From Aurantimicrobium sp. MWH-Uga1 (lineage in GTDB: Bacteria > Actinomycetota > Actinomycetes > Actinomycetales > Microbacteriaceae): a DNA stretch of 64,000 nucleotides. Under the pieces are notes generated by a model. That model was not told the origin of the DNA and searched no databases. It saw only the letters and a list, made by a program, of their open reading frames with translations. The stretch lies in NCBI RefSeq assembly GCF_003325955.1, contig NZ_CP030929.1:248001-312000 (forward strand). The letters are read 5' to 3'. Positions 1 to 64,000 of this stretch are shown here, in pieces (the stretch's first letter is position 1; each line of letters starts with the position of its first letter). Made by a program: the position numbers and the translations under genes.

Positions 1-132
1 CGTTGCGTAGCCACGTTTTTTCTCCGCGCTGCAGCTGAAGTCGGCTTGGGGGCTGTCAATGTCATGGGTTTAATCTGTCAGTCCAGACTGAACAGACCCT
101 ATGGGCAACCTATGAATTACTTATGAAGATTA

Positions 133-149
133 TTCTACAAAATGTAGAA
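133..149 (-). terminator. Weak hairpin downstream of the dioxygenase gene
   Basis: Perfect 7-bp inverted repeat TTCTACA / TGTAGAA with an AAA loop, just past the stop codon of the leftward gene ending at 155. The tract after the stem is not a clean T-run, so termination is an inference. I see no supportable gene in bases 1-132. Confidence 0.35.
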
Positions 150-154
150 GTAGT

Positions 155-940
155 TTAGGCAAACTGCCACGACCGCTTCGACAGTCCATACCAAAAGCCC
201 TCAATAGTGCTGGTGTTATCTAAACCACTGTCTAATGCAGCACCCAGTGCAACATACAGCGGAGCCCAGTGTTCAATGCGAGGGTGTGCTTCGTGGGCGG
301 CAGGAGCGTCTTCCCAGAAGTTCAATAAGGCATCAATGTCTTTGTTTTCCAACGCTTCGGCAGCCCAGTGATCAAACTCGGCAGAAGCCTGGGGTGGAGC
401 AACATCAGGACCGGCACCGGGGTTGAACCAGCGCAGGTTGTGGGTTGTGAATCCCGAACCAATAATCATTGTTCCGGCATCGCGTAGTGGGGCGAGCTTA
501 CGTCCCATCTCGAACAGTTCAACTGGGTTCAAACTGGGTAAAGATAACTGCAACACAGGAACATCTGCGTCCGGATACATCTGGGTGAGCGGAACATAGG
601 CACCATGGTCAAGTCCTCGGCCCTGGTCCTGCTGGACCTGGGGGCCGAGCACACCGAGAACCTCGGTGGCGAGCTCACCAGCTGCAGGAGTGTCATATTG
701 CATCTCGTAGTACTTACTCGGGAAGCCATAAAAGTCATAGACCAGGGGAGTGTGTTCCTTGGTGGAGCTGATGGTGGGGGGAGCTTCTTCCCAGTGCGCG
801 GAGACCATCAAGATCTGTTTGGGCTTATCCAGTTCTTTACCCCACGAGGCAAGTTCACCAGACCAACGCTGGTCATCGACCAGCATGGGTGCACCATGGC
901 TCATAAACAAGACCGGTTGGGTGGTGGTGTTCTCGCTCAT
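155..940 (-). CDS. Extradiol ring-cleavage dioxygenase, DODA/YgiD type (LigB superfamily)
   Basis: The 261-aa product fits the class III extradiol dioxygenases of the 4,5-DOPA dioxygenase type, metal enzymes that open catecholic rings; YgiD-type members are about 260 aa. Likely metal ligands are visible: His15 in SHGAP, His49 in SAHWE, and later His residues in TTHNL and IEHWAP; a DHGAYVPL motif near residue 120 is also typical. The frame stays open upstream to 1111, but the ATG at 940 is chosen because AAGGA lies 5 nt before it and homology begins there. The gene lies downstream of, and in the same direction as, the YceI gene. The true substrate cannot be read from sequence; DOPA is only the family label. 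Confidence 0.85.
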   Translation of the reverse strand: MSENTTTQPVLFMSHGAPMLVDDQRWSGELASWGKELDKPKQILMVSAHWEEAPPTISSTKEHTPLVYDFYGFPSKYYEMQYDTPAAGELATEVLGVLGPQVQQDQGRGLDHGAYVPLTQMYPDADVPVLQLSLPSLNPVELFEMGRKLAPLRDAGTMIIGSGFTTHNLRWFNPGAGPDVAPPQASAEFDHWAAEALENKDIDALLNFWEDAPAAHEAHPRIEHWAPLYVALGAALDSGLDNTSTIEGFWYGLSKRSWQFA

Positions 941-1002
941 GGTGTTCCTTCGAGGTGCTGTGGTGAAGACAAGGCTACGGGAGGAGGAAAAATTCCCGAA
1001 GG

Positions 1003-1037
1003 GGTGTGGGGCGGTGGAGACGACACCACCCCACACC
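1003..1037 (-). terminator. Rho-independent terminator after the YceI gene
   Basis: GGTGTGGGG-C-GGTG pairs with CACC-A-CCCCACACC (13 bp with one mismatch) around a 7-nt loop. It sits 10 bp past the leftward stop at 1047 and is followed on the minus strand by a five-T run about 10 nt further on. Confidence 0.7.
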
Positions 1038-1046
1038 AGATTGCGA

Positions 1047-1613
1047 CTAGGCCTGAAGCACAGCCTGGAAGTCGAGAGTAATCTTGACCTTTTCGCCGAC
1101 GAGAACACCACCGGTTTCCAGCGCTGCGTTCCAGGTCAGGCCAAAGTCTTCACGGTTGATTTCGGTTTCCGCAGAGGCGGCAACCTTGTAGTTGCCGTAA
1201 GGGTCGGTAGCAAAGCCACCGAGCTCAAAGTCAAAGTCAACGCTCTTGGTGATGCCTTTAATGGTGAGGTCACCGGTGACAATGAATTCACCGTCTTCAG
1301 CATCCTTAACCTTTACGCCGGTGGAGACGAATGAGATGGTGGGGTAGGTGTCTGCCTCGAAGAAGTCATTAGTGCGCAGGTGACCGTCACGGTTTTCTTC
1401 GTTGGTGTTGATGGAGGCAACTTGTGCAACCGCAGACACCGTGGTGTCGAGGGGGTTTTCACCGGTAACGAATGTGGCGTCGAAGTCTTCGAAGGTTCCC
1501 TTGACCTTGCTGATCATGAGGTGGCGAACAGAGAAGCCGACCGAGGAGTGGGTCTTGTCGATGGTCCAGGTTCCAGCTTTGTAGCCAGGGATGGTTTCAG
1601 CAGTAATTGTCAT
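1047..1613 (-). CDS. YceI family protein (lipocalin-like, isoprenoid binding)
   Basis: The 188-aa product matches the YceI family: N-terminal GTWTIDKTHSSVGFSVRHLMISKVKG and C-terminal EDFGLTWNAALETGGVLVGEKV are hallmark strands of its lipid-binding barrel. Family members bind long isoprenoid chains such as polyprenols or ubiquinone. No signal peptide is visible, so this copy appears cytoplasmic, as is common in actinobacteria. The start at 1613 is preferred over an upstream in-frame ATG at 1655 because GAAAGAAA precedes it and the family fold begins a few residues later. A 6-bp inverted repeat lies about 30 bp upstream. The physiological ligand is unknown. Confidence 0.85.
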   Translation of the reverse strand: MTITAETIPGYKAGTWTIDKTHSSVGFSVRHLMISKVKGTFEDFDATFVTGENPLDTTVSAVAQVASINTNEENRDGHLRTNDFFEADTYPTISFVSTGVKVKDAEDGEFIVTGDLTIKGITKSVDFDFELGGFATDPYGNYKVAASAETEINREDFGLTWNAALETGGVLVGEKVKITLDFQAVLQA

Positions 1614-1640
1614 GAATGTTTCTTTCGTGTTGGGTGTGCA

Positions 1641-1654
1641 TGAGAGTTCTCTCA
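1641..1654. promoter_or_regulatory. Inverted repeat upstream of the YceI gene
   Basis: TGAGAG-TT-CTCTCA is a perfect 6-bp palindrome with a 2-nt centre, 28 bp upstream of the yceI start. It could be an operator in that promoter; no regulator can be assigned. Confidence 0.25.
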
Positions 1655-1735
1655 ATCAAGACAAACCCGACAGCGGCGGAACTATTCCCGCGAATGGAAA
1701 AGCGTGGATGAACGTTGGATGAACGAGTTCGTTAC

Positions 1736-2590
1736 TTACCGGAAGATAATCGTGCGCTGACCATCACGCAGAACGCGATCTTCGGCAAACCACTTCACTG
1801 CTTGGGTGAGTGTGCGACTTTCTTCATCTTGCCCAATGGCGACGAGTTCTTCAGGCGTGCGGGAGTGGTCGACTCGCACAACGTTTTGCTCGATGATGGG
1901 GCCTTCATCCAAGTCAGTAGTGACAAAGTGTGCGGTTGCTCCAATGAGTTTCACGCCTCGGGCGTGAGCCTGCTTGTAGGGGTTTGCTCCCTTAAACCCG
2001 GGGAGGAAGCTGTGGTGGATGTTGATGATTTTGCCTTCGAGCTTCTCACACAGCTCGGGGGAGAGAACTTGCATGTAACGGGCTAAAACAACCAATTCGA
2101 TGTCACGTTCTTCCACGACCTCAAGCAGGCGCTTCTCAAAAGCTGCCTTTTGTTCTGGGTTGGTTACAGGCATGGATTCAAACGGGATGCCATAGAAGCC
2201 GGCAAGATCTGCCAGGTCTGTGTGATTGCTCAAAACGAGAGGAATATCGACAGGTAGTTGACCTGCACGCTGGCGGAAGAGCAGGTCATTAAGGCAGTGC
2301 GCTGCCTTGGTGGCAAGCACGAGGGTGCGCAGAGGGCGACCGACTACATCTAAGCGCCAGTCCATGTCATAGGCGCTGGTGACCGGCTGCAGTGCCAGTT
2401 CACATTCTTCGCGGCTGGCAGTGGTCTCCACCTGCAAACGCATGAAGAATGTTCCGGTGTCATCGCTGGAAAATTGCTGGCTCTCAGTGATATTTCCATT
2501 GGCTGCAACAATGGCACCGGATACTGCGTGAACAATGCCGGGTTTATCGGCACAAACAAAGGTGAGTACCCAGTGCGTAGCGTCAGACAT
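1736..2590 (-). CDS. purU: Formyltetrahydrofolate deformylase
   Basis: PurU hydrolyses 10-formyl-THF to THF and formate, balancing one-carbon units and feeding formate to purine synthesis. The 284-aa length is typical. An ACT domain occupies roughly residues 1-85 (starting HWVLTFVCADKPGIV), followed by a formyltransferase fold with the conserved HHSFLPGFKGANPY segment and catalytic-type DLDEGPIIEQ. The ATG at 2590 has no strong Shine-Dalgarno sequence. The gene diverges from glyA-folD across a 168-bp spacer carrying a ZTP riboswitch; all three enzymes act on the same folate pool. Identification is secure by motif order and length. Confidence 0.95.
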   Translation of the reverse strand: MSDATHWVLTFVCADKPGIVHAVSGAIVAANGNITESQQFSSDDTGTFFMRLQVETTASREECELALQPVTSAYDMDWRLDVVGRPLRTLVLATKAAHCLNDLLFRQRAGQLPVDIPLVLSNHTDLADLAGFYGIPFESMPVTNPEQKAAFEKRLLEVVEERDIELVVLARYMQVLSPELCEKLEGKIINIHHSFLPGFKGANPYKQAHARGVKLIGATAHFVTTDLDEGPIIEQNVVRVDHSRTPEELVAIGQDEESRTLTQAVKWFAEDRVLRDGQRTIIFR

Positions 2591-2627
2591 ACAACAAGAT
2601 TATTGCCTTCAAGCTTGGTAGACTGAC

Positions 2628-2704
2628 ACGGTCGCAACTGGCGTTGAGATGGGTATCCATCAGGGAGCGATTAACGGATCGGATGTGGCCGAACGCCTGG
2701 GCCA
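2628..2704 (+). ncRNA. ZTP (pfl) riboswitch upstream of glyA-folD
   Basis: The spacer contains the conserved pieces of the ZMP/ZTP-sensing pfl RNA in the right order: GCAACTGGCG (2634-2643; the family has GUGACUGGCG), a small hairpin GATGG-GTAT-CCATC (2648-2661), GGGAGCG (2663-2669), a variable linker, and CGCCTGGGC (2694-2702). This class senses the purine intermediate that accumulates when 10-formyl-THF is low and normally raises expression of glyA, folD, purH or related genes. Here glyA starts 54 nt later. A following 6-bp hairpin ACCGGG/CCCGGT (2723-2739) may be part of the expression platform; it lacks a T-run, so control could be translational. Assignment is from recalled consensus, not a covariance search. 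Confidence 0.88.
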
Positions 2705-2758
2705 TCACGAAAAAAACCTGTTACCGGGTTTGCCCCGGTCTACACCTAGGAGCCAACT

Positions 2759-4039
2759 GTGTCTTCAGATAACACCTTCAACGCCCCGCTCTCCGAGGTT
2801 GACCCCGAGATTGCTGCAGTACTGCAGGATGAGCTCGGCCGTCAGCGCGACTTCCTTGAGATGATCGCTTCCGAGAACTTTGTTCCTCGTGCAGTGCTCG
2901 AATCTCAGGGTTCTGTCTTGACCAACAAGTACGCCGAAGGCTACCCCGGCAAGCGCTACTACGGTGGTTGCGAATTTGTTGACGTCGCTGAAAGCCTCGC
3001 CATTGAGCGTGCAAAGAAGCTCTTTGGTGCTGCGTACGCCAACGTTCAGCCTCACTCTGGCGCTACCGCTAACGCTGCTGTATTGCACGCGATTGCTCAG
3101 CCAGGTGACACCATCCTGGGTCTGGAACTTGCACACGGTGGTCACCTCACCCACGGCATGAAGCTCAACTTCTCCGGCAAGGTCTACAACCCTGTTGCTT
3201 ACGGTGTTGACCCAGAAACGTTCCTGGTCGACATGGATGTCGTGCGCAAGCTCGCTCACGAACACAAGCCTGCCGTGATCATTGCAGGATGGTCTGCCTA
3301 CCCACGCCAGCTCGACTTTGCTGAATTCCGTGCCATCGCCGACGAGGTCGGCGCCAAGCTCTGGGTGGACATGGCTCACTTCGCTGGTTTGGTTGCTGCT
3401 GGTCTGCACCCCAACCCCGTTCCATACGCTGACGTGGTCTCGACCACTGTGCACAAGACCTTGGCAGGTCCTCGCTCCGGTTTGATCCTCAGCCGTGACG
3501 AAGAATTGGCTAAGAAGCTCAACTCTGCCGTGTTCCCTGGTCAGCAGGGTGGTCCACTCATGCACGTCATTGCAGCGAAGGCAACCGCTTTCAAGTTGGC
3601 AATGGAACCTGCATTCAAGGACCGCACTGAGCGCACACTGCGTGGTGCACAGATTATTGCCGACCGCCTTACACAGCCAGACATGAAGGAAGCCGGCGTG
3701 GACGTCCTCACCGGTGGAACTGAAGTTCACCTGGTTCTCGTTGACCTGCGTAACTCTCCACTAGATGGCCAGCAGGCAGAAGATGTACTGCACGCTGCCG
3801 GAATTACCGTGAACCGTAACGCTGTTCCTTTCGACCCACGTCCACCTATGGTGACTTCTGGTCTGCGTATTGGAACTCCTGCCTTGGCTACTCGTGGCTT
3901 CGGCGATGCTGAATTCACCGAGGTCGCAGACATCATTGCTGAGGCGCTCAAGCCCGGTGCAGATGTCTCTGCGCTCAAGGCTCGCGTGAAGGTTCTCACC
4001 GAGAAGTTCCCACTGTACCCAGGCCTCGAGCAGTGGTAG
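2759..4039 (+). CDS. glyA: Serine hydroxymethyltransferase
   Basis: GlyA interconverts serine and glycine, loading THF to 5,10-methylene-THF; it is a cytoplasmic PLP enzyme. The 426-aa product has the family start ([26 protein letters not shown]), the YYGG segment, and the PLP-lysine motif [13 protein letters not shown] near residue 230. The start is a GTG at 2759 with AGGAG at 2749-2753. folD overlaps the last 7 bp, so the two genes form an operon downstream of the ZTP riboswitch. This suits a pathway that raises one-carbon supply when formyl-THF runs short. Confidence 0.97.
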
Positions 4040-4914
4040 CAGTCACTCTCGACGGAAAAGCTACCGCTTCTGCCGTCAAGGGTGAACTCGCACAACGCAT
4101 TGCAGCACTGAAAGCTCAGGGCATTACTCCTGGTTTAGGAACGCTGTTGGTTGGCGATGACCCTGGATCGCATTCGTATGTCTCGGGTAAACACCGCGAC
4201 TGTGCTGAGGTCGGCATCAATTCGATTCGAATTGATCTGCCGGCAACAGCTACTCAGGCCGATGTTGAAGCTGCCATTAAGCAGCTCAACGACGACCCTG
4301 CCGTCACCGGTTATATCGTGCAGCTGCCATTGCCCAAGGGCCTCGATGAGCACGCTGCATTGGAACTGATTGACCCCGCCAAAGATGCTGATGGCCTGCA
4401 CCCTATGAACTTAGGGCGCTTGGTGATGGGTATTGAAGGAGAGTTGGCTTCGCCACTTCCGTGCACTCCTGCTGGGATTGTGGAACTGCTCACTCGCTAT
4501 GACGTTCCCCTGTCGGGCAAGCACGTCACGGTTGTTGGCCGCGGGTTGACCGTGGGACGTCCCCTAGGGTTGCTGCTCACTCGTAAAGGTATTGATGCCA
4601 CAGTAACCCTCACCCACTCGCGCACCGTCAACATCGAGGACGACATTCGTCGTGCTGATGTTGTCGTTGCTGCGGTAGGTGTTCCTCACTTCATCAAACC
4701 GGAGTGGGTGAAGCCTGGTGCTGCTGTGTTGGATGTCGGCATTACTCGTGTGGAGAACGAAGAGACCGGCAAAGCACAGCTCACCGGTGATGTTGATCCT
4801 GCGGTTGCTGAGGTTGCTGGGCACTTCTCTCCCAACCCGGGAGGTGTTGGTCCGATGACCAGGGCAATGCTTTTGGCGAATGTGGTGAAGGCTGCGGAAC
4901 AGGCGCTTTCTTAA
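4033..4914 (+). CDS. folD: Bifunctional methylene-THF dehydrogenase / methenyl-THF cyclohydrolase
   Basis: FolD converts 5,10-methylene-THF through methenyl-THF to 10-formyl-THF using NADP. The 293-aa protein has the family substrate motif [14 protein letters not shown] with the catalytic lysine, [37 protein letters not shown] and the dinucleotide-binding [14 protein letters not shown]. The GTG start at 4033 lies inside the glyA stop region (7-bp overlap), indicating translational coupling. It completes a glyA-folD one-carbon operon and makes the substrate of divergently encoded PurU. Confidence 0.96.
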
Positions 4915-4939
4915 ATTCTCAAAAGAATAAAGAATGGGA

Positions 4940-5008
4940 TTTTCCGGCTAAGTGCATAAGTCGGAAAATGAAGCCTAGTTTTTCCGACTTAGTAGGTAAC
5001 CCGGAAAA
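4940..5008. repeat. Nested palindromic element between convergent genes
   Basis: Four alternating copies of TTTTCCG/CGGAAAA occur in 69 bp: at 4940, 4962-4968, 4980 and 5002-5008. They form a perfect 12-bp inverted repeat TAAGTCGGAAAA/TTTTCCGACTTA (4957-4968 with 4980-4991) nested in an 8-bp TTTTCCGG/CCGGAAAA pair (4940-4947 with 5001-5008). The element separates folD from the leftward gamma-carbonic-anhydrase gene and could serve as a bidirectional terminator, but its regularity is more than a terminator needs. Confidence 0.6.
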
Positions 5009-5029
5009 ACTTCCATCGACGAATGGTAT

Positions 5030-5566
5030 TTACGCTGTTGCTTCAGCTTTGTAAATCTCTAGACGCTTGCGGTAGTTTGCCGCGTTCTGGCGCACAGCCT
5101 CTTGCTCTTCTGGAGTGAGTTCGCGGCGCACCTTCGCTGGAACACCAGCAACCAGAGACCCCGGAGGAACAATGGTTCCCTCCAGCACGAGTGCCCCAGC
5201 AGCAACCAAAGAACCCTTGCCGATCACAGCGCCGTTCATCACGGTGGCATGCATGCCAATAAGGCAATCATCTTCTACTGTGCAGCCGTGAATAACAGCG
5301 TTGTGTCCCACAGACACGTTCTTTCCCAGGGTGAGCGGATAGCCAGTGTCAACGTGACCACTCACATTGTCCTGGATGTTGGAGCCTTCACCAATCACAA
5401 TTGGTTCATAGTCCCCGCGCAGCACCGCGTTAAACCAAATACCCACGTTGGCGTGCAGGGTGACATCGCCGGCCAGGCGTCCGCCTGGTGCGATGTAGCA
5501 CGAGTCATCTACAACCGGAGTGCCATAGGTGGGGACAGAAATAATCTGAGCGTCAGAAGAAGTCAT
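5030..5566 (-). CDS. Gamma-carbonic-anhydrase-like hexapeptide-repeat protein
   Basis: The 178-aa protein consists largely of left-handed beta-helix hexapeptide repeats (such as GYPLTLGKNVSVGHNAVIHG and LIGMHATVMNGAVIGKGS) of the LbH gamma-CA-like type (YrdA/PaaY relatives), which trimerise and usually bind zinc through His residues. Candidate ligands are the His in GHVD, VGHNAVIHG and GMHATV. Carbonic anhydrase activity is not proven for most of these proteins. The ATG at 5566 has GGGGC upstream. A glycosyltransferase lies 18 bp upstream in the same direction, so the two are probably co-transcribed. Confidence 0.85.
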   Translation of the reverse strand: MTSSDAQIISVPTYGTPVVDDSCYIAPGGRLAGDVTLHANVGIWFNAVLRGDYEPIVIGEGSNIQDNVSGHVDTGYPLTLGKNVSVGHNAVIHGCTVEDDCLIGMHATVMNGAVIGKGSLVAAGALVLEGTIVPPGSLVAGVPAKVRRELTPEEQEAVRQNAANYRKRLEIYKAEATA

Positions 5567-5584
5567 GCCCCTAAGCCTAGAAGG

Positions 5585-7132
5585 TTAACGCCGAGGTGGT
5601 GGAGGAAGTTTGGGGCCGATGTCAGGATTGGTTTTCGCATAGTGGCGTGCAGCATTCCACGCTTGCCATTTACGCAGTGCACGCCACCAGGAAGCTGACT
5701 TATGCTTCCACGCTTTCGTGAGCTCTTTGCCCCACAGCTGCAATATTGCCTCGTCATTGAACCCTTGCACGGTTGCAATTGCCGCCTCACGCATGGCCGT
5801 CACCTTTTCAGCAGGGAGCTGCTGCAAAGTGGCAATGGCTTGTGCCATGGCTGTGACATCCCCATCGGGAATAAGGAACCCATTCACTTCATGGGTAATG
5901 AGATCGCTGGGACCGTAACGAATATCAAACGCGATGGGAATGCACCCAGCTGCCATTCCTTCGAGTAACACCAGAGGAGTCCCCTCTGTTTCTGAAGTAA
6001 TGAGCAGGAAGGAAGCAGTCTTGGTCTCTTCCAGGGCTGCGGTGCTGTAGCCGTGCAAGGTGGTGTACTCGGCTGCGCTGTGCTCCGCCAGCGCAGCTTC
6101 GACCTCGGGACGCGTCTCACCCTCGCCATAGATGTCAAGACTCAAACCTGAACCCACCATGAGCTGCGCTCGAGCAGTTGCCTCAATGGCAAGATGCACG
6201 CGCTTACGAGGAATAAACGCCGCCACAACGAGTCCCCGGTTCACGGGGCGCTCTACCGTAATCGAAGCCGGATCAGGCAGTGGGACCGAGTTCGGAATCA
6301 CCACGAGGTTGGGGCTCGCCCCCATGACAGCCGAAATGTCCTTGCGCTGACGTTTCGTGAGTGCTGCGACAAGGTCAAAGCCGGGTAACTCACGGATACT
6401 CTTGTGGCGTGCATCCGAGAGAATGGGGCGACCATCCGCGGTTTCGCCTTCAATATGTGCACCCTGAATGACGTGCACTGTCAGTGCATTGCGACGGCGA
6501 TAGCCCACAAACATTCCCACCGCGGTCTTGCTATCGATCAAGAAGGTTGTCTGTTGTGAACCAAATCTGCGATCAAGCACCCAGTGATAGAAATCGTTCG
6601 GAAACTTCCACAGCTTGAAGGGTTCACCAGCATGGTCACAAAGGATGATGCGGCGTCCGCCTCGGATTCCGCGCTCGCGGAAGTCCCGGCGGTCGCTGAG
6701 CATCAGCGTTCCATCTGAACGGTAGTGATCGGTTTGCAAGATGGTGAGTTCGTCTGCGGCATAGCGGATGCGACTATATAGAACACCGTCGCGGTAAAGC
6801 TCCTCAAATTCATCACCGTCACCCAGGGGAGTGAAAGCCTCATAGAGTTTGGGAGAGGGTCCTGAAGGTCGTGTAGGAATGTGTTCTGTGCGTAACCAGT
6901 CCCAGATGTTCTCAATCGAGACGTCTCCGTCGAGGCGACCGAGCTGCCGCATCTGCTCTTCAATTTGGTCATAGTGAGGATAGCTATCGAAGGTGAGCAC
7001 AGTCACATGACCGGCACCTGATTTACTCAGTATGCTCGCGCGATGAAGCAACGTGACGGTGAGTCCACCTGATTCGGGCCGAACACCCCATGTCACACTG
7101 ACATATTTCGAGGCGGGGAGGGAAAAACTCAC
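5585..7132 (-). CDS. Glycosyltransferase, TagE/GtfA-like GT4 type
   Basis: The 515-aa protein has a C-terminal GT-B nucleotide-sugar domain: GLVVAAFIPRKRVHLAIEA, SETEGTPLVLLEGMAAGC, then FDIRYGPSDLI and NGFLIPDGD. The FDIxYGPSDLI combination is characteristic of polyglycerol- or polyribitol-phosphate glucosyltransferases (TagE, TarM) and the GtfA protein-glycosylation enzymes. No membrane segment is apparent. The frame begins with a GTG at 7132 that has only weak ribosome-binding sequence. It probably decorates a cell-wall polymer or surface protein; the acceptor cannot be inferred. It shares direction with the downstream hexapeptide protein. Confidence 0.8.
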   Translation of the reverse strand: MSFSLPASKYVSVTWGVRPESGGLTVTLLHRASILSKSGAGHVTVLTFDSYPHYDQIEEQMRQLGRLDGDVSIENIWDWLRTEHIPTRPSGPSPKLYEAFTPLGDGDEFEELYRDGVLYSRIRYAADELTILQTDHYRSDGTLMLSDRRDFRERGIRGGRRIILCDHAGEPFKLWKFPNDFYHWVLDRRFGSQQTTFLIDSKTAVGMFVGYRRRNALTVHVIQGAHIEGETADGRPILSDARHKSIRELPGFDLVAALTKRQRKDISAVMGASPNLVVIPNSVPLPDPASITVERPVNRGLVVAAFIPRKRVHLAIEATARAQLMVGSGLSLDIYGEGETRPEVEAALAEHSAAEYTTLHGYSTAALEETKTASFLLITSETEGTPLVLLEGMAAGCIPIAFDIRYGPSDLITHEVNGFLIPDGDVTAMAQAIATLQQLPAEKVTAMREAAIATVQGFNDEAILQLWGKELTKAWKHKSASWWRALRKWQAWNAARHYAKTNPDIGPKLPPPPRR

Positions 7133-7266
7133 CTGCCTATGTTAGTTCGTTCACAAGCCGAATGTGACGGCTCGCGACTAACCAGCAAGCGTGGAGGAAA
7201 CTCACAAGTTACTCTTAACCAGGATTTTCCCCCGCACACCCAATATGAAAAGAGAGTGTTCTCCCG

Positions 7267-7944
7267 ATGGCTAAGTCATCTTTTCTCGCCTCGCTCAAGA
7301 AGGCATTCCGTTCCGGCGCAAAGCAGGCCGGTGCAACCGCAGCAGAAGTTGTTGTCAAGGTTGAAGACGTTGCAGCAGATGTGACCGCAGCATCCAAGGA
7401 TGCCGCAGCCACCATCAAGAAAGACGCAGCAAAGACCACCGCAGCAGTCAAGAAGACAGTTGCAGCTAAGAAGCCAGCTGCGAAGCCCGCAGCGAAGAAA
7501 GCTCCAGCTAAGCCTGCCGCAAAGCCTGCCGCAAAGCCTGCTGCGAAGCCTGCCGCAAAGCCTGCTGCAAAGAAGCCTGTAGCAAAAACCGCGGCAGCAA
7601 AACCTGCTACCAAGGTTGCAGCAAAACCTGCCGCGAAGAAGCCTGTTGCTAAAACTGCTGCGGCAAAACCTGCCACCAAGGTTGCCGCGAAGCCCGCTGC
7701 AAAGAAGGCTCCAGCGAAGCCCACCGCGAAGCCTGCAGCAAAGGCACCAGCTAAGCCCGCTGCGAAGCCTGCAGCCAAAACCGCTGCTGCGAAGCCTGCA
7801 GCAAAGAAAGCACCTGCCAAGCCAGTAGCTAAGCCTGCTGCCAAGAAGGCACCCGCAAGCAAGCCTGCTGCGAAGCCCGCAGCCAAGAAGGCACCTGCTA
7901 AGCCAGCTGCAAAGCCTGCAGCTAAGCCAGCAGTCAAGAAGTAA
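7267..7944 (+). CDS. Histone H1-like Lys/Ala/Pro-rich protein
   Basis: The 225-aa product has a 70-residue helical, mixed-charge N-terminus (MAKSSFLASLKKAFRSGAKQ start) followed by about 150 residues of KPAAK/KKAPAKP repeats. Such tails occur in H1-like bacterial proteins and on actinobacterial HU proteins, where they bind DNA non-specifically. No HU domain is present here. The ATG at 7267 follows AAGAGAG. The gene stands alone and ends at a strong hairpin. A nucleoid or polyanion-binding role is an inference from composition. The repeat makes the opposite strand open as an Ala-rich shadow frame, which is not a gene. Confidence 0.8.
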   Translation: MAKSSFLASLKKAFRSGAKQAGATAAEVVVKVEDVAADVTAASKDAAATIKKDAAKTTAAVKKTVAAKKPAAKPAAKKAPAKPAAKPAAKPAAKPAAKPAAKKPVAKTAAAKPATKVAAKPAAKKPVAKTAAAKPATKVAAKPAAKKAPAKPTAKPAAKAPAKPAAKPAAKTAAAKPAAKKAPAKPVAKPAAKKAPASKPAAKPAAKKAPAKPAAKPAAKPAVKK

Positions 7945-7962
7945 CTTCGGTTCTTAACTCAG

Positions 7963-7990
7963 TCAATGGCACCCTTCGGGGTGCCATTGA
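7963..7990 (+). terminator. Perfect 12-bp hairpin terminator with TTCG loop
   Basis: TCAATGGCACCC pairs with GGGTGCCATTGA around a TTCG tetraloop, 19 bp after the H1-like gene. The stem is perfect; the following T-tract is weak. Confidence 0.8.
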
Positions 7991-8056
7991 TGGTTAATGG
8001 GAATACTCCAAGAACAATTCGACTTATCAGTAGTGAATCACACAAAGGAGAACACG

Positions 8057-9049
8057 ATGCCCGCAGTTACCGCTGATACCTTTACGCTTCCTCACCTGGC
8101 TCCTGCCGTTGGTCGAGCACGAGCCATTAAGTCGGTAACTCGAGGGCCGCAAGCATTTGAGGGTGACGGTTTCCCCGTGACCCGTGCTTTTGCCGGAGTC
8201 TCTTATCAAGACATCGATCCCTTCATTCACATGGACCAGATGGGTGAAGTGGAATACGCACCCTATGAACCACGTGGCACCTCATGGCACCCCCACCGTG
8301 GTTTTGAGACTTTCACGTACATGATCGATGGAACCTTCCAGCACCAAGACAATCACGGCGGTGGTGGCATAATTGAAAACGGTGCGACCCAGTACATGAC
8401 TGCTGGATCTGGTGTGCTGCACATCGAGACTCCACCAGATGAGCTGGTGATGTCCGGTGGTTTCTTCCACGGAATTCAGCTCTGGATTAACCTGCCGGCG
8501 GAAAAGAAGATGACGGCGCCCAACTACCAAAACCTTGCCGGTGGTGACGTGGAGTTGCTCTCCAGCCAAGATGGTGGCGCACTCATTCGCGTTATCGCAG
8601 GTGAGATTGATGGCCATGTGGGTCCTGGAAAGTCTCAGACTCCTATGACGATTGCTCACGTCACGCTAGCTCCCGGAGCATCTGTATCTATTCCGTGGAA
8701 CCCGGAATTCAATGCCCTTGCCTACACTCTTGCCGGTCAAGGATTCGTGGGCGAAGGTGAGTTTGGTGGCAGCGCTGCACCAATTAGCGCAGGAAGCCTT
8801 GCCGTGATGGTTGATGGTGATCGTGTTGTTCTCACAGCAGATAAGAATCAGGATGCTCGTAACGGAGCACTGGACGTTCTCTTACTCGGTGGTTTGCCCA
8901 TCAAGGAGACAGTGGTTGCCTATGGGCCGTTTGTGATGAACACCAAGGAAGAAGTTATTCAAGCACTTGAAGACTTCAACTATGGGCGCTTTGGTCAAAT
9001 ACCTGAGGATGCGCTGCAGCCCTTCCACCACAGGCACTCAATCGAATGA
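8057..9049 (+). CDS. Pirin family protein
   Basis: This 330-aa bicupin protein carries the pirin metal-binding signature: HPHRGFETFTYMIDG, a second His in FQHQDNHGG, and AGSGVLHIETP, which supply the His/His/His/Glu iron site. Bacterial pirins vary in function (quercetinase activity, regulation of metabolism), so the role here is open. The start at 8057 is supported by AAAGGAG seven nt upstream and by homology; an in-frame ATG at 7997 lacks a ribosome-binding site. It is a single-gene unit between two terminators. Confidence 0.9.
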   Translation: MPAVTADTFTLPHLAPAVGRARAIKSVTRGPQAFEGDGFPVTRAFAGVSYQDIDPFIHMDQMGEVEYAPYEPRGTSWHPHRGFETFTYMIDGTFQHQDNHGGGGIIENGATQYMTAGSGVLHIETPPDELVMSGGFFHGIQLWINLPAEKKMTAPNYQNLAGGDVELLSSQDGGALIRVIAGEIDGHVGPGKSQTPMTIAHVTLAPGASVSIPWNPEFNALAYTLAGQGFVGEGEFGGSAAPISAGSLAVMVDGDRVVLTADKNQDARNGALDVLLLGGLPIKETVVAYGPFVMNTKEEVIQALEDFNYGRFGQIPEDALQPFHHRHSIE

Positions 9050-9100
9050 TTCAGCGCGTATATTTAGGGAGGTAGTTAACTCAAAGGCAGGTGTTCGTTA

Positions 9101-10480
9101 GTGGTGTTCTTGCGTGCAAGAAGAGCAGCAATAGTTGGTGCAACGGTATTGGCCTTGGGTTCTGTTTCAATGTTTGAAGCGCCAGCGATGGCTATTTCTT
9201 CCACGATCAGCGCCCCAGTGAACACCTCAAATTGCCCTAGTTCTCCTCCCGCTTTGGTCAACGGTGGATTTGAGGACTTTTCTAACCCAGCAACAGAACC
9301 TAATTTGGCCAGTGGCAGCCATAATGGATCTGCTTATTACGGATTTTGGCACGGGTACGCCAACGGACCGGACCAGATTTTATTTCTTAAACCATCTGCA
9401 ACCCCAGGCGCTGGTCAAACCGCAAACTATGTAACCGGTTGGCGATCAACCTCGCCGCTTATTGAAATTCAACGACAGGTCTCCAGCTACAGTTCACGCC
9501 ACGATAATGCCGGAAACATGACCGCTGTCAACCCACCCCTTTCCGGCGTTGCAACAGCTTCGACGACAGGTACTACCGCATATTACGATCTGTATAGCGC
9601 TCAAGCTGCACAGGGTACTTATTGGGCAGAACTCAATGCAATCGATAACTCTGCACTGTTTCAAGACATCGAGGTTCCTTCGTCAGCTCGTTTGTTCTGG
9701 AGTTTGAAGCACCGAGGACGAACAGATACTAATGAACAGATGAAAGTGTTGATTGGACCAGTTGCCAACAATACGGCGTCAACTACACAGCAAACCACGG
9801 TGTACAAATACGCTCCAACAAATGTTGATAAATACTCTGGTTACCCGACATACGGTTCATCATTCACGACTGAATCCACGCTCACTAGCAAGCTCTCAGA
9901 CGGGTGGAATCGCTTTGAAGGAACGTACCCAGCAGATACGTCACAAGGTGCTCCTGCGACACGAACGATGAGACTTCAATTCGAGGCAGTTGCTGGGGGT
10001 TTTGGATGGACCTCATTCGGAAATTTGCTCGATGATATCCAGTTCACTGCCTTTATGGCTTGTCCCGTTACCCAAACCCTTACCGTTGGCCAAACCGCGC
10101 AGATAGATGTGACAGGCTTGCAGCCGAATAGTTCTTCGGAATCTGTTTCATATGGAATTAGACAAGCCCTATCTGCTTTAGGCAACACAACAGCACCATC
10201 TTCTCAGTTTGCAACTACAGGTGACGTCGTCTCTTTTACTCCAACAGCAGCTGGCACCTATACGGCTGACTATCAAGTAGAGATGGTTTTTGGTGGGCAA
10301 ACGTATTCAGCTGCATCACAAATCACCTATGTTGTTTCGGCTAACCCTAATGCCCCCACTGCGAGTAACCCACCAACGCTTCCAGCAACAAGCGCTCCTT
10401 TTGTCCCGCTCGGCATTCTTGGGGCAGTACTTGTAGCACTGGGCTTCTTTGTGCGCACATGGAGTCATAAACGAGGCTAG
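9101..10480 (+). CDS. Secreted surface protein with C-terminal wall-sorting signal
   Basis: The 459-aa precursor starts with a signal peptide (RARRAAIVGATVLALG, cleavage likely after APAMA) and ends with LPATS, a hydrophobic stretch (PLGILGAVLVALGFFV) and basic SHKRG, the layout of a sortase substrate. The central region resembles the lectin-like modules of actinobacterial surface proteins: VNGGFEDF, TYWAELNAIDNSALFQDI, FWSLKHRGRTD and GFGWTSFGNLLDDI. GTG at 9101 is preceded by AAAGGCAGG. No sortase gene is in the window. Probably an adhesin or glycan-binding wall protein; the ligand is unknown. Confidence 0.8.
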   Translation: MVFLRARRAAIVGATVLALGSVSMFEAPAMAISSTISAPVNTSNCPSSPPALVNGGFEDFSNPATEPNLASGSHNGSAYYGFWHGYANGPDQILFLKPSATPGAGQTANYVTGWRSTSPLIEIQRQVSSYSSRHDNAGNMTAVNPPLSGVATASTTGTTAYYDLYSAQAAQGTYWAELNAIDNSALFQDIEVPSSARLFWSLKHRGRTDTNEQMKVLIGPVANNTASTTQQTTVYKYAPTNVDKYSGYPTYGSSFTTESTLTSKLSDGWNRFEGTYPADTSQGAPATRTMRLQFEAVAGGFGWTSFGNLLDDIQFTAFMACPVTQTLTVGQTAQIDVTGLQPNSSSESVSYGIRQALSALGNTTAPSSQFATTGDVVSFTPTAAGTYTADYQVEMVFGGQTYSAASQITYVVSANPNAPTASNPPTLPATSAPFVPLGILGAVLVALGFFVRTWSHKRG

Positions 10481-10487
10481 CTGATGC

Positions 10488-10517
10488 AAAAATCCCTCAC
10501 CGTTGAGGTGAGGGATT
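10488..10517 (-). terminator. Terminator of tRNA-Lys
   Basis: AATCCCTCACC pairs with GGTGAGGGATT (11 bp, 5-nt loop). Read on the minus strand it follows the tRNA 3' end by 6 nt and is followed by TTTTT, the classic intrinsic terminator form. Confidence 0.85.
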
Positions 10518-10523
10518 CAGCTG

Positions 10524-10597
10524 TAGGCCCCGTGGGGATCGAACCCACGACCCTCGGATTAAAAGTCCGATGCTCTAACCAACTGAGCTAGAGGCCC
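10524..10597 (-). tRNA. tRNA-Lys(TTT)
   Basis: The minus strand folds as a 74-nt cloverleaf: acceptor GGGCCTC with 3' GGGGCCT, D arm GCTC...GAGC, anticodon arm TCGGA-CTTTTAA-TCCGA with anticodon TTT, and T arm GTGGG-TTCGATC-CCCAC. No CCA is encoded. Confidence 0.95.
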
Positions 10598-10644
10598 GCC
10601 GTGCTTGAAAAGCACGTATCTAGTCTAGAACAGACCAGAAGTGT

Positions 10645-11346
10645 CTAATTACTCCAGCCCAGCTGGTTGAACAGTTCATAGCTGGTGGGGTCATCTGGCA
10701 GGTACCAGTTGAAGCCTTCGAGAGCGAAGACGGCAACCAGGTTGGCCACGATGGTGAACAGGAAAATTCCAATCACTACCCACGCCACCACGCGACCGAA
10801 GGTCGAGCTGGGGCGAACAGGCAGGAATTCAGTTCCGAAGGTGAGCAAGACACCAGCGAATACCAACACCACAACGAAGCTAATCAGTGCCCAGGTGTAC
10901 AGGTGCAGGCCCAGGACGGCTCCGCCGTAACCGGGGTCACCGGGCATGATGTGCAGCAAGATCTGACGAATAGACATCGTGGCACCCAGAAGTGCGCCCA
11001 AGATGGCAAAGCCCAAACCAGTCATGAAACCAGAGGGTGAGAGCGTTCCTCGCAGCGAGTTCACCACGACATAGAGTGCGCCCAGTGAGGAGAGCATCAT
11101 GCCCATGCGCTGGGTGATGCACAGCGGGCAGGGGAATTCGCCCAAGCCGAACTGGAAGTAGAACATTGCACCGGAGAGAACTCCGATGTAGGCAAGCATG
11201 AAGCCGATTTGTGCCCAGAAGCCCAACTTTCCTAACAGGATGTGGTGAGGCTTGGTGGGTGGGGGAACAACAACGCGGGTATCCCCAACCACAACTGTGG
11301 TGTTGCCGGTTTCGTTTTGCAGGGCTGAAACGTGGATCTCACTCAT
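10645..11346 (-). CDS. dsbB: DsbB-family disulfide bond formation membrane protein
   Basis: The 233-aa protein has four or five membrane helices and the DsbB motif FPCPLCITQRMGMM (CxxC followed by the quinone-site Arg), so it should pass electrons from a DsbA-like thiol oxidant to quinone. The second extracytoplasmic loop (HIMPGDPGYGGAV region) has no cysteines, so the second pair used by E. coli DsbB is absent. Its ATG overlaps the stop of the upstream 52-aa membrane gene by one base (TAATG), showing tight coupling. A thioredoxin-fold DsbA-like protein with CPAC is encoded at 24258 and is a plausible partner. Confidence 0.85.
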   Translation of the reverse strand: MSEIHVSALQNETGNTTVVVGDTRVVVPPPTKPHHILLGKLGFWAQIGFMLAYIGVLSGAMFYFQFGLGEFPCPLCITQRMGMMLSSLGALYVVVNSLRGTLSPSGFMTGLGFAILGALLGATMSIRQILLHIMPGDPGYGGAVLGLHLYTWALISFVVVLVFAGVLLTFGTEFLPVRPSSTFGRVVAWVVIGIFLFTIVANLVAVFALEGFNWYLPDDPTSYELFNQLGWSN

Positions 11347-11504
11347 TAGAAGCTCAAATCAAGGGTGCTGGTGACGTGGTGAGAGAAGAGAAATGCTGTA
11401 GCAATAAAAGCCACCGCAAAGCCGAGAACAACGACCCAACGTTTTTTGACGAAAATGATGAGAAGTGCTGATGCCAGGATGAGGGCGAAGACGATTGTGT
11501 CCAT
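11346..11504 (-). CDS. 52-aa membrane protein paired with DsbB (DUF5993-like)
   Basis: A short ORF reads MDTIVFALILASALLIIF, two basic residues, a second hydrophobic segment, and ends HHVTSTLDLSF. It has AGGGTGA upstream of the ATG at 11504 and its TAA overlaps the dsbB ATG. From memory, small two-helix proteins with an HHATxxLxLSF end next to DsbB are called DUF5993; I could not check that. The one-base overlap implies stoichiometric production with DsbB, and it may be an accessory subunit. Confidence 0.8.
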   Translation of the reverse strand: MDTIVFALILASALLIIFVKKRWVVVLGFAVAFIATAFLFSHHVTSTLDLSF

Positions 11505-11536
11505 ATATTCACCCTAGTCTCCGGCAGAATGAATAC

Positions 11537-12166
11537 ATGTCTGCGCCGTATCGAAAACCAGCATTGTTTGCTGGCCATGAGTTCAGCGCATTTCAGGGCG
11601 GAGATGATCCAGCTGAAGTTTCGGCCATTGCTCATGACACCGCGCGGGCATTGTTATCACGTGTACAGGAGGGTGCCTCAGCAGAGGTGGTGCAGCGGGT
11701 AGTTTCTTTCGCCGATGAGAACGGCATCGATACTCTGGCGGAACTGTGGTCCCGCTCCAGCGCACACTCCTTACCTGGTGCACTTTGGCGGATGTATCTG
11801 ATCCGTGATCTTATTCGTGCCCAAGCACCCCAGATGAGCGTGCTCTTTAGCGAAGGTCTTGACCAGCTCAGCACAGCTGATGTTGTTGTTGCCGGTGCTC
11901 CCACGCCAGCAGGTCCAGATGAAATGGTGACACTTGCGGATACGATTTTGCACGGTGCATTCACCGGTGATTTCAGCGGTGCACTCGATCGTGCAGCGGC
12001 ATTTTGTCGCATCGTGTCCGCTGGGTGTACTGCAACAGCAAACGTGTCTGATCTGACTCATCCAGAGCGTGCTGCAACACTCACTCAACAAGCTGCACGA
12101 TTGACGCAAACTGCCCATGAATTGGCTGTGTGTGCCCGGTTATGGCGTGACCACGCTTTGGACTAA
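11537..12166 (+). CDS. Conserved actinobacterial protein of unknown function
   Basis: The 209-aa, mostly helical soluble protein contains conserved-looking blocks AEVSAIAHDTARALLSRV, HSLPGALWRMYLIRDLIR, VVVAGAPTPAGPDEM and ARLTQTAHELAVCARLW. I recall close relatives in Microbacteriaceae, sometimes misnamed RNA polymerase subunit beta; nothing in the sequence supports that name. The ATG at 11537 lacks a Shine-Dalgarno sequence but a CAGAAT hexamer ends 6 nt before it, suggesting a leaderless mRNA. It is divergent from dsbB and followed by a large structured terminator-like RNA. Confidence 0.75.
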   Translation: MSAPYRKPALFAGHEFSAFQGGDDPAEVSAIAHDTARALLSRVQEGASAEVVQRVVSFADENGIDTLAELWSRSSAHSLPGALWRMYLIRDLIRAQAPQMSVLFSEGLDQLSTADVVVAGAPTPAGPDEMVTLADTILHGAFTGDFSGALDRAAAFCRIVSAGCTATANVSDLTHPERAATLTQQAARLTQTAHELAVCARLWRDHALD

Positions 12167-12183
12167 TTGCTATTGTTGTTGTG

Positions 12184-12268
12184 CCGGACCGTAGTAACCC
12201 CGGGCTCCAATATTTCGCCGCTGCGAGCGGCCTTCCGCCGAGAGGCGTTCACTGCGGTCCGGTTTTTT
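12184..12268 (+). ncRNA. Three-way-junction RNA element with terminal T-run
   Basis: An 11-bp closing stem (12184-12194 with 12252-12262, one G-U) encloses two hairpins: GCCGCT-GCG-AGCGGC and CGCC-GAGA-GGCG, the latter with a GNRA tetraloop. TTTTTT follows at 12263-12268. It lies between convergent genes (stop at 12166, leftward stop at 12280). It may be an elaborate terminator or a small structured RNA ending in its own terminator; I do not recognise a known family. Confidence 0.55.
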
Positions 12269-12279
12269 ATACCTGCTAC

Positions 12280-13227
12280 TTAGAGCAAGGACGAGTGTGT
12301 CTCCACGGCAATAATGCCTGAGGAGGGGTGCGATGCACTCAGGTGAACGATGCTAAATGCTGCGGTATCGAGCAGGCCTGCCTCATCAAGTGCCGAGGTG
12401 CGAGGCGTGCCGGTTGCCAAGGCAAGCTCTCGAATGACTTGAGGGGCAACAGGTCCGTGTGTGCAGACAACCGCACTCTTGCGCTTGCGCACAATCTCTC
12501 CCACCACTGAGCGCACATCACCCTTGCCGGTTTCGTAGGCGTCTTGACTGACTTTCTTGGTGAACCTAATGTCCTTGTCCAAAGCTTTGGCAGTGGGGGT
12601 AATTGTTTCTTTGCAGCGCACAGCAGTGCTGGAAATCAGACGCTTGGGCTTCCACGCTGTGATGGTGCGAACAATGCCGTGAGCTTGGGTGAGTCCTCGC
12701 TCGGTCAGCGGGCGGGAGGCGTCGTCTCCTCGCCAGTCTGACGGCGAGGTTGCCTTCGCGTGACGCAAGACCACAACGGCAAATGTTTTTGTCACTCCCT
12801 CTTTAACGAGGGCAGCAAAGTTGTCGAGAATTTCTTTATCTGGTTCATAGCTGAGCTCACCGCGTGCGGTAGCAAGGGGGAGCCATTCCAACGCAGCAAC
12901 TTCACCATTGGGAACAAACTTGGACTTCTGGATTGCTTTGGTGGTGACTTCCGCAGCCCAGTAGTGCACAACCTTGTTTTTGCCATTGGGCATCACATAT
13001 TCGGTGACTCCCACAGGAACACCGAGAGAAACTTTGATGCCGGTTTCTTCACGAATCTCTCGGACAGCCGTTTGAGGAAGTGTTTCGCCTGGATCAACTT
13101 TGCCTTTTGGCAGGGAGACATCTTTGTGTTCGGTGCGGTGAATGACAAGAACGTGAATGTCGTCACCAATGTGACGCCACAGGACAGCGCCTGCCGCGTA
13201 CACCGTGGCAGAAGGTTTGGAACTCAT
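12280..13227 (-). CDS. mutT1: Nudix hydrolase / histidine phosphatase fusion, MutT1 type
   Basis: The 315-aa protein has an N-terminal Nudix domain with a complete Nudix box at residues 42-64 (GKVDPGETL...REIREETGI) and a C-terminal SixA-like histidine phosphatase domain beginning VVLRHAKA near residue 155. This architecture and its position next to ppk match mycobacterial MutT1, which hydrolyses 8-oxo-GTP/dGTP species and diadenosine polyphosphates. Its ATG overlaps the ppk stop by 4 bp (ATGA), so it is translated with ppk. Substrate range here is inferred from that homology. Confidence 0.92.
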
Positions 13228-15392
13228 CGATGTCCTCCGGGGCGACGACGTTTGGAAATCTGCTGCATCACATGATCTTGCAGATCAATCAGTTGCGCAC
13301 CGGATGAATCTACAGTGTGTCTGGCCCAGGTTCCATCTGACTCAAGCCACCACGAGCTTGTTGTGTCATCGAGTGCTAGGTCAAACAGCTCAGAAAGTTC
13401 AGTGATGTGTTCTGGAGTAGACAGACGAACCAAGGCTTCAACACGACGGTCCAGGTTCCGGTGCATCATGTCGGCACTGCCGATGTAGACCTGGGGGTCA
13501 CCATTGTTCTCAAACATGAATACGCGAGAGTGTTCGAGGTAGCGACCCAGAATAGAGCGCACCCGAATGTTTTCGCTCAGGCCAGGAACTCCCGCCTTGA
13601 GTGAGCAAATACCGCGCACCCACACATCCACCTGCACGCCTGCTTGGCTGGCCAAGTAAAGGGCATCGATGATTTTCTCATCCACCATCGAGTTGATCTT
13701 GATGCGAATGCGGGCAGGTAAACCTGCCTGGGCATTCTTTGTTTCTGCGTTGATGAGTTTGAGTAGACCCTTACGCAAGTGCAACGGTGCAACAAGCAGA
13801 CGCTTGAACTTCTTTTCAATGGCATAGCCCGAGAGCTCATTGAACAAGCGGGTGAGGTCTTTACCCACCACAGGATCTGCGGTGAGCAAACCAAAGTCTT
13901 CATAGAGTCTGGATGTCTTGGGGTTGTAGTTTCCAGTACCTATGTGGCTGTAATGCTTGAGCTCACCTTTTTCTTGGCGAATCACGTGAGCAAGCTTGCA
14001 GTGGGTCTTCAGTCCCACCAAACCATAGACAACGTGCACGCCAGCTTTTTCGAGCTTGCGCGCCCAGCTAATGTTGGCCTGCTCATCAAAGCGAGCCTTG
14101 ATTTCCACCAGAGCAAGAACCTGCTTGCCAGCCTCGGCGGCGTTAATAAGCGCCTGCACGATGGGGCTGTCACCACTGGTGCGATACAGGGTCTGCTTAA
14201 TGGCCAACACGTTAGGGTCTGCAGCTGCTTGTTCCAAGAACGACTGCACGCTGGTTGAGAATGATTCGTAGGGGTGGTGCAACAGCACATCCCCTCGGCG
14301 AATCGAAGAGAAAATACTCCTGGGCTCATTCGCGTCGGCAGCTGTCAGCCCAGCAGCGGTGGTGGGGACATGGGGTGCATAGTGCAACTCGGGACGTTTG
14401 ATTCCTGCAATCTCAAACAATCCGCCCAGGTTCAGAGGTTCTGGCAGGCGGTAGACCTCTTGCTCGGTGATATCAAGTTCACGAATGAGTAAATCTAGGG
14501 TGGTGGGGTCCATTTTCTCTCCCACTTCAAGACGAATGGGGGGACCAAAGCGGCGCTTGAGCAGCCCCTTCTCCAACACCTGGATGAGGTCTTCGGTTTC
14601 ATCCTCATCAATTTGGACATCCTCGTTGCGAGTGACGCGGAAGGTGTGGTGTTCCAAAATCTCCATACCGGGGAAGAGGTCTTGCAGTTGGTTTGCAATG
14701 AGGTCTTCCAAGGCGATGTAACGCACGTTAGTAATAGCTTCACGGCTGTCTACCCGCACGAACCGGGGCAACATCTGGGGAACTTTCAAACGTGCAAACT
14801 CTTCGGTCCCGGTCTTGGTGTTGCGCACACGAATAGCCAGGTTCAACGACAACCCGGAGATGTAGGGGAAGGGGTGAGCGGGGTCTACAGCCAATGGCAT
14901 CAACACGGGGAAGATTTGTTCAGTGAAGTAGTCGTGCAGGATGTCGTGATCGGCGGCGTCAAGAGAATCCCATGTCACAATCTGAATGCCTGCGTCAGAA
15001 AGTGCAGGCTTGACGCTGTCTTGATAGACACCTGCGTGACGTAGTTGAAGTTCGTGGGCTCGGGCAGAGATATCTGCCAGCACATCTGCAGGAGCACGAC
15101 CAATGTTGGTGGGCACGGCCAGTCCGGTCATGATGCGGCGCTTGAGACCTGCCACGCGCACCATAAAGAACTCATCTAAGTTGCTAGCAAAGATAGCTAA
15201 GAAATTTGCCCGCTCGAGCAACGGCAGATTGGCATCCTCTGCCAGTTCTAGGACCCGCTGGTTAAAGGCAAGCCAACTCAGTTCCCGATCGAGGAAGCGA
15301 TCAGCAGGCAACGATTCGGTTGCGACAGCAACGAACTCGTCAAAGTCGTTATCTACGTCGACAGAGTCCGAATCGATTTCGTGCGGGGCCAT
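13224..15392 (-). CDS. ppk: Polyphosphate kinase 1
   Basis: Ppk reversibly polymerises the gamma phosphate of ATP into inorganic polyphosphate. The 722-aa product is full length, with N-terminal [19 protein letters not shown], the phospho-His motif [19 protein letters not shown] and the later catalytic segment [17 protein letters not shown]. It lies 37 bp downstream of a GlnR-type regulator and overlaps mutT1 downstream. A CAATAT hexamer ends 6 nt before its ATG, so it may also have its own leaderless promoter. Confidence 0.97.
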
Positions 15393-15429
15393 ATATTCAT
15401 ATTGGCACGCGCAGGTAACCGGAAAGAAA

Positions 15430-16119
15430 CTAGGAGGTTACCGAAGAGCGTTCGTGAGACTCATCAGCCACATTGAAGCGGTATCCCACGTTGCGCACGG
15501 TACCAATGACCTGCTCCATGTCGCCCAGCTTGGCGCGCAGGCGACGCACGTGCACATCCACTGTTCGGGTACCACCGAAGTAGTCATATCCCCACACTTC
15601 ACTGAGCAACTGTTCACGGGTGAATACGCGTGAGGGATGGGTTGCCAAAAAGCGCAGAAGTTCAAACTCTTTATAGGTCAGGTCCAAGGGCTTGTCGTGA
15701 ACCTTCACCGAGTAAGAGGCTTCATCAATAACGATGCCAGAAGCAGAAATGCGTGCTTCAGAAGGGGAGTCCTGCTCAGCACGACCAAGAGCTAAACGAA
15801 TACGAGCATCAACTTCAGCAGGACCAGCTGTGTCGAGAACAACATCAGTAATGCCCCAGTCTGCCGTGACAGCAGCCAAGCCACCCTCAGTGATGATCAG
15901 AAGCAGGGGAGAGCTCAACCCGGTGGCAGTGAGAATCTTGCACAGACTCTTGGCGTTGGCTAGATCGGCGCGCGCATCAACCATCACCACATCACAGTGC
16001 GGTGCTGAGACCAGTTGAGCCGGCTCTGCAGGAATGGTTTTGACCGTGTGGGAGAGCAAGCCCAGAGCGGGAAGAACCTCGACGCTGGGGCGCGCAGTGA
16101 GAATCAGGATGCTTGCCAT
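15430..16119 (-). CDS. glnR: GlnR-type orphan OmpR-family regulator
   Basis: The 229-aa protein has an atypical receiver domain and a C-terminal winged helix ([51 protein letters not shown]). The receiver sequence, with [32 protein letters not shown] and [16 protein letters not shown], is that of actinobacterial GlnR, the orphan activator of nitrogen assimilation genes. The ATG at 16119 has GAGG 8 nt upstream; an in-frame GTG at 16128 is less likely. Location directly upstream of ppk-mutT1 suggests a link between nitrogen status and polyphosphate, an inference from gene order. Confidence 0.88.
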
Positions 16120-16246
16120 GATTATCACCTCGCTTCGGCTTGTTGTTTTTATTGTAAACGGGCTGTGTTTCAGTCAGGTTACATACTTCCTCAGTGTGGA
16201 ATGCGGTATTACCGTTGAAAGCACCTGCTCGGAATAGGATAGAAAC

Positions 16247-16357
16247 ATGCTTCTCGCACTTGAACTCTTCTTCATTGGCCTCCTTGCTCTTGCAGGCTTG
16301 GCTATCGCGTGGGTTTCTGGCATCGTCGTGTACAAGCTGTTCAAGGGACAGCGCTAA
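16247..16357 (+). CDS. 36-aa single-pass membrane protein
   Basis: A small ORF begins MLLALELFFIGLLALAGLA, continues through a hydrophobic stretch ending GIVVYKLF, and closes KGQR. AGGAT lies 8 nt before the ATG. It is 9 bp upstream of ygfZ in the same direction and 127 bp from the divergent glnR start. The good ribosome-binding site, intact helix with positive-inside tail and operon placement argue for a real gene. Function unknown. Confidence 0.7.
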   Translation: MLLALELFFIGLLALAGLAIAWVSGIVVYKLFKGQR

Positions 16358-16366
16358 GCGCAGACA

Positions 16367-17503
16367 ATGGCTGACGCATCATCGTCGGCATCCAGCTCAC
16401 CCCTAGCTGAATTACCTGCTGCCATCGTTGGGAGCACTGGCGTTGCACGTGCCTACGGCAACACATTGACAGAGCAGCGCGCGCTCACCGCTGGCAATGC
16501 GCTGGTGGATCTCTCCCACCGCGGTGTTATCCAGTTGTCTGGCCCTGAACGCTTGAGTTGGTTGGACTCCCTGCTGAGTCAACGCCTCGACAGCCTGAAC
16601 GCAGGACAGAGTTCAGAAGCATTACTACTGGACCCTCACGGGCACCTCCAGCACGCTCTGCGCATCCTCGAAGACGGCGAGAACACGTGGCTACTTGTTG
16701 ATGAGGGTCGTGCACCGGCACTGACAGCGTGGTTGATCAAGATGCGCTTTATGAAACAAGTTGAGATTGTGGACCGCTCTGAGGAGCTGGCAACTATTGG
16801 CTACTTCTCTGATTCCATTCCGAAATTACTCGAGCCACTTGTGCTTAACCACACTGGAACACCTGTTGTGTGGCATGACACCTGGAACCAGATCAGTGAA
16901 GGCGGGTGGCAATACTCAGCCAACCACCCGGCAGGTGAATGGAATTATGCCGAGGCAGTCATTCCACGCGAAGGGCTCAGCACGCTTGCCCAGACGGCTG
17001 CTGCCGGTGGCGTAACTCTTGCCGGAACGGATGCCCTCGAAGCACTGCGCATTGCTGCGTGGCGTCCACGGATCACCACCGAGGCAGACGAGAACGCCCT
17101 GCCACACGAATTTGACTGGCTGCGCTCAGCCGTTCATCTCAATAAAGGTTGCTATCGGGGGCAAGAAACCGTGGCGAAGGTACACAACCTCGGCCACCCA
17201 CCCCGTCGCTTAGTTTTCCTCAGTCTGGACGGTGTTGCCGAAGTGCTTCCAGAAACAGGTGACCCGGTGATGGATGGCGAAAACGAGGTGGGCCGCATCA
17301 CCGCCGCAGCACGCCACTACGAGGAGGGCATGATTGCGTTGGCCATTCTCAAACGCAACACCTCGGTCGAGGCGATACTCAGTGTGTACTCCCAAGGTGA
17401 AGTCATTCCGGCAACTCAGGTTGTGATTGTTCCGCCGGAGGCAGGGCGCACAGCAAACGTTCCACGTTTGCCGCGCCTGGGTGCCGTCAAGCGCGAGAGC
17501 TAG
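16367..17503 (+). CDS. ygfZ: YgfZ/GcvT-fold folate-binding protein
   Basis: The 378-aa protein has the GcvT-like folate-binding fold and the diagnostic YgfZ motif KGCYRGQETVAKV with its reactive cysteine. YgfZ/IBA57 proteins use THF to assist maturation or repair of certain Fe-S enzymes such as the MiaB type. The start at 16367 is the first ATG after the 36-aa gene, with weak ribosome-binding sequence. Its 3' end overlaps the convergent methyltransferase gene by 4 bp. Confidence 0.9.
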   Translation: MADASSSASSSPLAELPAAIVGSTGVARAYGNTLTEQRALTAGNALVDLSHRGVIQLSGPERLSWLDSLLSQRLDSLNAGQSSEALLLDPHGHLQHALRILEDGENTWLLVDEGRAPALTAWLIKMRFMKQVEIVDRSEELATIGYFSDSIPKLLEPLVLNHTGTPVVWHDTWNQISEGGWQYSANHPAGEWNYAEAVIPREGLSTLAQTAAAGGVTLAGTDALEALRIAAWRPRITTEADENALPHEFDWLRSAVHLNKGCYRGQETVAKVHNLGHPPRRLVFLSLDGVAEVLPETGDPVMDGENEVGRITAAARHYEEGMIALAILKRNTSVEAILSVYSQGEVIPATQVVIVPPEAGRTANVPRLPRLGAVKRES

Positions 17504-18312
17504 TCTGCTCTCACCGCGTCATAGGCGACGGTAATCTCCCCTAAGCGCCATCTGGTCTTGCCTCCGGTAATTGGCCAACCGGCATCTTTCATGCTCTGTG
17601 CTGTGGCGATCCAACGTTGTGTGGCCCCAAAACTACTCAGAGCAGCATGGGTAAGCCAGAACTTATCTAAAGCGGAGAGAAAGTCATGAATACGTTCGCC
17701 GGGAACATTGTGGTGAATGAGGGATTTAGGTAACCGCTCTGCCACAATTGAGGGTAGTTCGATGGCATCCAGTTTGAGTGCAATGCTCAAGGTTTGTGGG
17801 CCTGCCTCGGTGATCGCTATCCAGCTGGAGATGCGACCAATCTCATCACAGGTGCCCTCCACCAGGACCCCGCCTGGTTGCAGCCGAGAGATCATGAGTT
17901 CCCAGGCGTCATGCACCTCGGACTCTTCATATTGACGCAACACGTTGAACGCTCGAATGATGACCGGTTTTCTAGTGCCGGCAACAGGAACTTCGAAACC
18001 TCCGCGGGCAAAAGTAATGGAGGACGCAACCACTTCGGAAACAAGACCATCGGCTCTCCATTTAGCGAGTTCTTCCCGCGCAATCGTCACACGTTCAGGA
18101 TCAATTTCTAGTCCGAGTAATTCCACATCCGGGCGAACTTTCGCGAGCCTGCTGGCTAGTTCGGTAGTTGTTGCCGCGCTGGCGCCATAGCCGAGGTCAA
18201 CCACGAGAGGGTCGCTCGTGCTGCGCAGCGCGGGCCAGGTGGAAATCCACCTGTCGATGCGGCGCAGGCGGTTGGCGTTGGTTGTCCCACGCGTGATGTT
18301 TCCCACGGGCAT
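17500..18312 (-). CDS. SAM-dependent methyltransferase, class I
   Basis: The 270-aa protein shows motif I as VVDLGYGASAATTTELA, an acidic ribose-binding residue in LLGLEIDPERV, and a later PGGVLVEGTCDEIGR segment, a Rossmann-type methyltransferase. The substrate cannot be assigned; conserved actinobacterial members of this type are listed simply as class I methyltransferases. TTAACT ends 7 nt upstream of the ATG at 18312 and no Shine-Dalgarno sequence is seen, suggesting a leaderless transcript. It diverges from gpmA across 33 bp. Confidence 0.78.
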   Translation of the reverse strand: MPVGNITRGTTNANRLRRIDRWISTWPALRSTSDPLVVDLGYGASAATTTELASRLAKVRPDVELLGLEIDPERVTIAREELAKWRADGLVSEVVASSITFARGGFEVPVAGTRKPVIIRAFNVLRQYEESEVHDAWELMISRLQPGGVLVEGTCDEIGRISSWIAITEAGPQTLSIALKLDAIELPSIVAERLPKSLIHHNVPGERIHDFLSALDKFWLTHAALSSFGATQRWIATAQSMKDAGWPITGGKTRWRLGEITVAYDAVRAD

Positions 18313-18345
18313 AGTGACCAGTTAACCACCCAATAAACTGGAGGT

Positions 18346-19092
18346 ATGACGCACACTTTGATTTTGCTCCGACACGGAAACAGCGACTGGAACCAGAAGA
18401 ACCTCTTCACCGGCTGGGTAGATGTTCGCCTCAGCGAACAGGGCGTTGGCGAAGCCAAGCGTGCTGGTGAACTTCTTGCAGAATCAGGTGTCCTTCCTGA
18501 CGTTCTTTACACTTCTGTTCTTAGCCGTGCTATCCAGACGGCAAACCTGGCTCTCGACACTGCCGATCGTCTCTGGATTCCCGTTAAGCGCAGCTGGCGC
18601 CTCAACGAGCGTCACTATGGTGCTCTGCAGGGTAAGGACAAGGCTCAGACTTTGGCAGAGTATGGCCCCGAGCAATTCATGACCTGGCGTCGATCCTTCG
18701 ATACGCCACCTCCTCCCATTGCTGATGACAATGAGTACTCTCAGGTCAACGACCCTCGTTATGTGGGCATCGATGGTGAGATTCCTGCAACCGAGTGCCT
18801 CAAGGACGTCATCGAGCGCATGCTTCCCTACTGGGAGTCCGACATCACCAAGGATCTCGCCGCTGGAAAGACCGTTCTTGTTACAGCACACGGGAACTCT
18901 CTGCGTGCCCTCGTGAAGCACCTTGATGGCATCTCAGATGAGGACATCGCAGAACTCAACATACCTACCGGTATTCCTCTGGTGTACAAGCTGGACGAGA
19001 ACTTCCGCCCAGTTGGTCCAGCAGAGTATCTCGATCCAGAAGCTGCCGCAGCAGGTGCTGCTGCTGTTGCTGCACAGGGAAACAAAAAGTAG
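18346..19092 (+). CDS. gpmA: 2,3-bisphosphoglycerate-dependent phosphoglycerate mutase
   Basis: This glycolytic enzyme interconverts 3- and 2-phosphoglycerate. The 248-aa length and motifs are typical: [10 protein letters not shown] with the phosphorylated His10, [27 protein letters not shown] and the second catalytic His in [20 protein letters not shown] lies just upstream of the ATG at 18346. It ends in an Ala-rich tail and a terminator. Confidence 0.96.
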
Positions 19093-19116
19093 AACTTCAA
19101 CGCCGAAGTTTTCTTC
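19093..19116 (+). terminator. Terminator after gpmA
   Basis: AACTTC pairs with GAAGTT around AACGCC and is followed by TTTCTTC, directly after the gpmA stop codon. The stem is short. Confidence 0.6.
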
Positions 19117-19172
19117 AATACCAGGCGGCTTTGTGCCGTTGATCACAACATCACCAGAAATTGAGGAAAAAC

Positions 19173-19349
19173 ATGAAGCTATTTGGTTGGTTCAGGAAAT
19201 CAGAACCTGTCGTGGACATCACTTTGACCGAGTCCATCATTGTTCAGAAGTCGAAAAAGAATCCAGACACGTTGACCAAGAAGGAAATCGAAGCGCTCAA
19301 GAAGATTGTTGAGCGGGTCGAAAACACCAACTCTTTAACCAAGAAGTGA
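19173..19349 (+). CDS. Small basic protein of unknown function
   Basis: A 58-aa ORF begins MKLFGWFRKSEPVVDITL and continues as a Lys-rich, probably helical segment (DTLTKKEIEALKKIVERVE). GAGGAAAA precedes the ATG at 19173; an in-frame ATG at 19161 is less well placed. Its TGA is embedded in a strong terminator stem, so the mRNA ends right at the stop codon. I do not recognise the family; the amphipathic helix suggests a partner-binding role only. Confidence 0.7.
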   Translation: MKLFGWFRKSEPVVDITLTESIIVQKSKKNPDTLTKKEIEALKKIVERVENTNSLTKK

Positions 19350-19373
19350 CCAGGAAAACCTGGTCACTTCTTT
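19342..19373. terminator. 13-bp bidirectional terminator overlapping a stop codon
   Basis: AGAAGTGACCAGG pairs perfectly with CCTGGTCACTTCT around an AAAA loop, followed by TTTGTT. It contains the TGA of the 58-aa gene and lies between convergent genes. Confidence 0.88.
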
Positions 19374-19383
19374 GTTCAGTGTG

Positions 19384-19932
19384 TTACTTCGAGATCGTGA
19401 TCACGTTCTTGGGAGCCAAACCGTTGTATTCAGGCTGGCCTGAGGTGAGAACAGGGACCAGAACGGTCTTCATGTCACCGTCTACTTCGAATGCAACCTC
19501 GAGCAGTCCACCAGGCTGGGTGTTGATGCCGCCGAGAATAATGCGATCTTCATCCTTGGTACCAAAGGAGGTGGGAACCTTAGCGTTGCTCGGAATATCG
19601 ACGTGGCCATCAATAACGGTGTTGTCTGAGATAAAGCCAATGTGAAGTTTGACATCTTCACCTGAGCTGTTGACGGCGCTCAGCAGGAAGTTACCGGTCT
19701 TGCCGTTGTCGCTGATGATCATGAGGTTACGAAGGTCTAGACCGCCCACGTTGACACTGACACCGTCGCTGGGGTCGTAGGCAAGACGAGTTGCCTGGGG
19801 CTGGATGAGGTTACATCCTGCGGTACCCAACGCGACGGAAACTGCGAGTGCAGCAGCGACAAGAACACGAACCTTCACGGCGTAAGCCTCCCGAGCTTTG
19901 AGGCGGCCCTTGTGTACAGGTTTACCCGCCAT
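19384..19932 (-). CDS. Conserved actinobacterial lipoprotein of unknown function
   Basis: The 182-aa product has a basic N-terminus, a hydrophobic core and a lipobox LGTAGC near residue 40, so it should be lipid-anchored outside the membrane. The mature part (LDLRNLMIISDNGKTGNFLLSAVN, IPSNAKVPTSFG, GLLEVAFEVDGD) reads as a beta-sandwich, vaguely like PCu(A)C-type copper-chaperone or DUF461 folds, but lacks an obvious Met/His copper site. AAGGGTAG precedes the ATG at 19932. It is divergent from carD. Confidence 0.75.
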   Translation of the reverse strand: MAGKPVHKGRLKAREAYAVKVRVLVAAALAVSVALGTAGCNLIQPQATRLAYDPSDGVSVNVGGLDLRNLMIISDNGKTGNFLLSAVNSSGEDVKLHIGFISDNTVIDGHVDIPSNAKVPTSFGTKDEDRIILGGINTQPGGLLEVAFEVDGDMKTVLVPVLTSGQPEYNGLAPKNVITISK

Positions 19933-20067
19933 TTCTACCCTTTGACTCTAGCGCATGGCTCGATTGAGAACCGAAGATGCAGCACCGCTCAGTGGGAAGC
20001 AGAGGGCAGAATTTAGTGTCAGATAGCCGTGGTAAACTAGGGGTTCAATACAAGGAGTCCCACACCT

Positions 20068-20550
20068 ATGCAGTTCATTGTTGGCGAAACAGTTGTTTAT
20101 CCTCACCACGGCGCAGCAAAGATTACGGAAGTAAAAAAGCGCGTTATCAAGGGTGACGAGAAACTGTATCTCAAGCTCCACGTTGTTCAGGGCGATCTCA
20201 CCATTGAGGTTCCTGCAGAAAACGTTGACCTTGTCGGTGTCCGTGACGTTATCGGCAAAGAAGGACTTGAGCAGGTCTTCGAAGTTCTGCGTGCTCCTTT
20301 CACCGAAGAGCCCACCAACTGGTCTCGTCGATACAAGGCGAACCTCGAGAAGCTTGCTTCTGGAGATGTGATTAAGGTTTCTGAGGTTGTTCGTGACCTG
20401 TGGCGTCGTGACCAGGACCGTGGTCTTTCCGCTGGTGAAAAGCGCATGCTCGCTAAGGCTCGTCAGATCCTTATTTCTGAGCTCGCTCTGGCTAAGAAGA
20501 CCGACGAAGAGCAGGCTTCTGAATTCCTTGATGGAGTTCTCGCGTCCTAA
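20068..20550 (+). CDS. carD: CarD-type RNA polymerase-binding regulator
   Basis: CarD binds the RNA polymerase beta lobe through its N-terminal Tudor-like domain ([17 protein letters not shown]) and promoter DNA through its helical C-terminus, stabilising open complexes at rRNA and many other promoters. The 160-aa length is typical. CAAGGAG lies upstream of the ATG at 20068. Only 27 bp separate it from ispDF, so carD, ispDF, cysS and rlmB appear to be one transcription unit, the arrangement known in many actinobacteria. Confidence 0.95.
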
Positions 20551-20577
20551 TCACGCGAGAGGGCAGGCAAATTCAGC

Positions 20578-21753
20578 ATGTCTGGTGACCTGCATATCTC
20601 CACAGCAGTCATTGTTGTCGCTGCCGGTAGTGGCACCCGTTTAGGTGCTGCGCTTCCGAAGGCTTTTGTCGACCTTGCAGGTCAGACGCTCTTAGAGCGC
20701 AGTTTGCGCTCTATCATCCTGCTGCCCTACCCCGTCCAGGTTGTCGTTGTAGCACCTGTCGACTTCGTCGACGCCGCCCACGTCATTGTGAACAAGGTTG
20801 CTCCGGGTTTGGAGGCGTTGGTTTCAGTGGTGACAGGTGGGTCTACACGTCACGAATCCGTTGCTGCCGGGCTGGCAGTTGTTGATGCCAGCGTTGAGGT
20901 TGTGTTGGTTCACGACGCCGCCCGTGCCCTCACCCCGACATCTTTATTTGCTGATGTTGATATGGCTGTGCAGGCAACTGGCGCTGGAATTGTTCCAGCG
21001 CTTCCTGTGGTGGATTCCCTCAAGCAGGTGGATGTCACTGGGGGTGTGCTCGGGATTGCCGACCGGGAACAACTGCGTGCAGCACAAACACCTCAAGGTT
21101 TCCCGCGTGCTGGACTTGATGCAGCCTATGCAGCCGCAGGTTCGTCTGACTACACCGACGATGCCGCAGTCTTTGCTGCGAATGGGGGAGCAGTGACCAC
21201 CATTCCAGGCGATGAAGTTGCTTTCAAAATCACCACAGCATGGGATCTGAACCGTGCTCATCAAGTACTCGGTGGAATTCCCGATCGTCATCGCGTCGGC
21301 ACTGGTGTCGACGTCCACGCCTTTGGAGAAAACGAGAACCTCTGGCTTGCCGGCTTGCACTGGCCAGGTGAAAAGGAACTTTCCGGGCACAGCGATGGCG
21401 ATGCTGTCGCGCACGCCATCTGTGACGCACTTCTTTCTGCTGCCGGGTTGGGTGATATTGGTTCGCGCTTTGGCACTGACGACCCCGCCTATGCAAATGC
21501 CTCGGGAGAGGTGTTTATTCGCGGAACCGTCGCGCTGCTCGAAGAGAACGGTTTTGACCCCATCAATGTCTCCGTTCAAATTGTGGGAAATAAGCCTCGG
21601 TTTAGTCCGCGACGTGAGGAAGCACAAAAAGTGCTCAGCAGCTGGGTTGGTGCACCTGTCACCGTCTCTGCCACCACCACGGATGGTCTGGGCTTCACCG
21701 GTCGAGGCGAAGGTATCGCCGCCATCGCAACAGCCCTCGTTCGCCAGCGCTAA
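20578..21753 (+). CDS. ispDF: Bifunctional IspD/IspF enzyme of the MEP isoprenoid pathway
   Basis: The 391-aa fusion joins an IspD cytidylyltransferase ([18 protein letters not shown] start, HDAARAL motif, residues 1 to about 235) to an IspF cyclodiphosphate synthase ([55 protein letters not shown]). The two steps make CDP-methylerythritol and the cyclodiphosphate in isopentenyl diphosphate synthesis. Many actinobacteria keep ispD and ispF as adjacent separate genes; here they are fused in frame. Confidence 0.95.
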
Positions 21754-21778
21754 GGCGCTGCGCCGATAGGCTTGAAGA

Positions 21779-23185
21779 GTGAGCATGCGTTTATTTGACT
21801 CGAAGGAGCAAAGCCTTCGGGACTTTACTCCCCGTGTTGTCGGCGAGGTCGGGATGTACGTGTGTGGACCCACCGTGCAGTCCAGTCCGCACGTGGGACA
21901 CTTGCGCAGCGCACTGGTCTATGACCAACTGCGCCGGTGGCTCACGCATGAGGGTTACAACGTCACCCTGGTGCGCAATGTCACGGATATTGACGACAAA
22001 GTTCTAGAAAACGCTCGTGCTGCCGGGGTGGAGCAATGGTGGGCTTTGGCATACCGCATGGAGGCAGAGTTCACTGCAGCTTATGACCTGCTGGGAATTC
22101 AACGCCCCACCTATGAGCCCCGCGCGACCGCAAGTATCCCCGAGATGATTGCCATTATTGAGCGCCTGATTGAACGCGGCCACGCCTACCCAGCACCGGG
22201 TGGTTCCGGAGACGTCTACTTCGACACCGCGAGCTGGCCAGCCTATGGTGAGCTCACCAATCAAAAGCCTGCCGAGATGGAAGCTGCAGCAGATGCAGAT
22301 CCTCGTGGCAAGAAGGCACCCCAAGACTTCGCACTGTGGAAGGGCCACAAAGAAGGCGATCCCGAGTCTGCCTCCTGGTCTTCCCCCTGGGGGCGTGGGC
22401 GTCCAGGCTGGCATATTGAATGCTCGGCCATGTCCACCAAGTACCTCGGTAGTGCTTTCGACATCCACGGAGGTGGGCTCGACTTGCGCTTCCCCCACCA
22501 CGAAAACGAACTTGCGCAGTCCAGTGCTGCCGGTGATGGTTTTGCCCAGTATTGGCTGCACAACGGCCTGGTCTCGGTGGGGGGTCAAAAGATGAGTAAG
22601 TCTCTGGGTAACTCCGTCTTTGCCAAAGACCTCCTCGACAAGGCGAAGCCTGTAGTTTTGCGCTACCTCTTAGGTTCAGCCCAGTATCGCTCCACGCTCG
22701 AACTGCACGATGGTGCCATCGAGGAAGCGAAAGCTTCCTTCGATCGCATCGAAGGTTTCCTCTCACGCACCCAGCGTGAGGCAGGACAGATCGGCTCTGC
22801 CGATGTTCCTGCCAGTTTTCGCGATGCCATGAATGATGACCTCAACATTCCTGCTGCGCTCGCGGTGGTCTTTGAGCTGGTTCGCTCCGGCAACACTGCC
22901 TTGGATGCCGGGGATTCTGCTACTGCCTCTTCACAAGCAGCACAGGTTGTGGCGATGTTGGATGTGTTGGGTGTGAACCCACTGGATGAACAGTGGTCAG
23001 CAAACTCAAGCCAGGGTGATGCAGCTCTCGAGCTGTTGATGACTGAACTTCTCGAAGCTCGTGCTGTGGCTAGAGCGAATAAAGATTTTGCAACCGCAGA
23101 TCTTCTGCGTGAGCGTTTAGCTGCAGCAGGAATCACTATCGAAGACACCCCTAGTGGTGCACATTGGAGTTTCAATGGCAGGTAA
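21779..23185 (+). CDS. cysS: Cysteinyl-tRNA synthetase
   Basis: CysS charges tRNA-Cys. The 468-aa class I synthetase has the HIGH-type signature [17 protein letters not shown], the KMSKSLGN loop, and zinc-site elements (Cys29 of [24 protein letters not shown]). The start is GTG at 21779 or, with better spacing from GAAGAG, ATG at 21785. It is 25 bp downstream of ispDF and overlaps rlmB by 11 bp. Confidence 0.96.
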
Positions 23186-24170
23186 GCCTCGGGCTGGAGC
23201 AGTCCGCAAATCAGGTAAAGGCCCCTCGAAGGGAACCGGTGGTCTAGGTCGCCGTGCCCTCGAGGGCAAGGGTCCTACCCCGAAGGCAGAGGACCGCGAG
23301 TGGCACCCCGCTGGAAAAGCAAAGATTCGTCGCGAAAAGCTTGCCGCGATGGGCAAGCTCAACCGCAACAACAAGGATGGTCAACGCAAGGCTGCGCCCA
23401 AGCGCAGTAAAGCTGCTGACGATACTGAGATCGTCACTGGTCGTAACTCGGTACTCGAAGCACTGCGTGCCAAGATTCCGGCAACAGCTTTATATATCGC
23501 TACGCGTATCGAGATGGATGACCGCGTGAAGGAAATGCTCGCCATTGCCACTCAGCGCGGCATCCCCATCTTGGAAGTGATGAAGCCTGAGCTTGACCGT
23601 ATGGGTGGGTATGACTCAGTGCACCAGGGCGTTGCCGTCAAGGTTCCCCCTTACAACTACGCTCACCCCAACGATCTTCTCGAAGCAGCTTTCGAAGCAA
23701 ACAAGACACCCTTGTTTGTGGCACTTGATGGCATCACCGATCCACGCAACCTTGGTGCGATTATTCGTTCGACTGCTGCCTTCGGTGGAAATGGCATCAT
23801 TTTGCCTCAGCGTCGCTCGGTGGGTGTCACTGCTGCTGCCTGGAAAACCTCCGCAGGCGCGGCTGCGCGCCTGCCAGTATCCATGGCAGCGAACCTCACT
23901 GCAACTATCAAGTCCTTCAAAGACCAAGGTGTCTTTGTGATTGGTTTGGATGGCGGTGGCGACACCATGCTTCCTGGACTCGAGCTTGCTGACCGCCCAC
24001 TGTTGATCGTGGTGGGTAACGAAGGTAAGGGGCTGTCCAAGCTTGTCACCGACAACTGCGACGCCATCGTCTCGATTCCTATTTCTTCCAGCACAGAATC
24101 ACTCAACGCGGGTATTGCAGCCAGCGTTGCACTCTATGAAGTTGCACGTTTGCGTTCAGCATCCGTTTAG
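23175..24170 (+). CDS. rlmB: SpoU-family 23S rRNA (guanosine-2'-O)-methyltransferase
   Basis: The 331-aa protein has a basic Gly/Lys-rich extension (about 90 residues), then the SpoU substrate-binding and trefoil-knot domains: GRNSVLEALRA, DGITDPRNLGAIIRSTAAFG, VVGNEGKGLSKLV and PISSSTESLNAGIAASVALYE. RlmB-type enzymes methylate ribose of 23S rRNA. The ATG at 23175 lies inside the end of cysS (11-bp overlap), implying translational coupling; an in-frame upstream ATG would give a non-homologous extension. Confidence 0.92.
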   Translation: MAGKPRAGAVRKSGKGPSKGTGGLGRRALEGKGPTPKAEDREWHPAGKAKIRREKLAAMGKLNRNNKDGQRKAAPKRSKAADDTEIVTGRNSVLEALRAKIPATALYIATRIEMDDRVKEMLAIATQRGIPILEVMKPELDRMGGYDSVHQGVAVKVPPYNYAHPNDLLEAAFEANKTPLFVALDGITDPRNLGAIIRSTAAFGGNGIILPQRRSVGVTAAAWKTSAGAAARLPVSMAANLTATIKSFKDQGVFVIGLDGGGDTMLPGLELADRPLLIVVGNEGKGLSKLVTDNCDAIVSIPISSSTESLNAGIAASVALYEVARLRSASV

Positions 24171-24205
24171 TAATTTCACAGAGTTCCCCTCTAAGGTAGT
24201 TCCAG

Positions 24206-24229
24206 CACGTGTGACTGACTGTCCACGTG
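24206..24229. promoter_or_regulatory. Twin CACGTG palindromes upstream of the DsbA-like gene
   Basis: Two CACGTG hexamers at 24206-24211 and 24224-24229 are exactly 18 bp apart in the 87-bp spacer after rlmB, with further imperfect symmetry between them. They could bind a dimeric repressor. No regulator can be named. Confidence 0.35.
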
Positions 24230-24257
24230 TCCCCTCACATTTTGGAGAGTAACGAGA

Positions 24258-25169
24258 ATGAGCACCGGAGCCCACGGCAACCGACCCACTCGAAACCAGC
24301 AGCGTGAAGCTGCTCGTGCAAAAGCTAAAGAACTTCGCGAACAGCAAGTCAAGACAGAGAAGCGTCGCCGCCTGTTCCTTCAAGGCGGTATTGGCTTGGG
24401 CATCATTGCCATCGCCACTATCTTCATCGTGACCTTGGCCACCTCCGGCCCCAAGGAAGGCCCACGTCCTGCCAACATGGCCAGCGACGGCATCGTGCTT
24501 TCTGGCTCTGGAATGGGTGCGATTCTCTCTGACGCGGGCGCTCCCGGTTCAGACCCCATTGCAACTACGCCAACTCCTGGATCCTCAACCGTGAACATTG
24601 TGGTTTACCAGGACTACCTCTGCCCTGCATGTAAGGCATTTGATGAGGCAAACGCTCAGCAGCTCCAAACACTTGTTGAAGCTGGGGCGGCAACTCTAGA
24701 ACTTCACCCCATTGGTATGTTGGCTAACCGTTCGGCTGGAACCCAGTACTCGTTGCGTTCAACTGCAGCTGCAGCCTGTGTTGCTGAATACTCACCCAAC
24801 ACTTTCTGGGCAGTCAACCAGGCGTTCTATCTCAACCAGCCTCAAGAAGGAACCCCTGGTTGGAACGATGACGAGCTCAAGGCTCTGATTGCCAAGCAGA
24901 AGCCAGAGAACCAAACCAAGATTGATAAGTGCATTGCAGACCAGACATTTATCCCCTGGGCTAAGCAGGCAACTGACTATGCGCTCAACGGCCCCATGGC
25001 TGATGCAGCAAAGCAGTCAGGAGCTAACGGTGTGGGCACACCTACCATCTTGGTCAATGGCAAGGTCTACACCGGATCCATCGTGGACCCTAAGGAATTC
25101 CTTGCTTTCATTACCCAAGTTGCCGGTGACTCTGCATCGACGACACCCGCTACTCCTGCCGCAGGTTAG
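24258..25169 (+). CDS. Membrane-anchored DsbA-like thioredoxin-fold protein
   Basis: The 303-aa protein has a cytoplasmic basic coiled N-terminus, one membrane helix (about residues 40-62), and an extracytoplasmic DsbA-like domain with active-site CPAC (Cys122/Cys125) and the cis-Pro loop GVGTPTILVNGKVYTG. It should catalyse disulfide exchange in exported proteins and could be reoxidised by the DsbB homologue at 10645. GGAGAG precedes the ATG at 24258. It is followed by a hairpin and tRNA-Thr. Confidence 0.88.
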   Translation: MSTGAHGNRPTRNQQREAARAKAKELREQQVKTEKRRRLFLQGGIGLGIIAIATIFIVTLATSGPKEGPRPANMASDGIVLSGSGMGAILSDAGAPGSDPIATTPTPGSSTVNIVVYQDYLCPACKAFDEANAQQLQTLVEAGAATLELHPIGMLANRSAGTQYSLRSTAAAACVAEYSPNTFWAVNQAFYLNQPQEGTPGWNDDELKALIAKQKPENQTKIDKCIADQTFIPWAKQATDYALNGPMADAAKQSGANGVGTPTILVNGKVYTGSIVDPKEFLAFITQVAGDSASTTPATPAAG

Positions 25170-25181
25170 GATTAATGGGTC

Positions 25182-25202
25182 GTGAGGTGATCATCACCTC
25201 AC
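25182..25202 (+). terminator. Hairpin between the DsbA-like gene and tRNA-Thr
   Basis: GTGAGGTGA pairs perfectly with TCACCTCAC around TCA (9 bp). There is no T-run and the tRNA starts 4 nt later, so it may be a weak terminator or a processing signal. Confidence 0.45.
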
Positions 25203-25206
25203 ACAA

Positions 25207-25279
25207 GCCGACTTGGCGCAATTGGTAGCGCACCGCTCTTGTAAAGCGGGGGTTGTGGGTTCGAGTCCCATAGTCGGCC
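25207..25279 (+). tRNA. tRNA-Thr(TGT)
   Basis: A 73-nt cloverleaf: acceptor GCCGACT/AGTCGGC, D arm GCGC...GCGC, anticodon arm CCGCT-CTTGTAA-AGCGG with anticodon TGT, and T arm GTGGG-TTCGAGT-CCCAT. CCA is not encoded. The next start codon lies one base after its 3' end. Confidence 0.95.
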
Positions 25280-25280
25280 C

Positions 25281-25538
25281 GTGTTAGACGAGCGTGATCG
25301 TGCCATTCTCGATTTCGAACGTGAATGGTGGGAACGCTCAGGCGCCAAAGAGGATGCCATCAGACAAACCTTCGGTTTGTCTCCGGCTCGCTACTACCAA
25401 GTTCTGGGCACGATTATGTCCTCTGCAGATGCACTCGCTTATGATCCTGAGTTGGTCAATAGGCTCCAACGCGTCAGGGAAGAACGTCACCGTTCCCGCC
25501 ACAGGCGCGTTAACCCTGAATCTTCAGGCAAGAACTGA
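25281..25538 (+). CDS. DUF3263 family protein
   Basis: The 85-aa product matches the actinobacterial DUF3263 family: LDERDRAILDFEREWWERSG, then FGLSPARYYQVLGTI and DPELVNRLQRVREER. The family looks like a small helical HTH-type protein; its role is unknown. The family N-terminus demands the GTG at 25281, only 1 nt beyond the tRNA-Thr discriminator base, so there is no room for a ribosome-binding site outside the tRNA. After tRNA 3' processing the mRNA would be essentially leaderless. It precedes the LytR_C gene by 12 bp. Confidence 0.88.
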   Translation: MLDERDRAILDFEREWWERSGAKEDAIRQTFGLSPARYYQVLGTIMSSADALAYDPELVNRLQRVREERHRSRHRRVNPESSGKN

Positions 25539-25550
25539 AAGAATACTGAG

Positions 25551-26099
25551 ATGGCTGAAAAGAACGTGCAGGACATTTTTGATGATCTGGTGATCACATC
25601 AGATCGTCGCGGTGTTCACCGTGCTCCGAAGCGCCCCGGCGCTGGCTGGATTAAGTTTGCCTGGGCAGCTCTAGCTACTGGTGTTCTTGTCGTCGGAGGC
25701 GTGGGAACGTTGATTGTCTCCAGTGACAGCATCAGCATGAAAGATTTTGAGAGCATCTTTGCGCTGCCTACCCCAGCCGCCTCAGCAACACCTAAGCCCA
25801 CGGCAGCACCAACAATCGATCCAGCATCTGTGGTGAACGTGCTCAACGCAACCGGCCAAGCTGGATACGCCACCCAAGTTGGTGACATGCTTGCCGCTGA
25901 GGGGTGGACAATTGGCGCGAAATCTAACGCGAGCGAAAACACCACAGAGACCTTCATTTATTACGGAAACCCTTCCTTGGAGGGTGCTGCACGAGGTGTT
26001 GCCCAGTCGCTGGGATACGGCACAATCAAGCTCACAGACAAGTACATTGAGAGCTCCGCCGCCATCACGTTAGTGCTCGGTTCAGATTACGTTGGCTAA
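25551..26099 (+). CDS. LytR C-terminal domain membrane protein
   Basis: The 182-aa protein has a short cytoplasmic N-terminus, one membrane helix (WAALATGVLVVGGVGTLIV), a Pro/Thr/Ala linker and a LytR_C domain (VVNVLNATGQAGYATQVGDMLAAEGW, then ETFIYYGNPSLEGAARGVA). LytR_C modules often accompany LytR-CpsA-Psr enzymes that attach polymers to peptidoglycan; this protein has only the C-terminal module. It follows DUF3263, a frequent pairing in actinobacteria as far as I recall. Confidence 0.85.
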   Translation: MAEKNVQDIFDDLVITSDRRGVHRAPKRPGAGWIKFAWAALATGVLVVGGVGTLIVSSDSISMKDFESIFALPTPAASATPKPTAAPTIDPASVVNVLNATGQAGYATQVGDMLAAEGWTIGAKSNASENTTETFIYYGNPSLEGAARGVAQSLGYGTIKLTDKYIESSAAITLVLGSDYVG

Positions 26100-26126
26100 A
26101 TCGTTGCCATAATGCGACATTAATTG

Positions 26127-26145
26127 TGAGGTTAGGCTAACCAAA
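26127..26145. promoter_or_regulatory. Candidate DtxR/IdeR iron box
   Basis: TGAGGTTAGGCTAACCAAA matches the 19-bp DtxR/IdeR consensus (TTAGGTTAGSCTAACCTAA) at 17 of 19 positions. It lies 82 bp upstream of the cold-shock gene. A DtxR-family regulator with all expected iron ligands is encoded at 38122 in this window. Confidence 0.65.
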
Positions 26146-26227
26146 CTTCCCGATTCACCAGTAGTGTGAGAGCAACGGCACAAGCGATTTGTGTGTGTCG
26201 GTTGGGATACTGCAATTGGAGTTACAC

Positions 26228-26431
26228 ATGGCCACTGGAACCGTTAAGTGGTTCAACGCTGAAAAGGGCTACGGTTTCATCACCGTAGATGGCGACGAGC
26301 AGGACGTTTTCGTCCACTACTCCGCTATCACCATGGACGGCTACAAGGTCCTCGAAGAGGGTCAAAAAGTAGAGTTCGAGGTTGGTACCGGAAACAAGGG
26401 TCCTCAGGCTGAGTCGGTTCGACTGGCTTAA
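26228..26431 (+). CDS. cspA: Cold-shock domain protein, CspA type
   Basis: The 67-aa protein is a single cold-shock domain with RNP1 KGYGFITV and RNP2 VFVHYSAI, an RNA chaperone and transcription antiterminator. Start ATG at 26228 is preceded by TGGAG. The untranslated stretch after the previous gene is 128 bp and holds an IdeR-type box, an unusual regulator for this family. A hairpin follows 28 bp after the stop. Confidence 0.93.
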
Positions 26432-26459
26432 GTCTCGTAATATTCGGGCACGCCCGAGC

Positions 26460-26489
26460 TAACGCCGTCCACCAATGTGGGCGGCGTTA
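26460..26489 (+). terminator. Terminator after cspA, fused to the next promoter
   Basis: TAACGCCGTCCAC pairs with GTGGGCGGCGTTA (13 bp, one G-U) around CAAT. The T-poor tail TAGTCT directly after the stem doubles as a good -10 hexamer for the next gene. Confidence 0.7.
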
Positions 26490-26499
26490 GTCTGTGGTC

Positions 26500-27537
26500 G
26501 TGACTAAAACTTCGCGTACTCTCACTCGTGCTGTCGGAATAGCTGCTCTGAGCGCTCTTGCGTTTGGTCTGGTTGCGTGTTCTGGTGGATCTCCATCACC
26601 AACTACCCCCAGCTATAAATCCACGTATAAAGCACCTGCTCCCGTTGCTTATGCTCCGTTGACCGGGCTTGTCCTCCCCGAGGGCACCACGGTGGGGCCT
26701 GCACTGTCGGTGAAGATTTGTAACGTCTACAACTGTGAGCCACAAGATGGTCTTAACCAGAGTGATGTGGTTTTTGAAGAAATCGTCGAAGGTGGCATTA
26801 CTCGCTATGTCGCCATTTGGAACTCGAACGTTCCTGCCGTGGTTGGCCCTGTTCGTTCATTGCGTCCCATGGATGCGGACATTGCTGCACCATTTGGCGG
26901 AATCATTGCGTACTCCGGTTATGGAGCTCAAGAAACGCGTGACTTGGCCGTCGACACTGGTTTGGTCAACGTCACCGAAAATGATCCAGCGATGTTCCGC
27001 AACGACTACAACGTCGCTCCCTACAACCTGATGCTGCGCGCTCAGGAGGTTATCGCTGCGAACCCCGGTCTTGCCCCACCTGCACAACAGTGGGCTTACT
27101 CTTCTTCACTGGCAACCTCCACGGCGGCATTGGATGGAAGCCCAGCTTCGTCTGTTCAGTTAGTGTTTAGCAACCAGTCTGACAACATGTGGACATACGA
27201 CGCTGCGTCAGGCAAATATCTGCGCACCCAATGGGGCGGCCCCGACCTTGACCTCACCGGTGCTCAGCTGAGCACTAGCAACGTGGTTGTCATGAAGGTG
27301 AACGTGGACGAATTTGTGGGTGTTCCCCGCACCCGCATGGTTGATAGTGGCGAGATGTGGGTGCTCTCCGGTGGCAAGGCTGTCCACGGAACCTGGAGCA
27401 AAGCTGCAACTGCTGCGCCGATTGTCTTCAAGGGAGACAACGGTGTGACCGTGCGTCTGGCACCAGGAAACACCTGGATCGAAATGGTTCCCAACGATTC
27501 CTACGTTCCCGGTGGAAGCGTGACCATCAACCCCTAG
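26500..27537 (+). CDS. DUF3048 lipoprotein (YerB-like)
   Basis: The 345-aa precursor has a signal peptide with lipobox LVAC and the two DUF3048 regions: LNQSDVVFEEIVEGGITRYVAIW, VGPVRSLRPMDADIA and a C-terminal KGDNGVTVRLAPGNTWIEMVP. YerB-like lipoproteins are of uncertain function. Two GTG starts are possible; 26500 is preferred because TAGTCT (26488-26493) ends exactly 6 nt before it, fitting a leaderless mRNA, while GTG 26494 would fall within the promoter spacing. No Shine-Dalgarno sequence exists for either. Confidence 0.85.
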   Translation: MTKTSRTLTRAVGIAALSALAFGLVACSGGSPSPTTPSYKSTYKAPAPVAYAPLTGLVLPEGTTVGPALSVKICNVYNCEPQDGLNQSDVVFEEIVEGGITRYVAIWNSNVPAVVGPVRSLRPMDADIAAPFGGIIAYSGYGAQETRDLAVDTGLVNVTENDPAMFRNDYNVAPYNLMLRAQEVIAANPGLAPPAQQWAYSSSLATSTAALDGSPASSVQLVFSNQSDNMWTYDAASGKYLRTQWGGPDLDLTGAQLSTSNVVVMKVNVDEFVGVPRTRMVDSGEMWVLSGGKAVHGTWSKAATAAPIVFKGDNGVTVRLAPGNTWIEMVPNDSYVPGGSVTINP

Positions 27538-27559
27538 AGCTGAACTGTGAGTTCTCTTT

Positions 27560-27591
27560 AGATAACCCCTGGCACATGCTGGGGGTTATCT
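27560..27591 (+). terminator. Terminator after the DUF3048 gene
   Basis: AGATAACCCC pairs perfectly with GGGGTTATCT (10 bp, 12-nt loop) 22 bp after the stop, followed by GTTTCG. Confidence 0.7.
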
Positions 27592-27612
27592 GTTTCGCAC
27601 TGAGCGTACACA

Positions 27613-27639
27613 CTTGCACTCTGGTGCAGAGAGTGCCAA
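27613..27639. promoter_or_regulatory. Degenerate upstream CIRCE element
   Basis: CTTGCACTC, a 9-nt spacer, GAGTGCCAA: matches the HrcA operator TTAGCACTC-N9-GAGTGCTAA at 15 of 18 positions, with the exact spacer. Its left arm overlaps the putative -35 TTGCAC. Confidence 0.7.
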
Positions 27640-27642
27640 TAT
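27614..27642 (+). promoter_or_regulatory. Putative groEL promoter
   Basis: TTGCAC (27614-27619), 17-bp spacer, CAATAT (27637-27642). Initiation would fall near 27649, inside the downstream CIRCE. Each hexamer is an imperfect match, so the assignment is moderate. Confidence 0.5.
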
Positions 27643-27646
27643 TGAA

Positions 27647-29337
<1,691 letters not shown>

Positions 29338-29351
29338 GTCACACACCAACT

Positions 29352-29388
29352 AAAGAACGCCTCCCCGCCGATTGGGGAGGCGTTCTTT
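29352..29388. terminator. 15-bp bidirectional terminator after groEL
   Basis: AAAGAACGCCTCCCC pairs perfectly with GGGGAGGCGTTCTTT around a 7-nt loop; A and T flanks make it usable from both sides. It separates groEL from the convergent WXG100 gene. Confidence 0.93.
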
Positions 29389-29399
29389 GGTTTAGTGCA

Positions 29400-29690
29400 C
29401 TAACCGCGGAACATGCGCGCTGTAGCGAGCTCAATGTCCATGTAGTGCTGTGCTGCGAGGGAGAGTGCGTGATTGATGGAGCTGAGGTTCTCATCAACCC
29501 TGGCTGCTGTTGACCGCCACTCTGAAACCACTGCCTGAAATGCCGTGGCGGCAGAGCCGCTCCAAGAGCTTTGTAGGTTGGTCAGCTGAGCGTGCAGAGC
29601 GGTGACCTCAGACTGGATCCGGGCAATAGATTGTTGGGCTTGGACGCTCGCAGTGCTGACAGCATCGCTGTCGACATGAAACATGGGCAT
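29400..29690 (-). CDS. WXG100 family protein (ESAT-6-like)
   Basis: The 96-aa protein is a two-helix hairpin with the central SSWSGSAATAF motif (Trp43), the hallmark of WXG100 proteins exported by type VII secretion. The C-terminus (YMDIELATARMFRG) contains a YxxxE-like signal spacing. GGAGGAG precedes the ATG at 29690. No EccC-type ATPase or second WXG100 partner is in the window, so it is an orphan here and may act as a homodimer. It lies downstream of a two-component system, separated by a hairpin. Confidence 0.88.
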   Translation of the reverse strand: MPMFHVDSDAVSTASVQAQQSIARIQSEVTALHAQLTNLQSSWSGSAATAFQAVVSEWRSTAARVDENLSSINHALSLAAQHYMDIELATARMFRG

Positions 29691-29721
29691 GACTTTCTCC
29701 TCCAGGATGTTCGTGATGGAA

Positions 29722-29776
29722 AGAGCGCATCCGATCCCTAAGCATGAGGGGGAGTGCTGCGGACCGGATGCGCTCT
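29722..29776 (-). terminator. Long hairpin between histidine kinase and WXG100 genes
   Basis: AGAGCGCATCCG pairs perfectly with CGGATGCGCTCT (12 bp); the 31-nt loop contains a second CCCT/AGGG hairpin. The minus-strand exit is only mildly T-rich (CTTTCC). Likely the end of the kinase transcript. Confidence 0.65.
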
Positions 29777-29838
29777 GGTGATGACGATAGAGCGCGAGAA
29801 TATCCAGCCGTGGAGCCAGAGCTGCTTCTGTGGAGGAG

Positions 29839-31290
29839 TTAGAGCTCGGTAGGGGTGTGGACGACAGGCAGGCTGACGGAGAAGGTTGCCCCGCCACCCT
29901 TGGTTGCGGTGACCTTGATGTCTCCGCCATGTGCCTTCACAATCGAGGCCACGATGGCTAGTCCCAGTCCACTTCCGCCTGTCTCGCGCGCACGAGAGTT
30001 ATCGGCACGATAGAAGCGCTCGAAGATTTTCTCTCGCAGTTGCTTCGGGATTCCTTCACCGTGGTCAACAATCGAGATGGTTGCATTCTTTGCCCCGTCG
30101 TTGTGAGAGACAACGAGTTCCAGGGGGGAGCCCACGGGAGTAAAGCGCAAAGCATTACCCATCAGGTTGGTCACAACCTGACGAATCTTGTTTTCTTCGG
30201 CTTGAATCTCAACAGAGTCACCGCTGACGGTGATGGTGCGCTCGGGGTCAAAAGCTCCTGCATCTAATGCTGCATCTTGGGCAACAGCAAGCAGGTCAAA
30301 GGTGCTGATTTCGAGGGGACGACTTTCATCCATGCGCGCTAGTTCCAAAAGGTCCTCAACCAAGGCACCCATGCGAATGGCTTCCTTCTCGATGCGGTCC
30401 ATGGCTTGAGCTACATCTTCGGGTGTTTGGAGTGCACCCATGCGATAAAGCTCGGCATAGCCGCGGACAGAAACCAGGGGGGTACGCAGCTCATGGCTTG
30501 CGTCACCGACGAAGCGTTGCATTTGGTCAATAGTGCGCGCACGATCGGCAAAGGCGCGGTCAATGCGCGCAAGCATGATGTTCAGGGAGCGGTTCAGTCG
30601 CCCCACCTCGGTGTTGGTGGGTGCGCTGGCAGGCAAACGAAGGCTCAAGTTACCATCAGCAATTGCCACAGCTGTTTCTTCCACTTGGCGCAGCGGGGCA
30701 AAGGTTGTGGTCACCAAGAACCGTGTCAGCAAAGCTCCCACAATCACGATGGCAATCCCTAAGCCGAGGAAGATCGAGAGATAGGTGGTCATGAGTCGGT
30801 CCACGCTTGCGGTGGACAGTGCAACGACCACGGTGCCCAGTGTTCCGGTGGAATCATCGAAGGTGACGGGCACAGCAATCGCATGGAAGAGGGTGCGATT
30901 GTTTTCCGACTTGATGGGGAAGATGGCACCGTCAAGCGTTCCAGCCTGGGCAACAGTAATGCCATTGGGGAGGTCGGGACGGCTCGCTGCTGGCTTATCT
31001 GACCAGTTTTGCTCGAGCAGGATGCCGCTGGCGCTATAGACCGCGTAGTAGTAGTCCGTGGGGGCTGTTTGCTGGGTTGTACCGGTTTTACTCAGCTGCA
31101 ACACACTGGATAGATCCTGCTCCACAGCCTTGAGCTGTGTATCCAGCTGTCCGATCAAGGCGGGCTTGAGCATGGCCATGGTTCCAATGCCCGAAACCAG
31201 CAATCCAATCGTCAGCAACAACACTGTGACGCCGGTCACCTTGGTGCGCAAGGAGATGGCGTTCCATGTGTCTGTGAGATTGAAAGGCAT
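29839..31290 (-). CDS. Sensor histidine kinase
   Basis: The 483-aa kinase has two membrane helices (about 20-45 and 172-195) around an extracytoplasmic sensor of about 125 residues, a HAMP linker, a HisKA domain with phospho-acceptor His266 in DASHELRTPLVSVRGY, and an ATPase domain ending GGSGLGLAIVASIVKAHGG. It resembles the actinobacterial TcrY/CutS-like kinases. The ATG at 31290 is favoured: TAGATT (31298-31303) ends 7 nt before it, implying its own leaderless promoter. Its partner regulator lies 96 bp upstream behind a hairpin. The stimulus is unknown. Confidence 0.9.
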   Translation of the reverse strand: MPFNLTDTWNAISLRTKVTGVTVLLLTIGLLVSGIGTMAMLKPALIGQLDTQLKAVEQDLSSVLQLSKTGTTQQTAPTDYYYAVYSASGILLEQNWSDKPAASRPDLPNGITVAQAGTLDGAIFPIKSENNRTLFHAIAVPVTFDDSTGTLGTVVVALSTASVDRLMTTYLSIFLGLGIAIVIVGALLTRFLVTTTFAPLRQVEETAVAIADGNLSLRLPASAPTNTEVGRLNRSLNIMLARIDRAFADRARTIDQMQRFVGDASHELRTPLVSVRGYAELYRMGALQTPEDVAQAMDRIEKEAIRMGALVEDLLELARMDESRPLEISTFDLLAVAQDAALDAGAFDPERTITVSGDSVEIQAEENKIRQVVTNLMGNALRFTPVGSPLELVVSHNDGAKNATISIVDHGEGIPKQLREKIFERFYRADNSRARETGGSGLGLAIVASIVKAHGGDIKVTATKGGGATFSVSLPVVHTPTEL

Positions 31291-31327
31291 CACTAGCAAT
31301 CTAAGCAGGTGAGGTGTGTAAATGCTG

Positions 31328-31363
31328 AAAGGGCGAGATCCCTGGGAGGGAGTCTCGCCCTTT
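31328..31363 (-). terminator. Terminator-like hairpin between response regulator and kinase genes
   Basis: AAAGGGCGAGA pairs with TCTCGCCCTTT (11 bp) and the interior TCCCT/AGGGA extends the stem. It separates the two genes of a two-component pair and would uncouple their expression. Confidence 0.75.
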
Positions 31364-31386
31364 CTTCTGGCGTTGGAGGCGCTGTG

Positions 31387-32079
31387 TTAGGAGGCTTTGG
31401 CAACCTTGAGCATGTAACCGAAGCCACGCTTGGTGGCAATTAGAGGCTCTGTGGAGACGGCATCAAGTTTGCGGCGCAGGTAGGAGACATAGGATTCCAC
31501 GATTCCTGCATCACCGTTGAAGTCGTATTCCCACACGTGATCAAGAATCTGAGCTTTGCTCAGCACACGGTTGGGGTTGAGCATGAGGTATCGCAGTAGC
31601 TTGAATTCGGTGGGGCTCAGTTCCACGACGCTATCGTTGACAACGACTTCGTGAGTGTCCTGATCCATGGTGATCTCACCAGCACGGATGAGTGCTTCCT
31701 CGTCTGCTTGCATCGTGCGGCGCAAAATCGCCTTGATGCGAGCGACGATCTCATCGAGACTAAATGGCTTTGTGACGTAGTCGTCTCCGCCGACGGTGAG
31801 ACCCGTGATCTTGTCTTGGGTGTCATCTTTAGCAGTGAGGAAAAGAACGGGTGCGGTGTATCCGGAGGAGCGCAAACGCTTCGTCACGGAGAAACCGTTC
31901 ATGTCTGGGAGCATGACGTCGAGGACGATGAGGTCAGGTTCTTCTGCCAGAACTGCAGAAATCGCTGCGGCACCATTTCCGACTGCCTGAACATTAAACC
32001 CGGAGAAGCGAAGGCTGGTGGTCAGCAGGTCGCGAATGTTGGGTTCGTCATCAACTATGAGGATTTTTGGATTTTCCAT
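31387..32079 (-). CDS. OmpR-family response regulator
   Basis: The 230-aa regulator has a receiver with the acidic pocket DDE (10-12), phospho-acceptor Asp54 in VLDVMLPDMNG, Lys in VTKPF, and a C-terminal winged helix (LSPTEFKLLRYLMLNPNRVLSK, ESYVSYLRRKLD). It is most like actinobacterial TcrA/TcrX-type regulators. GATACT ends 6 nt before the ATG at 32079. The adjacent kinase is its presumed partner. Targets cannot be inferred, although the downstream WXG100 gene is a candidate. Confidence 0.92.
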   Translation of the reverse strand: MENPKILIVDDEPNIRDLLTTSLRFSGFNVQAVGNGAAAISAVLAEEPDLIVLDVMLPDMNGFSVTKRLRSSGYTAPVLFLTAKDDTQDKITGLTVGGDDYVTKPFSLDEIVARIKAILRRTMQADEEALIRAGEITMDQDTHEVVVNDSVVELSPTEFKLLRYLMLNPNRVLSKAQILDHVWEYDFNGDAGIVESYVSYLRRKLDAVSTEPLIATKRGFGYMLKVAKAS

Positions 32080-32192
32080 GCCTCTAGTATCTGACTGTTT
32101 CCTGAACGTAACCTGAGAGTTTTTAGGAAGGCAACTGTGCGCAGCCTGTGGACAGGTGTATTCCCAGTGAATATGCGGAAGATTGGCAGAAA

Positions 32193-33827
32193 TTAGATGG
32201 TGTGACCGTCAATGATTTCGTAGGAATACCCTTGTTCAGCCAAGAAACGTTGACGGTTCAGCGCGTAATCCTGATCCACCGTGTCTCTGGCAACCAGGGT
32301 GTAAAAAGTCGCGGTGAAACCACTCTTCTTGGGGCGTAACAAGCGACCCAGGCGTTGAGCTTCCTCTTGCCGTGAACCAAATGCGCCAGAAACCTGAATT
32401 GCCACACTAGCTTCGGGAAGGTCGACAGAAAAGTTGGCCACCTTGCTCACCACCAGCACCGGCTCACTGCCATCGCGAAACGCATTGAACAAACGCTCTC
32501 GCTCATCAACCGCAGTAGAGCCCGTAATCTCTGGAACACCCAGGGCATCCCCCAGCTCAGCTAGCTGGTCAAGATATTGACCAATTACCAGCACACGCTC
32601 ACCGGGGTGGGCGGCAATGAGTTTCTTTGCAATTTCAATTTTGCGTGGGGAGGTTGCAGCCAGGCGATAACGTTCAGCATCGCTGGCAGCTGCATAGATC
32701 AAACGCTCCTCGGGATCGAGGTCAATGCGGATTTCTTTACACTCGGCTGGAGAAATAAAACCTTCTTGCTCAATTTCTTTCCAGGGTGCATCAAAACGTT
32801 TGGGACCAATCAGGCTAAACACGTCTGATTCACGACCGTCTTCACGCACCAGCGTCGCTGTCAAGCCCAGACGGCGTCGAGCTTGCAGCTCCGCCGTCAG
32901 CTTGAACACCGGCGCTGGCAAGAGGTGAACCTCGTCATAGATCACCAGACCCCAGTCCAGCGCATCAAGCAGTGCCAGGTGCGCAAATTCTCCACCGCGT
33001 TTGGCAGTGAGGATTTGATAGGTCGCGATGGTGACCGGTTTGATCTCCTTGGTTGCGCCGGAGTACTCGCCAATTTCATCAGGCGTCAAGGAGGTGCGCT
33101 TGAGAAGTTCATCTCGCCACTGGCGAGCAGAGACAGTATTGGTGACCAAAATCAACGTGTCCGTCTTGGTGGCAGCCATCGCGCCGGCACCGACCAAGGT
33201 CTTTCCCGCGCCACAGGGAAGCACGACAACACCAGAGCCACCATCGAGAAAGTTAGACACAGCCTTCTCTTGGTAGTGGCGCAGTGCCCACCCATCGGTT
33301 GCGAGATCAATGTCATGGTGTGCACCGGGCTTATATCCGGCATGATCTTCCGCCGGCCACCCCAGCTTGAGAAGTTCCTGCTTGAGTTGTCCTCGAGCCC
33401 AGGCAGCTACTTCGTAGCTGCCATCCTCCCGACGATCCACGAGTAAGTCGGAGACCTTCTTCGATCGCGATACTTCTGCCAGCACGGCATTGTCTGTGCC
33501 GCGAAGAATAAGCACACCCTCAGCATCTCGTTCTATCGTGAGTCGTCCGTAACGATTGACGGTTTCTTCGATATCTATCGAGACAGTGGCTGGGATTGCA
33601 TACTTCGAATACTTCTCGAGCGTTCCCAAGATTTCTTCTGCGGTATGCCCAGCAGCACGCGCATTCCATAACCCCAAACGGGTAATGCGATAGGTGTGAA
33701 TGTGCTCGGGAGCGCGTTCAAGCTCCGCAAAGACAGCTAGGTCATGGCGGGCGTCTGCGGCCTGCGGGTGAGCGACTTCCAGTAAAACGGAACGGTCGCT
33801 TTGAACAATGAGCGGTCCTTCGGGCAT
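32193..33827 (-). CDS. XPB/Ssl2-type DNA helicase
   Basis: This 544-aa SF2 helicase is a bacterial XPB homologue: an N-terminal damage-recognition-like region, Walker A LPCGAGKT (203-210), DEVH box (298-301), LTATLVREDGRESD, and a C-terminal helicase domain ending in the arginine-finger motif EEAQRLGRLLRPK. Mycobacterial XPB unwinds 3'-5' and is linked to DNA repair. TAACGT ends 6 nt before the ATG at 33827. The neighbouring upstream gene encodes the helicase-associated partner, so the pair probably works together. Confidence 0.92.
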   Translation of the reverse strand: MPEGPLIVQSDRSVLLEVAHPQAADARHDLAVFAELERAPEHIHTYRITRLGLWNARAAGHTAEEILGTLEKYSKYAIPATVSIDIEETVNRYGRLTIERDAEGVLILRGTDNAVLAEVSRSKKVSDLLVDRREDGSYEVAAWARGQLKQELLKLGWPAEDHAGYKPGAHHDIDLATDGWALRHYQEKAVSNFLDGGSGVVVLPCGAGKTLVGAGAMAATKTDTLILVTNTVSARQWRDELLKRTSLTPDEIGEYSGATKEIKPVTIATYQILTAKRGGEFAHLALLDALDWGLVIYDEVHLLPAPVFKLTAELQARRRLGLTATLVREDGRESDVFSLIGPKRFDAPWKEIEQEGFISPAECKEIRIDLDPEERLIYAAASDAERYRLAATSPRKIEIAKKLIAAHPGERVLVIGQYLDQLAELGDALGVPEITGSTAVDERERLFNAFRDGSEPVLVVSKVANFSVDLPEASVAIQVSGAFGSRQEEAQRLGRLLRPKKSGFTATFYTLVARDTVDQDYALNRQRFLAEQGYSYEIIDGHTI

Positions 33828-33868
33828 CTCTCTACGTTACTCCCGTTGGAGCAAGCCAGTTGACCGCC

Positions 33869-35596
33869 CTAGGCCAAGCGAACAGAGGTGATGTGGCTTG
33901 CCGGAAGAGTTCTCTCCACCTCAGTGTTTCGATCCAGGCAACGCAGGCGCCCATTGGAGAAGCCCTTGGGTTCGATGGTGAACTCACGTTCACCATCGGG
34001 CATGCTGACGCTCACAATCAGAATGCTCTTATTGCGCACAGCAAGATCAAGCTGACGCGCAATCCAGGTGGCATCATCGGTAGTTCCAGCTTCGCGGCTT
34101 CCACGCAGGCGTTCAATCAACACGCTGGTGGCTGAGGGTACGTCGGGTAAAACCTCAAGCTGTGCGCGCACAGGCCGTGAGGAAACAATGTTTCCGGACT
34201 TGTCGACCAGCTGAGCCGAATACTTTGCTTCCAGCAAAGCATTGAGCACGACCTCAGCAGAGTGCGTACACACCAGAGTGTTCTCATCACCTCGACGTAA
34301 TGACAGTGCAGTCAGTGCGCGATCGGCTGCGATGGTGCGCAGCACCAGCGGATCGAGTGCAGTAACCACTGCGCCAGAAACACCCTGGTTCACCGTGATG
34401 GATCCAAAACGCTCACCAAGGTCGGTGATGAAGTAGCTCACGGCTTGAGGAATATCTGTCGCTGCCAGGGCGCCAAGACGCTTCACAATCTCTGCCGCGC
34501 TGAAGCCCTGAGAAAGCAGAGCATTCACTCCGTGTGAAGTAATGCGGTATGTGCTGGCAATGCCGCGCGACTCCACAGCACACAGTTGCCTCATGAACTG
34601 CTCGTCTTCGGGAGCCAGGGGGCTGGGAGCAATCACCGTGAAGTCATGCTGTACAAAGACGTGCGTGGCATAGGGAGGAATGAGCGCTGTGACCGCCTGC
34701 TCGGCGGCGGCAAAGTCACCGGAAACCACGGCACGACCAATATCGGTGACGATGCCCTGCACCTCAAGGCCCAATAGGTGAGCTTGCTCTACTGCCGCCT
34801 GCATCTCGCTGTCGAGCCATTGGTGACCCAGTGGATACGTTGCTTCAACCCAGTTGGCGAGAGGGTGTCCCCAGTCGCTGTTGTCCTGAAGTGCCTCACG
34901 CAATTGAGGCGATAACGATGTGGACCAACCTGAGGCAATACTGAGCCACTTGCCGGCCAGAGGAGCTTGTTGCCACGTTGCTACTTCCTGACCGGGAATC
35001 CACATGTTCGAAACCAGGGCAAGAAGTCCTGCCTTGCTGCTCAGCGCAAGCAGCGACAGGGGATTGCTCACCTGCGGAGGAAGTAGTGAAGACAGGCGCT
35101 GCTGATCCTGTGCGCTGAGACCACCACGAGCAAGTTGTTTGACGGGATGAGATTCCACGCTGGCAATCACATCCTCCAGCGAAGACACAATGGCCAGAGA
35201 CTGTTCAATAGCCGCTGCAGCTTTCACAGGTGAAACCTGCTCCACCGGGGAGATCAGAGCAGCTGGGCTGGGAATCTCAGGCAGGCTGTTCACAGCATGA
35301 GCAACCTCGGGATAGACCACCGTTTCTTCATCACCAAGAAGTTCAGACTTCAACAGTGCAGACAGCTGCGCTGAAGCGCGGCGAGGAGTGTGAGAGATCT
35401 CACGAAGTTCCTGCAACAACGTCACCGGGATGCGTTGCAGAGCGCGCTGCAGCGACTCGTCGCCCAGCAGCGCGTCAGCAACGTCGAAGTAATCCTTGAG
35501 CCCGGTGACAGAAGTTAAGCGCCAGCTCAGTAATTCCTGAAGCTGCTGATCATCCAACGCACGCAGACGTTTGGAAATAGTGAGAGAAGAGGACAC
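33869..35596 (-). CDS. Helicase-associated protein (XPB N-terminal/C-terminal-like, Helicase_C_3)
   Basis: The 575-aa protein lacks Walker motifs. It begins with a repeat-like helical region (LRALDDQQLQELLSWRLTSVTGLKDYFDVADALLGDES) and ends with a domain found at XPB helicases: FVQHDFTVIAPSPLAPEDE, YRITSHGVNALLSQGFSAAEIVKRL and NTLVCTHSAEVVLNALLEAKYS. Such proteins sit next to XPB genes throughout actinobacteria and are named helicase-associated. The start is a GTG at 35596. It is immediately upstream of the XPB gene in the same direction (41-bp gap). Confidence 0.82.
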   Translation of the reverse strand: MSSSLTISKRLRALDDQQLQELLSWRLTSVTGLKDYFDVADALLGDESLQRALQRIPVTLLQELREISHTPRRASAQLSALLKSELLGDEETVVYPEVAHAVNSLPEIPSPAALISPVEQVSPVKAAAAIEQSLAIVSSLEDVIASVESHPVKQLARGGLSAQDQQRLSSLLPPQVSNPLSLLALSSKAGLLALVSNMWIPGQEVATWQQAPLAGKWLSIASGWSTSLSPQLREALQDNSDWGHPLANWVEATYPLGHQWLDSEMQAAVEQAHLLGLEVQGIVTDIGRAVVSGDFAAAEQAVTALIPPYATHVFVQHDFTVIAPSPLAPEDEQFMRQLCAVESRGIASTYRITSHGVNALLSQGFSAAEIVKRLGALAATDIPQAVSYFITDLGERFGSITVNQGVSGAVVTALDPLVLRTIAADRALTALSLRRGDENTLVCTHSAEVVLNALLEAKYSAQLVDKSGNIVSSRPVRAQLEVLPDVPSATSVLIERLRGSREAGTTDDATWIARQLDLAVRNKSILIVSVSMPDGEREFTIEPKGFSNGRLRCLDRNTEVERTLPASHITSVRLA

Positions 35597-35608
35597 TGAG
35601 TGCGCGGC

Positions 35609-35872
35609 TTAGCGTGAACTCTTCGAGGAGTCGCGACGGCGACGAATGATGTTCACAATGACCAAGGTCATCAACAGGATGAACGCAATGGGCAGGCCAA
35701 TGCCAGGCAGTACAAGGATGAAGTTGCCCAGCGGGCTAGTCAGATCAAGTTGGGTGATTCCTGCGGTGATGATGGCGAGGAATGCCAATACGGAGACGGC
35801 GACGATGGACACAACCATGGTGCCGAGGATGCGTTCTAATCGGGTTGCTTCGTAAGTGTCTTCAGTAGCCAT
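35609..35872 (-). CDS. Small two-helix membrane protein
   Basis: The 87-aa product has a polar N-terminus (MATEDTYEATRLERI), two hydrophobic helices (MVVSIVAVSVLAFLAII and LVLPGIGLPIAFILLMTLVIV) and a basic tail RRRRDSSKSSR. The ATG at 35872 is chosen over an in-frame GTG at 35893. It starts the leftward run ending with the XPB gene. I do not recognise a functional family. Confidence 0.75.
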   Translation of the reverse strand: MATEDTYEATRLERILGTMVVSIVAVSVLAFLAIITAGITQLDLTSPLGNFILVLPGIGLPIAFILLMTLVIVNIIRRRRDSSKSSR

Positions 35873-35942
35873 ACTTCTAAGGATAGGTGCCACTTGTTAC
35901 TCCTGAGTAAACTGGAGCTTGCACCAAACGCAGGAGGAAACC

Positions 35943-36323
35943 ATGCCAACCGGCAAAGTGAAGTTTTACGACGAGGAAAAAGGCTTCGGCTTTATCTCAA
36001 CAGACGACGGTCAGGAAGTATTCCTGCACGTCTCCGCCCTGCCTGAAGGTGTGAAGGTTCGTCCTGGAACCCGCCTCGAGTTTGGTGTGGCTGAAGGAAA
36101 GCGCGGTGCTCAGGCGCTATCTGTTCGTGTGCTCGATGCACCCGCAGGTCGCGAGAAGCTGGACCGTAAACCAGCTGATGACATGGCCATCATCGTGGAA
36201 GATTTGGTCAAGCTCCTTGATGGTATTGGTAACAACCTCAAGCGTGGAAACTATCCAGATAAGGCTCACAGCGCCAAGATTGCTGCGCTACTGCGCCGCG
36301 TAGCAGATGACTTTGATGTCTAA
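35943..36323 (+). CDS. Cold-shock domain protein with C-terminal extension
   Basis: The 126-aa protein has an N-terminal cold-shock domain (KVKFYDEEKGFGFIS, VFLHVSALP) and about 60 extra residues (MAIIVEDLVKLLDGIGNNLKRGNYPDK) typical of the long actinobacterial CspB-like proteins, which bind nucleic acid. AGGAGGAAACC directly precedes the ATG at 35943. It overlaps the DUF3027 gene by 8 bp, so the two are coupled. Confidence 0.92.
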   Translation: MPTGKVKFYDEEKGFGFISTDDGQEVFLHVSALPEGVKVRPGTRLEFGVAEGKRGAQALSVRVLDAPAGREKLDRKPADDMAIIVEDLVKLLDGIGNNLKRGNYPDKAHSAKIAALLRRVADDFDV

Positions 36324-36936
36324 AGCTTTCCCTCAACTCACCGCGCTGCACCAAACCCTGGCGCTTGCTGCGCTGCACGAAATCACCACCCCAGAAAGCA
36401 TTGGCGAACTTGAGGTGGAAACCATCGACCACGATGGGATTGCCACGCTGCAATATGCCTGCAAGCTTGATGGCTATCCCAACTGGCGCTGGAATGTGAG
36501 CCTGGCCACCCTTGAGGGCGAAGACCCCACGGTGATGGAGGCAGAACTGTTGCCTGCCGAGGGTGCACTGGTTGCCCCTGAGTGGATTCCGTGGTCTGTG
36601 CGGCTTGCAGAATTCTTGGAAGCACAAAAGCAGGCTGCTGCTGCAGGTATTGAACTGGATGAAGAACTCCCTGAAGGCCTGCTGGATCTGGCCGAGGGTG
36701 CACTTGATGGCACCGTCCTCGATGACGAACTAGAAGATCTCAACGACAGTGATGACGGTGAGGATGACGAAGATGAGGATGATGACCTCGACGAGGACGA
36801 CCTCGACGAAGATGAGGATGACGAGGAAGACGATGACGAGGACGATCTCGTCTCAGCACCGACCCACGGTGGAGATATCGACGGAGTCGATATCGATGAC
36901 CTCGATGACAGCGCAAACGCTGAGCGCGAGGACTAG
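36316..36936 (+). CDS. DUF3027 family protein with acidic tail
   Basis: The roughly 206-aa protein has an N-terminal DUF3027 domain (GYPNWRWNVSLATLEGEDPTVMEAELLP, LVAPEWIPWSVRLAEFL) and a C-terminal tail of over 60 residues made almost wholly of Asp and Glu. Its biochemical role is unknown. The tail could mimic nucleic acid or bind basic proteins. Start ATG at 36316 or the in-frame ATG at 36307; both overlap the cold-shock gene. It converges on serC with a 6-bp gap. Confidence 0.82.
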   Translation: MSKAFPQLTALHQTLALAALHEITTPESIGELEVETIDHDGIATLQYACKLDGYPNWRWNVSLATLEGEDPTVMEAELLPAEGALVAPEWIPWSVRLAEFLEAQKQAAAAGIELDEELPEGLLDLAEGALDGTVLDDELEDLNDSDDGEDDEDEDDDLDEDDLDEDEDDEEDDDEDDLVSAPTHGGDIDGVDIDDLDDSANAERED

Positions 36937-36942
36937 CTCACA

Positions 36943-38064
<1,122 letters not shown>

Positions 38065-38121
38065 CTAGGGTTTGGCCGAAGGCGATTTTTCCGGCGGAGC
38101 GTGCTGGGTAAAGTAGTGACT

Positions 38122-38820
38122 ATGACGGATCTGATCGACACCACCGAGATGTATCTGCGCACCATCCTCGAACTCGAGGAAGAGAACATTGTTCCCATGC
38201 GTGCGCGCATCTCTGAGCGCGTAGGCCATTCTGGCCCCACCGTGTCTCAGACCGTGGCACGCATGGAGCGTGACGGTTTGGTTCTCGTCTCCGATGATCG
38301 TCACCTCGAGCTCACCGATGAGGGGCGCTCTAAGGCCGTACATGTGATGCGTAAGCACCGCCTAGCGGAACGGCTTCTCAGCGACATTATTGGTTTGGAG
38401 TGGGAATACGTTCACGACGAAGCCTGCCGCTGGGAACACGTGATGAGCGACAGGGTGGAACGCCGCATTCTCGAGATGTTGGGCAACCCCTCCCAGTCTC
38501 CTTACGGCAACCCCATCCCAGGTTTGGACGAGTTAGGGCTCACTCCCGCTGAGGGCTTCCTTGATGGTGTTGCTAACCTGTTGGATCTGCTGCAGGCCTC
38601 GGGAGAAGAAAGCACCGGTGTGGTACGACGCTTGGGTGAACCTGCACAAATCAACCCAGAGCTGTTGCACGATTTTGCTGAGGCAGGGTTGATTCCTGGC
38701 TCCACAATTTTCTTCACTCGTGACGGTGATCGGGTTCGCGTCAGGGCTGAGGGATACACCGGTTCCCTCGATTTACCCCTAGATGTTGCGGTTCACGTTT
38801 TCGTTGAACACAGCCTGTAG
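38122..38820 (+). CDS. ideR: Iron-dependent repressor, DtxR/IdeR family
   Basis: The 232-aa protein is a full DtxR/IdeR: N-terminal winged helix (SERVGHSGPTVSQTVARMERDGL), metal-dimerisation domain and a C-terminal SH3-like domain. Every ligand of the DtxR sites is at the canonical number: Met10, Cys102, Glu105, His106 (primary) and His79, Glu83, His98 (ancillary). Cys102 marks it as iron- rather than manganese-responsive. The frame is open far upstream, but homology starts at ATG 38122. A near-consensus box for it lies at 26127. Confidence 0.95.
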   Translation: MTDLIDTTEMYLRTILELEEENIVPMRARISERVGHSGPTVSQTVARMERDGLVLVSDDRHLELTDEGRSKAVHVMRKHRLAERLLSDIIGLEWEYVHDEACRWEHVMSDRVERRILEMLGNPSQSPYGNPIPGLDELGLTPAEGFLDGVANLLDLLQASGEESTGVVRRLGEPAQINPELLHDFAEAGLIPGSTIFFTRDGDRVRVRAEGYTGSLDLPLDVAVHVFVEHSL

Positions 38821-38874
38821 TAATTCACTGCGTTACCAATTCGTGACTTTGTCGTGTCGCTGATGTGACTTTGC

Positions 38875-39030
38875 GGCCCTCCTCGCGTAGTCTAGGGAAG
38901 CTTTCACACCACAGTTAAGGTGCGGAAGACTCATAACGAGACGTCCCAACCCCCGTCTCTCGGTATGAACAATGACGCGAATTTCGCATCGTGACGGGGT
39001 AAGCAACCTAGCTTGTTGGGGCGCCGGAGG
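38875..39030 (+). promoter_or_regulatory. Structured leader of the NlpC/P60 gene, candidate riboswitch
   Basis: The 218-nt gap before the hydrolase gene holds a foldable leader: CCCAAC (38945-38950) pairs with GTTGGG (39015-39020), CCCCGTC (38951-38957) with GACGGGG (38993-38999), and AAGC with GCTT (39001-39014), a three-way junction. A competing helix GAGACG/CGTCTC (38938-38959) shares bases with the second, and CCTCC near 38879-38883 could mask the GGAGG at 39026-39030. Actinobacterial cell-wall hydrolases often carry c-di-AMP (ydaO) riboswitches; I do not see that consensus here. Confidence 0.5.
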
Positions 39031-39038
39031 TTCCAACT

Positions 39039-39866
39039 TTGGCCGAATTAGGTAACGACAAAATCATGTCGCGTCGAGCACGCAAGCTCGCCAACAAAAA
39101 AAGCTTGAAAAAAAGCGCTCGCAGCGCATTTAGTTCCGTCAAGGAATCTGCCAGCTCAGCCATGGCAGTTGCTTCTCAGGCGGTAACACCTCGCCACGAG
39201 CGCACTGAGCCTCGCGAGCGCCGTTCTTTCTCCAACTCTGGTTTCTTCCGCGCTGGCGTGATGACCGTTGCCGCTGGAATCGTTGCAACAATTGCCATTC
39301 CTGCGTACGCGTTCAACCCAGAAACTCGTGATCAGGAACTGCTCGAAAACACCGCCTCGACGGTGTATCAGCGCAGCTCCGGTCAGGATGCTGAAGTTTC
39401 GGCAGATGCAGCCTCGATTACTGCAGGCCGTGATGGCTACGCCATCACGGCTGCATCTCGTGCGGCAATGAATGTTTCTGGTGGCCCTTCCTATGCTTCG
39501 GTGATGGCAAATCCACCTAACCCGAACTTCAGCCTCGCCGGCATCTTTGCTGAAGGCATGAAGTACATCGGAACTCCTTACGTTTATGCCGGTAGTTCTC
39601 CTGCTGGCTTCGACTGCTCCGGTTTCACTATGTATGTCTATGCAACATTCGGTGTTGCCTTGCCACACAACTCGCAGTCTCAAGCAGCTATGGGCACACC
39701 TATTTCTGAAGCGGATGCACAGCCCGGCGATATTGTGTGGATGCCCGGTCACGTCGGCCTGTGGGGTGGTCCCGGAATGATTCTGGATGCGCCCGTTCCT
39801 GGTGGAACCGTGCAATTGCGCAAGATCTGGACCTCCAACTACCAGATCATCCGCATCGGTATCTAA
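39039..39866 (+). CDS. Secreted NlpC/P60 cell-wall peptidase
   Basis: The 275-aa protein has a basic N-terminus, one hydrophobic segment (GVMTVAAGIVATIAIPAYA) that acts as signal or anchor, a linker, and an NlpC/P60 domain with GTPYVYAGSSPAGFDCSGF (catalytic Cys193) and PGHVGLWGG (His238). It should cleave D-glutamyl bonds in peptidoglycan stems. The start is TTG at 39039, set by GGAGG with an 8-nt spacer; ATG 39066 is the alternative. A long structured leader precedes it. Confidence 0.88.
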   Translation: MAELGNDKIMSRRARKLANKKSLKKSARSAFSSVKESASSAMAVASQAVTPRHERTEPRERRSFSNSGFFRAGVMTVAAGIVATIAIPAYAFNPETRDQELLENTASTVYQRSSGQDAEVSADAASITAGRDGYAITAASRAAMNVSGGPSYASVMANPPNPNFSLAGIFAEGMKYIGTPYVYAGSSPAGFDCSGFTMYVYATFGVALPHNSQSQAAMGTPISEADAQPGDIVWMPGHVGLWGGPGMILDAPVPGGTVQLRKIWTSNYQIIRIGI

Positions 39867-39976
39867 GTCCCTAACTTTTCGTGAACGCTGAATAACATTT
39901 CGGCGTGGCACTGTTCTGTGTTCGGGAAGAGGAATACTCTAACTCTCAAGCATCGTGAGAAATCGCGGAGGGTTAC

Positions 39977-40027
39977 ATGAAACTACACGACCGAATAGGC
40001 GGGCTCATACGAGCGCGTCTTCGCTAG
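39977..40027 (+). CDS. Possible 16-codon leader peptide ORF
   Basis: ATG at 39977 has GGAGGG 6 nt upstream, a better ribosome-binding site than most genes here. It opens a 16-residue frame (MKLHDRIGGLIRARLR) whose stop touches a terminator hairpin. The peptide is strongly basic and amphipathic. It may be a small protein, a leader peptide controlling the HNH gene, or chance. Confidence 0.45.
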   Translation: MKLHDRIGGLIRARLR

Positions 40028-40057
40028 GGCATTGTCTGTATTGACGGTGCCCTTTTC
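40026..40057 (+). terminator. Terminator after the 16-codon ORF
   Basis: AGGGCA pairs with TGCCCT, with extra pairing TGTC/GACG inside, followed by TTTCTGTTTC. It ends a short transcript about 85 bp before the HNH gene. Confidence 0.65.
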
Positions 40058-40140
40058 TGTTTCTTGACCACCCACGGTTGATGCGACCATTCGGCAAGTA
40101 GCCTGCACGCCATGCAGGCCCCAACTCGAAAAGGCCCCAC

Positions 40141-40638
40141 ATGCGAACACTGGTTCTCAACGCAGGATATGAACCTCTTGCAATCGTGTCATTCCGTCGA
40201 GCGCTCATGCTGGTCATGAGTCAGAAGGCGACCGTTCTCCGTGCCGACAGCGAGCACCCCGTTGAAGCCATCACGGCCCGCTTCGATCGTCCTTCCGTCA
40301 TTGTTCTCTCCCGTTATGTTCGTGTTCCCTACTCCCGCAGGGTGCCTCTCACTAGGCGCGGAGTGCTGCGGCGAGATGGACATCACTGCGCCTACTGCGG
40401 CAAGAGCGCCAACACCATTGACCACGTAATTCCCAAATCGCGCGGGGGAGCAGAGTCGTGGGAAAACCTCGTGGCGTGCTGCTTCAAATGCAACAACATT
40501 AAGTCTGATCGCACTCCCCAAGAAATGGGGTGGCGCTTGCGCATCACTCCGCGAATGCCGGCTGGACCAAGCTGGTTTGCCATGGGGCTTGAACACCGTG
40601 ACACCGCGTGGGATGACTACCTCGCCCCAGCTGCCTAG
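40141..40638 (+). CDS. HNH endonuclease
   Basis: The 165-aa protein contains an HNH nuclease module: HHCAYCGKSANTIDHVIPKSRGG, then ENLVACCFKCNNIKSDRTP, with two CxxC zinc pairs and the catalytic DH. It belongs to the widely conserved chromosomal actinobacterial family whose N-terminus reads RTLVLNAGYEPL; members are not obviously tied to restriction or mobile elements. AAGG precedes the ATG. tRNA-Arg follows 29 bp after the stop. Confidence 0.9.
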   Translation: MRTLVLNAGYEPLAIVSFRRALMLVMSQKATVLRADSEHPVEAITARFDRPSVIVLSRYVRVPYSRRVPLTRRGVLRRDGHHCAYCGKSANTIDHVIPKSRGGAESWENLVACCFKCNNIKSDRTPQEMGWRLRITPRMPAGPSWFAMGLEHRDTAWDDYLAPAA

Positions 40639-40667
40639 CGAGCTGGGGGTCGTAGAATGAGATACAC

Positions 40668-40739
40668 GCCTCTGTAGCTCAATGGAAGAGCACCTCCGTC
40701 CTAAGGAGTTGGTTGGGAGTTCGAGTCTCTTCAGGGGCA
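40668..40739 (+). tRNA. tRNA-Arg(CCT)
   Basis: A 72-nt cloverleaf: acceptor GCCTCTG/CAGGGGC, D arm GCTC...GAGC, anticodon arm CCTCC-GTCCTAA-GGAGT with anticodon CCT, and T arm GGGAG-TTCGAGT-CTCTT. The last anticodon-stem pair is a C-U mismatch and position 32 is G, both slightly unusual. Confidence 0.92.
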
Positions 40740-40745
40740 CTCAAC

Positions 40746-40784
40746 AAGGTCAGCTTTTCTCTCGCCGGAGAAAGCTGACCTTTT
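40746..40784 (+). terminator. Terminator of tRNA-Arg
   Basis: AAGGTCAGCTTT pairs with AAAGCTGACCTT, extended by CTC/GAG with one bulge, and is followed by TTGT. Stem over 14 bp. Confidence 0.9.
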
Positions 40785-40804
40785 GTATTGCGTGTGGAAA
40801 ACAT

Positions 40805-40833
40805 TTTATTCAGAATACGTTCTGAAGTATGAT
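40805..40833 (+). promoter_or_regulatory. Promoter and operator of the toxin-antitoxin operon
   Basis: The perfect inverted repeat TTCAGAA-TACG-TTCTGAA (40809-40826) fills the space between a TTTATT -35 candidate and a strong -10 TATGAT (40828-40833). The -10 ends 6 nt before the antitoxin ATG, so transcription should start on the A of ATG. The layout fits autorepression by the antitoxin complex. Confidence 0.7.
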
Positions 40834-40839
40834 GGGTAT

Positions 40840-41295
40840 ATGTCAGTCACTCTTGAACGCAAGGTTTTTCAATCCTCTGAGCTTTCGCGTCAACCCCTGC
40901 CCGTTTTCGAAGCAGCCACAGTAGAACCTGTTGAAATCACGCGCCGCGATGATGACACATTGGTGTTGATGAGTAAGCGCGAAAACGATGCACGTGATCG
41001 GTTGCTCGAGTTAGCTGCCCAGATCATCGCTATTACTGTTGAGGACGACCCTCGCCCACTAGGGGAGCGGTGTGCTGATGTCTTCAATTGGATGTGGGCC
41101 TTAGATGCCGTGGATCGTGAGCAGTGTGCTCTAGATCTCATTCGTGCTTCTCGAGCATCTTTTGCAACGAAAAAGGCATACCTTGCCATGACTGAATTGG
41201 CTTCCTGGCAAGCAACAGCTGCTGCTCTGGCAGATGACCTCAGCAACGAGCCGATTCAGTGGCATGACATTAATGAGCCGGTCGAGAAGCCCTAG
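40840..41295 (+). CDS. Antitoxin of a type II toxin-antitoxin pair
   Basis: The 151-aa protein starts MSVTLERKVFQSSELSR and contains PVEITRRDDDTLVLMSKREND, a Phd/YefM-like N-terminal pattern (recognition strand followed by RRD and LVLMS), then a helical C-terminus (VFNWMWALDAVDREQCALDLI). It directly precedes a RelE-like gene with a 2-bp gap. No Shine-Dalgarno sequence exists and the -10 lies 6 nt before the ATG, so the mRNA is probably leaderless. It should bind the palindrome in its promoter. Assignment rests on partner and N-terminal pattern. Confidence 0.8.
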   Translation: MSVTLERKVFQSSELSRQPLPVFEAATVEPVEITRRDDDTLVLMSKRENDARDRLLELAAQIIAITVEDDPRPLGERCADVFNWMWALDAVDREQCALDLIRASRASFATKKAYLAMTELASWQATAAALADDLSNEPIQWHDINEPVEKP

Positions 41296-41297
41296 AG

Positions 41298-41633
41298 ATG
41301 GCCAAGGCAGAGCGGGTAGATCGGCCTCTCAAAAAATCTGAATTTCAGATTGTGTACGGATCCTCTGAAGCGAAAAAAGGCTGGAGAGATCTGCTCGCAA
41401 CACAACGATCCCAGTTGGTAGATGCGTGGAATCTTCTGACAACAGACCCCTTTGCCCACAATGCTCAGATTCATCCACTCAAAGGCAGCTTGGGGATCGT
41501 TACCCGTGGCGGGGTTGAACATGTTCAGCGCCAGTGTGAACTCTCCCAAGGCGCGCGCATCTGGTTTTATGTGGATGACATGAACTTTGTCGTTGTCAAA
41601 GTGCACACCAGGCACCCGAACCAGACAAAGTAG
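41298..41633 (+). CDS. RelE/ParE-superfamily toxin
   Basis: The 111-aa basic protein resembles RelE-like toxins: FQIVYGSSEAKKGWRDLL, a helical pair, HPLKGSLG, and C-terminal strands ARIWFYVDDMNFVVVKVHTRHPNQTK. RelE relatives cut mRNA on the ribosome, ParE relatives poison gyrase; which applies here is not visible. It is co-transcribed with the antitoxin (2-bp gap) and converges on the LysR gene 8 bp later. Confidence 0.82.
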   Translation: MAKAERVDRPLKKSEFQIVYGSSEAKKGWRDLLATQRSQLVDAWNLLTTDPFAHNAQIHPLKGSLGIVTRGGVEHVQRQCELSQGARIWFYVDDMNFVVVKVHTRHPNQTK

Positions 41634-41641
41634 AGATTTTG

Positions 41642-42532
41642 TTATTTCGTTAGGCCAACGAGCAATGAACGTAACTTAGTGACGGCTGCCGGCAGCTGGC
41701 CAGTGCGCGTTGCGAAGTACACACTGCGTTCACCAAGATTTTGGACAGTGGCCTTCAAGGACACTCCAAGTGAAGTGTTGGCAGCAGACTCCGTCATAAT
41801 TGCCAAACAGAGTCCTTCGCTCACAAGGCCATGAATCATGCTGAGGTCATCAGTTCGAATGAATTCTTTAGGGAGAAAGCCGGCGTTACGGCAGGCACGA
41901 AGTAACACTCGTTCGGTTGCTTCGTCTACATGGCGGGTGCGAACCCAACTGGTAGAAGCAAGCTGAACAAAGTCGAGTTTCTTTTCCTGGGCAAGTGGGC
42001 TTTCTCGTGCAACTAAGACTCGGTAGGGCTCACGCAAAAGTTGGACGAGCTCGAGATCTTTTTCAATGATGCTCGGGTCATCAGCGAGGTCATAGAGAAG
42101 TGCCGCATCAAGTTCGCTGCGGCGCAGGAGTTCGACCAGTTCAAGTGGTTCTGCTTCAACTACTTCGATACGAACATTTGTCGTGGCCTGAAGTTCGTGA
42201 ATTGCAGGTGGCAGAAGTTTGGAGCCCAGAGAGGCGAACGTACCCAGGCGCAGTGTGACCAATCCCGCATCGCGGTGCTCAGCGATGATTCGCTCGAGGT
42301 CGTCGACTCGAGCCATGATGGTTTCTGCTTCACGAACTGTGGCCTCACCCAATGGAGTCAAGGTGACTCCGCGGTTTCCGCGCTCCACCAAAACTGCACC
42401 AAAGTGAGCCTCGAGAAGGTTGAGGTGGTGGGTTACCGTGGGGGTACCGTAGCCCAAGTTCTCGGCAGCTTTAGTCAGACTGCCCGCATCGCGAATAGCT
42501 ATGAGGACTCGAAATTGTTGCAAACTCAGCAC
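41642..42532 (-). CDS. LysR-family transcription regulator
   Basis: The 296-aa protein has an N-terminal LysR helix-turn-helix (LQQFRVLIAIRDAGSLTKAAENLGYGTPTVTHHLNLLEAHFG) and a periplasmic-binding-like effector domain. It diverges from the decarboxylase-family gene across 72 bp and likely controls it, the usual LysR arrangement. The start is GTG at 42532; TATAAT ends 6 nt upstream, giving a leaderless mRNA. The effector is unknown. Confidence 0.9.
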   Translation of the reverse strand: MLSLQQFRVLIAIRDAGSLTKAAENLGYGTPTVTHHLNLLEAHFGAVLVERGNRGVTLTPLGEATVREAETIMARVDDLERIIAEHRDAGLVTLRLGTFASLGSKLLPPAIHELQATTNVRIEVVEAEPLELVELLRRSELDAALLYDLADDPSIIEKDLELVQLLREPYRVLVARESPLAQEKKLDFVQLASTSWVRTRHVDEATERVLLRACRNAGFLPKEFIRTDDLSMIHGLVSEGLCLAIMTESAANTSLGVSLKATVQNLGERSVYFATRTGQLPAAVTKLRSLLVGLTK

Positions 42533-42538
42533 ACATAG

Positions 42539-42544
42539 ATTATA
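42539..42544 (-). promoter_or_regulatory. Consensus -10 of the LysR gene
   Basis: TATAAT on the minus strand, ending 6 nt before the GTG start. It predicts initiation on the start codon. A plus-strand TATGAT lies nearby (about 42562) for the divergent gene. Confidence 0.7.
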
Positions 42545-42604
42545 TGTTGTTGAGTTAGATATTATGATATTCCTTTGAGGAGTTGAAGTTCTTAGTGTGA
42601 AGCT

Positions 42605-44095
42605 ATGACTGTTCCTGTTGTGCTCAATCAGAACACCACGCCATATGCCGATGCCATTCGGTCATTGGCAGAAAAAGATTGGCAGCGACTGCACGTTCCT
42701 GGTCACCAAGCCAAGGTCGAAAATGCACCGGGACTCGAACCCGTAGTTGGTGCCAAAGCGCTCTCTCTAGATTTCCCCATGCTCATGACGGGTGTGGATC
42801 AAGACACCTGGCGGAGCCGAGCTGCAGGAAATCCCACTCCGCTGATGCAAGCGCAAGCACTGGCTGCCGACGCGTGGGGAGCGAGCCGCATCTGGTTCAT
42901 CACTAATGGCGCCTCAGGTGGAAATCACATTGCCACCATGGTGGTCAAGGGACTCGGTTTAGAGTTTGCTGTTCAGCGCAGCGTGCATTCAAGCGTAATA
43001 GATGGCGTGGTTCATGCAGGACTCACTCCACACTTCATTCATGGCGTGATCGACACCGGATTAGGTTCTGCTCATGGAGTGACGGCGGCACAAGTGTCGA
43101 GAGTGCTCGACGAACACCCAGAATCTTCTGCGGTATATATCGTCACTCCAAGTTACTTTGGTGCTGTTTCAGATGTGGCAGCGATCGCGGAAGTTGCCCA
43201 CCAGCACGGTGTTCCCCTCATCGTGGACGAAGCTTGGGGCTCCCATTTTGGCATGCACCCAGAACTGCCTGTGAATGCTGTGAGATTAGGCGCAGATTTG
43301 GTTATTTCAAGCACTCACAAGGGTGCTGGTTCGCTGACCCAGTCAGCCATGCTGCAGCTTGGACATGGACCATTCGCCCAGCAAATTGAGTCCCTCGTCG
43401 ACCGGGTCGTGAGGTCGTACCAATCTACGAGCTGCAGCTCCCTCCTGCTCTCGTCGTTGGATGAAGCTCGTCGCCACCTCGCCGTGAATGGCACAGAGGC
43501 TATCGGCGCAGCGCTAGAAAGTGTGCGTGCAATTCGGCTGGGGATTCGTCAGAGTGAACGTTTCCGCGACGCCACCCTAGACATTGTTCGGAGCGAAGGA
43601 ACAGTCGACTATGACCCATTCAAAGTGGCTATTGATATGCGCGGTGCGGGTATCACCGGCAACGATGCGCAGTATCTCTTAATCCGAGATCATCAGGTAT
43701 ATAGCGAGCTCTCAACCCCGTCTGCTCTGTTGTTATTAGTCGGTGCAACCTCCCCGGTTGACGTGGATCGCTTCCTTGAAGCACTTCATTCTTTACCCAA
43801 GGAGGAGACTGAGCCACAACGTCCTGAGGTGTTAATTCCTGCTGCCTGTGAACGGGCAATGCAGCCCACGGAAGCTTTTTTCAGCAAAGTGGAGTTGGTC
43901 AATTTTGCAGATGCGGTTGGACGTATCTCAGCTGACTCTCTCGCTGCGTATCCACCAGGAGTACCCAACGTGATTCCAGGAGAAGTGCTCAGCGAAGAAG
44001 TGGTTAACTTTCTTCGCACCACAGCAGCAGCTCCCTCTGGCTATGTCCGAGGAGCTTCTGACCCGGCACTGGAAAAATTCCGAGTAGTAGCGTAA
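42605..44095 (+). CDS. Orn/Lys/Arg decarboxylase-family PLP enzyme
   Basis: The 496-aa fold-type I PLP protein matches the short actinobacterial or Gram-positive Orn/Lys/Arg decarboxylases: LHVPGHQAKVENAPG, FITNGASGGNHIATMV, VDEAWGSHFG and the PLP lysine in SSTHKGAGSLTQSAML, with a C-terminal domain ending PGEVLSEEVVNFLRT. It would make a polyamine or agmatine from a basic amino acid; the substrate is not resolvable from sequence. It is divergent from a LysR regulator, suggesting inducible expression. Confidence 0.85.
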   Translation: MTVPVVLNQNTTPYADAIRSLAEKDWQRLHVPGHQAKVENAPGLEPVVGAKALSLDFPMLMTGVDQDTWRSRAAGNPTPLMQAQALAADAWGASRIWFITNGASGGNHIATMVVKGLGLEFAVQRSVHSSVIDGVVHAGLTPHFIHGVIDTGLGSAHGVTAAQVSRVLDEHPESSAVYIVTPSYFGAVSDVAAIAEVAHQHGVPLIVDEAWGSHFGMHPELPVNAVRLGADLVISSTHKGAGSLTQSAMLQLGHGPFAQQIESLVDRVVRSYQSTSCSSLLLSSLDEARRHLAVNGTEAIGAALESVRAIRLGIRQSERFRDATLDIVRSEGTVDYDPFKVAIDMRGAGITGNDAQYLLIRDHQVYSELSTPSALLLLVGATSPVDVDRFLEALHSLPKEETEPQRPEVLIPAACERAMQPTEAFFSKVELVNFADAVGRISADSLAAYPPGVPNVIPGEVLSEEVVNFLRTTAAAPSGYVRGASDPALEKFRVVA

Positions 44096-44097
44096 AT

Positions 44098-44259
44098 CTA
44101 CTTCTTTCCGCCAAACAACTTGGCAAAGAAACCAGGTTCGGCTTCGTGGCCTTGGCAACGTTGGTTCTTTGGGATGCCACGCATCACTTGATCGACGTGC
44201 TGGCCACAGCCAGCCCAGGTTGCTTTTCCGCACTTGCGGCAGGTGACTTCTCTACACAT
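44098..44259 (-). CDS. Small Zn-ribbon-like protein
   Basis: The 53-aa protein starts [21 protein letters not shown] and continues [17 protein letters not shown], with cysteines spaced for a small zinc or metal site and a Phe/Gly/Lys tail. Such proteins are widespread but uncharacterised. AAGGAG precedes the ATG at 44259. It converges on the decarboxylase-family gene with a 2-bp gap, and a perfect ATACCCCC/GGGGGTAT palindrome lies 28 bp upstream, hinting at control by a CsoR/CstR-type sensor. Confidence 0.8.
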
Positions 44260-44286
44260 GTGGAACTCCTTAACTCTGTGTTCATT

Positions 44287-44302
44287 ATACCCCCGGGGGT
44301 AT
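44287..44302. promoter_or_regulatory. CsoR/CstR-type palindrome between divergent genes
   Basis: ATACCCCCGGGGGTAT is a perfect 16-bp palindrome of the TACCCC-GGGGTA form used by CsoR-family (copper, persulfide) repressors. It lies 28 bp before the Zn-ribbon gene and 22 bp before rlmN. No CsoR homologue is encoded in the window. Confidence 0.55.
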
Positions 44303-44323
44303 CCCTCATGCCACACTTGTTTC

Positions 44324-45553
44324 ATGACAGAAAAGCGTGGAGCACGGAACCTTACCGACCGCGCACAGCAGAGACCCCAGGTTCGGCCCACCCCGGAAGG
44401 GTGGACACAGAACGTTGACGCTGAGGGTCGTCCCACACTTCAGTTCGAAGCGCCCAAGCGTGGTGCAAAACCCCCTGTTCACCTAGCAGACCTCACTCCT
44501 GAGGAGCGCAAAGCTCAGGTGACCGAACTAGGTCTTCCTGCTTTCCGCGCCAAACAAATCAGCACACACTACTTCTCTCACTACACAAGCGATCCAGAAA
44601 AAATGACCGACCTGCCTGCGGCAGGACGTGCCGAGTTGGTTGAGTCACTGTTGCCTCCGCTCATGACTGAGGTCAAGAGACTGAGCACCGACAACGGCGA
44701 CACCATCAAGTTTCTGTGGCGGTTGTTTGACGGGGCTCTCGTTGAGTCTGTGTTGATGCGCTATCCCGGACGCATCACACTGTGTGTTTCTTCCCAAGCA
44801 GGTTGCGGCATGAACTGTCCGTTCTGCGCAACAGGCCAGGCGGGATTGACGCGCAATATGTCGGCGGCTGAAATTGTGGATCAGGTCGTCCGCGCTAATG
44901 CTGTGATTGCCGCTGGTGAGCTTGGCGGTAAGCGCCGATCAGAAGAAGGCCAGCCTGAACGAGTGAGCAACATTGTGTTCATGGGCATGGGTGAACCCTT
45001 AGCGAACTACAACCGCCTGATGACCGCGGTGCGCACCATGCTGGCACCGCAGCCAGAGGGCTTGGGGATGTCAGCTCGTCACATCACCGTTTCCTCAGTG
45101 GGACTAGCCCCCGCTATTCACAAGCTTGCAGATGAAGGTTTGCAGCTGACGTTTGCTCTCTCGTTGCACGCACCTGATGACGAACTGCGCGACGAGCTCA
45201 TCCCGGTGAATTCGCGTTGGAAAGTCGATGAGGCTCTCGATGCGGCCTATGCCTATTACGAAAAAACTGGTCGTCGCGTTTCCATCGAATACGCACTAAT
45301 CAAAGATATGAACGACCACGCCTGGCGCGCGGATCTTCTTGCTCAGAAGCTCAACGAGCGCGGACGTGGATGGGTTCACGTAAACCCCATCCCACTCAAT
45401 CCCACCCCGGGATCTATCTGGACTTCTTCAGAACCGTCGATTATGCGTGAATTTGTTCGACGCCTTGAAGAGCGCGGTATTCCCACCACGCTGCGAGACA
45501 CTCGAGGCAAAGAAATTGATGGTGCGTGCGGACAATTAGCGGCAGCTGACTAA
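44324..45553 (+). CDS. rlmN: Dual-specificity 23S rRNA/tRNA A2 methyltransferase RlmN
   Basis: RlmN is a radical-SAM enzyme that methylates C2 of A2503 in 23S rRNA and A37 in tRNAs. The 409-aa protein has the CxxxCxxC cluster motif as CGMNCPFC (Cys161, 165, 168), [15 protein letters not shown]-like VSSVGLAP, and the C-terminal catalytic cysteine in GACGQLAA. The ATG at 44324 is chosen because homology begins soon after and the upstream open frame crosses the palindrome. No clear Shine-Dalgarno sequence is present. Confidence 0.95.
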
Positions 45554-45581
45554 ACGCTCCAAAGGTGCCAAAAATAGGTGT

Positions 45582-45620
45582 CACTACAGGGATTCTTCCC
45601 CCTGCAGACATAGTGTTTTT
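45582..45620 (+). terminator. Terminator after rlmN that overlaps the next promoter
   Basis: CACTACAGGG pairs with CCCTG...TAGTG (two 5-bp stems with an internal loop), followed by TTTTT. TAGTGT at its 3' end (45611-45616) is also positioned 7 nt before the next GTG. Confidence 0.65.
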
Positions 45621-45623
45621 GAT

Positions 45624-48600
45624 GTGTGGCCACGTAATCGACGCCCTGACGACGAGTCGTTAGAACCAGAAGAGACTGCCTCGAATATTGGCGAGCAGAT
45701 CTCTCTCGATGACGACCCCTTTCCCGAGCTGTCAGCCGAGAAAGAGGAAGCAGTAGATCTACTTGCTCCCACCGCCGGCAGCCTCAACTCTGCGCTGTCC
45801 AACATCAACGTTGCCGAGCCAGTGTGGAACCAGTGGCGGGAGGAACTTTCCGTGGTCGGTGGCACCTCGCCGCTGATTCAGTTTGTGGACACCCCTCGAA
45901 CCAGGATTGAACTCACCTCGATTCACCCGGGTGGTTTGCCCTCATTCATCTCGGGTAAGCCCACGCTTCTTTCTAGTTTGATTCGTGAAGAGTTTGCTTT
46001 GCGCAACGCCAGATTGGCAGCGGCAGCCGTGACGGCAAAATGCACCGAACTGCGTTCCATGCGCAGTATCGAATCTGTCTACCTTGCCCTCGGCATTGCT
46101 AAATGGACGTTCCACGACCGTGAATATTGCGGCCCGGTCTTGCTGCGCCCAATGACCTTGCGTCGCTATGGCAAAGATTTTGAGCTCAAACTCAGCGGCC
46201 AGCCATTCCTCAACCCTCAACTGGCTCGTGCTCTGGAGAGCCAGTTGGGCATTGCCTTAGATGCCGACTCTTTCGTAGCGCTGGCCAACCTGGATGGCAT
46301 GTTCAACCCACTACCGGTGATAGAGCGTCTGCGCGGACTGACCCAACACGTGCCGAGCTTCGAGGTTGAGCCCCGACTGGTTGCCTCCAGCTTTGCTGAT
46401 CTCTCTGCTGCGATGGTCGCTGACGTTCGTGACCTGGCTCACCCCATCTTGGATGCTCTGGCAGGCAACATCACCGCCCGCACACGTTTGACTGAAAGCC
46501 ACAAAGAAGCCGTGGTAATCGGTCAGGATGAGCGCCCCCCAGCAACCGACACGCTCCTTCTTGATGCTGATTCAGAACAGGAAAGCATCGTCGCAGAAAT
46601 TGCCGCCGGCAATTCCATGGTGGTCAAAACTCTTCCAGGCACCGGTGGAACACAGACCATCGTGAACGCCATTGGTGTTCTCACCGCCGCACACAAGCGT
46701 GTCCTCGTGGTGGGTGCTCGTCGCTCCAGTTTGGATTCTGTCCAGCACCGCCTGGCACAGGTCGGCCTCGAAGGTCTCACAGTTTCTCCACGCACCCTGC
46801 GTCGCGATCTCATCAACGCCATTTTGCGTAATGAGAAAGCAACTCGTCCCAACGTCACCGACGTGGACGACGCCCTGCTTCGTTTGCGCAAAGTTCTGCT
46901 CGACTACCGCGGTTCACTCACCCGGAAAGATGAAGTCTTAGGTGTATCGGTATTGGACGCTCTTGAGCAACTCTCACACCTGAGCTTGCTGCCCACACCA
47001 CCATCGACCACCGCGCGCCTGCCTCGTCGCGCCATTGAGGGACTGGCTAATTCGAGACCAGCCGCAGCGGCAAGCCTGATCAAAGCTGCTGCACTGGGAG
47101 AGTTCCGTTACGGCCCCGATGACTCACCATGGTACGGAGCAAACTTCCCCACCGCAGAAGAGACCACCGCGGCACACGAGCAAGCCAAGCGTCTGCATCA
47201 AACTGAGCTTCCCAAACTGCTCGAACGTGCTGAGGAAGTATTTGGTCGCACCAAGATGCGCCCCTTCGAGAACCTCGAAGAGCTCGGCATCTACATCACT
47301 TTGCTCGTTGATATTCGCGAGACGCTCGATAAGTTCTTGCCGTCTGTTTATGACCGCCCACTGACCGAACTCATCACCGCGACTTCAGGCCGCGGAAGTG
47401 GCATGAGTGGCGGAGATCGCCGTCGCCTGAAAAAGCTTGCCTACGAATACGTGCGTCCGGGAGCAAATGTTCCGGACATGCACGAGGCACTCATTGAGAT
47501 TCAACAGCAGCGTGTGCTGTGGCAGCGCTACGTAGTGGCCGGTGCTGTTCCCGAGGTTCCGGTTGGTATCGCAGACCTGCAAAGCGCCTACGACAAGGTC
47601 GTTGCCGAGCTTGTTGTTCTTGATATTGCCCTGGGGCTCAACGGTACTGACCAGTCTTTCCTCAAGCTTCCACTTGCCACACTGACCAACAAGGTTTCCG
47701 GTCTGGCAGCCGAGTCAGAAGTTCTTAATAATTTGCAAGAGCGCACCGCGCTCTTGGCACACCTGCGTGAGCTTGACCTCGATGTTCTTCTTGCAGATTT
47801 GTCAGCACGTCACGTCCCTGAAGAAGAAGTCGCAGACGAGCTTGAACTTGCCTGGTGGCAATCAGTTCTCGAAGGCATGCTCACTTCAGACAAGGCACTT
47901 CTCGGTGCTAACACGAGCATCTTGGATCGGCTTGAATCAGACTTCCGCCTGGTAGACGACGCTCACGCATCGGCAAACGGCGGACTTCTTGCGGCACGCC
48001 TAGCTGAACTGTGGAAGATTGGCCTAGTTGATCTTCCCGATGAAGCAGAACGTTTACGTCAGGCGTTACGTGGTGACTATCTCAGCCCACAAGAACTTGT
48101 TGAGCTTGCGCCACGTTTAGCCAAGTCGATTGCGCCAGTGTGGTTGTGCTCCCCCTATGAGGCCCACCTCATTCCCGACACTGTCAGTTTTGATGCCGTC
48201 TTCCTCGTTGATGCCGGTGCAACCACGGTTGCTGAGAATGCGGGTGCGATTCGTCGCGGCAGCAGCGTTGTGGTCTTTGGCGATCCTGTTACTCAGACAC
48301 CCTCACGTTTTGAAACCGGGATGGGCGAATTTGAAAACCCACTTCCTCCGGTGACCGACGCAGACGCGTGGCACAGTAAATCTGCCCTGGCACAGTTCAG
48401 CGGGATCTTGCCTGCCCGCACCCTCACCAAGAGTTACCGTGCCGGCGGTGAAGACCTGGCAGATGTGGTGAACCGCCGCTTCTATGGCGGAAAGATTTCC
48501 TCCCTGCCTTGGGCAGGAACCTTCTTGGGCCACTCCAGTTTGCGCCTGCACTACATTGCCGACGGAACAGGTATGCCTGACTCTGCCACCGGTGCCGTTG

Positions 48601-49628
48601 AAAGCGTGGATGCTGAAGTCTCCCGCGTTGTGGAGCTTGTGTTGGAGCATGCGACCGAGCGCCCCACCGAATCCCTGATGGTCATTACCGCTAGCCCTAA
48701 GCATGCGGTGCGTGTTGAGCAATCGGTGCTTTCCGCGTTTGCTCGGCGTCCTGATTTAGCCGAGTTCATCCTGGAGGACCGAGCTGAATCCTTCGCCGTG
48801 ATGACGCTTGAACAAGCCGTTGCACAAAGCCGTGACCGTGTCATCTTCTCTATTGGTTATGGTCGCACCCCACACGGTCGACTCCTGTCTGACTTTGGTG
48901 CGCTTGCTCTTCCTGGCGGTGAGCGTTTGCTTGCCGTGGGAATGACGCGGGCGCGACGCTCTATGGAGATTGTTTCCTGCTTCCGCCCTGGAGACATCGA
49001 CGAGAGTCGTCTCTCGGACGGCATGCGTGCCCTGGCTGAAGTTCTCACCGAGACAGAAAAGCCTCACACCACCGAGCTGGGCACAGACTCACCAGAGCCC
49101 ATGCTCATTGATTTAGCCCAGCGCTTGCAGCGTCGTGGCCTGCACGTCTCTCTCAACCACGCGGGAGAGATTGCCCTGGCCGCCTCCTATCAAGGACGAG
49201 CCGTGGCAGTGGAGACTGATGCGGTTCTCGCCAAGGGTTCCTTGCGTGAATCTCTGCGGTTGCGTCCAGAAATGCTACGCCGTCTCGGTTGGCACTACAT
49301 CCGTATTCACGCCTTCGAACTCTTTGCTGACCCCGAAGCTGTTGCCACACGCGTTGCCGCACTGATCGGCGTGGAGCCCGCTGAAGATGAGCAGCTCACC
49401 GGGCCAATCGATATTCCTCAGGTAGAAACCGCTACGAACAGTGGTGACAACGAGGTGGTTGACGAAGAAATCACCGTCGAGCTACGCGAGACAGTCGTCG
49501 TTGAGCAGGTGGGCGACACTGTCGTGGTTGAAGACATTATCGAAGAAGATCTCACCACCACAGAGGTCTCCTCGACACCTGGCAGTGAGCCCGATGCGAT
49601 TACGGCACCGATTGATCTGCCCGAGTAA
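45624..49628 (+). CDS. Large SF1-helicase-like protein with MTES_1575-type nuclease domain
   Basis: The 1334-aa protein resembles SF1 helicases of the DUF4011/Hhe-like group: ATPase motif LPGTGGTQT (337-345), GDPVTQTPSRFE (motif III-like, near 885), and VGMTRARRSMEIV (motif VI), followed by a C-terminal Vsr-like REase fold at about 1155-1255 (LIDLAQRLQRRGLHVSLN, GRAVAVETD, LRLRPEMLRRLGWHYIRI) of the MTES_1575 type, then an acidic tail. The Walker A lysine is replaced (GTQ instead of GKT) and motif II reads LVDAG not DEAG, so ATP hydrolysis may be lost or altered. Start is GTG at 45624, probably leaderless. A 64-aa gene follows at once. Confidence 0.8.
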   Translation: MWPRNRRPDDESLEPEETASNIGEQISLDDDPFPELSAEKEEAVDLLAPTAGSLNSALSNINVAEPVWNQWREELSVVGGTSPLIQFVDTPRTRIELTSIHPGGLPSFISGKPTLLSSLIREEFALRNARLAAAAVTAKCTELRSMRSIESVYLALGIAKWTFHDREYCGPVLLRPMTLRRYGKDFELKLSGQPFLNPQLARALESQLGIALDADSFVALANLDGMFNPLPVIERLRGLTQHVPSFEVEPRLVASSFADLSAAMVADVRDLAHPILDALAGNITARTRLTESHKEAVVIGQDERPPATDTLLLDADSEQESIVAEIAAGNSMVVKTLPGTGGTQTIVNAIGVLTAAHKRVLVVGARRSSLDSVQHRLAQVGLEGLTVSPRTLRRDLINAILRNEKATRPNVTDVDDALLRLRKVLLDYRGSLTRKDEVLGVSVLDALEQLSHLSLLPTPPSTTARLPRRAIEGLANSRPAAAASLIKAAALGEFRYGPDDSPWYGANFPTAEETTAAHEQAKRLHQTELPKLLERAEEVFGRTKMRPFENLEELGIYITLLVDIRETLDKFLPSVYDRPLTELITATSGRGSGMSGGDRRRLKKLAYEYVRPGANVPDMHEALIEIQQQRVLWQRYVVAGAVPEVPVGIADLQSAYDKVVAELVVLDIALGLNGTDQSFLKLPLATLTNKVSGLAAESEVLNNLQERTALLAHLRELDLDVLLADLSARHVPEEEVADELELAWWQSVLEGMLTSDKALLGANTSILDRLESDFRLVDDAHASANGGLLAARLAELWKIGLVDLPDEAERLRQALRGDYLSPQELVELAPRLAKSIAPVWLCSPYEAHLIPDTVSFDAVFLVDAGATTVAENAGAIRRGSSVVVFGDPVTQTPSRFETGMGEFENPLPPVTDADAWHSKSALAQFSGILPARTLTKSYRAGGEDLADVVNRRFYGGKISSLPWAGTFLGHSSLRLHYIADGTGMPDSATGAVESVDAEVSRVVELVLEHATERPTESLMVITASPKHAVRVEQSVLSAFARRPDLAEFILEDRAESFAVMTLEQAVAQSRDRVIFSIGYGRTPHGRLLSDFGALALPGGERLLAVGMTRARRSMEIVSCFRPGDIDESRLSDGMRALAEVLTETEKPHTTELGTDSPEPMLIDLAQRLQRRGLHVSLNHAGEIALAASYQGRAVAVETDAVLAKGSLRESLRLRPEMLRRLGWHYIRIHAFELFADPEAVATRVAALIGVEPAEDEQLTGPIDIPQVETATNSGDNEVVDEEITVELRETVVVEQVGDTVVVEDIIEEDLTTTEVSSTPGSEPDAITAPIDLPE

Positions 49629-49630
49629 TA

Positions 49631-49825
49631 ATGCCTACCCAGCCTGAACAAGAGCCCAAGCCTCGTTCGCGCACCAACCGCCGAGTTCAGTGGCAACCAG
49701 AAGGTGCCGCAGTCGACCCGGCGTTTGTGGATTCTCCTGCCGAGGTGACCGGTGAAGATTGGGCTGAGCGTCAGCTCAGTAACGATGAGCAACTCAAACG
49801 GGATAAGCCACCCCACTGGGGTTAG
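49631..49825 (+). CDS. Small conserved hydrophilic protein
   Basis: The 64-aa product begins MPTQPEQEPKPRSRTNRR and ends LKRDKPPHWG; it is polar and probably disordered. It starts 2 bp after the helicase-nuclease stop and so is translated with it, and overlaps the convergent FmdB gene by 4 bp. The function is unknown; it may be an accessory to the large protein. Confidence 0.68.
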   Translation: MPTQPEQEPKPRSRTNRRVQWQPEGAAVDPAFVDSPAEVTGEDWAERQLSNDEQLKRDKPPHWG

Positions 49826-50073
49826 TTCGAAGAAGAGCTACTTCCACCAGAGGAGCTGCTGCTTCCGCTGCTGCCCGAAGTTGAACCACTCGAACTCTGA
49901 CGTGAATCAGTGCGGTAAAAACCTGAACCGTTGAAGGTCACCCCGACCATGTTGAAGAGTTTGCGCAGCTTTCCTTTGCAGCTGGGGCACTCGGTCAGGC
50001 TGTCCTCGCTGAGGGACTGCTGAATATCGAAGGCGTTATCGCATTGCGTGCAGCGGTATGAGTAGGTAGGCAC
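49822..50073 (-). CDS. FmdB-family zinc-ribbon protein
   Basis: The 83-aa protein has the FmdB zinc ribbon MPTYSYRCTQCDNAFD with a second pair CPSCKGKLRKLF, followed by a low-complexity Ser/Gly tail. FmdB-like proteins are proposed regulators, but their roles are mostly unproven. It lies 21 bp downstream of the 5-FTHF cyclo-ligase gene in the same direction, a frequent actinobacterial arrangement. Confidence 0.88.
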   Translation of the reverse strand: MPTYSYRCTQCDNAFDIQQSLSEDSLTECPSCKGKLRKLFNMVGVTFNGSGFYRTDSRQSSSGSTSGSSGSSSSSGGSSSSSN

Positions 50074-50094
50074 AAGATCTCCGAATGAGTCGAG

Positions 50095-50676
50095 TTAGAA
50101 GGTAATCAGGGCGGAAGGAGTAACCACACCGGTCACCGGTTGGTCATGAACTTCCTGAGGCAAGGAATCAACATATTCACTGTCGAAAACAAGAGCATAA
50201 ACAGGTGGGCGTTTACCCATCGAGCCGAGAGTCTTATCGAAATATCCGCGACCCCAACCCATGCGCACACCCTTCTTATCCACGGCGGAAGCCGGAACAA
50301 TAATGAGGTCCACATCGTTGATGGCAATGGGGCCTATCAGTTCACCGGTGGGTTCGGGGATTCCATACAAACCCACGTTCTCATCCGGGGAGTCATTGGC
50401 GATAGCCCAGTCCAATAAACCGTCATCGCGGCTCACCGGCAACAACACGTCAATTCCGTTGTCGTAAGCCCAGGAAAGAAAAGGTCTGGTTTCTGGTTCA
50501 CTCGGTGTTGCCAGGTAGCACGACAGGCGTTTCACGCCCCGTGCTGCCACAAGATTCTTGAGGTGTTCCGTGAGCTTAGCGGTGGCCTCATCACGCTCAT
50601 GCTGAGGCATCACCCGACGGCGGTCACGAATCTCGGCACGCAAAGCCTGCTTTGCAGTAACAAGATCCTCAGACAT
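50095..50676 (-). CDS. 5-formyltetrahydrofolate cyclo-ligase
   Basis: This enzyme uses ATP to turn 5-formyl-THF into 5,10-methenyl-THF, returning the by-product of GlyA to the pool used by FolD. The 193-aa protein has LRAEIRDRRRVMPQHER, a middle VLLPVSRDDGLLDWA, and the signature DLIIVPASAVDKKGVRMGWGRGYFDK. Two in-frame ATGs exist (50682, 50676); TAGAAT ends 6 nt before 50676, favouring that start and a leaderless mRNA. It diverges from the GNAT gene. Confidence 0.93.
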   Translation of the reverse strand: MSEDLVTAKQALRAEIRDRRRVMPQHERDEATAKLTEHLKNLVAARGVKRLSCYLATPSEPETRPFLSWAYDNGIDVLLPVSRDDGLLDWAIANDSPDENVGLYGIPEPTGELIGPIAINDVDLIIVPASAVDKKGVRMGWGRGYFDKTLGSMGKRPPVYALVFDSEYVDSLPQEVHDQPVTGVVTPSALITF

Positions 50677-50731
50677 ATCCATATTCTATTCGCCCACAAA
50701 GAAGCACACTCCTGTGGTTAGGCTTAGTCAC

Positions 50732-51367
50732 ATGGCAGCCATCATTCCCACACTGCATGAAGGCCGTGTGAGTATTCGGGGAATCAAAACCCGTGATGCC
50801 AAAAAACTTGAAGAAGAACTGATGCGCAACCGCGCCTGGTTGCGCCAATGGGAAGCCACTGTTCCGCAAAGCTTTGTCAGTTTCGACACCAAAGCAGGAA
50901 TACGAAACCTGCTCGCCCACGCCCGCGTGGGAGCAGGTATTCCGTTCGCCATTGAATATGACGGCGAATTGGTGGGCCAACTCAATGTTTCTGCTATTGC
51001 CTATGGCTCGCTCTCCTCAGCCCAGCTGGGTTATTGGGTGGCCGAGCGCGTCGCCGGCCAGGGTGTGACACCTACTGCTGTTGCACTTGCCACCGACTAC
51101 TGTCTGCACAACCTCGGGCTTCACCGGATGGAAATCTGCATCCGTCCAGAAAACACTGCCTCGCTGCGCATCGTGGAGAAACTGGGCTTCCGCTATGAGG
51201 GTCTTCGCCGCCGCTACATCCACATCAACGGAGACTGGCGCGACCACTTTTCCTTCGCCCTCACCCAGGAAGAAGTCCCCGATGGAGTGCTCGAGAGATG
51301 GAAGAGTGGCAGGGTTCCTGAAGGAATCGGTACCGTGCCGGCAGCTGACTACGATTTGCTGGGCTAA
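50732..51367 (+). CDS. GNAT acetyltransferase, RimJ/RimL type
   Basis: The 211-aa protein shows the GNAT fold of the RimJ/RimL group: an N-terminal RxxxxxDAxxL-type segment, VGQLNVSAI, QLGYWVAERVAGQGVTPTAVAL (acetyl-CoA site) and NTASLRIVEKLGFRYEGL. Such enzymes acetylate N-termini of ribosomal proteins or small amines; the target is unknown. TAGGCT ends 7 nt before the ATG at 50732, again a leaderless layout, overlapping the divergent cyclo-ligase promoter region. Confidence 0.88.
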   Translation: MAAIIPTLHEGRVSIRGIKTRDAKKLEEELMRNRAWLRQWEATVPQSFVSFDTKAGIRNLLAHARVGAGIPFAIEYDGELVGQLNVSAIAYGSLSSAQLGYWVAERVAGQGVTPTAVALATDYCLHNLGLHRMEICIRPENTASLRIVEKLGFRYEGLRRRYIHINGDWRDHFSFALTQEEVPDGVLERWKSGRVPEGIGTVPAADYDLLG

Positions 51368-51433
51368 CCCACCTCAGACAACACACCCCGGGCTTAAAGC
51401 ACTCCGGCTCGATTCACTCGTACCTTAGAAGTC

Positions 51434-52321
51434 ATGAGTGGTGATTTTCTTGGCGGAGGGCTGGTATTCGCAATCGCGGCCGCCCTGTGGATTATGTATC
51501 TCATCCCTACCTACTTACGTCGCAAGCACTTCGATGCGACCGAACGCAACGCCGTGCGCATGCAGCAAACCATCCGCGCTCTGGCAGAAACTGCCGATGT
51601 TCCCGAGGAGATTCGTGTGGAAGCATCTGCTCGCGCCGTGATCGAACAAAAGCGTGTGCTTCGTCAAGCAGAGGCTGCAGCCCGCGCAGAAATGCGCCAG
51701 GCAGCAGCACGTGCTGTGGGCTATGACGAGCAAGCCGTGATTGCTGCTCGCCGCGCTCGCCGCAACCGTCTTGCAAGTGCGCTCTTCCTGGCTGCAACAC
51801 TGGTCGGCATCATTGCTGGGTCCATCATCTTGGCAACCGGTGGAAGCTGGGAGACCCTCGCCATTTCGTGCCTCGTGTTCGCTCTGGCTTTAGTCATTCA
51901 AGAAGTTGTCGTTTCCTCGACCACTATCCAGGCAGCACCTGCGGCGTCGCACCGGTACGCCTCCGAATTCTTTGACCAGTCCCACTTCAAGCCTGCACAG
52001 GTGTCACGAAGCTGGACTCCTACCGCACTTCCACGCCCACTGCATCTCTCTGAGGGCACGCTGTCGCAGGCGGTCGTGCAATCACAGATTGCTGCCGAGC
52101 GCATGCGTCAGTCTGCACAAGAATCTGCACTGGTTGAGCGCATGAGCATGGATCAAGCTGGACTTGAACAGCTACGTCGCACCGCAACCACTCCTCCTGT
52201 TCGCACCGAAGCACCTGCACCAGAGGTTGCCTCACGCCTAGCTGGTATGGGTGTGGTGGACACCACAGCTTCTGCAGAACTTGATCTGGACGCTGTTCTG
52301 CGCCGTCGTCGCGCAGGATAA
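51434..52321 (+). CDS. Conserved membrane protein of unknown function
   Basis: The 295-aa protein has an N-terminal helix (LVFAIAAALWIMYLIPTYLRRKHF), a long charged Ala/Glu/Arg coiled-coil-like stretch (residues 35-115), two more membrane helices (LFLAATLVGIIAGSIIL and ISCLVFALALVIQEVVV), and a cytoplasmic tail of about 125 residues. I recall similar proteins in Microbacteriaceae without a known role. TACCTT ends 7 nt before the ATG. It stands alone before the SDR gene. Confidence 0.75.
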   Translation: MSGDFLGGGLVFAIAAALWIMYLIPTYLRRKHFDATERNAVRMQQTIRALAETADVPEEIRVEASARAVIEQKRVLRQAEAAARAEMRQAAARAVGYDEQAVIAARRARRNRLASALFLAATLVGIIAGSIILATGGSWETLAISCLVFALALVIQEVVVSSTTIQAAPAASHRYASEFFDQSHFKPAQVSRSWTPTALPRPLHLSEGTLSQAVVQSQIAAERMRQSAQESALVERMSMDQAGLEQLRRTATTPPVRTEAPAPEVASRLAGMGVVDTTASAELDLDAVLRRRRAG

Positions 52322-52357
52322 GTAAACCCACTAACACTTCCGCGGTACATTTGCTCT

Positions 52358-53131
52358 ATGAGCACTCGTCGCGTTGTCATTACTGGAGCTAGTTCAGGTA
52401 TCGGTCAGGCTACTGCCCGGCTTTTTGCTCAGCACGGTTGGAACGTGGTCGGTGTTGCACGCCGCGCAGACCGTCTCGCTGAACTCGAGGCTGATGCCGG
52501 CATCAGCACCTTCGTTGCCGATGTGACTCAGCAAGAAGATGTTGATGCTCTGCGGGAATTCCTCGCTGACACTGGCCCCGTGCACGCGCTGGTCAATAAT
52601 GCCGGTGGTGCTTTTGGCGCATCCAGCGTGGAAGAAAGCGATCCTGCCGATTGGCAGAAGATGTTTGATGTGAATGTGTTGGGTGTGCAGCGGGTGACCA
52701 GTGCCCTGCTGCCGCTGCTGCGCCAGGCGGCAGCCGGTGGGCACGCGGACATCATGACGGTGACCTCCACAGCTGGTTTTGTTCCCTATGAGGGTGGCGG
52801 GGGATATAACGCAGCCAAGTTTGCTGCCCACGCGGTGGTGGGAGTTTTACGCCTAGAGCTTGCCGGTGAACCCATCCGCGTGATGGAGATTGCCCCGGGC
52901 ATGGTCAAGACCGACGAGTTTGCACTCAACCGTTTAGCTGGAGACACCAGCAAAGTTGAGGCACTCTATGCCGGGGTGGAAGCACCACTGGTTGCCGAAG
53001 ATGTTGCCGAAGCCATCGTGCACGCACTCGAACTTCCCGGGCATGTGAACATGGACATGATTACGATCCGTCCGGTAGCCCAAGCCGCACAACACAAACT
53101 CATTCGTGGCACACTCACACCGAAGGCCTAA
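52358..53131 (+). CDS. Short-chain dehydrogenase/reductase
   Basis: The 257-aa classical SDR has the NAD(P) motif TGASSGIGQATARLF, the NNAG motif, catalytic Ser in TSTAGFVPYEGGGGYNAAKFA with YxxxK (YNAAK), and a C-terminal VRPVAQ-like ITIRPVAQ segment typical of YdfG-like oxidoreductases acting on small hydroxy acids such as serine. TACATT ends 6 nt before the ATG at 52358. pdxH follows after 2 bp, so the two are co-transcribed. The substrate is inferred only at family level. Confidence 0.9.
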   Translation: MSTRRVVITGASSGIGQATARLFAQHGWNVVGVARRADRLAELEADAGISTFVADVTQQEDVDALREFLADTGPVHALVNNAGGAFGASSVEESDPADWQKMFDVNVLGVQRVTSALLPLLRQAAAGGHADIMTVTSTAGFVPYEGGGGYNAAKFAAHAVVGVLRLELAGEPIRVMEIAPGMVKTDEFALNRLAGDTSKVEALYAGVEAPLVAEDVAEAIVHALELPGHVNMDMITIRPVAQAAQHKLIRGTLTPKA

Positions 53132-53133
53132 GC

Positions 53134-53772
53134 ATGGAATCTCTTTCGCGTCACACCGACTACGGCAATGTTCCCTTCGACGAGAACATTGCCTTAGCTC
53201 ACCCTCTTGAGCAGTTTGCACAATGGCTCACCCAGGCAGAAGCAGAAGATATTTTTGAGCCCAATGCGATGGTCGCCAGCACAATTGACCCCGATGGCAG
53301 GGTGAGTTCGCGCACCGTCCTACTCAAGGGTCTGGATGAGAGTGGCTTCCAATTTGTCACCAACTACACTTCACGCAAAGGCAAAGCACTGCTGGCAAAC
53401 CCCAGTATTTCTCTATTGTTTCCTTGGTATAGCCTCAAGCGCCAAGTGATTGTCTATGGCACAGCAATCAAGGCAAGCGCAGCCATCAGTGATGAGATGT
53501 GGAACAGGCGCCCGCAGGGCGCCCAGCTTGCTTCCGCTGCAAGCAATCAGTCTGAGCCCATTGCTTCGCGCGCAGAACTTGATGCTCAACTAGCTGAGCT
53601 TGAAAAGCAATATCCAGAAGGGACTGCTGTTCCCCGGCCAGAACACTGGGGTGCTTTTCATGTGGAACCGCATGCCATTGAGTTTTGGCAGGGACGTTCC
53701 ATGAGATTCCACGATCGCATCCGGTATGACCTTGTGGATGGTCTCTGGCAGATAACACGCCTCCAGCCCTAG
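53134..53772 (+). CDS. pdxH: Pyridoxamine 5'-phosphate oxidase
   Basis: PdxH oxidises PNP/PMP to PLP with FMN. The 212-aa product has NAMVASTIDPDGRVSSRTVLLKG, TNYTSRKGKALLANP, LFPWYSLKRQVIVYG, RRPQGAQLASAASNQSEPI and a C-terminal FWQGRSMRFHDRIRYD, all diagnostic. It lies between an SDR and a PLP-dependent lyase in one direction with 2- and 10-bp gaps, supplying the cofactor used by its neighbour and by many enzymes in this window. Confidence 0.96.
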   Translation: MESLSRHTDYGNVPFDENIALAHPLEQFAQWLTQAEAEDIFEPNAMVASTIDPDGRVSSRTVLLKGLDESGFQFVTNYTSRKGKALLANPSISLLFPWYSLKRQVIVYGTAIKASAAISDEMWNRRPQGAQLASAASNQSEPIASRAELDAQLAELEKQYPEGTAVPRPEHWGAFHVEPHAIEFWQGRSMRFHDRIRYDLVDGLWQITRLQP

Positions 53773-53782
53773 GCTGAAGGAC

Positions 53783-54925
53783 ATGGCAACTCCGTTCACT
53801 ACCTATTCCCTCGATCAACTCCGCACCCGCACCAGCGCTAAGTGGAGACAATACGGCCCGGATGTGTTGCCGCTGTGGGTGGCAGAGATGGACAGCACCA
53901 TTGCGCCTTCCGTTGCAGAAGCAGTTAACGCCGCACTGACCGAGGGTGACACCGGTTATGCCCATGGTGATGTCTATGGTGAAGCCTTCGCGGAATATTC
54001 GAGGCGCCACTGGAACCTCAACGTCGATCCTGCCTACACTCTCCCCGTCATTGATGTCATTCGAGGGTTGACCTCGGTCATTTTGGAATTGACAGAACCG
54101 GGGGCACCGATTGTGTTGACTCCTCCGGTGTATTACCCCTTCGCGATGATTGTTGGCGGTACGCAACGAACAGTTGTGAATGCGCCGCTGACGGCCGAAG
54201 GACGCTTTGATGCAGAAAGCCTAGAAAAGGCATTTTCTGAAGCAGCAGCTCTGGGCAAGGGCGGCATGGTGCTCATCAGCAACCCGCATAATCCTGGTGG
54301 TGCTGTTCACACCCGTGAAGAGCTGACCATGTTGGCAACCTTGGCGGCCAAGCACGGCATCCGTATTCTCTCGGATGAAATTCACGCTCCCTTGACGATG
54401 CCTGGCTATACCTTCATTTCCATCCTGGACATCCCCGAAGCAGCTGACGCCATCGTGGTGACCAGTGCCTCCAAGTCATACAACCTTGCCGGGCTCAAGG
54501 CAGCGCTCATTGTGACCAATCCAGCGTCCTCGGAGTTTGTTCGTTCCATGAAGTCCAAGTATTTGGAAGGTCCCAGCCACCTGGGCACTATTGCTCACGT
54601 TGCAGCGTTGCATGGCGGCGACCAGTGGTTGGCGGATGTGAATAAAGACATCGACCGCAACCGCCACCTCGTCACGGAACTGGTGACCACGTTCCTTCCC
54701 GGTGCGAAATACACTCCCGTGGAGGCAACCTATTTAGCGTGGGTGGATTGCCGAGACCTCGGCCTGGGCGATGACCCAGGACAGGTGTTCTTAGAAAAAG
54801 GCAAGGTTGCCTTTAGTAGTGGCCACGTCTTTGGCCCAGGCGGCGAAGGCCACATCCGTGTCAACATGGGCACAAGTCCCGAGATTTTGACGGAAGCATT
54901 CCGCCGGGCATCGCTAGCTCTCTAG
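53783..54925 (+). CDS. MalY/PatB-type PLP aminotransferase or C-S lyase
   Basis: The 380-aa fold-type I PLP enzyme has the MalY/PatB signature LPLWVAEMDSTIAPSV, GYAHGD, ISNPHNPGGAVHTREEL, SDEIHAPL and the PLP lysine in SASKSYNLAGLKAAL. Members split cystathionine or cysteine conjugates, releasing thiols; some also regulate maltose genes, which is unlikely here. It directly follows pdxH (10 bp) and converges on the MFS gene. Confidence 0.9.
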   Translation: MATPFTTYSLDQLRTRTSAKWRQYGPDVLPLWVAEMDSTIAPSVAEAVNAALTEGDTGYAHGDVYGEAFAEYSRRHWNLNVDPAYTLPVIDVIRGLTSVILELTEPGAPIVLTPPVYYPFAMIVGGTQRTVVNAPLTAEGRFDAESLEKAFSEAAALGKGGMVLISNPHNPGGAVHTREELTMLATLAAKHGIRILSDEIHAPLTMPGYTFISILDIPEAADAIVVTSASKSYNLAGLKAALIVTNPASSEFVRSMKSKYLEGPSHLGTIAHVAALHGGDQWLADVNKDIDRNRHLVTELVTTFLPGAKYTPVEATYLAWVDCRDLGLGDDPGQVFLEKGKVAFSSGHVFGPGGEGHIRVNMGTSPEILTEAFRRASLAL

Positions 54926-54935
54926 TTCTGCTGTT

Positions 54936-56141
54936 CTAGCTGATTGTTTCCAGCGGGCCCGTATCAGGTAGAGGAACTCCCGTTGTGCCACGGAGGTCGG
55001 GACTCCACTTATATGCCACTACAGCACCGAGTACGGTAATCACCGCAAAGCCAGTGGCGGCAACAATTGCTGATGGGGCACCGAAATGGTCAATACAGAA
55101 ACCTGCGACAGCTGCACCCACCCCGACTCCGATGAGTTGTCCAGTGCCTATCCAGGCGTAGGACTCCGCGGTCTCGCTGAACTTCATCGTTGCGCTGATG
55201 TTGGCAAAAAGAACCGTGAGTGCAGGGGCAACTCCAAGTCCTGAAATGAAGAGGGTGAGCGAAAGCCACCAGAAATCACTGGAGAAGGACGCGGCAACTA
55301 GCCCTGCAGTGATCACCACGAGTCTGCGCGTCAACGACCACGGCGCAATTTCCCGGTGACCCCACGCCAATCCACCGACCAGTGAGCCCAGGGCATAGAT
55401 GGCGAGAATCCATCCAGCTTCTGGTCCCTCTTTGCCGTAGAGACCAATAATTCCTGCTTCAACAGCGGAGAATGTGGCCACCAAAGTGAGCCCTAAGGTC
55501 ATCGAGATAATGACGGGAGAGCGAGTGAGCACTCCACCCAAGCGACGCTTGCTGGGGGGAATACGAACTTGCCCCACTGAGGGGGAAGTAATAAACCATG
55601 CTCCGCCGACGGCCAGGAATGCCATCGCCGTCAGGATTGCCTCGGTGCTGCCAAACTGCACAGCCACGAAGGTGGTGAGTACGGGCCCAACAATCCAAAT
55701 GATTTCTTGAGCAGTGGCATCGAGAGAAAACAGGGGAGTGAGCAAGCGGTTAGGAACCAGCTTGGGGTAGATCGTGCGCACAGCAGGCTGAATCGGTGGG
55801 TAGGAGCATCCGGCGATAAAGCCCAGAAGAATCATGACGGGAACGGAGAAGGGGATGATGGCCATTGCGCTAAACAGCACAACTGCAACCACAGCCATCA
55901 CGCTCAGCAGTGGGCGCATCCCCCAGCGCGACATGAGGCGAGAACTAATTGGCCCGGCAATAGCTTCGCCCAAGCTGATCGCACCAACCACCAGTCCTGC
56001 CGCTGCGTAGGAGTTGTGAATGCGCTCCACGTGAATAAGGAATGCGATGGAGAGCATGCCGTGGGGAAAACGTGCGAGTAGCTGCGACAAAACAACGCGG
56101 GTCACCCCGCGTACTTTGAGTAGTTCCGCATACGTTTTCAC
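54936..56141 (-). CDS. MFS transporter
   Basis: The 401-aa protein is a 12-helix major facilitator: paired hydrophobic segments, the loop motif GPISSRLMSRWGMRPLL between helices 2 and 3, and a cytoplasmic centre near SKRRLGGVL. It looks like small-molecule efflux pumps of the YbjJ or SetA type; the substrate is unknown. The ATG at 56141 lies 260 bp from the nrdA start on the other strand, and the shared spacer carries the nrd regulatory sites. Confidence 0.88.
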   Translation of the reverse strand: MKTYAELLKVRGVTRVVLSQLLARFPHGMLSIAFLIHVERIHNSYAAAGLVVGAISLGEAIAGPISSRLMSRWGMRPLLSVMAVVAVVLFSAMAIIPFSVPVMILLGFIAGCSYPPIQPAVRTIYPKLVPNRLLTPLFSLDATAQEIIWIVGPVLTTFVAVQFGSTEAILTAMAFLAVGGAWFITSPSVGQVRIPPSKRRLGGVLTRSPVIISMTLGLTLVATFSAVEAGIIGLYGKEGPEAGWILAIYALGSLVGGLAWGHREIAPWSLTRRLVVITAGLVAASFSSDFWWLSLTLFISGLGVAPALTVLFANISATMKFSETAESYAWIGTGQLIGVGVGAAVAGFCIDHFGAPSAIVAATGFAVITVLGAVVAYKWSPDLRGTTGVPLPDTGPLETIS

Positions 56142-56284
56142 AGTTTCTCCAGTCTATGGGCCGGGTCATAAGGGTGCGAATGAGCGCGAATAACCGTCGT
56201 GAGTGTCCGTGGGTGGCCAGAAGATGTATTTCACGTAATAAATGAACAAAAAACGATGTGAATATGTGCACAAATGCGGAAAAG

Positions 56285-56293
56285 TTATCCACA
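56285..56293 (+). promoter_or_regulatory. DnaA box in the nrd promoter
   Basis: TTATCCACA is a perfect 9-mer DnaA box, 25 bp upstream of the first NrdR-type box. DnaA control of nrd genes is known in E. coli. A single box could also be chance. Confidence 0.5.
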
Positions 56294-56309
56294 ATTGGGG
56301 ATGACACGC

Positions 56310-56325
56310 CCACAACATGTAGGGG
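56310..56325. promoter_or_regulatory. NrdR box 1 (distal)
   Basis: CCACAACATGTAGGGG matches the NrdR consensus ACACWAWATATWGTGT at 11 of 16 positions and is 32 bp (three helical turns) from the second box, the usual spacing of paired sites. Confidence 0.6.
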
Positions 56326-56341
56326 ATTCATTTTCGAGCCA

Positions 56342-56357
56342 ACCCCTTATATAGTGG
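56342..56357. promoter_or_regulatory. NrdR box 2 (proximal)
   Basis: ACCCCTTATATAGTGG matches the NrdR consensus at 12 of 16 positions, including the core TATATAGTG. Together with box 1 it predicts repression by the ATP/dATP-sensing NrdR protein. Confidence 0.65.
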
Positions 56358-56401
56358 TCAAGCACCTAGAGCAGAAAATTTACGAGGAAGAGACAACAGA
56401 C

Positions 56402-58900
56402 GTGGGAATCACTGTCGTTAAGCGCAATGGACAGCGCGAACAGTATGACGCCAACAAGATCAACATGGCGATTGAAGAGGCAACTCATGGCCTGCACGAC
56501 AACATTGCGTGGGTGACCCAGATTGCAACCGAACTCGAAATCACCCTGTTTGATGGCATCACCACTCAGCAACTTGACGAAGCAGTCATCCAGGTTGCTC
56601 TGCAGAACGTCAAAGATGACCCTGCATTCGACGTTGTAGCTGCCCGTCTGCTGCTCAAGACCATCTACAAGCGTGTTCTCGGAGACTTCTCTACCCCCGA
56701 ACAGCTCAAGAAGCTACACCGCGATCACTTCGCAGAGAACATGAAGCGTGGCGTCGAGGAAGGTCTGCTTGACCCTCGACTGGCTGAACTGTTCGACCTC
56801 GACGCACTCGCGGCTGAGATTGACCCCAGCCACGATGACCTGCTCAAGTACATCGGTGTTGTTACCCTCAACAACCGCTACGCCATCAAGGGCCGCAACG
56901 GTGACCCTCTTGAGGTTCCTCAGTACTTCTGGATGCGTATCTCCATGGGTCTGTCTCTCAACGAGAAGAACCCCACCGAGCACGCCATCAAGTTCTACAA
57001 CAAGATGAGCCAGCTTGAGTACCTTGCAGCTGGATCTACTCTGGTGAACGCCGGAACCATCTACCCACAGCTTGCTAACTGCTTCGTTCTTGAAATGCAG
57101 GACGACATGGAGCACATCGCGAAGACCACGCGCGACGTCATGTGGCTTACCAAGGGAACCGGTGGTATTGGTCTGTCCGTAACCAAGTTGCGTGCGCAGG
57201 GTTCCCCCATCCGCTCGAACAACACCACCTCGACCGGCCCTATTCCTTTCATGCACACGCTGGACTCGATCCTGCGTGCGGTGAGCCGTGGTGGTAAGAA
57301 GTTCGGTGCGATGTGCTTCTACATGGAAAACTGGCACCTCGATTTCCCCGAGTTCCTTGACCTGCGCCAGAACTCTGGTGACCCCTACCGTCGTACCCGT
57401 ACCGCAAACACTGCTGTGTGGATCTCCGACGAGTTCATGAAGCGTGTTCAGAACGACGACGACTGGTACCTCTTCGACCCACTCGAGGTAACTGACCTCA
57501 ACGAGCTCTACGGTAAGGCGTTCTCTGAGCGCTACAACTACTACGTAGCCGAGGCAGAAGCCGGCCGGATGAACCTCTACAAGAAGATCGGTGCTCGCGA
57601 GCAGTTCAAGCAGATCCTGATCTCTCTCCAGTCCACCAGCCACCCCTGGCTGACGTGGAAGGACACCATCAACCTCCGTGCCCTCAACAACAACACCGGA
57701 ACCATCCACTCCTCCAACCTGTGCACCGAAATTACGCTGCCACAGGACGAGGACAACGTCTCGGTATGTAACCTCGCCTCGATCAACCTCTCCCGTCACC
57801 TCACCGACGAGAACACCGTTGACTTTGCCAAGCTGGCCGAAAGCGCCAAGCTTGCTGTGCGCCAGCTCGACAACCTGATCGACATCACACGCTCGTCAGT
57901 GGAAGAGGCAGACTTCTCCAACAAGGAAAACCGTGCCATCGGTCTGGGTCTCATGGGCTTCACCGACATCGTGGAGCGTATGGGTTACTCCTACGAGTCC
58001 GAAGAGGCCTACGACCTCATCGACGTCATCACCGAGCACATCTCTTATGCAGCAATCGAAGCATCGGTTGAGCTTGCACAGGAGCGTGGCGCCTACAGCA
58101 ACTTCGAAGGAAGCCGCTGGTCACAGGGTCTCGTACCTTTCGACAGCATCGACCTCACCGAAGCAGACCGTGGTGTCCCCATCACCGTCAACCGCAAGAC
58201 CACCCTGGACTGGGATGCACTGCGGAAGAAGGTCAAGGGTGGCGTTCGCAACGCAACCCTGATGGCTATTGCTCCCACCGCATCCATCGGTCTTGTTGCC
58301 GGAACCACCCCAGGTCTGGACCCCCAGTTCTCACAGATCTTCAGCCGTGCAACCAGTTCGGGCAAGTTCCTTGAGGTCAACCGCAACCTCGTTGCAGACC
58401 TCCAGAAGCTCGGAATCTGGGAGACCGTCCGTGAAGACCTGCTGCGTAACCAGGGTGACGTACAGAACCTTCCTCAGATTCCCGACCACATCAAGGCTGT
58501 TTACAAGACCAGCTTCCAGCTCTCGCCCTTCTCCTTCCTTGAGGTTGCCGCGCGTGCACAGAAGTGGATCGACCAGGCCATCAGCCGCAACATGTATCTG
58601 GAAACTCGTGACCTCGGCGACATGATGGAGATTTACTCCGAAGCATGGAACCGTGGCGTGAAGACCACCTACTACCTGCACATGAAGCCACGTCACACGG
58701 CCGAGCAGTCCACCGTCAAGGTGAACAAGGCAGAAGACATCAACGCCAGTGGTGGACCCAAGAAGGGCTTCGGCTTCGGTAGTGGTTCCGGTGCAAACCC
58801 AGAACCACACGCAGTCTCCGCTGTTGCAGAAGCAGAACCTGCTGTCGCTGCCCCTGCACGTAAAGGCTTCGGATTCGGCGCATCGGGAGGTGGAAACTAA
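56402..58900 (+). CDS. nrdA: Ribonucleoside-diphosphate reductase alpha subunit
   Basis: The 832-aa catalytic subunit has one N-terminal ATP-cone (residues about 3-92: VVKRNGQREQYDANKINMAIEEA) that senses ATP/dATP, then the ten-stranded barrel with LANCFVLEM (first active-site Cys), NLCTEITLP (thiyl-radical Cys), VCNLASINLS (second pair Cys) and TTYYLHMKPRH (radical-transfer tyrosines). GTG at 56402 is chosen: GAGGAAGAG lies 9 nt upstream and the family N-terminus starts there. The C-terminus is a Gly/Phe/Ala-rich linker (KKGFGFGSGSG, RKGFGFGASGGGN) with no cysteine; the redox tail appears in the next small ORF. Confidence 0.93.
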   Translation: MGITVVKRNGQREQYDANKINMAIEEATHGLHDNIAWVTQIATELEITLFDGITTQQLDEAVIQVALQNVKDDPAFDVVAARLLLKTIYKRVLGDFSTPEQLKKLHRDHFAENMKRGVEEGLLDPRLAELFDLDALAAEIDPSHDDLLKYIGVVTLNNRYAIKGRNGDPLEVPQYFWMRISMGLSLNEKNPTEHAIKFYNKMSQLEYLAAGSTLVNAGTIYPQLANCFVLEMQDDMEHIAKTTRDVMWLTKGTGGIGLSVTKLRAQGSPIRSNNTTSTGPIPFMHTLDSILRAVSRGGKKFGAMCFYMENWHLDFPEFLDLRQNSGDPYRRTRTANTAVWISDEFMKRVQNDDDWYLFDPLEVTDLNELYGKAFSERYNYYVAEAEAGRMNLYKKIGAREQFKQILISLQSTSHPWLTWKDTINLRALNNNTGTIHSSNLCTEITLPQDEDNVSVCNLASINLSRHLTDENTVDFAKLAESAKLAVRQLDNLIDITRSSVEEADFSNKENRAIGLGLMGFTDIVERMGYSYESEEAYDLIDVITEHISYAAIEASVELAQERGAYSNFEGSRWSQGLVPFDSIDLTEADRGVPITVNRKTTLDWDALRKKVKGGVRNATLMAIAPTASIGLVAGTTPGLDPQFSQIFSRATSSGKFLEVNRNLVADLQKLGIWETVREDLLRNQGDVQNLPQIPDHIKAVYKTSFQLSPFSFLEVAARAQKWIDQAISRNMYLETRDLGDMMEIYSEAWNRGVKTTYYLHMKPRHTAEQSTVKVNKAEDINASGGPKKGFGFGSGSGANPEPHAVSAVAEAEPAVAAPARKGFGFGASGGGN

Positions 58901-58980
58901 TGAACTACACAACCCCCGTAGACGAGTACTTCGTTCCCGTCGACCCGATGGATGAACTTCAGTGCGAGTCCTGCCAGTAG
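58900..58980 (+). CDS. Detached C-terminal thiol tail of the RNR alpha subunit
   Basis: The nrdA stop TAA shares its last A with an ATG (TAATG) opening a 26-codon ORF that ends DPMDELQCESCQ. A C-terminal CxxC reduces the RNR active site in alpha subunits, and the preceding protein lacks one. The ORF is in the -1 frame relative to nrdA. It could be (a) a separate peptide made by coupled reinitiation, (b) reached by a -1 frameshift near GGAAAC, or (c) the result of a one-base sequencing or real deletion in an otherwise continuous gene. Conserved-looking acidic linker DEYFVPVD supports coding. Confidence 0.72.
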   Translation: MNYTTPVDEYFVPVDPMDELQCESCQ

Positions 58981-59123
58981 GCAAATCGCTCTGATCCACA
59001 GACACCCCTGCAACACCTGCACCATCTGTAACAACCCCGCCGCACCCCACTAGGGCACCCGCTCTAGAAAAACGGGACACTACAGAAACACCACACTTTT
59101 ACGACGAACTAAGGAGAAACACC

Positions 59124-60104
59124 ATGGGTATTCTCGGTACCGGAGTCCAGGATGGACTCATGCTTAAGCCCGTCACCTACAAGTGGGCGATGGACCTTTA
59201 CGACCAGGCAGTAGCAAACACCTGGTTCCCCAACGAAATTCAGCTCGGTGAAGACATCGCTGACTTCAAGAAGATGACGGATGAAGAACGTCACGCCATC
59301 ACCTTCTTGATGAGCTACTTCAACCCCAACGAGCTGCTTGTGAACAAGGCACTCGCCTTCGGCGTGTACCCCTACGTCAAGGCTCCCGAGGCTCACCTCT
59401 ACCTCGCGAAGCAGATGTGGGAAGAAGCAAACCACTGCATGAGCTTTGAGTACGTGCTCGAAACCTTCCCCATTGACCGTGAGATTGCCTACAGCTCTCA
59501 CGTCAAGGTGCCTTCCATGGCTCGCAAGGAAGAATTCGAAGTCAAGTTCATCAAGCGCATGACCGAGCAGACTCTCGACATCACCACCACCGAGGGCAAG
59601 AAGGACTTCGTTCGCAACCTCGTTGCCTACAACGTCATCCTCGAGGGAATCTGGTTCTACTCCGGCTTCATGGTTGCGCTGAGCTTCCGCCAGCGCAACC
59701 TGCTGCGTAACTTCGGATCTCTCATGGACTGGGTCGTTCGCGACGAGTCTCTTCACCTCAAGTTCGGAATCAACCTGATTCTGACTGTTCTCGAAGAGAA
59801 CCCAGACCTGCAGACCCCCGAGTTCGCAGAAGAAATCCGCAACATGATTCTCAACGCTGTTGAGATGGAAGAGGAATACAACCGTGACCTCCTCCCCAAC
59901 GGCATCTTGGGTCTGAACTCAAACTACATCAACCAGTACGTGAAGTACCTGGCTGACCGTCGTCTCGAGGAGCTCGGTTTCGAGGCCCACTACAAGGTCT
60001 CCAACCCTGCAAAGTGGATGGCAACCGCCAACGACACTTTGCAGCTGGTCAACTTCTTCGAGTCGACCAACACAAGCTACGAGTCCAACGGCGCAACCGC
60101 CTAA
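59124..60104 (+). CDS. nrdB: Ribonucleoside-diphosphate reductase beta subunit, class Ic-like
   Basis: The 326-aa ferritin-like subunit carries the dinuclear metal site: Glu70, Glu101, His104, Glu174, Glu208, His211, with spacings (31, 3 and 34) identical to E. coli R2. The residue at the radical position, seven after Glu101, is Phe108 instead of Tyr, and the first ligand is Glu rather than Asp; Tyr110 matches the auxiliary Tyr129 of Chlamydia trachomatis. These are the markers of class Ic enzymes, which use a Mn(IV)/Fe(III) cofactor instead of a tyrosyl radical. AAGGAG precedes the ATG. The 143-bp gap after the tail ORF shows no further gene. Confidence 0.93.
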   Translation: MGILGTGVQDGLMLKPVTYKWAMDLYDQAVANTWFPNEIQLGEDIADFKKMTDEERHAITFLMSYFNPNELLVNKALAFGVYPYVKAPEAHLYLAKQMWEEANHCMSFEYVLETFPIDREIAYSSHVKVPSMARKEEFEVKFIKRMTEQTLDITTTEGKKDFVRNLVAYNVILEGIWFYSGFMVALSFRQRNLLRNFGSLMDWVVRDESLHLKFGINLILTVLEENPDLQTPEFAEEIRNMILNAVEMEEEYNRDLLPNGILGLNSNYINQYVKYLADRRLEELGFEAHYKVSNPAKWMATANDTLQLVNFFESTNTSYESNGATA

Positions 60105-60120
60105 ATACTCGAACAGAGTT

Positions 60121-60153
60121 AAGGGCCTTCCTGATTACAGGAGGGCCCTTTTC
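60121..60153 (+). terminator. Terminator after nrdB
   Basis: AAGGGCCTTCCT pairs with AGGAGGGCCCTT (12 bp, one G-U) around GATTAC, followed by TTCTG. Confidence 0.88.
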
Positions 60154-60203
60154 TGTACACCAAAAAGGCGACAATCCCTAGAATTTTTGTCTAGACTATT
60201 TGT

Positions 60204-61442
60204 ATGCAAAAGTTTTCACTCAAAGCGCTTAGCGCCGCTTTTTTGACACTGGGTCTTGTTGTTGCTGGTCTAGCTGCACCGGCTCATGCAGCTGCTGGAA
60301 TAACCATGATCACCAATCCAGTTCCGACGTTTGATGCAAGTACAGCGAGTCCTGCGTTCGAAGTAAAGATTGACAATGGTGGGACTGCTTTCGTTGATGA
60401 CGGAAGTCCTAGCGCAGGACAGATAACAATAGAGGTTAGAGGAACCGGTTCCGCCACTGGGATGTGGAGCCTCCCAAGCGGATGTGCAACAAGCTTCACT
60501 GCATTTGCGTCATCAAACTGTGGCATCCTCTCAATCACAGGGACTGGTATAGGTACACCCGTTGTGAAAAAAGATATATCTCAACTAGTAATCAAAGGTC
60601 TGGGAACCGCAACTTCGATCAATATTCAGTTTGCAGCAAGTGCATATCAAGTTGCAGCTAGCGGAGGTACCTATAACTTCAAAGCAATTACAGGTCCAGG
60701 ATTCATGCCAGTAGAGTACATACTTCCAATTACTGTGAATTCTGCGCCGCCACCTGCAACGTACACAGTCACTTTTGACTCAAATGGCGGAACAGGAACA
60801 ATGTCGAATCAAACCAATGGTGGTTTTGGTCCCTTGAACAACAATACTTTTGTTAAGTCGGGAACCACTTTCAGGGGCTGGTCAACTACATGTAATGGTT
60901 CTTTAGTTTATGCAAACAGGGCTATGTACAATTTCTCTGCAAATGCAACACTTTATGCAGTTTGGGCTGACGGCTCAAATGCGTGTGGCGGTGGAGGAGG
61001 AGCCCCATCATCAGCGAGTGTGAACCTTACTTTGAATGCAACTACTGGACAGCTTGTGGCAGGCTCGACTGTTGCTATCGCTGCTAGCGGTTTGCAATCA
61101 ACTGCTGCATATTCACTTGTTGTTCAGTCAACGCCCCAGACTATAGGTTCTGGAAATGCAACTGCGGGTGCTGTGAACACCTCTGTGACTCTTCCCACTG
61201 GCCTTGAGGCAGGTTGGCACACACTGACATTCTCTTCAACAGCTGCCGATGGTTCTGCTGTTACCAGTGTGACCTATTTCAAGGTCTCAGCTTCGGGAAC
61301 ATTGCTTGCCACATCAAGCACGATTCCTGCTGAGCTCGCTCAGACTGGTTTTGACGCAGCGCCTTACCTCTTCGGAGGCCTTGCGCTTGCCTTAGTTGGT
61401 GGTGCGCTCATGCTGATTGCTCGTCGTAAGCAGAGTAACTAG
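60204..61442 (+). CDS. Wall-anchored surface protein with InlB-type repeat
   Basis: The 412-aa precursor has a signal peptide (ending APAHA-AA), a beta-rich N-terminal domain, one InlB B-repeat/Listeria-Bacteroides module (TVTFDSNGGTGTMSNQ ... FRGWSTTCNGS ... NATLYAVWA), a Gly linker, an Ig-like domain and a C-terminal sorting signal LAQTG, hydrophobic helix, RRKQSN. LAxTG is typical of class E sortase substrates in actinobacteria. TAGACT ends 6 nt before the ATG at 60204. The N-terminal half is more AT-rich than its neighbours, a possible sign of rapid exchange. Confidence 0.85.
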   Translation: MQKFSLKALSAAFLTLGLVVAGLAAPAHAAAGITMITNPVPTFDASTASPAFEVKIDNGGTAFVDDGSPSAGQITIEVRGTGSATGMWSLPSGCATSFTAFASSNCGILSITGTGIGTPVVKKDISQLVIKGLGTATSINIQFAASAYQVAASGGTYNFKAITGPGFMPVEYILPITVNSAPPPATYTVTFDSNGGTGTMSNQTNGGFGPLNNNTFVKSGTTFRGWSTTCNGSLVYANRAMYNFSANATLYAVWADGSNACGGGGGAPSSASVNLTLNATTGQLVAGSTVAIAASGLQSTAAYSLVVQSTPQTIGSGNATAGAVNTSVTLPTGLEAGWHTLTFSSTAADGSAVTSVTYFKVSASGTLLATSSTIPAELAQTGFDAAPYLFGGLALALVGGALMLIARRKQSN

Positions 61443-61457
61443 TAGTCATCCCAACAG

Positions 61458-61487
61458 AACGCCCCGCTCCTTGAGTGGGGCGTTTTT
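61458..61487. terminator. Strong terminator between surface protein gene and hrpA
   Basis: AACGCCCC-G-CTC pairs with GAG-T-GGGGCGTT (12 pairs, one G-T) and is followed by TTTTTC; it serves the surface gene and sits at the end of convergent hrpA. Confidence 0.9.
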
Positions 61488-61489
61488 CT

Positions 61490-64000
61490 TTATGCAAGGA
61501 CTTTCTTGATTCTTTGCAACGAGATTGGTTCTGCCGTTCCAAGAGGCTGCGCAAAGAGACTTACTCTGAATTCTTCAAGCATCCAGCGTGCTTTGACGAG
61601 GTGTGCTGGGGAGTGTGGGGCTAGAGGTATCTTGCCCCCTGCAGACTCGTAAAGATTGAGGGCTTGGGTAAGTTCAACAGATGCAGTTCTGTCTCTGCCT
61701 GAATCCTCGATCATGCGCTGAATACGCATCGTGATTGCTTTGATGTAGACAAGGATTCGTGGCAGTCGGGTAAGCCCAACCTCTCCGATAAAGCCTGGAC
61801 GTAATAGTTGCTCAAGATGAGCTTTTTCTTCTGTGAGCTGTGCCAAGAACGTCATCGGGTTTGCTTGGGCCATGGCTTTGTGTGCTTCTTTGGCTGCACT
61901 GAGAATTCTGGCTGTTTGTGAGACAGCATCAAAGATGTTGTCCATGATGGCACCTTGGACTCGGTCTCTGAGGGTTTCAAACTCTGCCTTTTGGAAGATC
62001 ATTCCGTCATCACGCATGGAGAACAGCACGTTATCCACGCTGGCGCCGATTGCATCGGCAATCAGTGCGCCCAGGCTTGGATAGGGGCTTTGGGTAAGGA
62101 TGAGTTTCTCATTGGCAGTGAGGTGCTCTTGCACATATTTCGCAGGGGAAGGAATTGCTGCAATTACTAGAGCTCTCGTTCCTAGCGGGTGTTCTCGTTT
62201 TTGGTCTGCTTCGGTGGCGAGAAGTCTGATTTTGACTTCTTGTTTGGTTGTTCCTGGGTGGGTGACCACGAGTGCAGGGTATGCCCGCACGGTGTTGCCG
62301 CCGTGTTGGGCATCCACCGTGCGGGGGAGTTCATCGAAGTCCCAGCTGGTGAGGTTGTCCCTTTCGAGGGGGGACGTTACGCGTTCTGCTACTTCAGCTA
62401 TGGCATCTCTCGTGCGCTCGGCTAGTCCTCGCTGAAGTTTGGTGAGGTTTTTATCTGTGCCGAGCCTCTTGCCTGTGCTGCTGATGACCCGATACGTCAT
62501 CCTCAGGTGATCAGGAAGGCGTTCGGGATCAAAGTCCTGTGCTGAAATAAGTGCTCCGCTGAGGCGTTGGAGAGTTTGCGCAACAGCAACAAGGACGCTG
62601 CCTTCGGGTTTTTCAGGCAGCGTTGCGGCGGCTTTCGTGGCCCAATCTGCTGCCGGCACTACCTGGCGGCGAATGTTCTTAGGAAGTGTCTTGATCAGGC
62701 CAGTGATGAGCTCGAGGCGCAAACCTGGAACAAGCCACTCGAATGCCTCTGGTTCTAATCTCGCCAGTAATGGAAGCGGGATTTCAACAGTGACGCCGTC
62801 GTCTTCGCGGCCAGGTTCAAATCTGTAGGTGAGCTTCAGGCGTTGGTCGCCAAAGGCCCACTCTGAGGGGAATTCATTCTCGTCATGTTCTGCTTCAGTT
62901 TCTTCTAACAAGTCAGAGCGTTGCATGGTGAGCAGGTCAGGGTTTGTGGCGCGCGCCTTCTTCCACCAGCCTTCAAAGGTTCTGGTGGAGAAGACATCGG
63001 CGGGGATGCGCTGGTCATAGAACGCGAAAACAACTTCGTCGTCAGCGAGAATGTCTCTTCTTCTTGAGCGTTCTTCAAGTTCTTCGAGCTGCCTGCGCAG
63101 TGCGCGATTGCTTCGATCGAATGCTTGCTTGGAATCCCATTCGCCATCCACCAATGCATGGCGAATAAACAGTTCACGGCAGAGTTCAGGATCAATACGT
63201 GAGTATTGCATTCGTCGGTGGGCTACGAGTGTGACGCCATAGAGCGTGACGCGCTCATAGGCGACGACAGCTCCTTGGTTTTTCTCCCAGTGTGGTTCGC
63301 TATAGCTTCGCTTGCACAGCTCTCCGGCAATCTTTTCGGCCCAGCTTGGATCTATCGCCGCATTGGTGCGGGCAAAGAGTCTGCTGGTTTCTACCAGCTC
63401 TGCACTCATCACAGCTGCAGGTGGTTTCTTCGCTAATGCAGATCCTGGAAAGATGACGAACTTCTGATTCCTCGCGCCGAGATACTCATGCTGTTGTTTG
63501 CGAGGAGAGTTCTTGTCGTTGTATTTGTTCCCTAGTTTGTTGTCGCTGACTTGCTTGAGACCGATGTGAGAGAGCAGGCCGGACAGAAGTGATTTGTGTA
63601 TGCCATCTGGATCAATCTTTGGTTCGCCCAAGCTCAAGCCCAATGGTTTCGTCAGGGTTTTGAGTTGGCGATAGACGTCGTTCCACTCGCGAACTCTGAG
63701 GTAGTTGAGAAACTCTGCTTTACACATTCTGCGGAAGGCGCTGGAGGAAAGTTCTTTCTGTTTCTCTTCGAGATAGTTCCACATGTTGAGCAAAGTGAGA
63801 AAGTCACTGGTGGGGTCAGTAAAGCGTGCATGGGAGAGGTCTGCTTGGGGGCGTTTTTCGAGAGGGCGTTCTCTCGGGTCTTGAATGGTGAGCCCTGCCA
63901 CAATCGCCATGACTTCTCTGGTCACTCCGTGGTGGCGCGACTCGAGAACCATGCGCGCAAAGCGGGGCTCGATGGGAAGTCGCGCTAAGTCGTGACCAAT
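61490..64000 (-). CDS. hrpA: ATP-dependent RNA helicase HrpA, C-terminal part (cut by window edge)
   Basis: The frame is open to the right edge of the window (the first visible codons read IGHDLARLPIEPRFARMVLES), so about 836 C-terminal residues are seen and the DEAH helicase core lies outside. The visible part has the helicase-associated region (GLTIQDPRERPLE, then FLTLLNMWNYL) and a long DUF3418 domain (DQRIPADVFSTRTFEGWWKKA, ELITGLIKTLPKNIRRQVVPAADWA, SWDFDELPRTVD), the architecture of HrpA. HrpA resolves stalled ribosomes in E. coli. The stop at 61490 is intact. Confidence 0.92.
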   Translation of the reverse strand: MGHDLARLPIEPRFARMVLESRHHGVTREVMAIVAGLTIQDPRERPLEKRPQADLSHARFTDPTSDFLTLLNMWNYLEEKQKELSSSAFRRMCKAEFLNYLRVREWNDVYRQLKTLTKPLGLSLGEPKIDPDGIHKSLLSGLLSHIGLKQVSDNKLGNKYNDKNSPRKQQHEYLGARNQKFVIFPGSALAKKPPAAVMSAELVETSRLFARTNAAIDPSWAEKIAGELCKRSYSEPHWEKNQGAVVAYERVTLYGVTLVAHRRMQYSRIDPELCRELFIRHALVDGEWDSKQAFDRSNRALRRQLEELEERSRRRDILADDEVVFAFYDQRIPADVFSTRTFEGWWKKARATNPDLLTMQRSDLLEETEAEHDENEFPSEWAFGDQRLKLTYRFEPGREDDGVTVEIPLPLLARLEPEAFEWLVPGLRLELITGLIKTLPKNIRRQVVPAADWATKAAATLPEKPEGSVLVAVAQTLQRLSGALISAQDFDPERLPDHLRMTYRVISSTGKRLGTDKNLTKLQRGLAERTRDAIAEVAERVTSPLERDNLTSWDFDELPRTVDAQHGGNTVRAYPALVVTHPGTTKQEVKIRLLATEADQKREHPLGTRALVIAAIPSPAKYVQEHLTANEKLILTQSPYPSLGALIADAIGASVDNVLFSMRDDGMIFQKAEFETLRDRVQGAIMDNIFDAVSQTARILSAAKEAHKAMAQANPMTFLAQLTEEKAHLEQLLRPGFIGEVGLTRLPRILVYIKAITMRIQRMIEDSGRDRTASVELTQALNLYESAGGKIPLAPHSPAHLVKARWMLEEFRVSLFAQPLGTAEPISLQRIKKVLA

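Follow-up and report, generated by a model that had tools for sequence, protein, structure and literature searches.

A putative detached redox tail of class I ribonucleotide reductase in Microbacteriaceae, with copies on plasmids and phages

The window analyzed here is the whole 64,000-nucleotide stretch of Aurantimicrobium sp. MWH-Uga1, from the soil- and freshwater-dwelling family Microbacteriaceae, at positions 248,001 to 312,000 of contig NZ_CP030929.1, and it holds the genes for both subunits of a class I ribonucleotide reductase (RNR), nrdA and nrdB, with a 26-codon open reading frame (ORF) set between them (Table 1). The nrdA promoter carries two NrdR-type boxes that together form the top-scoring double box across the whole window under a model trained on the nrdA promoters of relatives, and a consensus scan of 58600-60250 listed no terminator-like site. 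The assembly consists of a single contig of 1.6 Mb and is 99.99% complete; it encodes one protein matching PF02867 (RNR alpha) as well as an NrdR (TIGR00244 above its cut-off).

Table 1. Features of the nrdA–nrdB locus, in window coordinates
Feature	Position	Strand	Sequence or basis
NrdR-type box 1 of the nrdA promoter	56310..56325	+	CCACAACATGTAGGGG; read directly
NrdR-type box 2 of the nrdA promoter, 33 nt 3' of box 1	56343..56358	+	CCCCTTATATAGTGGT
nrdA, class I RNR alpha subunit, 832 aa	56402..58900	+	NF005101/PRK06539; ATP-cone and RNR domains
Shine-Dalgarno-like GGGAGG within the end of nrdA, 9 nt 5' of the tail ATG	58885..58890	+	read directly; putative function
Detached redox tail (putative), 26 aa	58900..58980	+	MNYTTPVDEYFVPVDPMDELQCESCQ; ORF, comparative data
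nrdB, RNR beta subunit, 326 aa	59124-60104	+	PF00268, 251 bits

The nrdA ORF opens at 56258 and stops at 58900; its true start is probably the GTG at 56402, since in many relatives the match begins only at residue 49 of the longer ORF. The product scores 1598.5 bits against NF005101/PRK06539 (cut-off 988), and PF03477, PF00317 and PF02867, as well as the class I model TIGR02506, are above their cut-offs, with the NrdJ (class II) model TIGR02504 at 385.1 bits, below its cut-off of 399.95. Its segments LANCFVL, SSNLCTEI and VSVCNL align with those cysteines of 5im3—presumably the P. aeruginosa NrdA—that we take to be catalytic, i.e., the three active-site cysteines are kept. The 832-residue chain ends in ...RKGFGFGASGGGN directly before the stop and has cysteines at 227, 305, 441 and 456 only, such that beyond residue 456 there is none and a C-terminal pair is absent from the chain itself. 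In class I alpha subunits, the active-site disulfide that forms in each turnover is passed to a C-terminal cysteine pair and thence to thioredoxin or glutaredoxin (PMC3618301).

The ATG of the 26-codon ORF begins on the final base of the nrdA stop codon (a TAATG overlap). The first-pass annotation had described an nrdA without cysteine in its tail and, on its stop, a separate short ORF ending in CESCQ, and the sequence confirms both. A C..C ending alone is not rare in the window, because 35 of its 4097 stop-to-stop frames close with one plus 0–3 residues; what sets the tail apart from chance is its recurrence behind nrdA in 74 of 80 related loci and a pooled pN/pS of 0.42 over 97 unique linked copies. 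The peptide from the window has no Pfam or NCBIfam match and no redoxin domain.

These 80 loci were fetched by NrdA similarity, and the closest named among them are from Aurantimicrobium, in which the TAATG junction is identical in all eight genomes examined, the present one included (L002-L009). In the 74, nrdA ends without a cysteine and is followed by a separate tail; three (L086, L089 and L095) have no tail behind nrdA and three are uninformative, as the anchor or the contig ends there. Open-frame length was tried as a marker of split and fused genes and dropped as misleading within Microbacteriaceae, where shifted frames overlapping nrdA stay open for 500–900 codons (e.g., L121, L122, L124-L126), and splits were therefore judged on sequence; L017, in which the nrdA end runs into another frame with a tail nearby, was left out of one split/fused count. 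Together with the loci of a genome profile search, the 80 loci yielded 97 unique linked copies. Their tails measure 21–41 aa in 93 of the 97, the start being the analyst's choice, and a Shine-Dalgarno match of at least 4 nt precedes only 47, though the best-matching start was picked. The C-terminal consensus is Y-x-V-P-x-D-P-M-D-x-L-x-C-[DE]-S-C-Q, and the N-terminal half is variable. Both cysteines, one P and one D were built into the search pattern. Beyond these, all 97 share the last Gln and the Met of D-P-M, neither of which the pattern required, and the residue between the two cysteines is Ser in 98%.

A second type of tail gene emerged when a 22-position tail profile was run over 299 Microbacteriaceae genomes, 136 of which are tail-positive, most with at least two matches; the match list holds at least 150, with 55 linked and 95 unlinked among those listed. 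In the genome under study, the second match (1,401,999-1,402,064) lies 1.1 Mb from nrdA along the contig, or 0.5 Mb in the opposite direction should the contig be circular, in a 28-codon ORF, MEFESNDTVGGYAVPVDPMDLLQCDSCQ, with GGAGG 5' of its ATG, an NrdR-type double box and one promoter-like site, ATGACA-18-TATAGT (0.4 expected from shuffles). A hairpin of -29 kcal/mol followed by TTTCGTT lies 3' of this ORF and is taken as a candidate terminator; the consensus terminator scan did not list it. Across the family, a regular expression found the double box at 73 of 78 unique solitary copies, with five lacking it, and the boxed copies have 25–28 codons, 71 with ATG starts and 72 with a Shine-Dalgarno match of at least 4 nt (best-matching start chosen). 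Pooled pN/pS is 0.19 for all 78 and 0.17 for the 73 boxed copies; as the pairs are phylogenetically non-independent, these ratios and that of the linked tails are descriptive. A dehydratase-like (MaoC-like) neighbor, PF13452, is common to 55 of 79 solitary stretches, and so the solitary gene seems mainly inherited in place.

PMC4009431 gives the NrdR box consensus as acaCwAtATaTwGtg. A double-box model was trained on 66 of the 80 nrdA promoters, namely those with a clear box by the analyst's consensus, and 73 of 79 solitary rows exceeded the 99th percentile of the scores from 828 control windows; the six low-scoring rows are L127 and L238 (one locus fetched twice), L230, L241, L245 and L255. 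The best of 15 linked rows scored below that percentile. Four controls outscored nearly all solitary rows, and these originate upstream of nrdA in L076 and L088, i.e., they are promoters in the wrong bin, because nrdA begins early in both stretches. With those four set aside, the next control, at -11.7, falls below all 73, and 73 of the 79 solitary rows beat every control. Paired boxes, fixed spacing and an NrdR in the genome are thus all found by sequence, as expected of an NrdR regulon, and the solitary tail genes are predicted to be under NrdR control.

The tail also tracks its enzyme across genomes. PRK06539-type NrdA (E <= 1e-100) occurs in 130 of the 299 family genomes, and a tail accompanies it in all 130; tails without NrdA occur in 6 of the other 169. 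Five of these six belong to genera with NrdA elsewhere and are 77–94% complete; the sixth, G169, is a weak case (27 bits in a 16-aa frame, with no tail found by the pattern in its stretch L169) that is counted among both the 136 tail genomes and the six. Six genomes with one PF02867 protein lack a tail behind nrdA but carry one at another site: G022, G083, G152, G205, G252 and G324. The clearest is G022, a 0.9-Mb single contig that is 98% complete, in which a gap of 95 nt without a tail separates nrdA from nrdB and one tail lies 33 kb off under box-like sites. The corresponding gaps are 5 nt in G152 and G252, 54 nt in G205, 58 nt in G083 and 198 nt in L086/G324; G152 has two tails elsewhere (22-bit second or third matches in it and in G324 were left out), G205 and G252 are 88% and 86% complete, and the PF02867 protein of G252 is a contig-end fragment. 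Two more genomes, G166 and G325, also have unlinked tails only, but do not show that a free tail suffices, because each has a second PF02867 protein. Finally, on a 95-kb viral contig the tail comes first, followed by nrdA and then nrdB, and the NrdA of this contig also ends without a cysteine. This viral NrdA carries an insertion, perhaps an intein.

Outside Microbacteriaceae, the profile matched 23 genomes of an order sample (n=297) and 16 of a class sample (n=345), once apiece, in frames of 458–1153 aa with one exception of 63. Of 41 such rows, 40 end in ...CPxDPxExLxCxxCQ within a long frame bearing NrdA marks; the 41st, L384, is the 63-aa frame and looks like a fused NrdA end clipped by the stretch edge, and L020 and L147 are the same gene. 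A continuous frame across the junction, which the first-pass annotation had named as part of the evidence that would count against its reading, occurs among relatives only in these other families of the order and class. As they are fused with a like ending, the fused form is apparently ancestral and Microbacteriaceae probably detached the tail. In detached tails on chromosomes, Y-x-V-P mostly takes the place of the C-P of fused ones; this is no firm mark of detachment, because several viral stand-alone tails (L282, L283, L286) also read C-P.

Copies of the tail are likewise carried by mobile elements. With a loose limit, tblastn with the solitary peptide found 19 plasmid records (Clavibacter, Leifsonia and Gryllotalpicola; E 4e-5 to 4e-2) and, weakly, six records representing four phages (E 8e-4 to 3), whose frames read as stand-alone tails ending in CTSCQ, CDSCQ, CESCQ and CEGCQ. 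A degenerate DNA pattern matched at least 120 viral stretches, and its codon-reversed decoy had no viral match. Among the 120 matches listed, 117 are closed frames below 130 aa (e.g., MENENVNGYAVPQDPMDLLQCDSCQ), two are clipped by a contig end and one is a frame of 148 aa; the matches listed comprise 61 distinct endings over the last 15 residues. An RNR alpha domain is absent from 25 of 26 larger tail-bearing records (22 viral contigs, which may be fragments, and four isolate phages). Upstream neighbors were found for 104 viral copies, the two biggest clusters having 31 each and representatives (the members scanned) that match a holin and the terminase large subunit; the biggest downstream cluster accounts for 26 of 88 copies and has a portal protein as representative. 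This placement among late genes without an RNR suggests that the phage copies serve the NrdA of the host, and an inhibitory role may also be considered. In annotated phage and plasmid records, the matches lie in unannotated DNA or in a 'hypothetical protein', with two other names, and a plasmid copy of 33 aa carries the label 'ribonucleotide-diphosphate reductase subunit beta'. PHROGs gave no match for the solitary peptide or for three viral tails.

Taken together, these patterns can be read, with a probability of roughly 85%, as a trans-acting dithiol micropeptide that derives from a fused tail, re-reduces the active site of NrdA and has been borrowed by plasmids and phages. The NrdA of this type in Microbacteriaceae would have lost its covalent redox tail, the latter being translated as a separate short peptide, for which most genomes seem to have two sources: the ORF between nrdA and nrdB and the NrdR-boxed solitary gene of 25–28 codons. 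The peptide would dock at the NrdA active site via its Y-x-V-P-x-D-P-M region, exchange thiols so as to reduce the disulfide formed in each turnover, and then leave to be re-reduced by thioredoxin or glutaredoxin. In yeast Rnr1, it is the tail of the neighboring subunit that reaches into the active site, takes over the disulfide and is itself reduced by glutaredoxin or thioredoxin (PMC3618301); if tails can thus work from one subunit to the next, a detached tail would require no more than sufficient affinity or concentration. Shared NrdR control could match the supply of peptide to that of the enzyme, and the plasmid and phage copies probably support host NrdA. That the peptide acts in trans is what we infer from the genomes, and it is the option among those first raised for this locus that the comparative data favor, given the unlinked tails and the tail upstream of nrdA. 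We also lean, with less assurance, toward the broader proposition that the C-terminal tail of a class I RNR can be a free and transferable micropeptide, i.e., a diffusible cofactor with a dithiol and about 26 residues, open to supply from any replicon. The chromosome would make it from the NrdR-boxed solitary gene, and phages and plasmids without an RNR carry stand-alone copies.

Of the competing accounts, the one that survives best, though still improbable, is that the linked copy is a relic in decay, which would leave the solitary gene as the only working source. The greater variability of the linked copy (pN/pS 0.42 vs 0.19) and its absence behind nrdA in several genomes would fit such decay, but at the C-terminal motif the linked copies are almost as invariant as the solitary ones, and G019, G133 and G190 (82%, 97% and 91% complete) have one match each, the linked one. 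Slightly less probable still is a peptide that acts on RNR as a regulator, assembly factor or inhibitor, with NrdA reduced directly by another thiol. Phages could profit from an inhibitor as much as from a helper; against this stand an ending like the covalent tail of the fused relatives, the lack of any NrdA genome without a tail (0 of 130) and a last Gln kept in 78 of 78 solitary and 97 of 97 linked copies (the tail cysteines, unlike this Gln, were required by the search pattern).

A fused enzyme might also be restored by programmed -1 frameshifting or by stop read-through. The -1 frame that the first pass had read at this junction is right for the window, and the same relative frame recurs in 85 of the 97 linked copies, with nine others in frame behind a stop; however, the TAATG and ATGA overlaps alone yield that frame, the tails as a whole occupy three frames (85, 9 and 3 of 97) and end 62–180 nt past the nrdA stop, and joining of this kind is impossible for tails located 5' of nrdA or at another site in the genome. 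Joining by frameshift, also raised at first pass, is therefore very improbable. A one-base sequencing error or a pseudogene, the remaining option of that pass, has next to no likelihood, since the one-base overlap is indeed what an indel could produce but recurs in all eight genomes of the genus that were examined, the split extends to 74 of 80 loci and the short ORF is under purifying selection.

If the tail is indeed a free peptide acting in trans, a part of a core enzyme thought to require tethering appears to work untethered, which makes testable how RNR tails dock, what weight the tether has and whether tail supply limits dNTP synthesis. Genes of about 26 codons are easily missed, such that the NrdA of these bacteria looks defective while the missing part is overlooked. 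Likewise, should the phage copies serve host NrdA, they would represent a new class of very small host-metabolism genes that a motif search alone brings to light, and the phage and plasmid tails would rank with the smallest genes that help the host make dNTPs during infection.

A parallel may be struck with several known systems. The closest is the class II RNR of P. aeruginosa, which is split into NrdJa and NrdJb, the latter mediating thiol-disulfide exchange and both being required in vivo; the authors of that work call the proteobacterial NrdJ the sole split RNR found outside viruses (PMC4520616). NrdJb itself is 229 residues long and contains folded domains (PMC9669993). The likeness lies in the redox C-terminal cysteines being on a separate polypeptide, for which the evidence here is genomic. 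Unlike the cobalamin-dependent class II NrdJa/NrdJb, whose NrdJb is in the same operon, the present case concerns a class I enzyme and about 26 residues, with genes both beside nrdA and apart from it, NrdR-type boxes in front of the solitary gene, and plasmid and phage copies. In Aeromonas phage Aeh1, the class I alpha subunit is made in two pieces, NrdA-a and NrdA-b, and is still functional (PMC3653736). That split, confined to one phage, arose when a homing endonuclease gene was inserted. As these sources describe them, neither the split NrdJ nor the split phage RNR genes are a free class I tail. The yeast Rnr1 tail stays attached to its alpha subunit, whereas the Microbacteriaceae tail is separately encoded. 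NrdH, glutaredoxin and thioredoxin are folded dithiol redoxins that feed electrons to RNR, some of them phage-encoded; unlike these, the tail in the window matches nothing in Pfam or NCBIfam. Searches of one open-access collection, which covers only a minority of subscription papers, brought up no account of a class I tail in detached form. Redox cysteines acting in trans are already known, and what appears unusual, provisionally, is the size of the peptide that bears them, the number of loci that encode it and the spread of those loci.

The KGFG/RGFG repeats closing NrdA, the class I RNR alpha subunit, are present in nearly all relatives with listed nrdA ends and, since they are kept there without an attached tail, may have a function beyond tethering. 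The second redox-tail copy in the own genome is accompanied by a predicted double box, i.e., a pair of NrdR-type sites as in the nrdA promoter. At the G105 locus, where the double box is absent, the motif comes last in a frame of 107 aa counted from its ATG (...PEGEYIVPVDPMDDLQCDSCQ), perhaps a fusion of the tail with another protein.

Coordinates of redox-tail and related features (L, fetched stretch; G, genome)
Feature	Location	Source	Remark
NrdA-end repeats	window 58750-58895	own genome	
Solitary second tail copy	L112 (G000:C1:1399000-1405000), frame 2997-3143	own genome	minus strand; unlinked to nrdA
Tail motif ending longer frame	L127/L238, G105:C1:787718-787774		
Tail peptide WP_223361114.1, 33 aa	L176 4962-5063	Leifsonia sp. 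ZF2019 plasmid	
Viral tail ORF, nrdA, nrdB	L324/L397	IMGVR_UViG_3300010885_033832	
Pan2_27, annotated ORF, 27 codons	L174 4993-5076	Pseudanabaena phage Pan2	

The annotation of the plasmid peptide as ribonucleotide-diphosphate reductase subunit beta appears to be wrong. The ending of Pan2_27 resembles the redox tail (GFACPNDPADLVSCESCQ); the stated host of this phage is a cyanobacterium. In the IMGVR virus, the tail ORF lies upstream of nrdA and nrdB downstream, with nrdA interrupted by a ~300-codon insertion that is perhaps an intein.
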